A stretch of 47,654 nt of DNA from an uncultured Thermomicrobiales bacterium (GTDB lineage: Bacteria; Chloroflexota; Chloroflexia; Thermomicrobiales; UBA6265). Shown piece after piece: positions 1-47,654 of the stretch. The translations under genes and the position numbers were made by a program. The notes beneath the pieces are model-generated. The model made no database searches. It saw only the letters and a list, made by a program, of their open reading frames with translations, and was not told the DNA's origin. How positions within the stretch are numbered: position 1 is the first letter of the stretch; each line of letters opens with the position of its first letter. The stretch is from contig CADCWE010000269.1 of assembly GCA_902806325.1 (NCBI GenBank), forward strand, positions 1 through 47,654. The letters run 5' to 3'.

Positions 1-207
1 CAGGGCCGCCTCGTCGGCGGCCCCGATGCGCGGCGGCCGGCCGGGGACGGGGCGCGGGGCGAGGCCGCCGGGTTCCCCGGCCCGCGCCAGCCAGCGGTAG
101 ACGGTCGCCCGCCCCACCCCGAACGTTTGGGCCGCTTCGGTCTTGGCCATGCCGGCGGCGACGGCACCCACGACGCGGGATCGCAGATCGGCCGAGTACG
201 CTTTCAT
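1..207 (-). CDS. IS630-type transposase, N-terminal fragment cut by window edge
   Basis: This gene is absent from the ORF track because it has no stop inside the window. Read from an ATG at 207 on the minus strand it gives 69 in-frame residues beginning MKAYSADLRSRVVGAVAAG and running off base 1. A helix-turn-helix follows (KTEAAQTFGVGRATVYRWLAR) and then a Pro/Arg-rich linker, the normal N-terminal layout of IS630/Tc1-mariner transposases, which bind the element ends through this domain. The DDE catalytic domain would lie outside the window. Either an insertion sequence continues leftwards or this is a remnant. The domain call is clear; intactness cannot be judged. Confidence 0.8.
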   Translation of the reverse strand, partial: MKAYSADLRSRVVGAVAAGMAKTEAAQTFGVGRATVYRWLARAGEPGGLAPRPVPGRPPRIGAADEAAL

Positions 208-253
208 CGCCCGATCTTCGCAGGCGTCTCAATGCTTCTGCAACCCGCTCTGA

Positions 254-293
254 CACTATCCGCTCATGGCATGCCCATGATATGCCGATAGTG
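254..293. repeat. Imperfect inverted repeat upstream of the transposase fragment
   Basis: CACTATC (254-260) and GATAGTG (287-293) form 7-bp arms around a spacer that itself contains GGCATGCC. It lies about 50 bp outside the transposase start, where an IS630-type terminal repeat or a transposase binding site would be expected. The other end of the element is not in the window, so the role is inferred from position only. Confidence 0.4.
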
Positions 294-310
294 CATGCTA
301 ACGCGACCTC

Positions 311-359
311 AAGTCCCGGAGGGACTTCGTAGGTTCAGCGCGGGCCTTCAGCCCCGCGC
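311..359. repeat. Two adjacent hairpins, extragenic repeat and possible terminator
   Basis: AAGTCCC-GGA-GGGACTT (311-327) is a perfect 7-bp stem with a 3-nt loop. It is followed by GCGCGGG (338-344) pairing with CCCGCGC (353-359) around CCTTCAG. The pair lies just past the 3' end of the minus-strand NHL gene (stop at 387), so it could terminate that transcript. There is no T-tract. The second hairpin carries the same CCTTCAG core as the hairpin near 15558, which suggests an extragenic repeat family. Confidence 0.5.
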
Positions 360-386
360 CGCTTCAACCCCGCCGGACGCGCCGCC

Positions 387-3377
387 CTACCCGTTCCCCA
401 CCGGCGGCTCGGGGAGCGTTTCCGAGGTCAGCGTGGCGTCCAGCGGCGGGTCCACGATCTCCACCTCCTCCCCTTGGGGCGGCACCTGGCCCTGGCCCTG
501 GTTTGGGATCAAGGGGGCGAGGACGGCGGCGGCCGGTTGGTAGCGGTGGACCGCGTGGCTGCCCTGGTCGGTGATCAGGATGGCGCCGTCCGGCGCCGTC
601 GCGATCCCGACCGGGGCTTGGAGCAGTTCGTTGCCGACTTGGGTGATCGGGCTGAGGATCTCGCCGCCGGATCCGAGGACCTCGACGGAGCCGGTGTTGG
701 CGGAGGTGGCGTAGAGGTTGCCGTCGAGACCGAAGGTGAGGTAGGGGCTGAAGTCGGTCGAGCCGATCCACGCCGGGACCGGCCATTGGTCGAGCGCGTT
801 GCCCGCCTTGTCCCAAACGCTGATCCGGCCGTTGTTGGTGTCGGCGACGTAGACCCGGCCGTCTGGCCCAAGCGCGATCCCGACCGGTTCGAGGAGTTGA
901 TTCGGGCCGCTGCCGTTGCCGCCGAAGGTGCGCTTGAACGAGCCGTCGGGACCGAAGACCTGGACCCGTTCGTTGCCCGTGTCGACGACGTAGACCTCGC
1001 TGGCGCCGTCATCGACCGCAACCCCGCGTGGGCCGAAGAACTTGCCGTCGAGATTGGGCACGGCGGCGGTCGGCGAACCGCCGGTGTCGCCGTTCTCGCC
1101 GAACTGGCGGATCACGGCGCCGGAGGCGTCGAAGACGACGATCCGGTGATTCCAGGTGTCTGCCACGTAAATCAGGCCGTCGGCGCCGGTGGCGATCCCG
1201 CTCGGGCCTTGCTGAAACTGGGTGCCGAACGTGTAGCCGCCGCCGTCGCCGCCCCAGATGCCGACGAAGCGACCATCGGCGTCGAAGGTCTGGACCCGCA
1301 GGTTGTCCTGGTCGACGACGTAGATCGCCGAGCCGTCCGGCGCGACCGCGATCCCGCGCGGGCGGTCGAGTTGGCCGCGCCCGCGTCCTTGGCCGGCCCG
1401 GTCGAAGAGGTCGAAGGGCCCGCTGTTGGGGATCAGGCGAGCGCTCAACTCGGCGTTGAAACCGACCGCGATGGTCGTCGGGTCGGGATCGGTCTCGAGG
1501 TCGCGGTAAAGGAGATAGCGGGTGCCATCGAGCCAGTTGCCCGGCACGACGAGGTGGCGGACCACGTCCAGGATGTCCGGATTCTGGTAGGTGGCCGGCA
1601 CCCGGTTGACGTACGGGTAGTCGAACGGGGTGTATCCGGCATCGGCCATCCCGGTCCGATCCGGCGCGATCACCACTTGGGACGTTTGCAGCGGCGCCTG
1701 CCCGGCCGCCACCACCTGGAGATCCGGGAACTGGCGGAAGTACCAGCGGAACGGCCATTGCAACCGTTGATCGACGGCGATGCCGAGACCGTTGCCGCCG
1801 GTCGGGTCGCGGACCGACCCCTGGGCGACGGTGACGTCGCGGGAGAGGCGGGTCACCCGCGCCACCAACGGCTGGACCGCCGCCGTCGCGGTTTCCTGCG
1901 CCAGCAGTTCCCGCCCCTCGTCGGCCTCGTAAAAGTTGAGCAGCACCGTCGAGCGCAGGCTGTAGGCCCCGAGCACGAGCAGCACCACCAGCAGCAACAC
2001 CGCGCCCGGCCGGACCACCCGCGCGGCCGGGTCGGGGTTCCGGATCACGCCGTACGCGGCGACGCCAAACAGGACCACGATCAAGCCGGCGACGACCGCC
2101 TGAACGGTCGCCCGGCCTTCGTCGACCGCCTCGCCGGTCCGCCCGATCAGAACCGCAAACGCGACCGAGGCGACGAAGACGCCGAGCAGCGCCAGGATCA
2201 GCAAGCCGCCCGGACCGCGGAGGACGTTGCGCCAGTTGACGGCCGCGAACAAGTCCCCGATGGCGCCCCCCGCCAGCAGCACCAGCGGCAGCGCGACGTG
2301 GACGGCGTGATCCGGCGTCGACCCGGCGCTGAAGCTGAACAGCACCAGCGCCGCCGCGAACCAGCCGGCGAAGAAGGTCCACCCGAGCGCGCCGTCGCCG
2401 TCGAGACGGCCGGAATAGACCGCGACCACGGCGAAAACGACCGCCATGATCTCGTAGAGCAGGATCGCGAGCAGGAAGAAGCGCGATGAGGTCGGCGAGG
2501 TGTCGTTGCCGAGCAGCCGCCCCCAGTCGGCGAACGTGGTCGCCAACCCGGAGAGGGCCGGGATGTCGCTGAACAAGCGGGTGAAACAGGCCGCCAGGGC
2601 GACGAAGGCGCCGATCCCGAACAGCCCGGCGGTCTCGCCGGAGCCGAACAGCGCCCGCAAGCCGCGAACGGTCGCGCCCGGTTCACCCTCCGGCGGGGCG
2701 TCCGGATCGTCGTTGGAGGCCCGCGCCCGGTCGAAGACGGTTGCCAACCCGGCCCCGGCGCCGAGCGCGATCAGGACCGAGATCGAACTCGGCCCGCTGG
2801 CGATCAAGGCGCCGAGCGCCGCCCCGGCGCCGATCGCCCACCGTCGGACCGCCGTCCCGCCAAGTCCGGCCCGCAGGACCGCGACGACCAGCAGCAGGGC
2901 GCAGAACGCGACCGCGATCTCCGGCTGCGCCGTGCGCGACGACCAGACCAGCGTCGGCGACAGCGCGGCGACCGCCGCCATTCCCAGGGCCGCCGGACGG
3001 CCAACGAACGGCCGCAGCGCGCCGATCAGGCCAAGCATCCCCAACCCGAGCAGCGCCGGGGCGATCCGCGCCGTGGCATCCGTCGCCCCGAAGAGGAAGA
3101 ACCCGAACGCCTGCAAGAGCAAGAAGAGCGGCGCCGTGGTCGGCAGGTCCGCCCCCGGCAAGCTGGGTCGTCCCTCGTAGAAGGCAAAGGCGTGGTAGGT
3201 CCGGTACGCCTCCGCGGGGGACAGGCCCCAGACATCCAGGTTGCCCAAGCGGACCGCCACGGCCGTCGCCAGCACGATGGCCCAGCCGATCGCGGCCCAA
3301 CTGACCGCGCCCAGATCAATCGTCCGGTCCAGCACCGTCACCGGCCGCCCCGACGAATCCGACGCCGTTCGTTCCAC
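387..3377 (-). CDS. Membrane glycosyltransferase-C-like protein fused to a C-terminal NHL beta-propeller
   Basis: The 996-residue protein has about a dozen hydrophobic segments in its first ~480 residues, with an N-terminal layout like glycosyltransferase-C/Agl23 proteins (LFGATDATARIAPALLG parallels the neighbour's LFGASDATSRYVPAL). A soluble domain with a WPFRWYFRQFP motif follows, parallel to WPYQWYLRDYP in the neighbour. From ~660 to ~940 there are six NHL-type units (for example GIATGADGLIYVADTWNHR), enough for one six-bladed propeller, then a Pro-rich acidic tail. The 1461-aa ORF in the track is over-extended into the upstream gene. I start at GTG 3377, which has GGAGG nine bases upstream. 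It likely acts with the preceding gene in transfer of lipid-linked sugars at the outer membrane face; the substrate is unknown. Confidence 0.8.
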   Translation of the reverse strand: MERTASDSSGRPVTVLDRTIDLGAVSWAAIGWAIVLATAVAVRLGNLDVWGLSPAEAYRTYHAFAFYEGRPSLPGADLPTTAPLFLLLQAFGFFLFGATDATARIAPALLGLGMLGLIGALRPFVGRPAALGMAAVAALSPTLVWSSRTAQPEIAVAFCALLLVVAVLRAGLGGTAVRRWAIGAGAALGALIASGPSSISVLIALGAGAGLATVFDRARASNDDPDAPPEGEPGATVRGLRALFGSGETAGLFGIGAFVALAACFTRLFSDIPALSGLATTFADWGRLLGNDTSPTSSRFFLLAILLYEIMAVVFAVVAVYSGRLDGDGALGWTFFAGWFAAALVLFSFSAGSTPDHAVHVALPLVLLAGGAIGDLFAAVNWRNVLRGPGGLLILALLGVFVASVAFAVLIGRTGEAVDEGRATVQAVVAGLIVVLFGVAAYGVIRNPDPAARVVRPGAVLLLVVLLVLGAYSLRSTVLLNFYEADEGRELLAQETATAAVQPLVARVTRLSRDVTVAQGSVRDPTGGNGLGIAVDQRLQWPFRWYFRQFPDLQVVAAGQAPLQTSQVVIAPDRTGMADAGYTPFDYPYVNRVPATYQNPDILDVVRHLVVPGNWLDGTRYLLYRDLETDPDPTTIAVGFNAELSARLIPNSGPFDLFDRAGQGRGRGQLDRPRGIAVAPDGSAIYVVDQDNLRVQTFDADGRFVGIWGGDGGGYTFGTQFQQGPSGIATGADGLIYVADTWNHRIVVFDASGAVIRQFGENGDTGGSPTAAVPNLDGKFFGPRGVAVDDGASEVYVVDTGNERVQVFGPDGSFKRTFGGNGSGPNQLLEPVGIALGPDGRVYVADTNNGRISVWDKAGNALDQWPVPAWIGSTDFSPYLTFGLDGNLYATSANTGSVEVLGSGGEILSPITQVGNELLQAPVGIATAPDGAILITDQGSHAVHRYQPAAAVLAPLIPNQGQGQVPPQGEEVEIVDPPLDATLTSETLPEPPVGNG

Positions 3378-3457
3378 GCCTGTCGTCCTCCGGGACGAAG
3401 CCGTCGGCCGGTCAGCCGTCGGCAGCAAGCCGCTCGCCGATCGCTGACGGCCGAAGC

Positions 3458-6064
3458 TTAGTAGCGGATCCCGTTCAACCGCGGCACCAGATCGTCCCGC
3501 ACGTAGACCGTCATCGTGAAGCTGCCGATTTTGCCGGGCAGGTCGCGGTACATCGCCAGGCGGTAGAGCCGCTGCTGGCCTTCGGCGGTGAGCTGGGTTT
3601 CCAAGCTGTCGCCGATCGAGCCGATGATCGCCGGCAGGTCGCTCGGGTTGTCTTGGCTGCCCCAGGCCGAGCGCCACGGCTCGATCTCTGGCGCGATCGC
3701 GAACTTGCGGTAGGTCTCGTCCTCGGGGAACCACCAGCGGAGCGCGTAGGTCTGCGCCGTGTAGCCGTCCATGTACTGGGCGATGTTGGCGCATTCGGTC
3801 TCGTTGGCGATGACGACGGCGGCGTTGTTCGGGGGCGCCTCGCTGATCCCGTTGCCGAAGTAGCGCTTGTTCGGATAGTCGCGCAGATACCACTGGTAGG
3901 GCCAGGAGGCGCAGCTGTTGTACCAGACCTCGAGGTCTTTGCCGCCGGTCAGCTCCATCGAAAGATGGTCGATCTCGGCCATCACGCGGGTCACGTCGGG
4001 GGAGCTTTGGGTGTAGACGATCATGTCCCGGGGCACGTCGCCGTCGAGGTAGTTGAGCCGCCACCCAGCGTGGACCTGCAACAGCAGCAGGACTGCCAGC
4101 GCCGCGAAGGCTCCCGTCCGTGCCGCGCGGCCCGGTCCGACCGCCCACCAGGCGAGGCCGATCAGGGCAATCGCCGCGATCAGCGGCAGCGCCAGGAGCC
4201 ACCAGTCGTCGAGGGCCTGGCCTGAAACGTCGCGCACCCAACCGGCACCATCCGGCCCGCGGCTGAAGCCGCCGTAGGTCAGGCGCCCGGCGAGAAAGAA
4301 CCACCCCCCGGCGAGCAGCACCAAGGCGATCCCGACCGCCGGCGCGACCCACGATCCGGACACCGATGCCCGTCCCGTCCCAACCCGGTTCCGTGCCGCG
4401 CCGAGCGCCGCCGGTGCTCGCTCGACCAACTCGCCGATCAGCGACGCCGCCAGCAGCGTGGCCGGCAACGCGAAGTGGATCACCAACCAGGGCATTTTCT
4501 CGCCGGCCCACGACAGCACCGCAAACATGAACCCGAACCAGGCGAGCAGGAACAGGTTCGTGAATTGGCGCGGCCCCGCCGACCACGCGCGGTTCACGTG
4601 GACGCCGGTGCCCGTTCCGCGGGTGATCCGCACCGGGCCGACGGTCCGCCAGAGCACGACCGCCGCCGCCGCCAGCCCAAAGAGCACCGCGACGAACTCG
4701 TACTGCGGAAAGAGCAGGAGGAAATAGAACCACGGTTGCTCGCCGCGCTGGACGTCGTGCTGGGCCAGCCAATAGAAGAGGGTGCCACGGGTCGACACGG
4801 TGCCGGTGGCCAATCCCTCCATGTTGGTGAAGAGGGTGGTGTAGAGGACGACAAAGATCCCGGCGAACGTCGCGATCGCCGCGCCGAGGCCGATCTTATC
4901 GCGCCAGGCGGCCAACACCGCCCGATCGACGCTGCCCTCCGGCGCCCCGCCGAGGGAGCCTTCGACCAGCCCCTGGCCGGGCGCGTTCGGATCGCGCTGC
5001 ATCCGCAGCACCAGCACCGCCAGGACGACGAAGGTCGCCGCCAGCAGCAGGGCCGCCACCACCAGCGGCCAGGTCAGCAACTCGCCGTAGAACCGGAGCT
5101 GGTTGTCGCGGGTCGCCTGGGGCGCGCCGTCGCCGCCCCACGGGATCTCGGGGAACGGCTCGTCCCAGATCCGGGGCACCGCGACCAGCATCGCCACGCC
5201 GAGCGCCGCCGCCCCGACGTGCAGCGGCACCAGCGGCCGCAGCGTGCCCCAGAGCAGGGCACCCCAGACCACCAGCACGAACACGAGCGCGATCGCGAAC
5301 ACGATCTCGTGGTTGGCGTAGAGGAAACTGAGCGTGCCGGCCCCGATCACGAGCCACCGCCGCTGCGGCCGTTCGATGTAGCGCACGATGGCGACGAACA
5401 AGGCCAGCGAGCCGACCACCGTGTAGATGTCGTGCCGGATGTACCGGCTCTGGTAGAGGATCGCCGGGGAAAACAGCAGGAGCACGGACGCCGTCAGCGC
5501 CCCCCACCGCCCGAGCAGCCGCGGCCCGCGCAGGAACCACGGCAACCCGACCAGGATCACCCCTGCCAACGCCGGCACGTAGCGGCTGGTCGCGTCCGAT
5601 GCGCCGAACAGAAAGTAGGCAAGGGCGTTGGCGTGGAACAGGAACGGCCCGTGCATCAGCGGGTCGTGGGTGTAGGGATCGACCCCGGCAAAGAAGCCCC
5701 ACGAGTAGTAGGCGTGCAGGCTCTCGTCGTGGTGCAGCGCCTTGCCGCCCAAGTCCCAGAACCGCGTCAGCGCCGCGGCGACCAGCAGCAGCGCGTAGGC
5801 GGCGTGTTCCCAGGTGACACGCGCCGTCCACGGCACCGCCACCCGGTCGACGGCCGCGGCCTCGCCATCCGCCACGTCCACGGGCTCGACCCGGAGCGTG
5901 GGCGCGACAGCGGCTTCGGCCAGCTGCCGCTCCGCGCCGTTCGCGGGTTGCTCGCCCGGAATCGCCGGGATCGCCGCCGTCCCGGCGCCGTCGGGTTCGA
6001 GGACCCCGTGACCGTCGTCCGGCTTGGCCTCGCTCGACCGGCGTTTCGTCGTGGGTGCGCGCAA
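3458..6064 (-). CDS. Agl23-type (TIGR03663-like) glycosyltransferase-C family membrane protein
   Basis: The 868 residues match the 'flippase activity-associated protein Agl23' family of archaea and Chloroflexota. A disordered acidic N-terminus (~1-75) is followed by a helix and the loop motif ALHHDESLHAYYSWGFF, whose acidic pair resembles the catalytic Asp/Glu of glycosyltransferase-C enzymes. Many transmembrane helices and a periplasmic C-terminal domain containing VWYNSCASWPYQWYLRDYP come next. The TTG start at 6064 is the longest in-frame start and its RBS is weak; a start nearer VTWEHAAYALLL is possible. Its stop is 80 bp from the start of the NHL-fused paralogue, so the two are probably one transcription unit. 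Role in protein or lipid glycosylation is inferred from family context. Confidence 0.85.
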   Translation of the reverse strand: MRAPTTKRRSSEAKPDDGHGVLEPDGAGTAAIPAIPGEQPANGAERQLAEAAVAPTLRVEPVDVADGEAAAVDRVAVPWTARVTWEHAAYALLLVAAALTRFWDLGGKALHHDESLHAYYSWGFFAGVDPYTHDPLMHGPFLFHANALAYFLFGASDATSRYVPALAGVILVGLPWFLRGPRLLGRWGALTASVLLLFSPAILYQSRYIRHDIYTVVGSLALFVAIVRYIERPQRRWLVIGAGTLSFLYANHEIVFAIALVFVLVVWGALLWGTLRPLVPLHVGAAALGVAMLVAVPRIWDEPFPEIPWGGDGAPQATRDNQLRFYGELLTWPLVVAALLLAATFVVLAVLVLRMQRDPNAPGQGLVEGSLGGAPEGSVDRAVLAAWRDKIGLGAAIATFAGIFVVLYTTLFTNMEGLATGTVSTRGTLFYWLAQHDVQRGEQPWFYFLLLFPQYEFVAVLFGLAAAAVVLWRTVGPVRITRGTGTGVHVNRAWSAGPRQFTNLFLLAWFGFMFAVLSWAGEKMPWLVIHFALPATLLAASLIGELVERAPAALGAARNRVGTGRASVSGSWVAPAVGIALVLLAGGWFFLAGRLTYGGFSRGPDGAGWVRDVSGQALDDWWLLALPLIAAIALIGLAWWAVGPGRAARTGAFAALAVLLLLQVHAGWRLNYLDGDVPRDMIVYTQSSPDVTRVMAEIDHLSMELTGGKDLEVWYNSCASWPYQWYLRDYPNKRYFGNGISEAPPNNAAVVIANETECANIAQYMDGYTAQTYALRWWFPEDETYRKFAIAPEIEPWRSAWGSQDNPSDLPAIIGSIGDSLETQLTAEGQQRLYRLAMYRDLPGKIGSFTMTVYVRDDLVPRLNGIRY

Positions 6065-6402
6065 AGTCCTCGTCGTCCCCGCTCCGGCTCGCCTTCGGTT
6101 CCGCGCGCGTTCTCGCCACCCGCGCGCGTTCCTCGACCACCCCGAAGCCCAAAATCGTCTCGAACCCGCCGGAGTATACGACGCGGCCCAATTGGCGGAC
6201 CACGCGCGGAAGCCAGCCCTATCCCATCAGACGCACCGATGCGCGTTCCGGATACATCCCGACCGTTTGTGCAACCCGCACACGAACCCCGAACGAATTC
6301 GGCGCCCCCGCACCTATGATCGGGATCGGACCCTGCTTAGACTCGGAGGCGGATCGCGGCGTGCGGGCCGGGTTTGGCCTCGAAATGGGGGAGGGCGGCG
6401 GT
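6065..6402. other. Divergent intergenic region between Agl23-type gene and amt
   Basis: The 338 bp hold no convincing gene. Track ORFs reading through (6055..7635 before the true amt start, 6024..6785, and the 5' part of 4896..6203) lack family similarity and RBS. Weak promoter-like hexamers are visible: TATACT on the minus strand (complement of 6173-6178) towards the glycosyltransferase, and TATGAT at 6315-6320 towards amt. Neither has a good -35 match. Confidence 0.4.
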
Positions 6403-7635
<1,233 letters not shown>

Positions 7636-7693
7636 TCGGTGGTCGGAAGTCGGGCGTATGGCCTCCGACCCGCGATCGAAAGGAACGGCTCCA

Positions 7694-7828
7694 ATGATCC
7701 TGATCGCCTTCGCCTGCTTTGCCCTCCTCGTCGTCGCGTGGATGATGGCCCCGACCGAGAAGGCCCGCGTCACCAAGCCGGCGCCGGCGCCGATCCAGGT
7801 CGGCGATCTGGTCGATGCCGTCGCCTAG
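7694..7828 (+). CDS. Small single-helix membrane protein downstream of amt
   Basis: This gene is too short for the ORF track. It encodes 44 residues: a hydrophobic helix at ~1-18 (MILIAFACFALLVVAWMMAP) and a short charged Pro/Ala-rich tail ending DLVDAVA. AAAGGA lies ~9 nt upstream of the ATG. It begins 58 bp after the amt stop and is followed by a strong hairpin, so it is probably the last gene of the amt transcript. It might be an accessory subunit or assembly peptide for the transporter, which is inference from position only. The alternative overlapping track ORF 7639..7848 has no RBS and an Arg-rich shadow composition. Confidence 0.6.
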   Translation: MILIAFACFALLVVAWMMAPTEKARVTKPAPAPIQVGDLVDAVA

Positions 7829-7859
7829 CGTCCAGACTGCGCGAATAGACCAGCGCCTC

Positions 7860-7893
7860 GACGCGGGCGGACCACCACCGGTCCGCCCGCGTC
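7860..7893 (+). terminator. Strong hairpin after amt and the 44-aa gene
   Basis: GACGCGGGCGGACC (7860-7873) pairs perfectly over 14 bp with GGTCCGCCCGCGTC (7880-7893) around a 6-nt loop ACCACC. No T-tract follows, which is common for GC-rich genomes. Position 31 bp after the small gene's stop supports termination or 3'-end stabilisation. Confidence 0.65.
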
Positions 7894-7992
7894 GGCGTGC
7901 CCGGCACCCTCGCTCCAGGGCGTGGCCGGACCGACGTGGTACCCTCACCCGTAACAGCGGTCTGGCCACGGGGAGCGCGGGAGGATGGGAAC

Positions 7993-8301
7993 TTGGCGGA
8001 CGACCACGGACACGACCACGACCACGACCACGCCACGGTCGCGCCCAAGGACCCCAACGAGCAGGCCGCCTTGGCGCGCGACATCGGCGAGGAACTGACC
8101 GAGATCTTCGTCCGCTATGTTCAGGGCGATGTTCCGTTCGAGGACATGACCTTCCTCACCTTCGAGACCTTGGAGAACCTGTCCATCGTCGCCAGCGGCG
8201 AGTACGAGCTCGACTACGACGAGGACCAGGAGTACGAGATCGAGGAAGCGACCGAGGAGCAGGAAGACCTCGCCCAAGAACCGTCCCGCGACGGGGATTA
8301 G
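7993..8301 (+). CDS. Acidic hypothetical protein with His/Asp-rich N-terminus
   Basis: TTG 7993 is chosen because GGGAGGA lies ~8 nt upstream and the residues before it in the 134-aa track ORF look untranslated. The 102-residue product starts MADDHGHDHDHDHATV, a potential divalent-metal binding run. A predicted helical core follows (EQAALARDIGEELTEIFVRYVQGD, then FLTFETLENLSIV), and then a very acidic tail rich in Asp/Glu. It has no signal peptide or membrane segment. The family is not recognised. Binding of Zn/Ni/Co by the His run is possible but not shown. Confidence 0.7.
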   Translation: MADDHGHDHDHDHATVAPKDPNEQAALARDIGEELTEIFVRYVQGDVPFEDMTFLTFETLENLSIVASGEYELDYDEDQEYEIEEATEEQEDLAQEPSRDGD

Positions 8302-8519
8302 GCGGGCCAACCGGGGCGCGAGTCGCCCGCCGCCGACCCGGTCTCGACAAGGCCGCCGCCACCGACCCCGGGCACCCGGGCTCCGCGCGACGCCGGCAAC
8401 GTCTCTCCGAGGCGGAGTACGGATAACCATCCCGGTCGGGATGCGGTGGTGAGCGGCGAATCGTGCCAGACCCCGGCGTCTGCTTGGGGAAGCGCGACGG
8501 TGGAGTGTCCTCGTTCGCT

Positions 8520-9281
8520 ATGCACCACGTCCGCCGCGAGCAACGCCTCGCCGTTCGCATCGCCGTTGTGCTGGGCGTCGTCGTGGTGGCGATCGCCGCG
8601 CCGCTGATTCTTTCGTCGTCGCTGCGGTTACGGCTGGGGTACGCGTTGGATTTGGTGCCGGGCGACGAGGCGACGCGCCTCTACGAGGCCGACCACCGGA
8701 TCGAGTTGGTGGTGGTTCGGGAGGAGGTCCCGGTCGAACTGTCGCTGGCGATCGAGCGATTCACCGCCCGCTACATCGCCGACCGGCGCGGCGGCACGGT
8801 GGTCCTGCACGACATCGCCGGCGGCCAACCGTTGGACCTCCCGTTGGCGACGTACGACTTCATCGCCGGGTCCGACGACGGCAAGGCGTTGCTGTTCCGG
8901 GACTCCGCGGCGCCATCCGACCGGGTCGGCGCGGTGGTCGTGTTCCCCGCCGAAGGCACCGTTCGCCCGCTCCCGGCCGGGGACTCAGAGCCGCCGCTGC
9001 CCGGCGATTGGGAGACCGACGTCACCTTGCGGGCGGTCGGCTGCGATGGCGTTTCGCCGCGGCAGACCTGGATCGCCTGCGTCGTCCACGGCGAGGGGTT
9101 CTCGCGCTATTGGCTGGGCGATTGGCAGGTGCAGATCCGGCGCTTTGGCCGCTCCGGCGACTGGACCGCGCTCTACCGGGGTCTCGGCCCCGACCCGATC
9201 GTCGGCTGGACCCCGGACGAGCAACACCTGCTGATCCAGACCGAAGGCGGCATCTTTCGGCTGGAGGTGCCGGCACCGTAA
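8520..9281 (+). CDS. Membrane-anchored hypothetical protein
   Basis: ATG 8520 gives 253 residues. The track start at 8463 (GTG) adds 19 unremarkable residues, and GGTGGAG upstream of 8520 gives modest support for the inner start. A basic N-terminus (HHVRREQRLAVR) precedes one hydrophobic helix (~13-33), so the rest is likely extracytoplasmic. The C-terminal half has strands and closing motifs such as VGWTPDEQHLLIQTEGGIFRLEV, reminiscent of a beta-propeller blade (WD40-like/PD40), and a single Cys pair region (VGCDGVSPRQTWIACVV). No function assigned. Confidence 0.7.
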   Translation: MHHVRREQRLAVRIAVVLGVVVVAIAAPLILSSSLRLRLGYALDLVPGDEATRLYEADHRIELVVVREEVPVELSLAIERFTARYIADRRGGTVVLHDIAGGQPLDLPLATYDFIAGSDDGKALLFRDSAAPSDRVGAVVVFPAEGTVRPLPAGDSEPPLPGDWETDVTLRAVGCDGVSPRQTWIACVVHGEGFSRYWLGDWQVQIRRFGRSGDWTALYRGLGPDPIVGWTPDEQHLLIQTEGGIFRLEVPAP

Positions 9282-9301
9282 CGGGCGGCGCAGACGGCGA
9301 G

Positions 9302-9784
9302 CTAGCCCGCGTGGCGGAAACCGGCGGCGCGCATCGTCAGGGGTTCGATGTCGGCAAAGACGGCCGCCTCGACGACCTCGGCGACAAACAGGATGGAGTC
9401 GCCGGCGTCGGTCGCCGAGCGGACCTCGCATACGACATATCCCCCCGAGTCGGCCAGGGCGGGGATGCCGCTTGCGGTGGAAGCGACCGCGAGGCCAAGC
9501 GCCGCGAACTTATCCCCCGCCCGCGCCTTTGGGCGGCCCAGCGCGCCAGCGAGGTCCCGTTGCCCCTCCGCCAGCGGGCAGACCGCGAACCGGCCGCTGG
9601 CCCGGATCAGCGGCAGCGTCGAGGAGTCCCGCTCCACCGAGAGGGCGATCAGCGGCGGATCGAACGAGACTTGGGTCAGCCAGTTGGCCGTGAACACGCC
9701 GCGATCGTCACCGTGCGCCGCCGTCACCGCGTAGAGGCCGTAGGTGATCTGCCGGAGGATGGTCTTCTTGGCGTCGAGGTCCAT
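9302..9784 (-). CDS. Flavin reductase-like, FMN-binding split-barrel protein
   Basis: The 160-residue protein matches the flavin reductase-like (DIM6/NTAB, FMN-binding split barrel) family. The N-terminal strand motif ITYGLYAVTAAHGDDRGVFTANWLTQVSFDPPLIALSVE is the typical FMN-binding stretch, followed by SSTLPLIRASGRFAVCPLAEGQ. Such proteins reduce flavin with NAD(P)H or bind FMN/heme as the reductase partner of flavin monooxygenases; the partner is not encoded nearby. The ATG at 9784 has GCAGGAGCC just upstream. Its 3' end is 20 bp from the convergent gene before it. Confidence 0.82.
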   Translation of the reverse strand: MDLDAKKTILRQITYGLYAVTAAHGDDRGVFTANWLTQVSFDPPLIALSVERDSSTLPLIRASGRFAVCPLAEGQRDLAGALGRPKARAGDKFAALGLAVASTASGIPALADSGGYVVCEVRSATDAGDSILFVAEVVEAAVFADIEPLTMRAAGFRHAG

Positions 9785-9917
9785 CGAGGCTCCTGCTTTT
9801 GGGTGTCGCTCTCGCTATCGAACGCGGGTGGACGAGATGCTGAGCGACCGCCCGCGTCCCCGGTCGCCCCGTCACGATGGGCACCAACGGTCCCAGGGGA
9901 TCGGTTGCCCACTTGGG

Positions 9918-10355
9918 TTACGGCGACATCGCCTCCAGATCCGGCCGCAGCACCACGCTCTCCTGTTCGTTGGGATCCGTCCGCGCCAGCACCGCGACGC
10001 ACGGCTCGGTGGCGCTCGCGTTGAACGGCAGGTGTGGCACCCCGGCCGGAATGTAGAACATCTCCCCGGCTTTGATCGTCGCGTGCTGGCTCAGGTCGTG
10101 CCCGTACCAGGTTTCGCTTTCTCCGGAGACCACGTAGATCGCGGTCTCGTGGTCCTGGTGGAGGTGGGCCTTGGCCCGCCCGCCTGGCGGAATCGTCAGC
10201 AGCATCATGCAGATCTTTTCGGCCCCGACGCTCTCGGCCGAGATCCCGCCGACGTAGGCGAAGCCCTGCTTGCCGTCGTACGTCCCCGCTGGCCGGATGA
10301 CCCGGCACGTGGCGGCGGGTTTGGCGGGCGGGGCCGAATCCGTGGCGGCATTCAT
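9918..10355 (-). CDS. Cupin-domain protein
   Basis: The start is moved from 10478 to ATG 10355, which has GCAGGAGACG at the right distance, giving 145 residues. The single cupin fold has motif 1 GRAKAHLHQDHETAIYVVSGE, with His/His/Glu metal ligands, and motif 2 GEMFYIPAGVPHLPFN with the final His. A metal-dependent small-molecule sensor, isomerase or dioxygenase is possible; substrate unknown. A perfect inverted repeat (10398-10416) lies 43 bp upstream and may be an operator. Confidence 0.8.
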   Translation of the reverse strand: MNAATDSAPPAKPAATCRVIRPAGTYDGKQGFAYVGGISAESVGAEKICMMLLTIPPGGRAKAHLHQDHETAIYVVSGESETWYGHDLSQHATIKAGEMFYIPAGVPHLPFNASATEPCVAVLARTDPNEQESVVLRPDLEAMSP

Positions 10356-10397
10356 GCATCGTCTCCTGCGCGTGTTGCGGCTGGCTCGCGATGGCCC

Positions 10398-10438
10398 GAA
10401 CGATAGCCCATCGTTCACTTCCCGGGCAGCCAGACCAA
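10398..10438 (-). promoter_or_regulatory. Candidate operator/promoter of the cupin gene
   Basis: GAACGAT-AGCCC-ATCGTTC (10398-10416) is a perfect 7-bp inverted repeat with a 5-bp spacer, typical of a dimeric repressor site. On the minus strand TTGGTC (complement of 10433-10438) lies 17 bp from AACGAT (complement of 10411-10416), a weak -35/-10 pair that would be overlapped by the repeat. The regulator is not identified. Confidence 0.45.
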
Positions 10439-10581
10439 ACATTTCATCCCGATGCCGCAACTCCGTGACAGTTTTCACGCATCATGGCCATAGGCATCGG
10501 CAACGCGATGGCCTACCGTTGACCCACCACCCACTACCCGCCGGGTGGCGGTGCGCCAGTCTCCGGGTAAGGACCGTTTCG

Positions 10582-11160
10582 ATGGACGTGGACCGATTGA
10601 TTGCCCCCGTATTGCCGACCGGCTGGGAAGCCCTGGCGACCCTTGCGGCGGTCGCCGGCGTGGTGGCCGGGATGGCGCGCGTCGCCTGGCTGCCGACTCG
10701 GGAGCGGAACGCCGGATACCGCGTCCGCGTCGGCGTGTTCCCTCGCGCCCGCTACCAGGCCCCGGTCCTGGTTCCGTTGCTGCTTGGCGCGTTCGGCGTC
10801 GCCTCCTTGGGTGGCACCGTGGTCGGGGCGATTGGCCCGCTCGCCGCCCTCGTCGTGGTGCTCGCCCTGCCGATGCGGTACACGGTGACGCCGAATGGGA
10901 TCGGCCTGGGACGCCGTGCCCCGCGCCGTTGGACGGAGTTCGCCGGTGCCCGTCGCCGCGCCGGCCGGGTCTACCTCCAGCCCTTCGCCGGGAGCCGGGG
11001 CATGGTCGTTTGGCTGCCCCGCGACCGCGACGACGACGACCTGGTCGCCACGCTGCGCCGCCGGATGCGGGAGTGCCACCGCGGCGCCGCGTCCTCGGAC
11101 CCCCTCCCCGCGCGCGCCGTCGATCCCACGCCCAACGCCAAACCGGTCTGGACCGTTTAG
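10582..11160 (+). CDS. Hypothetical membrane protein with bacterial PH-like domain
   Basis: ATG 10582 (AAGGA upstream) gives 192 residues. The 296-aa track ORF includes ~100 spurious residues. Hydrophobic stretches occur at ~14-35 (one helix) and ~58-100 (LVPLLLGAFGVASLGGTVVGAIGPLAALVVVLAL, two helices). A short strand-rich domain follows (MRYTVTPNGIGLGRRAPRRWTEF then GRVYLQPFAGSRGMVVWLP), resembling bacterial PH (YdbS/YdbT-type) domains. Its stop overlaps the stop of the convergent marR-type gene by 4 nt. Function unknown. Confidence 0.65.
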   Translation: MDVDRLIAPVLPTGWEALATLAAVAGVVAGMARVAWLPTRERNAGYRVRVGVFPRARYQAPVLVPLLLGAFGVASLGGTVVGAIGPLAALVVVLALPMRYTVTPNGIGLGRRAPRRWTEFAGARRRAGRVYLQPFAGSRGMVVWLPRDRDDDDLVATLRRRMRECHRGAASSDPLPARAVDPTPNAKPVWTV

Positions 11161-11660
11161 ATTCGATCGGTCTCGATGGGCGAGCCGCGTTGATGGTCGT
11201 ATTCGATGAGTGTTCCGAGCGTTTTCCGGAGCGCCTCCAACCGCTGCTCGCCCAACACGTTCGCGTACTCGGTCTCCATCTCGCGGGTGACGTTGACCGC
11301 ATCATGCAGCAGCCGGCGGCCGGTTGCGGTGAAACGCGCGAGCGTCGCCCGGCGGTCGGTTGGGTCCGGCGCGCGGGCGACGTAGCCCTGCCGTTCCAAC
11401 TCGATAACCAGTTGCCCCATGCCCTGCTTGGTCATCCCGGCACGCTCCGCGAGGGCGGTCACCCGCGTCCCGTCCGCGTCGAGGTGCGGCAACAGGGCGA
11501 TGTGGGCCAGGGTCAACCCGCCGTAGCCGCGTTCCCGCAGTTTCGCGACCGCGCGCGCGCTGAAGGCGCGGTGCGCCCGCAGCAAGAGCCGACCGACATG
11601 CCGGTCACGCAGGTGGCGCAACGTTTCCCCGTCCGCTCCGTCTTCGCCGATTGGGTCCAT
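11157..11660 (-). CDS. MarR-family transcriptional regulator
   Basis: ATG 11660, with a GGGGGG purine run just upstream, yields 167 residues; the 348-aa track ORF is over-extended. A winged helix-turn-helix is visible: LTLAHIALLPHLDADGTRVTALAERAGMTKQGMGQLVIELERQGYVARAPDPTDRRATLARFT. The D-x-R-D/R-R wing signature is present as DPTDRRA. Dimerisation helices lie at both ends. It is divergent from a cupin gene with only 108 bp between starts, so it probably represses itself and the cupin in response to a ligand. Its stop overlaps the convergent gene by 4 nt. Confidence 0.9.
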   Translation of the reverse strand: MDPIGEDGADGETLRHLRDRHVGRLLLRAHRAFSARAVAKLRERGYGGLTLAHIALLPHLDADGTRVTALAERAGMTKQGMGQLVIELERQGYVARAPDPTDRRATLARFTATGRRLLHDAVNVTREMETEYANVLGEQRLEALRKTLGTLIEYDHQRGSPIETDRI

Positions 11661-11669
11661 CGTCCCCCC

Positions 11670-11698
11670 TTGACGGAATAGGAAAGTACGTTTACCAT
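11670..11698 (+). promoter_or_regulatory. Sigma-70-like promoter for the second cupin gene
   Basis: TTGACG (11670-11675), a 17-bp spacer and TACCAT (11693-11698) lie in the 108-bp marR/cupin divergent region. Transcription would start near 11705, leaving a ~64-nt leader. The -35 element is only 9 bp from the MarR start codon, so MarR binding here would control both directions. Confidence 0.6.
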
Positions 11699-11768
11699 CG
11701 TAATAGGCAACCTCCTTTACTGTACCTGCCGCGTTCCGGGTTGTCGATGCGGCGACGGGAGATTGACG

Positions 11769-12146
11769 ATGACGGTGGTCCACGGCGACCAATTGCACGA
11801 CATCGAGACACCGGGCGGAAACGCCGGGGCGGGGATGGCGACGCCGAGCCGGGGGGCGACCGAGGTGAGCGTGATCCGGCAGCGGCAGGGGCCCGGGGGA
11901 ATCAATCCCCCCCACACGCACGACCGCGAGGAGGTCATGGTGCTGCTCGCGGGGACGGTCACCCTGACGGTGGAGGAGGAGCCGGTCGCCCTCCGCCCCG
12001 GCGATGCGGCCATCGTTCCACCGGGCACGTCTCACAAGGTCGAGACCACGGGGTCCGAACCCGCGCAGTGGCTCATCGTGGCACCCGTCGGGGTGCGCTA
12101 CTTTCATGCCGGCGGCGAGGAGGGATTCCCGCCCTGGTCGAGGTGA
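11769..12146 (+). CDS. Cupin-domain protein, divergent from MarR regulator
   Basis: ATG 11769 is preferred over TTG 11763 because GGGAG is 7 nt upstream. The 125 residues form one cupin: motif 1 GGINPPHTHDREEVMVLLAGT with metal ligands H, H and E, and motif 2 GDAAIVPPGTSHKVET. The metal-binding histidines are all present. Candidates are small-molecule isomerase, quercetinase-like enzyme or ligand sensor. Divergent pairing with MarR suggests induction by an aromatic or drug-like ligand. Confidence 0.85.
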   Translation: MTVVHGDQLHDIETPGGNAGAGMATPSRGATEVSVIRQRQGPGGINPPHTHDREEVMVLLAGTVTLTVEEEPVALRPGDAAIVPPGTSHKVETTGSEPAQWLIVAPVGVRYFHAGGEEGFPPWSR

Positions 12147-12188
12147 ACCCGAACCCGGCCACGGGATCGGGATGGCGGCCCCGGTTGT

Positions 12189-12206
12189 CCGGTGTCTCCA
12201 CACCGG
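12189..12206. terminator. Hairpin between convergent cupin and E1 genes
   Basis: CCGGTGT-CTCC-ACACCGG is a perfect 7-bp stem with a 4-nt loop. It is located between the cupin stop (12146) and the minus-strand E1 stop (12269), so it could act in both directions. There is no T-tract. Confidence 0.5.
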
Positions 12207-12268
12207 GACCGCGCGATCCTGCTCGGCCGGGCGTACCGCTCGCCGCGGTCACTAACACCGGCGATCGC

Positions 12269-14692
12269 CTATCCCTCCGCCAACTCCAACGCCAGCAGCG
12301 CCGCGTTGACGATCTGGTCGGCGTCGATGCCGGAGACCTGGTAGAGCGCGGCGCGGGAGCCGGACTGGCCGAATTGGTCCACCCCCAGCGGGACCACCGG
12401 CGCCCCGTAGACGCTGCCCAGGAAGGCCAGCGAGTGCGAGGCCCCGTCTTGGACCGTCACCAGCGGCGCCCGGCGCTCCTCCGCCGGGAGCAGAGTTTCT
12501 AGGTGGCCGAGGTTTAAGGGGCGGTGGGCGGCGGCCAGTTGGTCCCGGCGCGCCCGCCGCAGGGCGTCGTAGAGCCGGTCCGGGCTGGAAATGTGGAGCA
12601 CGTTGGCCGCCACCCCTTCGGCGTGCAGCCGCTGCGCCGCCGCGATCGCGTCCGGGACCATGATCCCCCCGGCCGCGATCTGGACCGCGTCGCTCGCCGG
12701 GAGGTCGGGCGCGGCGACCCGCCGGTCGACGATCCGGTACCCGCCGAGCAGCACCTGGCGGCGCAGCTCGGTTTCGCCGAACCGGGACAGCGGCTCGTCC
12801 AGCAAGCCTTGATCGACCGGTTTGGTCGAGAGCCGGAGGTAGGTGGATAGCCCGTTGGCGCGGTCGCAGCACTGGCGGAGCCCTTCGAGCAAGGCCCACT
12901 CGACCTCTCGTCCGAAGCACGGCTCGTAGGAGACCAACCGCGGCAACTCGATCCCCAAGCTGGGCGTGACCGTGCTCTGGTGGGCGCCGCCCTCCGGGCT
13001 GAGCGACACCCCGGCCGGGGTGCCGGCGAAGACCATCTTCGCCCCGACGTAGAGGCCGTAGATCAGGGCGTCCAGACCGCGGCAGACGAACGGGTCGTAG
13101 ACGGTGCCCAGCGGCAACAGGTGCTGCCCGGTCAGCTCGTGGGACAGCCCGAACTGCGACAAGGCCATAAACAGGTTCATCTCCGAGATCCCGAGCTCGA
13201 TGTGCTGGCCCGACGGCGACGGTTCCCAGCGCAGCATCTTTTGCCCGGCTTGCTCGAAGTCCGCCGCCGTCTCCCGCGCGAAGACGCCAACCTTGTTGAT
13301 CCAGCCCGAGAGGTGGGTCGAGGTCGCCACGTCCGGCGACAGCGTCACCAAGCGCGGCCCGACCTCGGGGACGTCGGCGAGGCGCATCAGCGCCCGGCCG
13401 AGCGCTTCCTGGGTCGAGGTCAGTTTCGGGTGGCGGGTGTCCAGGGCGGCCGGGATCGCCCCCGGCGACAAGGGCGGCATCGCGTCGCCGGTCGCGGTCA
13501 ACCGCGCGCCGGCGCTGGCGCACCACTGGCCCGCCGCCGAGTCGGGCGGAAAGGCGCTCCACGCGTCGTCCTCGGCGATCCCGAACCCCTCGCGCAGGGT
13601 GTCCATCTGCGCCGCCGTCAGGAGTTGCGAGTGGTTGAGCGGGTCGCCGGCGAACGGCAGCCCCCACCCTTTGACGGTGTAGGCGAAGATCACCACCGGC
13701 GCGTCTTGGACCGCGTCGGCCTCGGCCAGCACGTCGAGCAGCCGCGGGAGGTCGTGCCCGCCGAGATTGGCGAGCAGGGGCCGCAGGTCGGCGTCCGTCG
13801 TCTCGGCCACGGCGTCCAAGATCGCCTGCCTGGCGGCAGGGTCGGGCACGTCGGATAGGCGGGCGCGGAGAGCGGTGGCGTCGTTCAGCCGGATCAGGGC
13901 CTGGTATTCCTCGTTGCTCATCGCGTCGATCCGGTGGCGCAGCGCCGCCCCGCGCGGACCCGCCATCGCCGCTTCGAGGCGGGCGCCGTATTTGGCTTCC
14001 AGCACGGTCCAACCGGCACCGGCGAACAGGGCCTTGAGGCGGGCCGCGCGCACCCCCGGGATCACGCGGTCCAGGCTCTGGCGGTTCAGGTCGACGATCC
14101 AGATCACGTTGCTGAGGCCCTGGATCGCCTCCTCGGCCACGGTTTCCCAGACGTTGCCCTCGTCGAGTTCGGCGTCGCCCAACAGCGCGATGAACCGGTT
14201 CGCGGTGACGCGGCCGAAGTGCAGCTCGGCGTAGGTCGCCGCCAGTGCCGCGAAGACCGGCGCCACCGCCCCCAGCCCGACCGAGCCGGTCGAAAAATCC
14301 ACCGGATCGGGGTCCTTGGTCCGGCTCGGGTAGGCCTGGAGGCCGCCGAACTCGCGCAGCGTGGTCAGGTACCGCGCCGGCAGCCGGCCGAGCAGGTACT
14401 GCGCGGCGTGGAAGGCCGGGGAGGCGTGGGGCTTGATCGAGACCCGATCCCCCGCCCGCAGGAAGTGGAAGTAGAGCGCGGTCAGGATCGTCACGACGGA
14501 GGCCGACGACGCCTGGTGGCCGCCGACCTTGGACTTGTCCGGGTTCGGCCGCACGTTGTTGGCGTGGTGGACGATCAGCGTCGAGAGCCAGAGCAGGCGG
14601 CGCTCGATCTCCTCCAGCGTCGCCAGTTCGCCGCCGTCCAGACCGCCGCTCCCCAACCCGCGTGCCGAACGCGGGGCCTCGGTTACCACCAT
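12269..14692 (-). CDS. Pyruvate dehydrogenase E1 (AceE-like)/transketolase-family ThDP enzyme
   Basis: The 807-residue protein has the homodimeric-E1 layout. The N-terminal part contains KVGGHQASSASVVTILTALYFHF and IKPHASPAFHAAQYLLGRL, aligning with AceE. The ThDP-Mg site is GDAELDEGNVWE followed by IVDLNRQSLD. The PYR domain has HIELGISEMNLFMAL with the cofactor-activating Glu, and a transketolase C-terminal domain follows. It would decarboxylate pyruvate or another 2-oxoacid and pass the acyl group to an E2, or act as a stand-alone transketolase. It is shorter than E. coli AceE (887 aa), and the canonical GDG reads GDA. No E2/E3 genes are adjacent. ATG 14692 has AAGGAG 8 nt upstream; the 833-aa alternative ORF is a shadow. 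Confidence 0.85.
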   Translation of the reverse strand: MVVTEAPRSARGLGSGGLDGGELATLEEIERRLLWLSTLIVHHANNVRPNPDKSKVGGHQASSASVVTILTALYFHFLRAGDRVSIKPHASPAFHAAQYLLGRLPARYLTTLREFGGLQAYPSRTKDPDPVDFSTGSVGLGAVAPVFAALAATYAELHFGRVTANRFIALLGDAELDEGNVWETVAEEAIQGLSNVIWIVDLNRQSLDRVIPGVRAARLKALFAGAGWTVLEAKYGARLEAAMAGPRGAALRHRIDAMSNEEYQALIRLNDATALRARLSDVPDPAARQAILDAVAETTDADLRPLLANLGGHDLPRLLDVLAEADAVQDAPVVIFAYTVKGWGLPFAGDPLNHSQLLTAAQMDTLREGFGIAEDDAWSAFPPDSAAGQWCASAGARLTATGDAMPPLSPGAIPAALDTRHPKLTSTQEALGRALMRLADVPEVGPRLVTLSPDVATSTHLSGWINKVGVFARETAADFEQAGQKMLRWEPSPSGQHIELGISEMNLFMALSQFGLSHELTGQHLLPLGTVYDPFVCRGLDALIYGLYVGAKMVFAGTPAGVSLSPEGGAHQSTVTPSLGIELPRLVSYEPCFGREVEWALLEGLRQCCDRANGLSTYLRLSTKPVDQGLLDEPLSRFGETELRRQVLLGGYRIVDRRVAAPDLPASDAVQIAAGGIMVPDAIAAAQRLHAEGVAANVLHISSPDRLYDALRRARRDQLAAAHRPLNLGHLETLLPAEERRAPLVTVQDGASHSLAFLGSVYGAPVVPLGVDQFGQSGSRAALYQVSGIDADQIVNAALLALELAEG

Positions 14693-14843
14693 CTGAACGC
14701 TCCTTGCGGGCGCCGTCGTCGGCGCGCCGCCGTCCCGGCTTCGCTGACGGCATGGTACGCCCTTCCGCGCCGCCCGTCAGCCGGTGCCCGCCGTCCTATA
14801 CTTTGACCAGCGGGCCACGACCGACAACGCCCCTGGAGCACCC

Positions 14844-15482
14844 ATGACCATCGCCGATCTGCGGAAGGACTACACGCGCGCCGGTTTGGACGAAGCCGAC
14901 GCCGATCCGGATCCGTTCGCCCAGTTCGAGCGCTGGTTCGCCGAAGCCCAAGCCGCGGGCGTCCTCGAACCGAACGCGATGACCCTCGCCACCGCCACCC
15001 CGGACGGCCAACCCAGCGCCCGGATCGTTTTGATGAAGGGGTTCGACGCGAATGGTCTGGTCTTCTACACCAATTACGAGAGCCAGAAAGGCGCCGAGCT
15101 GGCCGTCAACCCGCGGGCCGCGCTGCTCTTCTACTGGGGCGAGTTGGAGCGCCAGGTCCGGCTGGTCGGGCCGGTTTCCCGGGTCTCCCGCGAGGAAGCC
15201 GAGCGCTATTTTCGCGGTCGTCCCCCCGGCAGCCGAATTGGCTCCGCCGCCTCCCGCCAGAGTCGCCCGATCCCCGACCGCGCCGCGCTCGAGCGCGAGG
15301 TCGCCCGCCTGGACGCCCTTCACCCGGACGGCGATGTCCCGCTGCCCCCGTTTTGGGGAGGGTACCGCCTGATCCCAGAACGCTTCGAATTTTGGCAGGG
15401 CCGGCCCAGTCGTCTCCACGACCGGCTCCGGTATCTGCGGCGCGACGATGGCAGCTGGGCGATTGCCCGACTTTTGCCGTGA
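14844..15482 (+). CDS. pdxH: Pyridoxamine/pyridoxine 5'-phosphate oxidase
   Basis: ATG 14844 (CTGGAG 8 nt upstream) gives 212 residues, the usual PdxH length; the track start at 14784 is too far upstream. The FMN split-barrel region carries [22 protein letters not shown] and [25 protein letters not shown]. The C-terminal family signature is [14 protein letters not shown]. The enzyme oxidises PNP/PMP to pyridoxal 5'-phosphate with O2 and FMN. It is divergent from the E1 gene, with TATACT at 14797-14802 as a possible -10 element, and convergent with the ABC gene. Confidence 0.95.
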
Positions 15483-15557
15483 GGCTCGGGCTTGCCGCGA
15501 AGGCGAGACCCGATCCCCGTAAGTCCTCACCCCGGAGAGCCCTCACCCCGGCCTTCA

Positions 15558-15574
15558 GCCGCGAGAATCGCGGC
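15558..15574. terminator. Hairpin between convergent pdxH and ABC ATPase genes
   Basis: GCCGCGA-GAA-TCGCGGC is a perfect 7-bp stem with a 3-nt loop. It sits 2 bp from the minus-strand ABC stop and 75 bp after the pdxH stop. The preceding CCTTCA also occurs at 345-350 beside the other hairpin of this type. It probably works as a bidirectional terminator and belongs to an extragenic repeat family. Confidence 0.5.
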
Positions 15575-15575
15575 G

Positions 15576-16391
15576 CTACCGACCGCTTCCGTCCCAGCCC
15601 GCCGCGGCCCGCGCCGACCAGCGCCCCGCGATCCGGTCCACCGCCACCGGCAGGCCGAAGCAGTCGGAGACGATCTCCGAGACCAACGTTTGATCCGCCG
15701 GCCCCGACGCCAGGGACCGACCACCACGCAGCAACAGGGCGTGGGTGGTGGTCGCCGGCAGTTCTTCCAGGTGGTGGGAGACCAGCACCGTCGCCAACGC
15801 CAGGTGTTCCCGGGCCAGGGTCGCCAGCGCCGAGAGGAGCGCCTCGCGCGCCGGTAAGTCCAACCCCGTCGCCGGTTCGTCGAGCAGCAGTAGCGCCGGG
15901 TCCGGCATCAGGGCCCGCGCGATCCGGACCCGCTGCCGCTCGCCCTGGGAGCAGGTCTTCAGTTCCCGGCCGATCAATCCGCCGCACCCGAGCAATCCCA
16001 GAAGGCGCGTCGCCTTCGCCCGCTCGGCGTCACCGTAGCGGTCCCAGCGCGGTTGGATCGTGCCGGTCGCCCCGGTCAGGACGACATCCTCGACCGCCAG
16101 CCAATCCGGGGTCCGCAACCCCGGATCGACGATCCCGATCCGCTCGCGCAACGCCCAGACGCTGACTTCGCCGAGCCTTCCCCCGAGTACCCGCACCGTG
16201 CCCGCGCTCGGGTGCCGGACGGCGCCCGCCAACGACAAGAGCGTGGTCTTGCCGGACCCGTTCGGCCCCAGCAGCGCCCACTGCTCCCCCGGCCGCACCG
16301 TCCAACACACGTCGCGCAGCAGCCAGGCCCCGTCCGCCGTCCAAACGCTCGCCCCCGCGATCTCCACCACCACCGTTTCGGTCGAACCCAC
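15576..16391 (-). CDS. ABC transporter ATP-binding protein (stand-alone)
   Basis: GTG 16391, with AGAGGGG upstream, gives 271 residues; the 791-aa track ORF reads antisense through apt and fabI and is wrong there. Walker A is GPNGSGKTTLL, the signature motif CSQGERQRVRIARAL, Walker B LLLLDEPATGLD, and the H-loop SHHLEELP. The order WSVWALRERIGIVDP with the late 'HHLEE' resembles ModF/photorepair-type ATPases that work without an obvious permease. No permease or binding protein is adjacent, so transport of a metal or oxyanion is only a guess. A heptamer tandem array (16408-16442) lies directly upstream of the start. Confidence 0.87.
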   Translation of the reverse strand: MGSTETVVVEIAGASVWTADGAWLLRDVCWTVRPGEQWALLGPNGSGKTTLLSLAGAVRHPSAGTVRVLGGRLGEVSVWALRERIGIVDPGLRTPDWLAVEDVVLTGATGTIQPRWDRYGDAERAKATRLLGLLGCGGLIGRELKTCSQGERQRVRIARALMPDPALLLLDEPATGLDLPAREALLSALATLAREHLALATVLVSHHLEELPATTTHALLLRGGRSLASGPADQTLVSEIVSDCFGLPVAVDRIAGRWSARAAAGWDGSGR

Positions 16392-16407
16392 CCGCGCTGC
16401 CCCTCTC

Positions 16408-16442
16408 GAAGTCGGAAGCCGGAAGCCGGAAGCCGGAAGCCG
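16408..16442. repeat. 7-bp tandem array (GAAGYCG x5)
   Basis: One GAAGTCG unit followed by four GAAGCCG units runs from 16408 to 16442. It lies between divergent ABC ATPase (start 16391) and apt (start 16575), only 16 bp upstream of the ABC start codon. The unit is the complement-strand match of the CTTCCGA array at 40832, with one base changed in four of the five units. Confidence 0.9.
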
Positions 16443-16574
16443 CGAGTATGACGGTCCATGGGGCGTCTGGCGACCGACGGCGCCGTCACGTCCGGCTTCC
16501 GACGACCGACTTCGCCCTACAATGCCCCCGGCGCCGCGCCGGCGCGCCGCCTCGCCCATCCGGAAGGACCGCTC

Positions 16575-17099
16575 GTGGACGGAGTCGACGTCGAAGCCTT
16601 GCGCGCCCGCGTGCGGGACATCCCGGACTTTCCCCAACCCGGGATCCTGTTCCGCGACATCACCCCCCTGCTGGCCGACCAGTCCGCGTTCCGCGCCGCC
16701 GTCGACCTGATGGCGGCGCCGTACGCGGGCATCGCCACCGTGGTCGCGATCGAGAGCCGGGGGTTTATCCTCGGTGCCCCGATCGCCTACGCCCTGCGGG
16801 CGGGCCTGGTCCCGGTGCGGAAGGCGGGTCGCCTCCCCGCGGCGACCGAGCGCGCCAATTACGCCCTGGAGTACGGCACCAACACCCTGGAGATCCACGC
16901 CGACGCGATCGCGCCCGGCGTTCGGGTGCTGATCGTCGACGACCTGCTCGCCACCGGCGGCACCGTCCGCGCCGCCGCCGACCTGGTCGAGCGCCTGGGC
17001 GCGGAGGTGGCCGGGATCGTCGTCCTCGCCGAGTTGGCCGCGCTCAACGGCCGCGCCGCCCTCCCCGGGCACCACGTGCGGAGCTTGATCGTCTACTGA
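16575..17099 (+). CDS. apt: Adenine phosphoribosyltransferase
   Basis: GTG 16575 is chosen because GGAAGGA lies 6 nt upstream; the track start 16458 adds unrelated residues. The 174 residues show FPQPGILFRDITPLL near the N-terminus and the PRPP-binding loop VLIVDDLLATGGTV at ~115-128. The enzyme converts adenine plus PRPP to AMP and PPi (purine salvage, cytoplasm). fabI follows 81 bp later with its own likely promoter. Confidence 0.95.
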   Translation: MDGVDVEALRARVRDIPDFPQPGILFRDITPLLADQSAFRAAVDLMAAPYAGIATVVAIESRGFILGAPIAYALRAGLVPVRKAGRLPAATERANYALEYGTNTLEIHADAIAPGVRVLIVDDLLATGGTVRAAADLVERLGAEVAGIVVLAELAALNGRAALPGHHVRSLIVY

Positions 17100-17142
17100 C
17101 CGGAGCGCGCCGTCTGACCGGAGCCCGCCATCGCGGTATGAT
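17096..17142 (+). promoter_or_regulatory. fabI promoter with tandem direct repeat
   Basis: CTGACC (17114-17119) and TATGAT (17137-17142) with a 17-bp spacer form a good sigma-70-type promoter. The -35 lies in the second of two direct repeats CTGACCGGAGCSCGCC (17096-17111 and 17114-17129, 15 of 16 identical) spaced 18 bp apart; the first overlaps the apt stop. The repeats may bind a regulator of fatty-acid synthesis, which is inference. Confidence 0.55.
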
Positions 17143-17180
17143 GGCTTGGCGATCGGTGGTTGAGGCGGAAGGGGAGGGGA

Positions 17181-17966
17181 ATGGGCAAGGGCGACAACGG
17201 CGGCGTGATGAGCGGCAAGACCGCGGTGGTGATGGGCGTCGCCAACGAGTGGAGCATCGCCTGGGCGATCGCCAAGGCGATGGCCGGCGCCGGCGCCTCC
17301 CTGGCCGTGACCTGCCTCGACGAACGTGCCAAACGCGCGACCGACGCCCTTGCCGCCAAGCTGCCGGGGACCCGCGTCTACCAGGTCAACGTGGAAGCGG
17401 ACGAGGAACTCGACGCCTTCGCCGCCACGCTGAAGAGCGATTTGGGCCAGGTGGATGCCCTCGTCCACGCCATCGCCTACGCGCCGGCCGCGGAGTTGAA
17501 GGGCCGCTTCCTGGAGACCAGCCGCGACGGCTTCCGCTTGTCGCACTCGATCAGCGTCTACTCGTTGATCGCCGCCGCCCAGCGCGTCGTGCCCCTGATG
17601 ACCGACGGCGGCAGCATCACCACGTTGACGTACCTCGGGTCGGAACGCGTCTTCCCCAAGTACAACGTGATGGGCGTCGCCAAGGCCGCCCTCGAAGCGT
17701 CGGTGCGCTACCTCGCCGCCGACCTCGGGGAGCAGCGGATCCGGGTCAACGCCATCTCGGCCGGCCCGATCTCGACGGCCTCCGCCCGCGGTATCCCCGG
17801 CTTCAGCACGATGCGCGAGTCGCTCGAAGACCGGATGCCGATGGCGTCCGCGTTCACCGCGGACCAGGTCGGCAGCACCGCCGTCTTCCTCGCCTCCGAC
17901 GGCGCCGCCGCGATCACCGGCGAAACGCTCTTTGTCGACGGCGGCTACCACGTGATGGGGATGTGA
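17181..17966 (+). CDS. fabI: Enoyl-[acyl-carrier-protein] reductase (NADH)
   Basis: The short-chain dehydrogenase fold has the FabI-type cofactor motif GVANEWSIAWAIAKA. The catalytic Tyr-x6-Lys is YNVMGVAK with the upstream Tyr in LTYLGSERV. ISAGPISTASARGIPGF and a C-terminal FVDGGYHVMGM follow. At 261 residues it has the normal FabI length. It reduces trans-2-enoyl-ACP in the last step of each fatty-acid elongation cycle. ATG 17181 has AAGGGGAGG just upstream; ATG 17208 (MSGKTAVV) is an alternative. All catalytic residues are intact. Confidence 0.95.
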   Translation: MGKGDNGGVMSGKTAVVMGVANEWSIAWAIAKAMAGAGASLAVTCLDERAKRATDALAAKLPGTRVYQVNVEADEELDAFAATLKSDLGQVDALVHAIAYAPAAELKGRFLETSRDGFRLSHSISVYSLIAAAQRVVPLMTDGGSITTLTYLGSERVFPKYNVMGVAKAALEASVRYLAADLGEQRIRVNAISAGPISTASARGIPGFSTMRESLEDRMPMASAFTADQVGSTAVFLASDGAAAITGETLFVDGGYHVMGM

Positions 17967-18070
17967 CCGGCGGCGTTCAGACCACGCCGGTACCGATCTC
18001 GATCGTTCCGTATCGCGCGGGAACAGAAACCACGCCGGTTCCGGTTCGCTCGCCGGTCGAGGGGCGACTC

Positions 18071-18985
18071 CTACGCCTCGTCGAGCCAGATCGGGTTGGT
18101 CCAGGCGCGTTTCCCGGTCGAGTCTAGCACCGTCACCCGGCAGAATCCGCCGGCAAAGGCCGCGATCGGGAACGCGGCCCCGGTCAGGCCCTGGCCCGCT
18201 TCGTCCCGCGCCCAGCGGCAGAGCTGGCCCGGGCCACCCAGGTAGATCGCCTCGACCGGCGAGCAGGAGATCCGGAGTTCCCCGTCGACAACCGCCACGT
18301 CCCGCAGCTCGGGGCCTTGGCTGGAATAGTAGTGGCCCGCTTTGAGGGCGTTGACCAGGGCTTCGGGTTCCAGCGCTCCGGCACGGACCTGGACCCAGCC
18401 ACCGAACCGGTCCGGACGTTCGCCGAAATGGGCGTCGTCCGCGGCGAAGGCGGAGAAGCGCCGACCGCGGGTTGCCAGCACGTCGGCCAGGTACCAGCCG
18501 CCGCCGCGGTCGCTGTCGCGGGTGTGGCCCTCGTTGTGGATCTCGATCGCGTGGGCGTCGGGGACCGACCGGGCGTCGGCGATCGTGACCCCGTTCCAGG
18601 CCGGGTGGGCGATGCCGACGAAGGCCCCCGCCGCCACCGCCCGCGTCGCCAGCGACGGACCCGATTCATCGAGCCCGTCGGCGGCGAAATCGAGCGGCAG
18701 GCCGACCGCGACCAGGTGCCAGAGTCCCCCGTTCTCCAACGCCGGGCCGTGCAACTCCGCGCCGAGGATCGTCGTAAAGTCGGGGAGACGCAGATCTCGC
18801 GTATCCGTCACCCGGTGCCCGTAGCGGGCCATGAAATGGTCGGTCAAGGCGAGGAAGTCGTAGCCTTCGCCGCGATAGGCGTCGGCGACCGCCTCCGGTT
18901 CCAGCCGCCCGTCGGAGCGGGTCGAATGGGCGTGCAGATTTCCGCGATAGAACCGCCCGGGCTGGGCGAACGGCAGGTTTCTCAA
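18071..18985 (-). CDS. PHP-domain metal-dependent phosphoesterase
   Basis: The 304-residue protein has PHP motifs in order: NLHAHSTRSDG (HxH), YDFLALTDHF, GAELHG, IAHPAWNG and FAADDAHFG. These would bind a di- or trinuclear metal site. The C-terminal ~90 residues form a strand-rich domain (YYSSQGPELRDVAVVDGELRISCS) seen in stand-alone PHP hydrolases. The start is TTG 18985 with GGAGA 10 nt upstream. It follows the M1 peptidase gene on the same strand after 141 bp. The substrate is unknown (nucleotide or sugar phosphate is possible). Confidence 0.85.
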   Translation of the reverse strand: MRNLPFAQPGRFYRGNLHAHSTRSDGRLEPEAVADAYRGEGYDFLALTDHFMARYGHRVTDTRDLRLPDFTTILGAELHGPALENGGLWHLVAVGLPLDFAADGLDESGPSLATRAVAAGAFVGIAHPAWNGVTIADARSVPDAHAIEIHNEGHTRDSDRGGGWYLADVLATRGRRFSAFAADDAHFGERPDRFGGWVQVRAGALEPEALVNALKAGHYYSSQGPELRDVAVVDGELRISCSPVEAIYLGGPGQLCRWARDEAGQGLTGAAFPIAAFAGGFCRVTVLDSTGKRAWTNPIWLDEA

Positions 18986-19126
18986 AGCGTCGGGGTCTCC
19001 TCGGTGAGCTGGCCATCGCCGGTTGTGACCGCGGTCGGCGGCGCGTCCGAAGTCTACCCCAGCCCCCCGTGCCGCCCGTTGTGGTCCGGCAAACGCCGGC
19101 CAGCGTCGGGAGCGCTCGGTGCGCGC

Positions 19127-20725
19127 TCAGCCGCCCGCCAGCACGCGGTCGATGTCCTGTTCGGTCGCGTCCGCGCCGAGGAACCAGAACCGCCATAGCT
19201 CGTCCAGATTCCGTCCCGCGGTTGTCTCGAAGGCGGCCAGCAGGTCCTCCGGCTCCGCAATTTGGTAGGCGTATTCCGTCGCCAAGGCGGAGAGCGCGCC
19301 GAAGAACGCCGCGTCGCCGATCTCGGTTCGGATCGCGTGGAACCCGAGCGCGGCCTTGCCGTAGTGGACCGCGCCCCGGATCCGGGGGTCCTGACCCTCC
19401 CGGATCGGTTCGTCGGCGACCGCGTCCGCCCCTTCGGCGAGGATCGCCCGGTACGACGCCGCCAAGAACCGCTCCCGCCAGATCGCCCCGGCGGCGGCGC
19501 CGGCCGTGTCTTCGGCGTAGACCGTTGCCAGGTAGTTGGTCAGCCCCTCGGTCAGGAACGGGTGGTCGTTGGTGTTCGCGCCGACGCTGCCTCCCCACCA
19601 GAGGTGCCCGATCTCGTGGGCGACGACCAAGGCCAACCGGTCCGGATCCTCGTTCGCCATCCCTCCCCCCAGACCCGCCCCGTCCAGGAACAGGATGCCC
19701 GCCCAGGCGACGCCCAGCGCCCCCGCCAGCGGCGCCTGCACCAGATCCAACTCCGCGAACGGGTAGGCGCCGTACCGCTCCGCGTACGCGGTCAGCGCCG
19801 CCGTCGCCACCGCCAGCGCGGCCGCGCTGGACGCCGCCGCGGCCGGGTTGGCGTAGCTGGTGACGACCGTGTCGCCGACCGTGGCCCGCTCCGCGACGTA
19901 GTCGGCGTCCGCGACCCAGGTGAAGTCGCGGGCCGGGCCGGCGGCGTAGCGGCGGGTCGTCTCGCCGCCCGAGGTTCGTCCCTCGCCGATTTGGCTTCCC
20001 GAGGCGACCACCCGGAGGTCGCTGGGCGTCGTCAGCGTCACGTCGTAGAGCGCCGATTCGGCAAACGTCGGGTCGCCGAACGAGGTCGGCGGGTCCAGCC
20101 GCCAGCCGGCGCCGGGTTCCCAGCCGGCGAGGCCGGGATACCAGTCCGCCAGGACCCAGGTGCCGCCGCCGGTGTCCCGGTTGAAGATGCCGAAGCTGCC
20201 GCTTGAATCGCTCGGGACCACGGTGACGAAGGCGAGCTCGATCTCGATCCGATCGCCCGCCGCCACGGGAGCGTCGGGTTCGACCGTCAGCGCCGTCCCG
20301 TCGACCGCCGTGTTCCAGGCCACCGGTTCCATCCGCCCTCCCGGTGGCGCCGCGCGCACCGTCGAGACGGTCAGGGCCCCTGGGCCGTAGTAGGCGGCGT
20401 TGGGGAACAAGCGGAACCAGACCTCGGCCTGGCTGGTTCCGGTCTCGTTGACGAACTCGACCCGCTGCAAACCTGAGATCGTCGCCGTCGCCGGGTCCAG
20501 TTCGGCCACGATCTGGTAGCGGCTCATCGGGCCGGCCGCCGCCGCAACGTCGTCGCGCAGGGTCGGGATCACCGCCGCGAATCCGCTGGGGGGGATCTCC
20601 GCGACCGCCACCGCCATCAAGTTCGGCGCCACCGCGAGGGCGACCAGCAACGCCGTCAGCGCCCGCAACGCCGTTTGCCGGACGCCGTCACGCCGCCACC
20701 CCTGCTTCACTCGAGGCCGTTCCAT
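19127..20725 (-). CDS. Secreted M1-family zinc metallopeptidase
   Basis: ATG 20725, with GAGGGAC upstream, gives 532 residues beginning with a basic segment and a signal helix (~12-42, ending AVAEIPPSG). The zinc site is HEIGHLWW with the third ligand exactly 18 residues later (LTEGLTNYL), and the catalytic Tyr lies in VHYGKAALGFHAIR. The region that normally reads G-x-M/V-E-N/Y reads LGVAWAGILFLD here, so the glutamate that holds the substrate amino terminus is replaced. It may therefore act on other substrates than typical aminopeptidases. The N-terminal beta-saddle domain is present, and it ends at the thermolysin-like plus short helical part. Confidence 0.88.
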   Translation of the reverse strand: MERPRVKQGWRRDGVRQTALRALTALLVALAVAPNLMAVAVAEIPPSGFAAVIPTLRDDVAAAAGPMSRYQIVAELDPATATISGLQRVEFVNETGTSQAEVWFRLFPNAAYYGPGALTVSTVRAAPPGGRMEPVAWNTAVDGTALTVEPDAPVAAGDRIEIELAFVTVVPSDSSGSFGIFNRDTGGGTWVLADWYPGLAGWEPGAGWRLDPPTSFGDPTFAESALYDVTLTTPSDLRVVASGSQIGEGRTSGGETTRRYAAGPARDFTWVADADYVAERATVGDTVVTSYANPAAAASSAAALAVATAALTAYAERYGAYPFAELDLVQAPLAGALGVAWAGILFLDGAGLGGGMANEDPDRLALVVAHEIGHLWWGGSVGANTNDHPFLTEGLTNYLATVYAEDTAGAAAGAIWRERFLAASYRAILAEGADAVADEPIREGQDPRIRGAVHYGKAALGFHAIRTEIGDAAFFGALSALATEYAYQIAEPEDLLAAFETTAGRNLDELWRFWFLGADATEQDIDRVLAGG

Positions 20726-20828
20726 GTCCCGTCCCTCTCGCGACCGTCGCCGGGATCGCGCCGATGCTCCCGCGCGGATACCATCCCTGCCTGATTCGAT
20801 GAGCGGAACTGGAGAACGGAGCGCTTCG

Positions 20829-21335
20829 ATGGTGACCGTCGCCGATTCGTCGTCCATGCCGGGAGCGATCCGGGTTCGCCCGTTCGACACGGCGGACCGG
20901 CCGTTCTACCGCGCCATCGTCGGCCGTCTCCAGGACGCGGACGCCACGCCGACGCGGGACCCGGCGGTGATGGCCGACTACTTTCGGCGCCGGGCCAACG
21001 GCGAGGTCGAGGACCCGCCCGGCACCGAGACCTTCGTCGCCATTGGGCCGGACGACGCGCCGTTGGGCATTCTGACGCTGACCCCTTCGACCGACTACTT
21101 CACCGGTCACGGTCGGGCCCACGTCGAGATTTTGGTCGTCTCGGCCGAGGCCGAAGGAACCGGAGCCGGGCGGGCGTTGATGGCCCATGCCGAAACGTGG
21201 GCGCGGTCGCGCGGCTTGACCGAGATCGCCCTCGATGTCTTCGCCGGCAACGCCCGTGCTCGCGCCTTTTACGAACGCCTCGGGTTTCGCCCGGATCATC
21301 TGCGGTTGGTCCGGGCGCTCGACCGATCCCCCTAG
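20829..21335 (+). CDS. GNAT-family N-acetyltransferase
   Basis: ATG 20829 (CGGAG 8 nt upstream) gives 168 residues; the longer track start lies inside the M1 promoter region. The acetyl-CoA site is VSAEAEGTGAGRALMAHAE, preceded by VEILV and followed by the C-terminal NARARAFYERLGF motif typical of GNAT enzymes. It transfers acetyl from acetyl-CoA to an amine; the substrate is unknown. It is divergent from the M1 gene and convergent with the next gene, where the two stop codons overlap in CTAG. Confidence 0.87.
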   Translation: MVTVADSSSMPGAIRVRPFDTADRPFYRAIVGRLQDADATPTRDPAVMADYFRRRANGEVEDPPGTETFVAIGPDDAPLGILTLTPSTDYFTGHGRAHVEILVVSAEAEGTGAGRALMAHAETWARSRGLTEIALDVFAGNARARAFYERLGFRPDHLRLVRALDRSP

Positions 21336-22780
21336 CCGGGCGTGAGAGGGTCGGTGCCGTTGTTGACTTCGACGCCGTCGGGCGTGCCGTCGCCGTCGGT
21401 GTCGGCCGAGTACGGATCGGTGCCGATCTGCGACAGCTCGAAACCGTCGGTCAACCCGTCGCCGTCGGTGTCGGTGGTCGTGGGGTCGTCGGGATCGTCG
21501 TCTCCGCCCGCGTCCGGGTCGGTGGCGGGCGGCGGGGGCGGAGCCGGTTCCGCCGGGGCCGGTTCCGCCGGCGCGGGTTGGAACTGGTAGAGGTCCAGGC
21601 CGGCGTCGGGCGCGCCCTCGCCGATGGCGAACACGTAGCCACCGTCGGCCGCCAGCTCGCCACCCGTCGAGGCGTAGCTGTCGAAACCGGGCGAGAGCGC
21701 GGTCAGCAGCACCTGGTAGGTGCCGAACGGGAGATCGGTGAAGACGACCGAGCCTTGGCCGTTCGGCGCGCCGTCGTCGGCGTCGAGTTGGCCGCCGCCC
21801 GGCGTCAAGACGGCCAACTCGAAGCCGCCGCCCGAGGGAGCGCAGACCGCCGGATCCAGGGTCGCCGACGTGATCCCGGCCGGGCAGTCGAACACCAGAA
21901 CCGAAATCGAGCCGGTACCCACCGCCGTCTCGGCCGGAGCCGCGGTCGGCGTCCGGGTCGCCCGCGCGGCCGGCGTCGCGTCCGGGGTTTCCTCCGACGT
22001 GTCCTCGCCCTCACCGGCCAGCAGGTCTTCGGGCACCTCCGGCCCGATCACGCCGACCGCAAACGCCGCCGTCCGGTTCGCGCCCTCGACCTCGACCGCG
22101 GTGATGGTGAACGAGCCGGAGACGGAGAGCGCTTCGCCGGCGGCGAGCGGGATCGGGTCGCCGCCGCCGTTGGCCTGGATCTCGACCGCCCCGGTGAGCG
22201 CGACCGCCAGCGCCGGGCCGCGTCCCTCCGACTCCGGAATCCGCACGACCTCGCCCCGGCGGGCCATATCCCGCACCAGGTCCAGATCCCGGCTGCCGTC
22301 CGGGGGCGCGAAGGGATCGCTGGCGTAGACGATCTCGCCGTCGTCGCCCGGGTCGGTCTCGGCGTCGTCCTCGGCCACCAGCTCCAGCGCCAGGTAGTCG
22401 CCCGGCCCGGCGCCGAGCTTGCCCCGAGCCTGCTCGGCCCCGCCGTCGACGAAGGCGGCCTCGCCGACCGCGACCCGCTCCGGGCGTCCGCCGCCACCGG
22501 TCAGCAACAGGGTCGTCTGCTGCGGCAGCACGAATCCCAGCGGTCGCTCGGCCGGTTCCGCGTCGGTCGCCTCTGCCGCCACGCCGCGGACCAGCCGCCA
22601 GACCACGTCGCCGTCGGCGATCGGAGCGACGCCCTGGGCGATCACCTGGGCGTCGCCCAGGGCCGGCGACGGATCGTCCGGCGCCACCGCCGCGAGGCGC
22701 GCGCTGGCACCCACCAGCGCCAACGCCAGCAGCGCCGCTTCCCCAACCGACCATCGGCGTCGAAGCCAACCCCAAACCAT
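21332..22780 (-). CDS. Secreted hypothetical protein with C-terminal thrombospondin-3-like calcium repeats
   Basis: The 482 residues start with a basic, then hydrophobic segment (~14-33) acting as signal or anchor. A cupin-like beta region follows (PLAAGEALSVSGSFTITAVEVEG) at ~215-245, then a Thr/Pro/Ala-rich linker. A prealbumin-like segment (SISVLVFDCPAGITSATLDPAVC with GTYQVLLTALSPGFDS) carries a Cys pair. The end has Pro/Glu/Ala repeats and two DTDGDGLTDGFE/DTDGDGTPDGVE calcium loops. It probably is a surface adhesive or structural protein. ATG 22780 has GGGAGGG 8 nt upstream. The prealbumin-like fold recalls the repeats of the 1670-aa protein in this window. Confidence 0.75.
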   Translation of the reverse strand: MVWGWLRRRWSVGEAALLALALVGASARLAAVAPDDPSPALGDAQVIAQGVAPIADGDVVWRLVRGVAAEATDAEPAERPLGFVLPQQTTLLLTGGGGRPERVAVGEAAFVDGGAEQARGKLGAGPGDYLALELVAEDDAETDPGDDGEIVYASDPFAPPDGSRDLDLVRDMARRGEVVRIPESEGRGPALAVALTGAVEIQANGGGDPIPLAAGEALSVSGSFTITAVEVEGANRTAAFAVGVIGPEVPEDLLAGEGEDTSEETPDATPAARATRTPTAAPAETAVGTGSISVLVFDCPAGITSATLDPAVCAPSGGGFELAVLTPGGGQLDADDGAPNGQGSVVFTDLPFGTYQVLLTALSPGFDSYASTGGELAADGGYVFAIGEGAPDAGLDLYQFQPAPAEPAPAEPAPPPPPATDPDAGGDDDPDDPTTTDTDGDGLTDGFELSQIGTDPYSADTDGDGTPDGVEVNNGTDPLTPG

Positions 22781-23232
22781 CGCGCTTCCCTCCCTCGACC
22801 GACACCGGCCTCCGACGGGCGGGCATTCGAATTTGTGCCGCCGCCGGCCGCATTGAATCGGAAAGCGTACCAGACGCCGCCCGCCGTCCCCCTGTTCCGC
22901 CTCGGCCTGGGGCGTGCTAGAGTGGTGGCCCGGCCAGGACGACGGCCGACCCCAGCACCGCGAAGGGGGCGTAACAGAATGTCAATCGCCGAGCAGCGCG
23001 CCTAAGGCGACCGCTTCGGTTCCGGTTCCGCCGATCCGTCCGTTTCCGCGCGGCGGCGACTTCCATCGCCGTCCCCGGCTTGCGGCAGCTTCGGGCACCC
23101 GTACGCCTTCCCGGTCCCTCACGCGCGCTTGGCCGATCCCGACCATCGGTTTCGGCCCCGGACATGGTCCCGGATCCCCGCGGGGTCCGTGGCTCTGTCG
23201 TGTCCGCGGCCCGCGCGCAGAGGTAACGCTCC
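22781..23232. other. Intergenic region upstream of the MFS gene
   Basis: The 452 bp separate the divergent secreted protein and MFS genes and hold no supported gene. TAGAGT at ~22917 with TTCCGC 17 bp upstream is a weak promoter candidate towards the MFS gene. An 8-codon ORF (MSIAEQRA, 22979-23005) follows an AAGGGGG purine run, but nothing further supports translation or a leader function. Confidence 0.35.
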
Positions 23233-24516
23233 GTGTCCCGATTGTTTCTCTCCCCGATGGCCCCGCTGCGGGTCTTCCTCGTCCACGAGTCCATGGCGTC
23301 GCTGTTCCGGTCCATGGTCCACGTCGCCTTCGCCATCTACCTGGTGCGGTCGGTCGGGCTGGATCCGTTCCAACTCGTCCTCGTCGGCACCACCCTCGAA
23401 CTGACCTACTTCCTGTGCCAGGTGCCGACCGGCATCGTCGCCGACGTCTACAGTCGACGCTGGTCGGTGATCGTCGGCCTGCTGCTGGTGGGCGCCGGGT
23501 TCGTCTTGCTCGGCCTGCTGCCGGTCGTCCTGGCCGTGTTCGCGATCCAGATCGTCTGCGGCGTCGGCGAAGCGTTCATTGATGGCGCCCTTCAAGCCTG
23601 GGTCGCCGACGAGATCCCGGAGGCAGACCTGTCCCGAGTTCTGCTCCGGGGCGGTCAGTTCGGCACCGCCGGCGGCGTGGTGGGCACGATCGGGGGGGTC
23701 GGGTTCGGCCTCCTCGACCTGTGGATGCCGATCGCCGCCGGGGGAGCCGGGTTGGTCGGTCTCGGTCTGTGGCTGATCCCGGCGATGACCGAACACGGCT
23801 GGACCCCGCCGCCGCGAACCGCAAACGCGGGCTGGCGCGGTAGGGCGTTCGCCCCGATGCGGGGTACGCTCGTCGACGGGTGGCGGCTGGTCCGGGGCAG
23901 CACGCTGCTCGTCTCGCTGCTGGCCGTTGGGGTCATCGCCGGGGCGTCCAGCGAGGCCTGGGATCGGCTCTGGGAAGCGCACCTCCTGGCGGAGTTCGCT
24001 TTTCCGTCGTTCGGGGGCTGGCCGCCGATCGTCTGGTTCGGGATCATCGGCCTGGTCGGCAGCGGGATCGGCTTCGTTGGCACCGAGGTCGTGCTGCGCC
24101 GGGTGCCGACGGGCGGCCACCACCAGGCGGCCCGGGCGTTGCTGGCGATCACCGGCGTGCTGCTGGTCGCGACCGTCCTCTTCGCCGTCGCGGGCACCTT
24201 TCCGTTGGCGTTGGGCGCGCTCTGGGTGTCCGGACTCGCCCGCACCCTGCGCGGTCCGATCTTCGACGCTTGGCTGAACCGCCACGCCGAATCCCGCATC
24301 CGCGCCACCGTGTTGTCCCTCGGCAGCCAGGCCGACGCCTTCGGCCAGATGACCGGCGGCCCGATGATCGGCGGCCTCGGCTCCTTGTTCGGGATCCGGG
24401 TCGCGATCGCCGCCACCGGGCTGGCCCTGGCCCCGGCGATGGCCTTGTTCGCCCGCCTCGGCAGGTCCGACCAGCCGGAGGTCGTCCCGGTGCGGGCGAC
24501 CGCGGCCGAATCGTAG
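23233..24516 (+). CDS. Major facilitator superfamily efflux transporter
   Basis: The 427 residues give about 12 hydrophobic helices with a long central loop. The MFS motif A-like loop after helix 2 is VPTGIVADVYSRRWSVIVGLLL (G-x3-D-x2-SRR), and motif C-like VCGVGEAFIDGALQAWVADE lies in helix 4. This subgroup resembles tetracycline/macrolide-type proton antiporters; substrate unknown. GTG 23233 has AGAGG ~9 nt upstream. A strong hairpin follows the stop. Confidence 0.88.
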   Translation: MSRLFLSPMAPLRVFLVHESMASLFRSMVHVAFAIYLVRSVGLDPFQLVLVGTTLELTYFLCQVPTGIVADVYSRRWSVIVGLLLVGAGFVLLGLLPVVLAVFAIQIVCGVGEAFIDGALQAWVADEIPEADLSRVLLRGGQFGTAGGVVGTIGGVGFGLLDLWMPIAAGGAGLVGLGLWLIPAMTEHGWTPPPRTANAGWRGRAFAPMRGTLVDGWRLVRGSTLLVSLLAVGVIAGASSEAWDRLWEAHLLAEFAFPSFGGWPPIVWFGIIGLVGSGIGFVGTEVVLRRVPTGGHHQAARALLAITGVLLVATVLFAVAGTFPLALGALWVSGLARTLRGPIFDAWLNRHAESRIRATVLSLGSQADAFGQMTGGPMIGGLGSLFGIRVAIAATGLALAPAMALFARLGRSDQPEVVPVRATAAES

Positions 24517-24554
24517 CGAAGGTGGCGGGGGGATCCGGTGCCGGTGGTGCGGGG

Positions 24555-24584
24555 CGGGTGGCCCGGGACTGAGCGGGCCACCCG
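24555..24584 (+). terminator. Hairpin downstream of the MFS gene
   Basis: CGGGTGGCCCG (24555-24565) and CGGGCCACCCG (24574-24584) are perfect 11-bp arms around an 8-nt loop, 38 bp after the MFS stop. There is no T-tract; termination is inferred from strength and position. Confidence 0.6.
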
Positions 24585-24608
24585 AGGAGTGTGCCGGACA
24601 TCTGCGTC

Positions 24609-24708
24609 GTAGGGGCGCTGCTTGCTGCGCCCGTCGGCCAAACGGGGACATCGTGGTCTGACGCCGTTGTGGCCTGCGGGCCACGGGCGCGGCAAGCAGC
24701 GCCCCTAC
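24609..24708. repeat. MITE/REP-like element with 26-bp inverted repeats
   Basis: The arms 24609-24634 and 24683-24708 are 26 nt each and complementary except for one position (GTAGGGGCGCTGCTTGC... on one strand). The 48-bp centre is unrelated. No ORF is inside. The form (long near-perfect arms, ~100 bp, intergenic) fits a non-autonomous mobile or extragenic repeat element; I have no second copy in this window to prove mobility. Confidence 0.7.
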
Positions 24709-24783
24709 GCACACCCCACCCATTCTCCTTGGCGACCGACGGAGAATGGAGCGGTGCGCCAAGGGCGCCGTGTGTGATCGCAG

Positions 24784-25137
24784 CTACTGCTCGTGGTCGC
24801 GGATGGCGTCGGCTAGCTCTGTCGAGAGCGGGTCGCCCGGCGCCCGCAACGCCGCGCTCAGGCCCCCTTCCAAGGTCCGGTCGGCTAGTGCCAGTGCCGC
24901 CAGCGCCGCCTCGCCCATCGCCGCTTCCCGCGTCGCCCGCCGTTCCGTCGCGTCCTCCGGTTCGTCGTCTAACGCGAGCCACCCGAGCGGCGAAGCCGGC
25001 CAGCCCTCGACGTGCAGCGTCCATTCTTCCCCGCTGACCTGGACCGCGCCTTGCGCTACCTCGATGTCGACGTCGTCCGCCTCGATCAACCCGGCGAACG
25101 CGATCTCCAGGGCCGCCACGAGTTCTCCGTCGGTCAT
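24784..25137 (-). CDS. Hypothetical protein, 117 aa
   Basis: ATG 25137 with GGGGAGGG upstream is preferred to the track start at 25182. The product starts [39 protein letters not shown], a helix followed by a short strand pair, and continues with an Ala-rich helical half. The composition is acidic with no signal or membrane segment. It resembles no family I recognise. It is isolated on the minus strand between two plus-strand genes, and its upstream region carries the heptamer array at 25201. Confidence 0.65.
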
Positions 25138-25200
25138 CCGTTCCCTCCCCGATTGGGACGAGTCCCGCCGCCTCTGCGACAATGGCGTGCGCTGCTCGGC

Positions 25201-25248
25201 GTCAGCCGTCAGCCGTCAGGCGTCAGGCGTTAGGCGCAGGCGTCAGCC
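25201..25248. repeat. 7-bp tandem array (GTCAGCC/GTCAGGC type)
   Basis: The units are GTCAGCC x2, GTCAGGC x2, GTTAGGC, a 6-nt GCAGGC and a final GTCAGCC. It is the most degenerate of the four heptamer arrays in the window and lies between the divergent starts at 25137 and 25433. Confidence 0.85.
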
Positions 25249-25277
25249 GCTAACGTTGGTCGGGTTCCCGCTGCCCG

Positions 25278-25352
25278 GGTCATTCCGAGCGAAGGGAGTG
25301 ATTCCGTCGGCCGATGCGGATAACCGATTTCTCACCGCGTCCGGAATGACCC
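25278..25352. repeat. Inverted-repeat extragenic element with GGGTCATTCCG arms
   Basis: GGGTCATTCCG (25278-25288) and CGGAATGACCC (25342-25352) are perfect 11-bp arms. GTCATTCCGA recurs at 25364. The outer sequence CATTCCGAGCG resembles the arm of the element at 41910-42020, so both probably belong to one repeat family. Confidence 0.6.
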
Positions 25353-25432
25353 GAACCTTGGGAGTCATTCCGAAAGCACCGATTCTCGACTCCCCGCCTT
25401 CCCGCCGCCGATCCCCAGAAAGCGAGTCCCCA

Positions 25433-27499
25433 TTGCCCAACCGCCTCGCCGCCGAGACCAGCCCGTACCTGTTGCAGCACAAAGATAATCCGGTCGACTG
25501 GTACCCGTGGGGGCCGGAGGCGCTGGCCCGCGCCAAGGCCGAGGACAAGCCGATCCTGGTCAGCATCGGCTATTCCGCCTGCCACTGGTGCCACGTGATG
25601 GAGCACGAGTCGTTCGAGGACGGGCGCACCGCCGCGGTGATGAACGCCCTCTTCGTCAACATCAAGGTCGACCGCGAAGAACGCCCGGATCTGGATTCCC
25701 TCTACATGAGCGCCGTCCAGGCGATGACTGGCCACGGCGGCTGGCCGCTGAACGCGTTTTTGACCCCCGACGGCGTGCCCTTTTTCGGCGGCACCTATTG
25801 GCCGCCGGAGGACCGGATGGGGATGCCCGGGTTCACCAAGGTCCTCCAGGCCATCGCCGAGGCCTATGGTGAGCGGCGCGAGGCGGTCGAGGAGAACGCC
25901 GAGCAGCTCCGCGCGTACCTGGCGAACGCCACCGCCGCGTTGCCGAAGGCGGGCGAGCCGACCGTCGCCGTGCTGGACGCGGCGTTTGGGAACCTGCTGA
26001 CCGCCTTCGACGCCAAGAACGGCGGGTTTGGCGGGGCGCCCAAGTTCCCGCAACCCGCCGCCTTGGAGTTCGTCCTCCGCCACCACCATCGCATCGGCGA
26101 CGAGCGCGCCGCGACGATGGTGACCCGGACCCTGGACGCGATGGCGGCCGGCGGCATCTACGACCAGATCGGCGGCGGTTTCGCCCGCTACGCCGTCGAT
26201 GCCGTTTGGCTGGTCCCCCACTTCGAGAAGATGCTCTACGACAACGCCCAACTCGCCCGCCTCTATTTGGACGCGTACCGCGCGTTCGGAACCGAACGCT
26301 ACGGCCGGATCGCGGTCGAAACCCTCGACTACGTCGCCCGCGAGATGACGGGCCCCGATGGCGGTTTCTACGCCACCCAGGACGCCGACAGCGAAGGGGA
26401 GGAAGGCAAGTTTTACGTCTGGACCCCGGACGAGATCGACGCCGTCCTCGGTCCCGAGAACGGCGCCGTCGTCCGCGCGTTCTACGCCGTCACCCCCGGC
26501 GGCAACTTCGAGGGTCACAGCATCCTCCACACTCCGCGCCCGGTTGAAACGGTCGCCGCCGACCTCGGGATGTCCGTGGAGGATGTGGAGCGGATCGTCG
26601 CCGCGGCCCGCCCGATGCTCTACGCCGCGCGCGAGGAGCGCATCCACCCCGGCCGCGACGAGAAGGTGCTAACCTCCTGGAACGGCCTGATGCTGCGCGC
26701 CTTTGCCGAAGCCGCGCGCGCCCTTGATCGGCCCGACTACCGCGATATCGCCGAGCGCAACGCCGCCTTCCTGCTCGAACATCTCCGCCCCGAGGGGCGC
26801 CTGCTGCGTACCTACAAAGACGGCCAGGCGAAGCTGCTGGGCTATCTGGAGGACCACGCCTTTCTGATCGACGGGTTGATCGCGCTCTACCAAGCGACCT
26901 TCGACGCCCGCTGGATCGAGGAAGCGATCGCCCTCGCCGAGGCGATGATCGCCGGGTTCGGTGACCCCGACGGGCCCGGCTTCTACGACACCGGCGCCGA
27001 TCACGAAACCCTCGTCGGCCGCCCGCGGGACCTCCAGGACGGCGCCACGCCTTCCGGCAACGCCGTCGCCGCCGAAACCTTGCTCCGCCTGGCGACCCTG
27101 ACCGGTCGCGAGGAGTTCCGCCGCCGCGCCTTCGCCCTCCTTTCCACCATGACCCGCCCGATGGCGGAGCAGCCGACCGGCTTCGGCCGCTGGCTCTGCG
27201 CCCTGGACCTCGCCCTCGCCACCCCGCGCGAGATCGCCCTTGCCGGAGACCGGGACGACCCGGCGCTGGAGGCACTCGCCGCCGTGGTGTCCCGCCGCTA
27301 CGAACCGCACGCCATCGTCGGGTACGCCGATCCCGCCCTCGTCGAGACTCTGCCCTTCCTCGCCCACCGGCCGGCCAAGGACGGGATCGCGACCGCCTAC
27401 CTCTGCGAACGGTTTGCCTGCCTGCCGCCGGTCACCGATCCCGCCGACCTGGCGATCCAACTCGAGCAGGGGACCGGGATCGGCTGGCATGAGTTTTAG
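25433..27499 (+). CDS. Thioredoxin-domain protein of the DUF255/YyaL (spermatogenesis-associated protein 20) family
   Basis: TTG 25433 starts the conserved region [24 protein letters not shown]; the 917-aa track ORF has a ~229-residue false extension. The product has 688 residues, the usual family length. The thioredoxin-like domain (~1-170) has the redox-like motif [16 protein letters not shown]. The rest is an (alpha/alpha)6-barrel like glycosidases/epimerases ([31 protein letters not shown]). Both hallmarks are intact. The role is unproven in the family. The RBS is weak. The metallopeptidase gene follows after 269 bp. Confidence 0.9.
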
Positions 27500-27768
27500 C
27501 GGGCCCCCTTCCATTGGCTGTCGCTCCTTGCTTCGGACGGCGCGACCCAGTGATCGGAGTGCTCCATAGCGCGTTCCCCAGGACCCGAGAGGCGGGACCT
27601 CGACGGGCGCCGCCGCGGGGGATCTTCGTGCTCCGGAGCAGGAACACGGACCCCGCTAGCGGACCGTCTGGACGGGCGTCCTCCGCCGCGCAGACGGTAC
27701 GCCGCTTGCCTCCTGGATGCCTAGCACACGTCGCCCCGCCCGTCTCGCATTGCCGGAGGGCCATCCCG

Positions 27769-28866
27769 ATGCCTTCGCCCCTGCGCTCCATCGTCGCCCT
27801 CGTCGTGCTGTTCGGCGTCCTGATGTCGTCGCCGATCGTGCGTGCCCAGAACGTCGAGCGCGACCAGCGCGAGGCCGTCGCCACCGCCGAGGAGATTTTT
27901 CGCCTCGCCGAAGAGCGCAAGTTCAACGCGATGTTCGACCGGATCCATCCGGACGCCCAGGCCGTGGTGCCCCGCGCCGCCGCCGTCGGCGCCTTCGAGG
28001 AGGTCTACGGCGCGGCGCAGGCGGGCGAGTTCACGATCCTCGGCGTCGAGATGGTGGAGTGGACCTGGCCCGTCACCGGAGCAACCTACCCGAACACGGC
28101 CGAGGTTCGCTACGCGTTGCCCTACGTCGAGGACGGCCAGCGCAAGACCGTCGAAGCGCCGATGTACCTGGTCGACAGCGGCGGCGGGTGGCGGTGGTTC
28201 TTCGGCGCCGACCGGGAGTTCGTCGAAACCGCGATCGAGCGCTTCGGCGGCGCGAGCGGGGCACCGTTGACCGAAGGCAACCTGCTCGAAAACGTCACCC
28301 GTGACCTGGACGATTTCTACGCGGACGCCTTCGGCTACACCGACTCGCCCTACGTCTACGAGACTCCGGGCGTCGTCGTCGTGCCGCCGAACGACGCGGT
28401 GCAGACCGAATGCGGTCCCGCCCAGTCCGGCTTCTGGGCGTTCTACTGCCCCCTCGACGCCACGATCTACCTCGACGCCGGTTTGCTCGGCCAGCTTCAG
28501 CAGCAGGCCGATTTCGCCGTCGCCTTCGTGATCGGCCACGAGTGGGCACACCACGTCCAGACCACGGTCGGGATCGAGCGGGTCGACGCGGGCGAACGGC
28601 CCGAGGCCTTCAACGACCTCTACAGCATCGAGTTGGAGTTGATGGCCGACTGCTTCACCGGTCTCTGGGCGCTCGACGTCGACACCCGCGGCCAACTCGA
28701 AGCCGACGACATCGACGAGGCGGTGCGGTTCACGATCGAGTACCTGGGCGACCCGGAGTACATCGACCAATACGATCCCCAGGCCCACGGCACCGACCAG
28801 CAGCGCAGCGAGTCGTTCCTGACCGGCTACGAGGGCGGCTTTGAAGGGTGCAACGTGACGGTCTGA
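27769..28866 (+). CDS. Secreted neutral zinc metallopeptidase-like protein
   Basis: ATG 27769 (GGAGGG 9 nt upstream) gives 365 residues; the track start 27514 is in the leader. A signal peptide (~1-27, ending SSPIVRAQ) is followed by a ~120-residue SnoaL/NTF2-like part (AEEIFRLAEERKFNAMFDRIHPDAQAVV). A putative neutral zinc metallopeptidase (YpfJ-like) domain comes next, with VVVVPPNDAVQTECGPAQSGFWAFYCPLDATIYLD and the active-site motif FVIGHEWAHHVQ (HExxH). ELELMADCFTGLWAL supplies the third ligand region. Zinc ligands are intact. The target is unknown, perhaps cell-envelope proteins. Confidence 0.88.
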   Translation: MPSPLRSIVALVVLFGVLMSSPIVRAQNVERDQREAVATAEEIFRLAEERKFNAMFDRIHPDAQAVVPRAAAVGAFEEVYGAAQAGEFTILGVEMVEWTWPVTGATYPNTAEVRYALPYVEDGQRKTVEAPMYLVDSGGGWRWFFGADREFVETAIERFGGASGAPLTEGNLLENVTRDLDDFYADAFGYTDSPYVYETPGVVVVPPNDAVQTECGPAQSGFWAFYCPLDATIYLDAGLLGQLQQQADFAVAFVIGHEWAHHVQTTVGIERVDAGERPEAFNDLYSIELELMADCFTGLWALDVDTRGQLEADDIDEAVRFTIEYLGDPEYIDQYDPQAHGTDQQRSESFLTGYEGGFEGCNVTV

Positions 28867-28888
28867 CCCGAGTGCCCAGCCCAACGAG

Positions 28889-28920
28889 ACGCCCCGCCCC
28901 TGGCGTCGGGGGCGGGGCGT
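28889..28920. terminator. Bidirectional terminator hairpin
   Basis: ACGCCCCGCCCC (28889-28900) pairs perfectly over 12 bp with GGGGCGGGGCGT (28909-28920) around an 8-nt loop. CCCTTTGCG follows on the plus strand. It is placed between the convergent metallopeptidase and 1670-aa genes. Confidence 0.75.
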
Positions 28921-28955
28921 CCCTTTGCGTTCGGTGGGTGGCGATCCGTCGCCCC

Positions 28956-31900
28956 CTACTTGATCCCGAACGTCGCGGTGATCGTTTGTCCGGTGCGCGG
29001 GACCGTAATCGTGATACGGTAGGTCGCGGTGGGGTCTGGCAACTGGCGGGCCGAAAGGTTGTAGCTGTAGATCCCGTCGGCGTAGTGGAGGACGCCCGAG
29101 GTGTCGCCGGTACCGGTCGCGATCGGCTCGTTGATCGTGCCAACCGGGACGCCGCCGGACAGAATCGTCACCGTCAGTGTCGGCGCCAAATCCGACGGCG
29201 TGGAGCCGTCGCAGTCCAGGAATTGGACCTTGACCGGGACGTTGCCCTTGTTACTGAACCGGCTCGACCCGTCCTGATCGATCGGCGGCAACACGCCCCC
29301 ACGCGTGATGTCGAAGGAGACCGACACCGACGCGGTGGCGACGCCACCGGACGCGCCGTCGGAAACCGAAACGGTCGCGGTGTACCGCCCGGATTTGGCG
29401 TAGGTGTGAAGGAACGACCGCGACCCCCCTGCCACCGGCGCGAACACTTCCGACGGCGTCCCGTCCCCCCAGGCGATCGATCCGGTCAAGTCGTCGGCGC
29501 CCGGGTCGAAGGCCGAGATCGTCAGGCTGGCGTTGCCAATTCCACACCCCACCGCGGCGGCGTCGAAGTTTGCGGTCGCGGTCGGGGCGACGTTGGCGAC
29601 CCGGACGGTGAACGTCGCGGGGAAGGAGAAGGCTTGGTCTTCGTCCATGACGACGAGTTCGACGGTGTAGTCGCCGTCGTCGGCGTAGCGGTGGATGAGG
29701 GACCCGAGCGCGCCGGGCGCGATCAACGTTGTTCGGTCCGAAGTCCCGTCGCCCCAATTCACGTCCATTGTCCAGGGATCGTCGCGACCCGGATCGGCGA
29801 ACGACCCGAGTTCGAGCGCGGTGTGCGAGCCTTCGTCCGCGGTCTGGTCCGCGGGCGCGGTGACGGTCGGCCGAGCGTTGTAGACATAAACCGCCGTCGA
29901 GCCGAGCGTGACGCCGCCGTCGCCGTCGTCGACCCGGACGTTGACCTGCGGGAACCCGTCGTCGTGGAACCGGCAGCGGCCGGTCGTGGACTCGTAGTTC
30001 AGGTCGTTGTCGCAGTCGTAGGCGATCGTCAGCACGTCCCCCGGGCCGGGATCGGTGGCAAGGACGGCGATCTGGGTCTCGGATCCCTCGTCCACGGAGG
30101 GGGCGACGATGGGACCGAGGGACGGCGCGACGTTGGCGACCTCGACGGTCATCCGGGAGGCACCGGCGGCGCCGAAGCGGCCTCGGACCTCGACCGTCGC
30201 GGTGTAGGCGCCCTCGTCCGGGTAGGCGTGAGCGCGGACGCCGAGCGCGCCGGTCTGGGGCACCTCGAACGTTTCGGTTGCCCCGTCCCCCCACACGACG
30301 GAGACGGTCCACGGGCCGTTGGTGGCGACGTTGGTGAAGGAGCCGAGGTCGAAGCTCTCCAACGAGCCTTCGGCCAGACCTTGGTACGCATCCAGCGCGG
30401 CGACCATCGGGGCCAACGGTGCGTCCGTCACGTCGAGTTCGGTGTGTGTTCCGGCCTTGAATTCGACCGGCACGGGCGACGCCAATGCGTATCCACCCGG
30501 GGCCGTGGTCTCGACGACGACGTATCGGCCCGGACGTTGGGCGACGAACTCGGTGTGCCCGTCTCCGCCGCCGACCAGATCCTTCGGCCCGTCGCAGGCG
30601 CTGGCGACGGTGGCGACCCCGGCGTCGGGCACGCCGTTGGCATCCGCGTCCTGGTGCAGCGCGAAGCAGGCACCAGGAATCGGCGTGGTCCCCTGGTCGG
30701 CCGCGAGTTTGACGACGGTCAGGTCCCCGGTGGTGCTCCGGTGTTCGAGCCTCACCGATTGGTGCCCGGCCAGGAGGTTCAACGGCAACGGGTCGGCCAG
30801 GAGGTACTGTTCGCCGGATTCGGGGTCGTACGGTGCCTTCGTTTCGACCACGATGTACCGTCCCGGCGGGATCTCGTCGATCCACAGCTCCCCGTCATGA
30901 CCCATGTCGTTGAAGGTGAAATCGCATTCGGTGAACGCCACGGGATCCGCGTCACCATCGACCACCCCGTCTCCGTCGCTGTCCCGGCGCAGATCGACGC
31001 AGGCGTCGTGAAGGGTCCGCCTCGGGAAACGGTTGTTCCTAAGGTCGAGGACCAAGAAGGCGTTGCGGGTCGGGTGGAGGACCGTCGTGTTGGCGTGCTC
31101 GCCCGGCAGCAGTGTCACCGGGTGCGGTTCCGCCCGCAGGAGTTCGTGGTAGGACGCCGTGACCGGGATGGTCGTTTCCACCAGGAGGTACGAACCGGGC
31201 GGAACCGGGAACCAAAACTCGGTGATGCCGTCGTCGCCTAGCGGCAGCGAGAAGTCGCAGGCGGACGCAACCGTCGGTTCGTCGGCATCGGGCGCGCCGT
31301 TGCCGTTCGCGTCCCGGCGAAGATCGAAGCAGGCGCCGTAGCCCTTCGAATCGATGTGGTAGTCCGGGTCCACCCGCGACAGCACCGTCAAGGTCGCGGG
31401 GGCGGGATCGAGCACCGCGACCTGCCGCGCCTCCCCGCCCTGGAGCCCCTCGACCAGGATCGGCAGGGCCGTGCCGTGCCCGGCCGGGGTTCGGGTCTCG
31501 ACCAGGAAGTACGTCCCCGGCGCGATCCCCGTAAAGTGCGTCTGCCCGTTGCCACCGACGAGGTCCTTCGGATCCTCCGCGTCGCAGCGGCCGGCGGCCC
31601 TGACGTCGGTGGCGGGGGCGAACACGCCGTCGCCGTTGTCCCGGTGCAGGTCGAAGCAGGCGCCGGGGAGGGCCGCCGATCCCGCGTCGGCGCCGCGCCG
31701 GGTCACGGTCAGTTCCGCCGTCGCCCGGGTGAGGGTGATGTCGAGACGGGTGGCGGCGCCGTTCGCGATTTGGAACCCGCGTGGTGCGATCGGTGCGTAG
31801 CCGTCCGGAGCTGCTTGCTGGCCCAGGATGTAGGCGCCGGGGGCGATGGCCCGTGAGAGGGTCCCGTCGCGCGCGCCGTCGGCGTCGTCGCAGACGAGGG

Positions 31901-33968
31901 CCACGAACGTGCCGGCGCCGCCCTTGCCGTTGTCCAGGTGAACCGTGAAGCAGGCACCGGGGAGGGGCGCGCCGTCCGTGTCGGCCCCGAGCACCGCGAC
32001 CACCAGACCGCCGGGGCGGTCGACCACCTCGTAGCGGGTGGTGGTGTTCGGCGCCACGCGCACTTCGCGCGGCGTGGCATCGAGCAGATAGCCGAGGGGC
32101 GATCGCGTCTCGATCAGGTAGTAGAGGCGCCCCGCGGGCAGCTCGGCGAAGCGCAGGATGCCGTCGGACCCGTCTTCGTCGTCGCACCGGCCACCGCGGA
32201 ACTCGTCGCCCGCCTTCCCGAACATGGCGTCGCCGTCGTCCAGGTAGAGGTCGAAGCAGGCGCCGGGCAGCGGCGTGGTGCCCGTGTCGGCGCCCAACAC
32301 CACCACGTCGAGGTCGCCGTTCGGCGCGTCGAGGACGACGTCGAGGCGGGTGACGGCGCCCTCGACGACCGCGAACGGGCGGTTCGCCATCGGGAGGTAG
32401 CCATCAGGCGTTGACCAGGCCGCCATCACCAGGACGTAGTTCCCGGGCCGGATCGCGGCGTGAAACGAGCCGGGCCGGTCGCCGGTTGCCCCGGACGTTA
32501 CGTGGTCGCCCAACGCCCCGCCGCCGGCGTCGGTGTAGATGTCGAAGACGATCGACCCCGGGAGGGGGCCGCTTTGGTTGCCGGCGCCGTAGACGGTGAC
32601 GATCGCGCCGCCGGGCCGGTCGACGAACGGGACCGACTTCTGCTCCCCGGCGGTCACGGTGACCGCCAACGGTTCGGCCAGAAGGTAGCCGAAGGGGGCA
32701 CTCTCCTCGACCACGAAGTAGGTGCCCGGTGCCCAACCGCCGATCCGGGTCACGCCGTCGAGGACACCGGAGAAGGCGTCGCAGGAACCGCCGAGAGAGC
32801 CGTCGGTTCCAGGGTGGTGTCCGGTGCCGGTGCCGAGGTAAGCCGGGTCGAAGGCGCCGTCGCCGTCGCCGTCGCGATGGATCGCGAAGCAGGCGCCGGG
32901 GAGGGGCGTCTGCCCGGTGTCGGCGCCGAGTTTGGTGATCGTCATCACCGCTTCGGCCGGCAGGACGACGTCGAGCGGGGCGGCCACCCTGGCGACGACG
33001 GTCGCGGGCACGATCAGGTTGGCCGCGTAGCCGGGCCAACTGGTGCGGACGTCAAGGAGATAATCGCCCGCGTCGACGGTCAGATCGATCCGCCCGTCCG
33101 CCGCGTTGTCGTCGTCGTCGCAGGCAGAGGCGATCGCCCCGCCCGTGCCCGCTCCGGGGTAGACGTCGAGGCAAAAATCGGGGAGCGGCGTGACTCCGGT
33201 GTCGTGGCCGTAAACCGTCACGACCAGCCCCGTCCGCGCGATCACCTCGATGGTCACGGTCCCAGACCCCGCCGCGAGGGCGTCGGCAACCGTGTAGGTG
33301 AAGCCGGCGTTGCCGGCGAACCCGGCCTCGGGAACGAAGACGATGGTGGTGTCCTCGATCGTCGCGACGCCGTGGACGACCTCGCCTACGCCCGTGAAGG
33401 CGATTGGGTCGCCGTCCGGGTCGTAGGCGAGGTCGTCGAGGTGGATCCGGATCGCCGTTCCGACCGTCGTTTCGACGGAAAGGTCGCCGGCAATCGGCGG
33501 CGTGTTGGATGTCGGCGGGGGATCGGTCGGCAGCAGGGTTTCCTCCGGCGCGACAATGCCTCCGTCGACGAGGGACGCGGCGGCGACCTGGACCAGCAGT
33601 TCGCCGGTGGCCGTCGCCCCGGCGGCGTCGGCAATCGCGAAGGTGAACCGATCCTCCCCGGCGAACCCTGGCGCCGGGGTATAGGTCGCGGTGCCGTCAC
33701 CGTTATTGACGGCGGCGCCGGAGGCGGCGGGACCGATCGAGGCAACCGTCAACACGTCCCCGGGATCGGGATCCGTGGCGAAGGCGAGCAGGTCCACCAC
33801 AATCGGCGTGTCCTGGACCGTGGCGGTGGCTGGCGAGGATACGATGGTCGGGGCGGCGTTGGACGGTGGTTCTTCTTGGGCCGCGACCGGTGAAGCTAGT
33901 TGCCCCACCAATCCGGCCATGACGGCGACGACGACCAACGCGCGGACTAGCGAGGCGATACGAGGCAT
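28956..33968 (-). CDS. Giant secreted repeat protein: cadherin-like, nine SpaA-like, PKD and PxKF-type domains
   Basis: The 1670 residues start with a signal peptide (~1-30). Two cadherin-like Ig domains follow (~35-245; DGTATYTPAPGFAGEDRFTF and FVPEAGFAGNAGFTYTVADA). Nine SpaA/SdrB-like prealbumin repeats come next (~250-1165), for example LPGACFAIHRDGDGDG. Four PKD/Ig domains (~1170-1550) carry VVWGDGATETF and VNWGDGTSDRT. A C-terminal domain with GNVPVKVQFLDCDG is of the PxKF type. In eight of nine SpaA repeats, Cys residues bracket an Asp/Gly-rich loop that could hold calcium; the third repeat lacks both. There is no LPxTG or C-terminal anchor helix. ATG 33968 has GGAGAG upstream. It probably is a fibrous surface adhesin or S-layer-associated protein. 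Confidence 0.87.
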   Translation of the reverse strand: MPRIASLVRALVVVAVMAGLVGQLASPVAAQEEPPSNAAPTIVSSPATATVQDTPIVVDLLAFATDPDPGDVLTVASIGPAASGAAVNNGDGTATYTPAPGFAGEDRFTFAIADAAGATATGELLVQVAAASLVDGGIVAPEETLLPTDPPPTSNTPPIAGDLSVETTVGTAIRIHLDDLAYDPDGDPIAFTGVGEVVHGVATIEDTTIVFVPEAGFAGNAGFTYTVADALAAGSGTVTIEVIARTGLVVTVYGHDTGVTPLPDFCLDVYPGAGTGGAIASACDDDDNAADGRIDLTVDAGDYLLDVRTSWPGYAANLIVPATVVARVAAPLDVVLPAEAVMTITKLGADTGQTPLPGACFAIHRDGDGDGAFDPAYLGTGTGHHPGTDGSLGGSCDAFSGVLDGVTRIGGWAPGTYFVVEESAPFGYLLAEPLAVTVTAGEQKSVPFVDRPGGAIVTVYGAGNQSGPLPGSIVFDIYTDAGGGALGDHVTSGATGDRPGSFHAAIRPGNYVLVMAAWSTPDGYLPMANRPFAVVEGAVTRLDVVLDAPNGDLDVVVLGADTGTTPLPGACFDLYLDDGDAMFGKAGDEFRGGRCDDEDGSDGILRFAELPAGRLYYLIETRSPLGYLLDATPREVRVAPNTTTRYEVVDRPGGLVVAVLGADTDGAPLPGACFTVHLDNGKGGAGTFVALVCDDADGARDGTLSRAIAPGAYILGQQAAPDGYAPIAPRGFQIANGAATRLDITLTRATAELTVTRRGADAGSAALPGACFDLHRDNGDGVFAPATDVRAAGRCDAEDPKDLVGGNGQTHFTGIAPGTYFLVETRTPAGHGTALPILVEGLQGGEARQVAVLDPAPATLTVLSRVDPDYHIDSKGYGACFDLRRDANGNGAPDADEPTVASACDFSLPLGDDGITEFWFPVPPGSYLLVETTIPVTASYHELLRAEPHPVTLLPGEHANTTVLHPTRNAFLVLDLRNNRFPRRTLHDACVDLRRDSDGDGVVDGDADPVAFTECDFTFNDMGHDGELWIDEIPPGRYIVVETKAPYDPESGEQYLLADPLPLNLLAGHQSVRLEHRSTTGDLTVVKLAADQGTTPIPGACFALHQDADANGVPDAGVATVASACDGPKDLVGGGDGHTEFVAQRPGRYVVVETTAPGGYALASPVPVEFKAGTHTELDVTDAPLAPMVAALDAYQGLAEGSLESFDLGSFTNVATNGPWTVSVVWGDGATETFEVPQTGALGVRAHAYPDEGAYTATVEVRGRFGAAGASRMTVEVANVAPSLGPIVAPSVDEGSETQIAVLATDPGPGDVLTIAYDCDNDLNYESTTGRCRFHDDGFPQVNVRVDDGDGGVTLGSTAVYVYNARPTVTAPADQTADEGSHTALELGSFADPGRDDPWTMDVNWGDGTSDRTTLIAPGALGSLIHRYADDGDYTVELVVMDEDQAFSFPATFTVRVANVAPTATANFDAAAVGCGIGNASLTISAFDPGADDLTGSIAWGDGTPSEVFAPVAGGSRSFLHTYAKSGRYTATVSVSDGASGGVATASVSVSFDITRGGVLPPIDQDGSSRFSNKGNVPVKVQFLDCDGSTPSDLAPTLTVTILSGGVPVGTINEPIATGTGDTSGVLHYADGIYSYNLSARQLPDPTATYRITITVPRTGQTITATFGIK

Positions 33969-33993
33969 GGACGCTCTCCGGCGACACGAACGG

Positions 33994-34014
33994 GCCGCCC
34001 GGAACGCGGGCGGC
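33994..34014 (-). promoter_or_regulatory. Hairpin in the leader of the giant protein gene
   Basis: GCCGCCCG-GAACG-CGGGCGGC is a perfect 8-bp stem with a 5-nt loop between the regulator stop (34097) and the giant gene start (33968). It could partly terminate read-through from the regulator or affect translation. Confidence 0.45.
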
Positions 34015-34096
34015 GCAATCCCGCGGAACCGGCTACGGCTGCCCCGTGCTCGATCCCGCCGCCGCCATCGTAGGAGCGCGGTCTTTCAAAATTCTT

Positions 34097-37000
34097 TCAG
34101 TCGGAACGTCGCGTTTCGGCTGCCTCGGCCGATGCCCCGGCGGCGGCTTCCGTGGGCGGCAATGCCCGTCCGGCGGCGTGTGCGCGGTCGAAGGCATCGG
34201 CGCCGAGCGTATCTCGGGCGGCCGCGTGAAGCTGGGCGATGGTGGCCTCGTCGTTCGGGTCGCGACTCGCGCCGGTGGCGTCCCACAGGGCCGCCGCAGC
34301 GCCGAGCAGTCGCGCCGACCGCTCCCACCGCGCTTCGGCGCCGTGGACCCTGGCCAGCGATTCGAGCGCCATCGCGGCCCGCGCCCGGTCCCCCGATTCC
34401 ACCAGCAGCGAGAGGCTGGCCGCTAGGTTGGTCATCGCGCCTGCGAGGTCGCCGGTCTCGAGCGCGATCACGCCGAGGTTGTGCCGCGCCACGGCCTCGC
34501 CGTTGGGGTACCGCAGGTCGCGGAACAGGGGGATTGATTCCTCGTACCGGGCGATGGCGCGGGGGAAGTCCCCTTGTGCCTGGGCAACCCCGCCGAGGGC
34601 AACAATCGAGATCGCCATCCCTATGCGCAGGTCCAGCTGGCGCTGGACCGTCAAGGCTTGCTCGCAGTAGTCGCGCGCGCGGTCGAGTTCGCCGCGCTGG
34701 ATCATAAAGTTGGCCAGGTTGCCGAGCTGCGCGGCGACATTGGCGCGGTCCCCAAGCGCGCCGAAGAGATCGACCGCCGCCATCCAATAGGTCTCGGTCA
34801 GGGCGAGATCGCCCTGGTAGTAGGCGACGTTGCCGAGGCTGGCGTGGGCCTGGGCGATGCCCCATCGGTCGTGGTGCTCCTCGCTCAGCGCCAACGCTTC
34901 CGCGTGCAGCGCTGTTGCGTGCGCAAAGTCACCTTGCTCGTGGGCGACCTGCCCGCGCGCCGCCAGCGTGCGGGCGAGGCCAATCGGGCGTCCGCCGCTG
35001 GCGCGCCAGGTCGCGATCGCCGCCTCTAGGAGGGGTATTGCCTCCGCGTTGTCGCCTTGATCGCTGGCGAGGTCGCCGGCGACGCGGAGCGCGTTGGCCC
35101 TGGCGTCCGGGTCGCCATCGTGCGCGAGCGCCGCCTTCAGCCTGGCCCGGCCCTCGGTGAGGTACCCGCGGAGCCGCCAGTACCGGTGCAGGGCGGCGGC
35201 CATCCGCAGCGCCACGTCCGCCGTCTCGCGGTCGTCGGCGGCGGTCGCCCAGGACATCGCGGCGCCCAGGTTGGCGTGGTCGCGCTGGAGCCGGTCCAGC
35301 CACGCCGCCTGGCCGGGGCCAACCAGTTCGGGATCGGCCCGCTCGGCCAGATCCAGGAACACCCCGGCGTGGGCGCGCCGCAGCGCGTCGACTTCGTCGT
35401 GCTCGGCCAACCGTTCGAGCCCGAACTCGCGGATCGTCTCCAGCATCGAGAACCGGATGCCGTCGACCGAGCGCTCCCACCGCGCCCAGCTTTTCTCGAC
35501 CAGGGCATCGAGCGCGGCCTGACACGCCGCGGGATCGTCACGGGCCGCGACCTCCTCGCCGCGTTTCCCGTCGCCGGCCCGGCCGATTACCGCCGCCGCG
35601 TCCTCGATCGTGCAGCCACCGACGAACACGGACAGGCGCCGTGCCAGCGCCTGCTCCGGCGCCGAGAGAAGATCGTACGACCAGGAGATGGCATCGCGGA
35701 TGGTGCGCTGGCGGGGCGGCAGATCCCGAAAGCCGTCGGCAAGCAGCGCGAAACGATCGGCCAACCCGGCCAGCATCTGTTCCGGCGACAAGGACCGCCC
35801 GCGCGCCGCGGCCAATTCGAGCGCCAGCGGTAGCCCGTCGAGGCGGGCGCAGAGCTCCGCCACCGTCACCGCGTTGGCGTCGGCGAGCACGAAGTCCGGA
35901 CGAACGGCGCGCATCCGCCGCGCAAACAGATCGACCGCCTCGGACCGCGCCAACGCGGCCAGCGACGGCCACCGCGCTCCCGGTATCGCCAACGGTGGGG
36001 TCGGAAATTCGTGTTCCGCCCGCAGATGCAGCGGCTCGCGGCTGGTCGTCAACAGCGTCAGCCGGGGGCAAACGTCGAGCACCGCGGCCAGATCCGGTCC
36101 CGCCGCGACGACCTGCTCCAGGTTGTCGAGCACCAGCAGCACGGCGCCGTCGCCGATCGTCGCCGCGACCGCCGCCAGCGCCGTTCGCCCCGGGATGTCC
36201 TCGGCCCCGAGCGCCCGGGCCACCGCCGGCAGGACGAACGCGGGGTCACGGACGGCGGCGAGGGCGACGTAGCCGACGCCGTCGTCGAACTCGGCGCCGA
36301 GCCGGCGGGCGGCTTCCTGGGCGAGGCGCGTTTTGCCGACGCCGCCGGGACCCGTCACGGTGATCAGTCGAACCCCCGGTTCCCACAGCAGGTCCGCCAG
36401 CGCCGCCAACTCGCGATCGCGGCCGACCAGCGCGTTCGGCGGCGCGGGCACGGGAGCAAATCGGGTGGCCGGAGACGGCGCCCGAGCGGTGGCTGCGGAC
36501 GTCTTGGTGGGGGCGTCCTGGGCGGCGATCTCGGCTCGCAGCGCCTCCGTTTCTGGATCCGGTGCCACGTCGAGATCGTCTCGTAGGGCGTCCCGGCAGT
36601 GCTCGTACTGGCGGAGGGCGCGGTCGCGCCGCCCGGCGGCGGCAAACGCCCGCATCAGCGCTCGATGGACCGCCTCGTCGGATGGGTCGTCGTTGGTCAC
36701 GCGCTCCAGGTCGGCGACAACCGACCCCGGGTCGCCGCCAGCCAAGGCGTGGTCGGCCAGCGCCAGCACGGCGTCCCGGCGACGCCGCCGCAACCGCTCG
36801 CGGCGGACGACGGCCCATTCGTGCCCCGGTTCGTGCGCCAGCAGATCACCCGCGTAGAGGTCGAGCGCCGCCCGCAGGGCCTCGCTTCGCTCGTCGCCGC
36901 CGGCCGCGGGAACCCGGTCGAGCGCCCGCTCCATCGCGTCGACGTCGGTCCACAGTCCGGGGTCTTCGCGCAGGGCCACGCTGTCGCGGTCGGCTTCGAC

Positions 37001-37294
37001 GTAGGACGAGGCGCGGCCGGACGCCAAGGTGGGCTCCAGGACCCGTCGCAGCCCGTGGAGCGCCTGGTACAACGCGTTAGCGGCGCGCGCCGGGTCGGCG
37101 TCCGGCCAAAGCCGGTCGAGGACCCCCTCCCGCGGCAGCCGGTGCCCCGGCGTGGCGAGCAAGAGCAGCAGCAGCGACCGGGCCGAGCGGCGCGGCCAGG
37201 CGTCGACGCCCAAGACGCGCTCTCCGACCGCGATCCGGACCGGACCGAGCAGGCGGGCGGTTAGTGGCGGAATCGGGTCGGCGTGCGTTGACAT
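34097..37294 (-). CDS. SARP/AfsR-like transcriptional regulator (BTAD, NB-ARC ATPase, TPR)
   Basis: The 1065 residues show an OmpR/PhoB-type winged helix (~10-95; LARLLGPVRIAVGERV, then RLPREGVLDRLWPDADPARAANALYQALHGLRR). A bacterial transcriptional activator helical domain follows (~100-255). An NB-ARC/AAA ATPase comes next (Walker A TGPGGVGKTRLAQ at ~315; LLVLDNLEQV; TTSREPL), then tetratricopeptide-like repeats (~640-1000). The length is close to AfsR-type regulators. It would bind direct-repeat promoters and switch with ATP and partner binding to the TPRs. It lies 43 bp after the FAH gene and 128 bp before the giant surface protein gene on the same strand, so it may control that gene. The ATG has only a weak GGTGG site. 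Confidence 0.9.
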   Translation of the reverse strand: MSTHADPIPPLTARLLGPVRIAVGERVLGVDAWPRRSARSLLLLLLATPGHRLPREGVLDRLWPDADPARAANALYQALHGLRRVLEPTLASGRASSYVEADRDSVALREDPGLWTDVDAMERALDRVPAAGGDERSEALRAALDLYAGDLLAHEPGHEWAVVRRERLRRRRRDAVLALADHALAGGDPGSVVADLERVTNDDPSDEAVHRALMRAFAAAGRRDRALRQYEHCRDALRDDLDVAPDPETEALRAEIAAQDAPTKTSAATARAPSPATRFAPVPAPPNALVGRDRELAALADLLWEPGVRLITVTGPGGVGKTRLAQEAARRLGAEFDDGVGYVALAAVRDPAFVLPAVARALGAEDIPGRTALAAVAATIGDGAVLLVLDNLEQVVAAGPDLAAVLDVCPRLTLLTTSREPLHLRAEHEFPTPPLAIPGARWPSLAALARSEAVDLFARRMRAVRPDFVLADANAVTVAELCARLDGLPLALELAAARGRSLSPEQMLAGLADRFALLADGFRDLPPRQRTIRDAISWSYDLLSAPEQALARRLSVFVGGCTIEDAAAVIGRAGDGKRGEEVAARDDPAACQAALDALVEKSWARWERSVDGIRFSMLETIREFGLERLAEHDEVDALRRAHAGVFLDLAERADPELVGPGQAAWLDRLQRDHANLGAAMSWATAADDRETADVALRMAAALHRYWRLRGYLTEGRARLKAALAHDGDPDARANALRVAGDLASDQGDNAEAIPLLEAAIATWRASGGRPIGLARTLAARGQVAHEQGDFAHATALHAEALALSEEHHDRWGIAQAHASLGNVAYYQGDLALTETYWMAAVDLFGALGDRANVAAQLGNLANFMIQRGELDRARDYCEQALTVQRQLDLRIGMAISIVALGGVAQAQGDFPRAIARYEESIPLFRDLRYPNGEAVARHNLGVIALETGDLAGAMTNLAASLSLLVESGDRARAAMALESLARVHGAEARWERSARLLGAAAALWDATGASRDPNDEATIAQLHAAARDTLGADAFDRAHAAGRALPPTEAAAGASAEAAETRRSD

Positions 37295-37315
37295 CAGCAG
37301 CGACCACCGTTGCGC

Positions 37316-37331
37316 TTGGGGATTGCCCCAA
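37316..37331 (-). terminator. Small hairpin between FAH gene and regulator
   Basis: TTGGGG-ATTG-CCCCAA is a perfect 6-bp stem with a 4-nt loop in the 43-bp gap. It could be a weak terminator or a leader element; it is short and has no T-tract. Confidence 0.35.
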
Positions 37332-37337
37332 ACGAGG

Positions 37338-38114
37338 TCAATGACCGCGCGCCGCCACCCGGTTGCGCAGCACGCCGACGCCGCCGACCTCGACCTCGAT
37401 CGTGTCGCCGGGCTGCATCGGGCCGACGCCCTCCGGGGTGCCGGTCAGGATCACGTCACCCGGGTCGAGGGTCATCACCCGGCTGATGTAGGCGATCAGG
37501 AAGTGGGGCTTGAAGATCATGCTGGCGGTGGTCTGGGACTGGCGGACCTCGCCGTTGAGGCGCGACTCGACCTTGATGTCCGAGACGTCGAGGTCGGTCT
37601 CGATGCAGGGACCGAGCGGGCAGTAGGTGTCAAACCCCTTCGCCCGCACCCACTGGCCGTCCTTTTTCTGCAACACCCGGTCGGAGACGTCGTTGCCGGC
37701 CGTGAAACCGAAGACGTGGTCCGCCGCGTCCGCCTCGGAGACGTCCCGCGCCGTCTTGCCGATCACGATCGCCAGTTCGGCTTCGTAGTCGGTGTTGTGG
37801 TCCAGGTTGGCGATCTCGATCGTTGCGCCGTGGCCGATCAAGGACGATTGCGGCTTCATGAACAGCACCGGCTCGTCGGGAACCTTTCGCGTCGGGTCGT
37901 TCTCGGTGACGTGGGCGACGTAGTTGAGGCCGACGCAGACGATCTTGCCCGGTCGCACCGGGGGCAACAGCGTCAACTCCGCCAACGAACCGACCGCCTC
38001 GCCCGGGGTCAGCCCGCCGTCGAACGGGTCACCGTCCGCGGCGTGGACGGTCTCGCCGTCCAGGGTTCCGTACCGCCCAACGCCCGCTTGGTCTCGATAC
38101 CGCACGATCTTCAT
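37338..38114 (-). CDS. Fumarylacetoacetate hydrolase family protein
   Basis: ATG 38114 gives 258 residues; the 12 residues before it in the track (MARTQRGEQTTS) are unlikely. The FAH fold has KIVCVGLNYVAHVTEN, FMKPQSSLIGHG, the metal-binding DYEAELAIVIGK (E, E) and FGFTAGNDVSDR (D), and the C-terminal LTGTPEGVGPMQPGDTIEVEV. Members hydrolyse or decarboxylate acylpyruvates and related 2-oxo compounds with Mg2+. The substrate cannot be set from sequence (2-hydroxyhepta-diene-dioate isomerase or oxaloacetate decarboxylase-like). GGGGAG lies ~15 nt upstream. Confidence 0.92.
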   Translation of the reverse strand: MKIVRYRDQAGVGRYGTLDGETVHAADGDPFDGGLTPGEAVGSLAELTLLPPVRPGKIVCVGLNYVAHVTENDPTRKVPDEPVLFMKPQSSLIGHGATIEIANLDHNTDYEAELAIVIGKTARDVSEADAADHVFGFTAGNDVSDRVLQKKDGQWVRAKGFDTYCPLGPCIETDLDVSDIKVESRLNGEVRQSQTTASMIFKPHFLIAYISRVMTLDPGDVILTGTPEGVGPMQPGDTIEVEVGGVGVLRNRVAARGH

Positions 38115-38206
38115 GGACGTCGTCTGCTCCCCTCGTTGCGTTCTCGCCACGGACCGCCCACCGGGCCGCCGGCCGAACGCCGACCGTCACCGCTCGACCG
38201 GACGCC

Positions 38207-38275
38207 ATTCTACGCCCGAACCGGGCGGCGTGGACTACGGGCGCCCGGTTGCCCGATCCATCGGGAGGGTAGAAT
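38207..38275. promoter_or_regulatory. Divergent promoter region with TAGAAT boxes on both strands
   Basis: TAGAAT occurs on the minus strand (complement of 38207-38212), towards the FAH gene, and on the plus strand (38270-38275), towards the SCO1664-like gene. These are 5-of-6 matches to TATAAT in very GC-rich DNA. -35 matches are weak on both sides. Confidence 0.4.
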
Positions 38276-38315
38276 CCCCCGCGGACCGTCCTTCGACCCC
38301 GGCGAGGAACCCCAG

Positions 38316-39095
38316 ATGCCGGACCTATTCTTGGAGTTGCGCGACGACGACGAGGGCGCCGGGTTCACCCCCGCGCCGCCGCTGACCGAGGACGCGGCGC
38401 TGGACCTCCTGCGGGAGGCCGATTTCACCGCCGCCAAGCTGATCCCATGGGGATCCAACTACACCTTCGCCGTCGGGCTGGAATGCCCGGACGGGCGCGA
38501 GCAGTTGGCGATCTACAAACCCCGCGCCGGCGAGGCCCCGCTCTACGATTTCCCGGACGGCAGCCTCTACCGGCGGGAGGTCGCCTCCTTTGCCCTTAGC
38601 CGCGCCCTCGGCTGGCGGATCGTGCCGCCGACGGTCGTCCGCGAGGACGGGCCGAACGGCGTCGGCAGCCTCCAGCTCTACGTCGAGCCGACCCCCGACA
38701 GCCCGGAGCTGCGCCGCTTCTGGGGCAGTTGCGCGCCGGAGATCGAGCGCCTGGTCCTCTTCGACCACGTCGCCAACAACGCCGACCGCAAGATCGGCCA
38801 TTGCCTGCGCGATCCCGACGGCAAGGTCTGGGGCATCGACCACGGCCTGACCTTCAGCCGCCAGCCCAAACTCCGCACCGTCCTCTGGCAGTTCGTCGGC
38901 CAGCCAATTTCCCCTCCCTTGCTGGCCGACCTGCGCCGCCTCCGCCTCCGCTCGGACGAGGTGGGCGGCGAGTTGGCGTCGTTCTTGGACAACGGGGAGA
39001 TCGCCGCCCTCTGGAGCCGGGTGGACCGGATGCTCGAAACGGGGCACTACCCGCACCTGAACCCACGGCGGAACGTGCCGTATGGGTGGTGGTAG
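38316..39095 (+). CDS. SCO1664-family protein with PI3/PI4-kinase-like fold
   Basis: The ATG after GCGAGGAA gives 259 residues; the 688-aa track ORF has ~429 false residues. The protein matches the SCO1664 family: GSNYTFAVGLEC then LAIYKPRAGEAPLYDFPDGSLYRREVA (candidate ATP-binding Lys), VLFDHVANNADRKIGHCLRD (kinase-like catalytic H/N/D) and WGIDHGLTF (metal-binding Asp). It would be a cytoplasmic kinase-like enzyme; the substrate is unknown. In other genomes the family often accompanies a DUF3090 protein and a phosphoglycerate mutase-like gene, neither of which is next to it here. Confidence 0.87.
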   Translation: MPDLFLELRDDDEGAGFTPAPPLTEDAALDLLREADFTAAKLIPWGSNYTFAVGLECPDGREQLAIYKPRAGEAPLYDFPDGSLYRREVASFALSRALGWRIVPPTVVREDGPNGVGSLQLYVEPTPDSPELRRFWGSCAPEIERLVLFDHVANNADRKIGHCLRDPDGKVWGIDHGLTFSRQPKLRTVLWQFVGQPISPPLLADLRRLRLRSDEVGGELASFLDNGEIAALWSRVDRMLETGHYPHLNPRRNVPYGWW

Positions 39096-39186
39096 CGGGG
39101 CGCCGTGTTGGACGCCTTTCCCCATCGTCGGCGGAAGGGGGGAGCCAAGCGTCGTGTCGCTCGTGAACAACGCGGTGAAGAACGCC

Positions 39187-39210
39187 CCCTCGGCCAACGT
39201 TGGGGGAGGG
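39187..39210. repeat. Inverted repeat around CCAACGTTGG between convergent genes
   Basis: CCCTC-GG-CCAACGTTGG-GG-GAGGG surrounds a perfect 10-bp palindrome. It lies between the SCO1664-like stop (39095) and the MATE stop (39240), flanked by further G-rich runs. It is a possible bidirectional terminator or extragenic repeat. Confidence 0.5.
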
Positions 39211-39239
39211 GTTGGGGAGGGGGCCTCGTTCACCCTCGC

Positions 39240-40721
39240 CTAATGTCCCGCCCCGCCCGGCCCCGCCGCCACCGCCAGCGCCGCCACGTCCGCCCCCGGT
39301 CTCAGGCGCTTGCGGAGGGCGAGCCAGTTGCCGAGGGCGCCCAGCGGCGCGGTGAAGAAGAAGGTCAGCCACACCCAACCCAGCCCGCCGTCGAACCACC
39401 GCACCAGGACGAAGGCCAGCCCCACCGCAGACCAAACCGAGACCGCCCCCATGATCATCGGCGTCCGGGTGTCGCCGCTGCCGCGCAGGGCGCCGCCGTT
39501 GACCGACCAGATGGCCCAGAACGGCAGGCCGACGCTGAGCGCCCGCGGCGCCCGGACCCCGATCCCGACCACCTCCGGGTCGTCGGTGAAGAGCAGCATC
39601 ACCGGCTCGGCGAGAACGAAGTAGAGCACCCCTCCGGCCGCCATCCACAGTACGGCCCAGAAGGTGGCCAGGCGCGCCGCCTCGCGCGCCGCCCACAGAT
39701 CGCCGGCGCCGATGCTTTGCCCGACCAGGGCCGTGGCGGCGATGGCAAACCCGAACCCGGGCATGAAGGCGATCGAGAGCGCGGTGAAGCCGATCTGCTG
39801 CGCCGCCAGCGAGGCAGTGCCCAGCACCGCGACGACCGCCATCATGGTCGTGAACCCGCCGGCCATCAGCCCTTGCTCGACGGCGGTCGGGACGCCCAGC
39901 TTGAGGAACCGCCGTCCCGTCGAAGGGTCCGGTCGCCATCCAACGCGGCCCCGGATCGAGACCTTGCGCCGACCGCCGAACAACAAGGCGAGCAGGATGG
40001 ACGCCCCGACCGCGCGGCCGATGGTCGCCGCCCAGGCGCTGCCGGCGACCCCGAGTTCCGGCAAGCCCACATGCCCGAAGATGAGGAGATAGGCCGCGCC
40101 GACGTTGACGACGTTGGCGACGGTGGCCGCCATCAGAGGCGTCCGGCTGTCGCCGGCCCCGCGCAAGACGGCGCCGCAGAGCAGGCTCAAAAGCAGGGTG
40201 ATCGTGGTGGCGGTGGTGATCCGGAGGTAGGTCGTTGCGGCGTCGGCGACGTCCGGTTCGACCCCGAAGAGCGCGATTACCGGCTCGGAGGCCAGGAACC
40301 CGAACAACGAAACCGGGATCGCGATCACGACCCCCCAGACCACCGCCTGGCGCGCCAACCGGTTCGCCCGCTCCCCGTCGCCGGCCCCGATCGCCTGCGC
40401 GATCAGGACCGTCGCCCCGATCTCGACCGCGATCAAGATCGAGATGATGAAGAAGATCAACTCGACCGAGGTCCCGACCTCGGCCAGCGCCGCCTCGCCG
40501 ACCCGCGCCACCATAAAGGTGTCGACGGCGCCGACGCTGGTCTGGAGCAGGTTCTCGCCGATGATCGGGATCGCCATCCCGAGCACCCGGCGCTGGGTCA
40601 TCGGCCCGAGCGCCGGGTTTGCGGCGTCCGAAATCTCCGGGACCGGCGGATCGCCGCCCGTCGCCGGAGTCGCGTCGAGATCGACCGGCGTGACCCGGGT
40701 TTGATCGAGCGTCGAAGTCAC
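39240..40721 (-). CDS. MATE-family efflux transporter
   Basis: GTG 40721 with AGGAA 8 nt upstream gives 493 residues; the track start at 40802 is over-extended. About 12 helices form two related halves: IPIIGENLLQTSVGAVDTFMVARVG in the first and LGVPTAVEQGLMAGGFTTMMAVVAVLG in the second. Each half repeats the GDSRTP/GDTRTP loop (LRGAGDSRTPLM and LRGSGDTRTPMI), a family hallmark. It exports cationic drugs or metabolites using a Na+ or H+ gradient. It is divergent from the proline racemase family gene. Confidence 0.93.
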   Translation of the reverse strand: MTSTLDQTRVTPVDLDATPATGGDPPVPEISDAANPALGPMTQRRVLGMAIPIIGENLLQTSVGAVDTFMVARVGEAALAEVGTSVELIFFIISILIAVEIGATVLIAQAIGAGDGERANRLARQAVVWGVVIAIPVSLFGFLASEPVIALFGVEPDVADAATTYLRITTATTITLLLSLLCGAVLRGAGDSRTPLMAATVANVVNVGAAYLLIFGHVGLPELGVAGSAWAATIGRAVGASILLALLFGGRRKVSIRGRVGWRPDPSTGRRFLKLGVPTAVEQGLMAGGFTTMMAVVAVLGTASLAAQQIGFTALSIAFMPGFGFAIAATALVGQSIGAGDLWAAREAARLATFWAVLWMAAGGVLYFVLAEPVMLLFTDDPEVVGIGVRAPRALSVGLPFWAIWSVNGGALRGSGDTRTPMIMGAVSVWSAVGLAFVLVRWFDGGLGWVWLTFFFTAPLGALGNWLALRKRLRPGADVAALAVAAGPGGAGH

Positions 40722-40831
40722 GGTTCGTTCCTGCGTCGCATTCCGCGCAGCACCCCGGAAGGCCCGGCGCACCACACCGCCTAGCGTAGCAGCCGGACCC
40801 ACCCGTGGGCCGGACTCGCCATGCTAATCTG

Positions 40832-40880
40832 CTTCCGACTTCCGACTTCCGACTTCCGACTTCCGACTTCCGACTTCCGG
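40832..40880. repeat. 7-bp tandem array (CTTCCGA x6 plus CTTCCGG)
   Basis: Six perfect CTTCCGA units (40832-40873) and one variant CTTCCGG (40874-40880) end 8 bp before the ATG of the proline racemase family gene. TGCTAATCT just before the array (40822-40830) resembles an extended -10 box, so the array would form nearly the whole 5' untranslated region. Confidence 0.92.
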
Positions 40881-40888
40881 GGCCGCCG

Positions 40889-41893
40889 ATGCGCTTCTCC
40901 CGCCTGATCACCACCGTCGACGCCCACGCCGGCGGGGAACCGTTGCGGATCGTCACCGGCGGGCTGCCGCCCCTGCCCGGCGCGACGATGCTCGACCGCC
41001 GCCGGGCAATGGCCGAGCGCCACGACGACGTCCGCCGTGCCCTCCTCTGGGAGCCGCGTGGCCACGCCGACATGTACGGCGCGGTGCTGACCCCGGCGGT
41101 CTCCGCCGAAGCCGATTTCGGCGTCCTCTTCCTGACCAACGAGGGGTACTCGACCATGTGCGGTCACGGCGTGATCGCCCTGACCACCGCGCTGATCGAG
41201 ACCGGGGTCGTCGCGGCGATGCACGAAGATGTTGTTGCCGCGTACGACACCCCCGCTGGGTTGGTCCGCGCGCGCGCGTGCCTCGACCGCGACCGGGTGA
41301 CCGCCGTCGCGTTTCGCAACGTGCCGTCGTTTCGCTACGCCACCGGGGTCGAGGTTCCCACGTCCGCCGGTAAGGTCCGGGCCGATGTCGCCTTCGGTGG
41401 CGCCTTCTACGCCTTGGTCGATGCGGCCGACCTGGGCGTGCCGGTCGAGCGCCAGCGGGTCGCCGATCTGATCCGCCTCGGGATGGAGGTCAAGCGCGGG
41501 GTCGACGCCGTCTTGGACGTGACCCATCCTCAGGAACCGGAACTGCGCGGGATCTACGGCACCATCATTTCCGAAGCGGCCCGGCGCCACGGAGGGGACG
41601 GTCGCAACGTCACCGTCTACGCCGAGGGCGCGGTCGACCGCTCCCCGTGCGGCACCGGCACCTCCGCCAAACTCGCCAATCTCCACGCCGCCGGTCGGAT
41701 CGCGGTGAACCAGCCCTACGTCCACGAAAGTGTCACCGATAGCGTCTTCACCGGCCGCGTCGTCGGCGAGACGACGGTCGGACCTTACCCGGGCGTCGAA
41801 ACCGAGATCGCCGGCCGCGGCTTCGTCACCGGCTTCCACCAGTTCGTCATCGACCCCGACGACCCGGCGCGGGAAGGGTTTTTGGTGCGCTGA
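40889..41893 (+). CDS. Proline racemase family protein (Cys/Cys type, probable 4-hydroxyproline epimerase)
   Basis: ATG 40889 starts the conserved sequence RFSRLITTVDAHAGGEPLR; 334 residues is the usual length. Both catalytic cysteines are present: STMCGHGVIAL (~residue 91) and DRSPCGTGTSAKLA (~residue 254), so it should racemise/epimerise rather than dehydrate (the dehydratase form has Thr at the first site). Likely reaction: trans-4-hydroxy-L-proline to cis-4-hydroxy-D-proline, or proline racemisation. There is no clear RBS; the heptamer array occupies the leader. XRE and CoA-lyase genes follow on the same strand. Confidence 0.9.
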   Translation: MRFSRLITTVDAHAGGEPLRIVTGGLPPLPGATMLDRRRAMAERHDDVRRALLWEPRGHADMYGAVLTPAVSAEADFGVLFLTNEGYSTMCGHGVIALTTALIETGVVAAMHEDVVAAYDTPAGLVRARACLDRDRVTAVAFRNVPSFRYATGVEVPTSAGKVRADVAFGGAFYALVDAADLGVPVERQRVADLIRLGMEVKRGVDAVLDVTHPQEPELRGIYGTIISEAARRHGGDGRNVTVYAEGAVDRSPCGTGTSAKLANLHAAGRIAVNQPYVHESVTDSVFTGRVVGETTVGPYPGVETEIAGRGFVTGFHQFVIDPDDPAREGFLVR

Positions 41894-41909
41894 GACGCTC
41901 CCCGGGTTC

Positions 41910-42020
41910 GTCATTCCTAGCGCGGCGAAGAATCGCTCGCCCGCAGGCGACGTTGTCGCCGCCGACGCTGCGGCAGGAACGCTGCTGCGGCAGGAGATTC
42001 TTCGCTGCGCTCAGACTGAC
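41910..42020. repeat. Inverted-repeat element with ~25-bp arms
   Basis: GTCATTCCTAGCGCGGCGAAGAATC (41910-41934) is complementary, with five mismatches, to 41996-42020. The spacer holds further short repeats (CTGCGGCAGGA). Arms of the GTCATTCCGAGCGnAGCGAAGAATC type are a familiar form of extragenic element. It lies between the proline racemase family gene and the XRE gene and shares its outer motif with the 25278-25352 element. Confidence 0.65.
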
Positions 42021-42065
42021 GGGTGTGGGAGACCAGACTCGCTTGCGGGCGCGGCACGGTGGCCT

Positions 42066-42100
42066 CGTCCCCCGTCCCCCGTCCCCCGTCCCCCGTCCCC
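42066..42100. repeat. 7-bp tandem array (CGTCCCC x5)
   Basis: Five perfect CGTCCCC units run from 42066 to 42100 and directly abut the TGCTATGAT box that would drive the XRE gene. Confidence 0.92.
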
Positions 42101-42109
42101 TGCTATGAT
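42101..42109 (+). promoter_or_regulatory. Extended -10 promoter of the XRE regulator gene
   Basis: TGCTATGAT is an extended -10 (TGn plus TATGAT, 5 of 6). The -35 position falls inside the CGTCCCC array, so no conventional -35 is possible. The XRE start is 79 bp downstream. Confidence 0.5.
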
Positions 42110-42188
42110 CGCCCGTCTGTCCCGGCCCTACCCGCCGGGACCCAGCGGACGAGCTCCGGCCGGGCCGGCAGTCGAGGGAGGATCGGAG

Positions 42189-42716
42189 ATGGCCGTACCG
42201 GTGGCGGGGATCGTGGCCAGCAGCACCTCTCCGTCGGCACCCACCCTCGGGGACTGGCTCCGCGCCACCCGCGCCGGCCAAGGGGTCAGCCAGCGCGCCC
42301 TCGCCGACCGCGCCGGTCTCAGCCGCTCCTACCTCTGCGAGCTGGAACTCGGTCGCGGCGCCCGGCCGAGCGTCGCCATCATGGACAAGCTGGCTGCCGC
42401 CCTCGGCGCGTCCCGCACCGACCTCCTTCGCGCCGCGGGCCTGCTCGAGCAGGCCCCGCCGACCCGCGAGCACGAGGCGGAAGGCCGCCTCCTGGCCGTG
42501 TTTCGCGACCTCGGTCCCGAGGGACGGCTGCTGGTCGAGCGGTTCGCCCGTTTCGTCCACCACGACGAGCACCGCTGGATCCAACCGGCGCTGCTGGCCG
42601 ATGCCGACCGGGGCGACGCTCCGGTCGCGCCATACCAGGCCGGGCCGACGCTGTTCGACCTCGAGCCGCCGATCGCGTTCCGACGCGATCCTCGCCCGAA
42701 CGCCGGTGAGGAGTGA
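42189..42716 (+). CDS. XRE-family helix-turn-helix regulator
   Basis: ATG 42189 with GGAGG 7 nt upstream gives 175 residues; the 328-aa track ORF is over-extended. The Cro/C1-type HTH spans ~18-75 (LGDWLRATRAGQGVSQRALADRAGLSRSYLCELELG, then IMDKLAAALG). The C-terminal half is helical, with FVHHDEHRW, and could sense a ligand or dimerise. Its stop lies 4 bp before the next gene's start, so the two are translationally close and probably co-regulated. Confidence 0.88.
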   Translation: MAVPVAGIVASSTSPSAPTLGDWLRATRAGQGVSQRALADRAGLSRSYLCELELGRGARPSVAIMDKLAAALGASRTDLLRAAGLLEQAPPTREHEAEGRLLAVFRDLGPEGRLLVERFARFVHHDEHRWIQPALLADADRGDAPVAPYQAGPTLFDLEPPIAFRRDPRPNAGEE

Positions 42717-42720
42717 TGCG

Positions 42721-43635
42721 ATGCGGGTCGAACGCAGCGAACTGGCGGTGCCGGCCTCGAATTGGGACATGATCCAGAAGGCGGTCGGATCGGCGGCCGA
42801 CGTCGTCTTTCTCGACCTCGAAGATTCGGTTGCTCCGAACGAGAAGGTCGCCAGCCGCCAAACCGTGATCCGGGCCGTCAACGAGCTCGACTGGGGTGGC
42901 AAGCCGGCGCTCTACCGGATGAATGCGCTCGACACGCCGTTCTTCTACCGCGACCTCATCGACATCGTCGAAGCCGCCGGTGACCGTCTCGACCTGATCA
43001 TGGTGCCGAAGATCAATCGTCCGGAAGACGTCTACGTGGTCGAGACGCTGCTGACCCAGATCGAGGCAGACCGCGGGTTTGGCCGCCGGATCGGCCTCGA
43101 GGTCCAGATCGAGACCGCCGAAGGCCTGATCAACTGCGACGCGATCGCCAAGGCCAGCCCGCGGATCGAGAGCATCATCTTCGGCCCGGGCGATTACACC
43201 GCCTCGGCCCGGATGCCGGCCGTCTCGATCGGCTCGATGGACGAGTGGGACGCCGCCTACCCCGGCCACCGATTCCACTACGTGATGCACCGGATCCTGG
43301 TCGCCGGCCGCGCCGCCGGCCTCCGGGTGATGGACGGTCCGTTCGCCGATTTTCGTGACCTGGACGGTTACCGCGCCTCCTGCCTCCGCGCCCGCGCGCT
43401 GGGCTTCGATGGCAAGTGGTGCATCCACCCGTCCCAGATCGCGATCGCGAACGAGGTCTTTGCCCCGAGCGAGGCCGAAGTGGCGTGGGCGAAGCGCGTG
43501 ATCGAGGCGTACGACGCGGCGAACCAGCAGGGGCGCGGTGCCGTCGCGGTCGACAACAAGATGATCGACGCCGCCAGCATCAAGATGGCCGAGGTCACGC
43601 TGGCTCAGGCGGCGGCGACGGGGATGAATCCGTAG
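42721..43635 (+). CDS. HpcH/HpaI aldolase/citrate lyase family CoA-ester lyase
   Basis: ATG 42721 (GAGGAG 8 nt upstream) gives 304 residues. The TIM-barrel motifs are VVFLDLEDSVAPNEK, LDLIMVPKINRPEDV, LEVQIETAEGL (metal-binding Glu), IIFGPGDYTAS (metal-binding Asp) and FDGKWCIHPSQI. These fit CitE-like or malyl-CoA/beta-methylmalyl-CoA lyases, which cleave CoA esters such as L-malyl-CoA to acetyl-CoA and glyoxylate. In Chloroflexota such lyases serve the 3-hydroxypropionate bicycle, but no other bicycle gene is here, so the assignment stays general. Confidence 0.9.
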   Translation: MRVERSELAVPASNWDMIQKAVGSAADVVFLDLEDSVAPNEKVASRQTVIRAVNELDWGGKPALYRMNALDTPFFYRDLIDIVEAAGDRLDLIMVPKINRPEDVYVVETLLTQIEADRGFGRRIGLEVQIETAEGLINCDAIAKASPRIESIIFGPGDYTASARMPAVSIGSMDEWDAAYPGHRFHYVMHRILVAGRAAGLRVMDGPFADFRDLDGYRASCLRARALGFDGKWCIHPSQIAIANEVFAPSEAEVAWAKRVIEAYDAANQQGRGAVAVDNKMIDAASIKMAEVTLAQAAATGMNP

Positions 43636-43671
43636 GGGCATGGCAAGCCGGGCCCCCACGGCCGCGAGGCG

Positions 43672-44745
43672 TCACAATCGCGCCAGCACCGCGTCTCCAA
43701 CCTCCCGCGTCGTCGCCGTTCCCCCGAGGTCCGGCGTGAGGATCCCGGCGCCCGTCGTCGCCTCGATCGCCCGCATCACCCGCGCCGCTTCCTCGGTGCA
43801 GCCCAGGTGGTCGAGCATCAGCGCCACGGTCCAGACGGCGGCGATCGGGTTGGCGACGCCCTGGCCGGCGATGTCCGGGGCGCTGCCGTGGACGGGCTCG
43901 AACATGCTCGGGCGGCGGCGCTCGGGGTCCAGGTTGGCGCTGGCGGCCACGCCCATCGAGCCGGCGAGGGCGCTGCCGAGGTCGGAGAGGATGTCGCCGA
44001 ACAGGTTGGAGGCGACGACCACCTCCAGCGTCTCCGGTCGGAGGACGAAGCGGGCGGCCATCGCGTCGACCAGCCACTGCTCGGTCTCGACGTCGGGGTA
44101 GTCCCTGGCGACGCGGGCGAACACGTCGTCCCAGAGCGTCATCCCGTACTGCTGGGCGTTGCTCTTGGTGACGCTGGTCACCTTCCGCCGCTTCCGGGTC
44201 CGGGCCAGGTCGAAGGCGTAGCGGATGATCCGCTCGCAGCCCTGGGCGGTGAAGAGCGCGGCCTGAACCGCCACCTCTCGGTCGGCGCCCCGGCCGACCA
44301 GGTTGCGCCCGCCGACCCCGGCGTACTCGCCTTCGGAGTTTTCGCGCACCACGACCCAGTCCACGGTTTCGGCCGTCGCCCCCCGGAGCGGGCTGGCGAT
44401 CCCGGGCAGGAGGCGAACCGGCCGGACGCAGGCGTATTGGTCGAACCCCTGGCAGATGGCGAGGCGGAGGCCCCAAAGGCTGACGTGGTCGGGAACCCCC
44501 GGCCAGCCGACCGCGCCAAAATAGATTGCGTCAAAACCGGCCAGCCGGTCCAGGCCATCCTCGTCCATCATGCGACCGGTGCGCAGATAGTGGTCGCACC
44601 CCCAGGGGAAGTGCTCGTAGGCGAAGGCGAGCGACGCGGCCGAGGTTTCGGCCAACCGGTCGAGGACCCGCAGACCCTCCGGCACGACCTCGGTGCCGAT
44701 GCCATCCCCAGGAATGACCGCGATGCGGAACGTGTTGGTGGGCAT
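43672..44745 (-). CDS. Tartrate/D-malate dehydrogenase (decarboxylating) family protein
   Basis: The 357 residues belong to the isocitrate/isopropylmalate dehydrogenase superfamily. Visible are IAVIPGDGIGTEVVPEGLRVL, the tartrate-type VSLWGLRLAICQGFDQYACVRPVRLLPG, WVVVRENSEGEYAGVGG, VTSVTKSNAQQYGMTLWDDVF (catalytic Lys) and VVASNLFGDILSDLGSAL (metal Asp). MFEPVHGSAPDIAGQGVANPIAAVWT is near the end. The W-G-L-R-x3-C type loop favours D-malate/tartrate over isopropylmalate. NAD+ dependent; product pyruvate or hydroxypyruvate plus CO2. ATG 44745 has GAGGAG 8 nt upstream. Convergent with the CoA-lyase (36 bp gap). Confidence 0.92.
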   Translation of the reverse strand: MPTNTFRIAVIPGDGIGTEVVPEGLRVLDRLAETSAASLAFAYEHFPWGCDHYLRTGRMMDEDGLDRLAGFDAIYFGAVGWPGVPDHVSLWGLRLAICQGFDQYACVRPVRLLPGIASPLRGATAETVDWVVVRENSEGEYAGVGGRNLVGRGADREVAVQAALFTAQGCERIIRYAFDLARTRKRRKVTSVTKSNAQQYGMTLWDDVFARVARDYPDVETEQWLVDAMAARFVLRPETLEVVVASNLFGDILSDLGSALAGSMGVAASANLDPERRRPSMFEPVHGSAPDIAGQGVANPIAAVWTVALMLDHLGCTEEAARVMRAIEATTGAGILTPDLGGTATTREVGDAVLARL

Positions 44746-44763
44746 CGACCGCTCCTCGCGAGT

Positions 44764-44794
44764 GGGCGGACGCGGGCGATTCCCGCGTTCGCCC
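44764..44794 (-). terminator. Hairpin between beta-helix protein and dehydrogenase genes
   Basis: GGGCGGACGCGGG (44764-44776) and CCCGCGTTCGCCC (44782-44794) form a 13-bp stem with one mismatch and a 5-nt loop. It lies after the 633-aa gene and just upstream of the dehydrogenase start on the minus strand. It could terminate the first transcript or act in the leader of the second. Confidence 0.5.
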
Positions 44795-44818
44795 CATCAT
44801 CGCACCGCTCCTTGGGTG

Positions 44819-46720
44819 CTACCCGCCGACGATCGGGATCGCAACCTCCTGCCACCGCTCCCCGTCGTGGAAATTGAGCCGGTTGCTGGTGGTGTTGTAG
44901 ATGAGCAGCCCTTCGGCGGGGGAGACGATCTGATCGCGTTGCTCGGCGGTCAGGCGCGGCGGCAAGAAGCCCTGGGCCGTTGCGTTCACCTCCAGGGCGG
45001 CCGTCGGCGCGGGCGCCACCGTGCCGACGCCGACTCCCCCCGGTCGGACGGTCAGCACGTCCAACTCGGCGCCGTCGGCGTTGGCTACCTGGAAGGTGAG
45101 GCGGCTGCCGGCGATCGCGTTCGGGGCGTCCGGACCGGCGGTCTCGCGGAAGGCCCGGGCCTGCGCGATCCAGGCCGGGGTCTCGCCGCCGATCGCCCAT
45201 CGGATCGCCGCTTGGCCGCTTTCCGGGTGGCTGATCGACAATTGCACCGGGGCGCCGTCGGTCGGTGTCCCGACCGCGTCGGCCGGACCCACCGGCCCGA
45301 GGAACGTTCGCCCGGAGGGGTCGATTTCGACCTGTCGTCCGCCCTCGCGATCGGTGACGAACAGGTGCGGCGATGTCTGGCCGCGGGCGCCTTCCAGGTA
45401 CAGCGTCGGCGCGGTTGGCAGGCGCGTTTCGCCGCTCCCCGGTTCCTGGGCCAGCAAGCGCATCCGTGCCCCGGTGGTGGTCCAGGCGTTGCCGCCCTCG
45501 AAACCGGCACCGTGATTGCCGCCGACGATCAGGGTCGCTTCGCCGAACACGCTCCGCGGCTGGTCCGGCGCCGCCGAGCAGCCGGCGAAGAGGACCCGGG
45601 CGCCGGCCCCACTGGAGGTGTAGGCCCCGGTGCCGTTGCCGGCGACGTAGCAGCCGACGTAGGCGTTGCCGCCGACGCCGTCGTCCTGGATCCCCCACTT
45701 GGCGTTGCCGATCGCCGACAACTGGCGGCAGACGCCGCTGCCCATGCCGCGAGCCGCCAGGCCGTGGTTGCCGCAGCGCTCGACCTGGCAGTGCGCCACC
45801 TCCCAAACGGGATCCCGGCCGGCATCGTCGGCGGCGCCGAGATCGACGTGGATCCCGTCCCCGCCGAAGCCGGCGATCCGGCAGTCGCGCACCGACCCGG
45901 CCGCTCGCAACCAAACCCCGTGGATCGCCGTCCGATCCGGTTCGACCTCGACCGGCGTCCGTTCCGCCGCCGGTGTCGCGTCGCCTTCGACGGCGAGGTC
46001 GTCCGACGTCCCGGCGGTCTCGATCCGCAACCGCTCGACGATCGCGCCGTCGCCGCGGCGCCCCGGCTGGCCGGTCAAGCCCGGTTCGGCGGCCGCGATC
46101 ACCACGCCGACGATGCCCGGGTCGAGGAGCAAGACGGAATCGGTGAAGCGGCCCGCCGCGCCGGCGCCGACCAGGCGCACCGACCGGTTAAGGACCAGCG
46201 TTTGGGCCAACCGGTAGGTGCCGGGTGGGACGTAGAGGGTCCGCCCGTAGGCCGAGGTGGAGTCGGCATCCAGGCGCGTGGTCATCGCCTCGATCGCGCT
46301 CTGGAAGGCGTCCCAGTCGTCGGTCACGCCGTCGCCGGTCGCCCCGTAGGCGCGGACGTCGAAGACCTCGCCGCGCAGGCTGAGCCACCCGTCGCCGGTG
46401 TCGAGCCAAGCCCCGCGATCGTAGTCGGTGACCCGCCGCAGCCGTCCGATGCCTTCGGCGGTGGACTCCGACAGATCCTCCACCGTTGACCCAAGGAGCA
46501 CCACCTCCGCCGGTTCCGCGCCTTCGCAGGCGCAATCCGGGCAACACGAGGCGGATTCGTCGCCGTCTGCCGCCAGCCCGGCCGCAAGACCGAGCCCCGA
46601 CATCCCGGCCGCGACGCCGACCGCGGCGCCGCCTTGGCCCAACCGCCGCAGGGCAGCCCGCCGCGACAACCCGCCACCGGTGCCGGCTGTTCCTACGGCG
46701 TCCAGATCCGACGTTTGCAC
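44819..46720 (-). CDS. Tat-exported beta-helix protein with tail-fibre-like C-terminal module
   Basis: GTG 46720 (GGAGAGGGG upstream) gives 633 residues. A twin-arginine signal is visible (LSRRAALRRLGQGGAAVGVA) with a Cys cluster CCPDCAC soon after (~60). The centre (~115-400) is a pectate-lyase-3-type parallel beta-helix: FDVRAYGATGDGVTDDWDAFQSAI then YVPPGTYRLAQTLVLNRSVRLVG. The C-terminus ends with ALEVNATAQGFLPPRLTAEQRD and GLLIYNTTSNRLNFHDGERW, a module common in phage tail fibres and Bacteroidota surface proteins. It probably is a trimeric polysaccharide-binding or -cleaving surface protein. No catalytic residues can be assigned. Confidence 0.85.
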   Translation of the reverse strand: MQTSDLDAVGTAGTGGGLSRRAALRRLGQGGAAVGVAAGMSGLGLAAGLAADGDESASCCPDCACEGAEPAEVVLLGSTVEDLSESTAEGIGRLRRVTDYDRGAWLDTGDGWLSLRGEVFDVRAYGATGDGVTDDWDAFQSAIEAMTTRLDADSTSAYGRTLYVPPGTYRLAQTLVLNRSVRLVGAGAAGRFTDSVLLLDPGIVGVVIAAAEPGLTGQPGRRGDGAIVERLRIETAGTSDDLAVEGDATPAAERTPVEVEPDRTAIHGVWLRAAGSVRDCRIAGFGGDGIHVDLGAADDAGRDPVWEVAHCQVERCGNHGLAARGMGSGVCRQLSAIGNAKWGIQDDGVGGNAYVGCYVAGNGTGAYTSSGAGARVLFAGCSAAPDQPRSVFGEATLIVGGNHGAGFEGGNAWTTTGARMRLLAQEPGSGETRLPTAPTLYLEGARGQTSPHLFVTDREGGRQVEIDPSGRTFLGPVGPADAVGTPTDGAPVQLSISHPESGQAAIRWAIGGETPAWIAQARAFRETAGPDAPNAIAGSRLTFQVANADGAELDVLTVRPGGVGVGTVAPAPTAALEVNATAQGFLPPRLTAEQRDQIVSPAEGLLIYNTTSNRLNFHDGERWQEVAIPIVGG

Positions 46721-47348
46721 GGTTCGCCCCTCTCCACTGCTGGCACGACCGCCGCGCTGGCGGCCCGTCTATCGGCCACATGCTCGCACGCCATATGCCC
46801 GAATCGGGCGGCACGGGCGGAGCAAGGCAGCCTAGCGCACCCGGTCGTCCATGCGTTTCGATCCGGTTAAACGGTTGGAACGGTGGAGGATCGCTCGCCT
46901 CCGGCCTGGACGTTCTGGTGGTGCTTTCCAGGACGAACAACGTCCAACGACAGTTCTGGAGCCAGAGGAAGGAGGCCGACGTGCGGAGAGAGTGCAGTTC
47001 GCGAAATGTTCCAAGCCTTGGCGGGCGCGCGGTTACAACGTCGCCGGCGGAAGGGGGAACCGTCGGGCCCGACCCCGCCTCGTGCACCCCATCCTGACCG
47101 GGCGCCGGGATGACGCGTTAGACTCGGCGCCCACCGCGGTGGCCGGGGACTCGGCTGTCCGGGTGGCTTCGGGGGTCTCCAGGACCCGCGTTTCTGAGAC
47201 CGGAGCTGTGCTGCTCGCTGGGTGCCGGTCGCGGCCAGGACTCGGGCGCTAGCCGCGGTCGACCCTGGCCGCCTCGGGGCGCGGCGGGGCGCTGCCCTCC
47301 ACCGCACCGAGACGGAGGTGACCAAGATCGAAGAGCGTGAGATCGCGA
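46721..47348. other. Unassigned region near the right edge
   Basis: This 628-bp stretch has several ORFs on both strands, none with family similarity, and a less regular codon pattern than neighbouring genes. GGACGTT (46908-46914) and AACGTCC (46939-46945), and GGAGG/CCTCC near 46886-46903, form inverted repeats. The plus-strand ORF 47222..47629 carries a plausible helical stretch (KIEEREIATTERFETLAVAS) but lacks a clear RBS. It could be a decayed mobile-element or plasmid-type segment. Confidence 0.3.
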
Positions 47349-47654
47349 CTACCGAGCGATTCGAGACGCTAGCTGTCGCGAGCACGAGCGCGTGGGTCGC
47401 AATCTACGCCATGATAGCCACGGTACCGTGCGACGGGACGGGTGCTCGCAAGCGATGGCAGCAGGAAACGCACGACGCCAGCCTCCCGGGCCGCCAGAAG
47501 CAGATCGAGAGCCTCTGTCGTTGGAGAAGGGTAGGGCGAAGTAGGGCTTCCCGTCCCGCCGGTAGGATCGCTCCCGCATGTAGAGCCGGGCGGTCTCGGC
47601 GACGGTCCCGCGGCCGCGTAGGTGCGTGAGTAGGGCGCGGTTGGGCGGGGGCTT
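47349..47654 (-). pseudogene. Right-edge gene fragment, possibly primase/toprim-like, apparently frameshifted
   Basis: The minus-strand frame is open to the window edge and adds 25 residues before the ATG of the track ORF. The joined text NRALLTHLRGRGTVAETARLY...RRDGKPYFALPFSNDRG resembles the N-terminal part of DUF3991/toprim primase-like proteins of mobile elements. After NDRG the composition turns to a Ser/Arg-rich shadow type, and another frame continues with helix-like text (EALDLLLAAREAGVVRFLL), so a frameshift or fusion point may lie near 47500. Both identity and decay are tentative. Confidence 0.3.

Follow-up and report, generated by a model that had tools for sequence, protein, structure and literature searches.

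A gene in the window (the whole 47,654-nt stretch of DNA analyzed here, from a Chloroflexota bacterium of the order Thermomicrobiales) encodes a protein with nine SpaA-type units, most of them carrying a pair of cysteines. It raises the question of what holds such units together: a disulfide, a bound metal ion, an isopeptide bond, or some combination of the three.

The stalk gene and its nine SpaA units

The features of the gene outside the SpaA region are listed below. The coordinates, strand, and length of the open reading frame are those given in the earlier note, which proved correct.

28956..33968 (-), open reading frame of a 1670-aa secreted modular stalk protein (translation and profile matches)
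33879..33968 (-), N-terminal signal peptide, residues 1 to about 30, MPRIASLVRALVVVAVMAGLVGQLASPVAA (sequence inspection)
33234..33860 (-), two cadherin-like/Big_9 domains, residues about 37 to 245 (Pfam Big_9, E = 2.4e-27; Cadherin_5, E = 2.1e-24)
29304..30407 (-), PKD domains, residues about 1188 to 1555, with four stretches passing the PKD_4 threshold (Pfam)
28959..29297 (-), C-terminal PxKF-like domain, residues 1558 to 1670, below the curated cutoff (NF038114)

The SpaA profile (PF17802) matched the protein at 160.9 bits (E = 8.6e-48, against a gathering cutoff of 23.1), which places it in that family, and Big_9, Cadherin_5, and PKD_4 also scored above their respective cutoffs. The architecture first described for this protein, with cadherin-like, PKD, and PxKF domains and no sorting signal, stands in all parts except PxKF, where the NF038114 score of 22.3 bits over residues 1558 to 1670 falls below the cutoff of 35 and does no more than suggest a PxKF-type C terminus. 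A VPRTG sequence near the end is not followed by a hydrophobic segment, and therefore the stalk protein has no sorting signal. The protein also scores below the model for LPXTG-anchored major pilins (NF033902, 89.7 bits compared to 95), and its C terminus lacks their hydrophobic segment. We take the gene product to be an exported stalk, presumably located at the cell surface or in the matrix. Directly upstream, in the same direction and separated by 128 bases, lies a gene for a BTAD/AAA/TPR transcriptional regulator (window positions 34097 to 37294, minus strand), which is a possible regulator of the stalk gene. A protein with bacterial TSP3 (calcium-type) repeats is encoded a few genes away (21335 to 22780, minus strand).

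In the alignment of the stalk protein, the nine SpaA-type units occupy residues about 246 to 1187, as follows.

32940..33233 (-), R1 (residues 246-343), Cys266/Cys283, short loop without calcium pattern (sequence, alignment)
32610..32942 (-), R2 (343-453), Cys360/Cys396, candidate isopeptide triad K346-E421-D450 (alignment, model)
32313..32609 (-), R3 (454-552), both cysteines absent (sequence)
32013..32312 (-), R4 (553-652), Cys571/Cys595, partial Asp/Gly loop (sequence, model)
31713..32012 (-), R5 (653-752), Cys673/Cys693 (sequence)
31398..31712 (-), R6 (753-857), Cys771/Cys795, partial Asp/Gly loop, Arg at the isopeptide Lys site (sequence, alignment)
31059..31397 (-), R7 (858-970), Cys880/Cys904 (sequence, model)
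30729..31061 (-), R8 (970-1080), Cys990/Cys1015 (sequence, model)
30408..30731 (-), R9 (1080-1187), Cys1101/Cys1125, candidate isopeptide triad K1087-E1153-D1182 (sequence, model)

AlphaFold models of R7 to R9 (pLDDT 77.6) and R2 to R4 (pLDDT 70.9), in which some loops, such as the R2 loop at model residues 40 to 51, fall below 50, together with Foldseek searches, assigned the units to the CnaB-type beta-sandwich. The matches were CnaB pilins and the Bacillus anthracis TIE stalk protein, with E values down to 1e-15; the overall TM-scores were low (0.2 to 0.4), which we attribute to differing domain orientation. Fold and sequence family are therefore common to these units and to the SpaA/CnaB-type isopeptide domains (PF17802) of Gram-positive pilins and adhesin stalks, the PDB matches being CnaB pilins and stalks. 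However, the window stalk differs from those domains in its paired cysteines, one opening strand B and the other closing strand C, and in the loss of the isopeptide lysine from seven of nine units.

Paired cysteines and the loops between them

The SpaA region contains 16 cysteines, every one of them within the eight pairs; four others, at residues 1319, 1332, 1475, and 1586, lie in the PKD/C-terminal part. The sequence bears out the earlier observations that eight of the nine units keep both cysteines while R3 has neither, and that each pair closes on Cys2 followed by D (8 of 8). The opening motif assigned to every unit, PGACF-x-L-x-R-D-x-D/N-G-D/N-G, was less general: it is nearly matched in R2, R7, R8, and R9 only, whereas in R6 a single residue is missing, R4 and R5 match it in part, and R1 and R3 do not have it.

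Several features of the pair point to a disulfide. First, the two cysteines are present or absent together, as expected of a disulfide-stabilized domain. Of 429 related units in the bacterial family, both cysteines occur in 388, neither in 36, and a single one in only 5 (Fisher p = 2e-47, a value inflated by relatedness among the units). Such rarity of single cysteines is what a bonded pair would be expected to leave, and it strongly supports a disulfide. Second, no outgroup SpaA unit from Firmicutes or other Chloroflexota has cysteine at both positions, the Cys1 site usually being Thr, Lys, or another residue. Third, in the models of R2, R4, R8, and R9, strand B opens with Cys1 and strand C closes with Cys2, and in R7 the cysteines lie at most one residue away from these positions; the Asp/Gly loop sits between the cysteines and joins the two strands. 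In the prealbumin-like fold, strands B and C are antiparallel neighbors, and therefore both cysteines would face one another at the base of the hairpin. The number of residues between them is 16 to 35 in the stalk protein compared to a typical 8 to 15 in relatives. The disulfide proposed in the earlier note to close the loop is thus plausible, given the all-or-none occurrence and the modeled positions at both ends of the B-loop-C segment, but it would enclose a calcium-type loop in four units only. Such a bond would tie the opening residue of strand B to the closing residue of strand C and clamp the hairpin at its base. In two proteins from other Chloroflexota (L101 and L105), SpaA units have cysteines elsewhere, e.g., near the turn that precedes strand D (TC-x-x-A-TDGSC), which may be a disulfide gained independently.

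Alternatively, the cysteines might form a metal site, for example for zinc, or serve as free reactive thiols, with the acids past Cys2 helping to coordinate the metal. In most units Cys2 is indeed followed by D (C 90%, D 85%), and the usual disulfide oxidases were not found in the stalk's own genome, where VKOR, Thioredoxin_4 (DsbA-like), and DsbB gave no match in an assembly that is 93.6% complete (G000). However, two cysteines per unit, with no histidine partners, offer little for zinc to bind, the protein is exported, and a spacing of 8 to 35 residues suits a hairpin disulfide better than a fixed metal site. DsbA/VKOR are present in relatives that carry Cys-pair units; adjacent DsbA-like and VKOR genes were found in several same-family genomes, e.g., G002, G003, and G030. 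We regard a metal or thiol role as highly improbable. As for the disulfide, the oxidase genes of the stalk's own genome may lie in the portion that the assembly lacks, or a different oxidant or air may serve.

A pattern scan for D-x-[DN]-x-[DN]-G-x-x-D, an acidic pattern of the EF-hand/TSP3 type, found exactly four occurrences in the SpaA region, each inside a Cys pair.

32847..32873 (-), calcium-type loop DGDGDGAFD in R2 (residues 366-374)
31287..31313 (-), calcium-type loop DANGNGAPD in R7 (886-894)
30957..30983 (-), calcium-type loop DSDGDGVVD in R8 (996-1004)
30624..30650 (-), calcium-type loop DADANGVPD in R9 (1107-1115)

A calcium-type loop had been claimed for each Cys-bracketed unit. 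This holds for R2, R7, R8, and R9 but is not general to the cysteine module, since, of the 381 pair units from outside the window, just 1 contains such a loop between its cysteines. The Asp/Gly stretches could instead be ordinary SpaA tight turns of the "TDxDG" type in a D/G-rich protein, with no calcium bound. This would fit the five of nine units without the full pattern (R1 and R3 to R6), as well as the D/N-rich stretch that the family has past Cys2, at the normal turn before strand D (44% D/N compared to 10% between the cysteines). However, the complete pattern of R2, R7, R8, and R9 lies between the cysteines, in another loop, and shuffles of the SpaA region gave a mean of 0.027 occurrences, with four reached in 0 of 5000. 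Simple turns are, in our estimate, an unlikely explanation for these four stretches. Judging from their sequence, the four loops that the disulfides would close, acidic in the manner of EF-hands and TSP3 repeats, probably bind calcium.

Candidate isopeptide bonds and the mechanics of the stalk

A search for isopeptide triads, which the earlier note had called for, yielded candidates in R2 (K346, E421, and D450) and R9 (K1087, E1153, and D1182), where Lys, Glu, and Asp fall on the first, middle, and last strands, and none in the other seven units. A column-based count had missed both because the A-B loop of the window units is two residues longer; they were found by hand in the alignment and checked against the strands of the models. 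With the strand-A lysine missing from seven of nine units, the stalk departs from the CnaB-type rule of a triad in every unit. The usual Lys-Glu-Asn/Asp isopeptide, which links strand A to the last strand, would accordingly be possible in R2 and R9 only.

Among the family units, Glu was present in all 118 of those with Lys, and 102 units, about a quarter, combine the triad with the Cys pair. Mutual exclusivity of disulfide and isopeptide was considered and rejected, as units with the Cys pair had the triad no less often than the others (Fisher p = 0.32, family units). The two are neither exclusive nor measurably coupled in the family. The idea that disulfide and metal stand in place of the isopeptide therefore survives in part: it agrees with the seven units that lack the lysine, but not with the triads kept in R2 and R9 or with the 102 family units that have both.

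These combined units could also mean that the SpaA domains are ordinary ones in which the isopeptide does the work and the cysteines are a minor decoration, the more so as isopeptide and disulfide occur together in published structures (PMC3485203 and PMC10619420). However, the lysine loss in most of the window units speaks against this, and in the family the Cys pair, found in about 90% of units, is more constant than the triad, which only about a quarter have retained. We think it quite improbable that the isopeptide is the main stabilizer here.

The explanation we favor, and consider likely on the whole, is that of an exported stalk of lineage-specific SpaA units with a B-C disulfide, four loops that probably bind calcium, an isopeptide possible only in R2 and R9, and stiffened but stretchable mechanics. 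In CnaB-type units, an isopeptide from strand A to the last strand shields the unit from pulling force. A B-C disulfide would lock only the stretch between the cysteines and leave the first and last strands unlinked, and so it would not make the unit inextensible. It would rather guard the unit against heat, proteases, and fraying of the loop, while the unit would remain extensible under pull. The stalk would then consist mostly of stiffened yet stretchable units, plus two non-extensible ones (R2 and R9).

Relatives, known systems, and a possible two-clamp unit

The stalk's own genome encodes three more proteins with such Cys-pair SpaA units (L011, L012, and L013), as well as two sortase genes. 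Of 31 further genomes in its family, 24 gave matches, whereas the 29 genomes from the order's other families gave none; in a phylum-wide sample nine of 400 genomes matched at 1e-6, two of these nine being from the stalk's family. When the SpaA region of the window was used as a query against genome contigs, no relatives were found; a single unit of a giant protein retrieved one Thermomicrobiales locus and canonical Firmicutes SpaA loci. The whole architecture of the stalk was not seen in any other protein, the nearest being a truncated SpaA-PKD protein (L061 in G011).

Most family genomes with matches contain one giant sortase-type protein (L012, L062/L071, L045, and others). The giants share the Cys-pair SpaA unit with the window stalk, and the pair runs through almost all of their units (L012, L045-L063, and others), but they differ from the stalk in several respects. 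They have 15 to 37 units, almost no calcium loop between the cysteines, and, in most complete ends, a C-terminal PNTGxG signal followed by a hydrophobic stretch and a basic tail. In addition, a pullulanase-type X25 domain (PF22058) opens both giants tested (L071:5834-12871 and L012:4009-11694), which is possibly a carbohydrate-binding head. Finally, triads occur in 17 of the 21 proteins that have 10 or more units, and they are concentrated toward the C-terminal anchor. The shift in mean relative position was 0.41, compared to a standard deviation of 0.04 and a maximum of 0.13 in 5000 shuffles, which overstate independence because units are shared among related proteins. An exception is L050, with triads along most of its length. 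On a weak unit tree, the triad state changed at least 36 times.

SdrD_B-like B repeats (PF17210) are likewise prealbumin-like units with a D-x-[DN]-x-DG loop. Their acidic loop comes after the first strand, whereas that of the window units lies between strands B and C, and the stalk protein scores 20.0 bits against a cutoff of 29.7, outside that family.

The novelty of the disulfides, as claimed in the earlier note, is weakened by published work on SpaA/CnaB-type and other isopeptide domains, Chloroflexota included (PMC3485203, PMC10619420, and PMC12617251). Isopeptides, disulfides, and a structural calcium loop occur in one protein in the pilins FimP of Actinomyces oris and SpaA of Corynebacterium diphtheriae (PMC3485203). 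FimP has two disulfides, C53-C74 at the start and end of loop b1-b2 and C385-C449, with calcium on a separate protruding loop; in contrast, the Cys pair of the window brackets the B-C loop of a repeated unit, and those proteins are polymerizing sortase pilins (PMC3485203). The giant adhesin of Mobiluncus mulieris is a long Ig-like array with isopeptide, ester, and disulfide cross-links, in which the Cys6887-Cys6895 pair of the isopeptide domain starts 45 residues past Lys6842, compared to 12 to 14 here, and other units use ester bonds (PMC10619420). For the phylum itself, a 2025 survey reports disulfides in 42.7% of Chloroflexota isopeptide domains, thus disulfide and isopeptide in one domain; its starting set was proteins with predicted isopeptides, whereas most window units have lost theirs (PMC12617251). 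In the literature we found no account of SpaA in Thermomicrobiales or of a prealbumin-like fold in Chloroflexi, and no description of a SpaA unit with a constant B-C hairpin disulfide, a mostly lost isopeptide, and enclosed calcium-type loops. We see the stalk as a variant, particular to its lineage, of a well-known fold, domains with both disulfide and isopeptide being already known, in Chloroflexota too (PMC12617251).

SpaA/CnaB stalks serve as the classic example of adhesin arms that isopeptide bonds lock and make inextensible, whereas this lineage, in the same fold, has a probable hairpin disulfide as its constant feature and the isopeptide as an option. A tentative view, to which we give somewhat less than even chances, is that this Thermomicrobiales family rebuilt the SpaA unit as a two-clamp module, with a near-universal B-C disulfide and an optional isopeptide that in the giants is mainly proximal to the anchor, and that the window stalk added calcium loops inside the clamp. 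The family offers a natural series within one fold (neither, one, or both clamps) for testing the role of each bond in stability and mechanics, and it suggests that position in the stalk influences which clamp stays. If the module was indeed rebuilt in this way, the stalks of these bacteria would be non-extensible at the base, with an arm that is extensible and sensitive to redox state.
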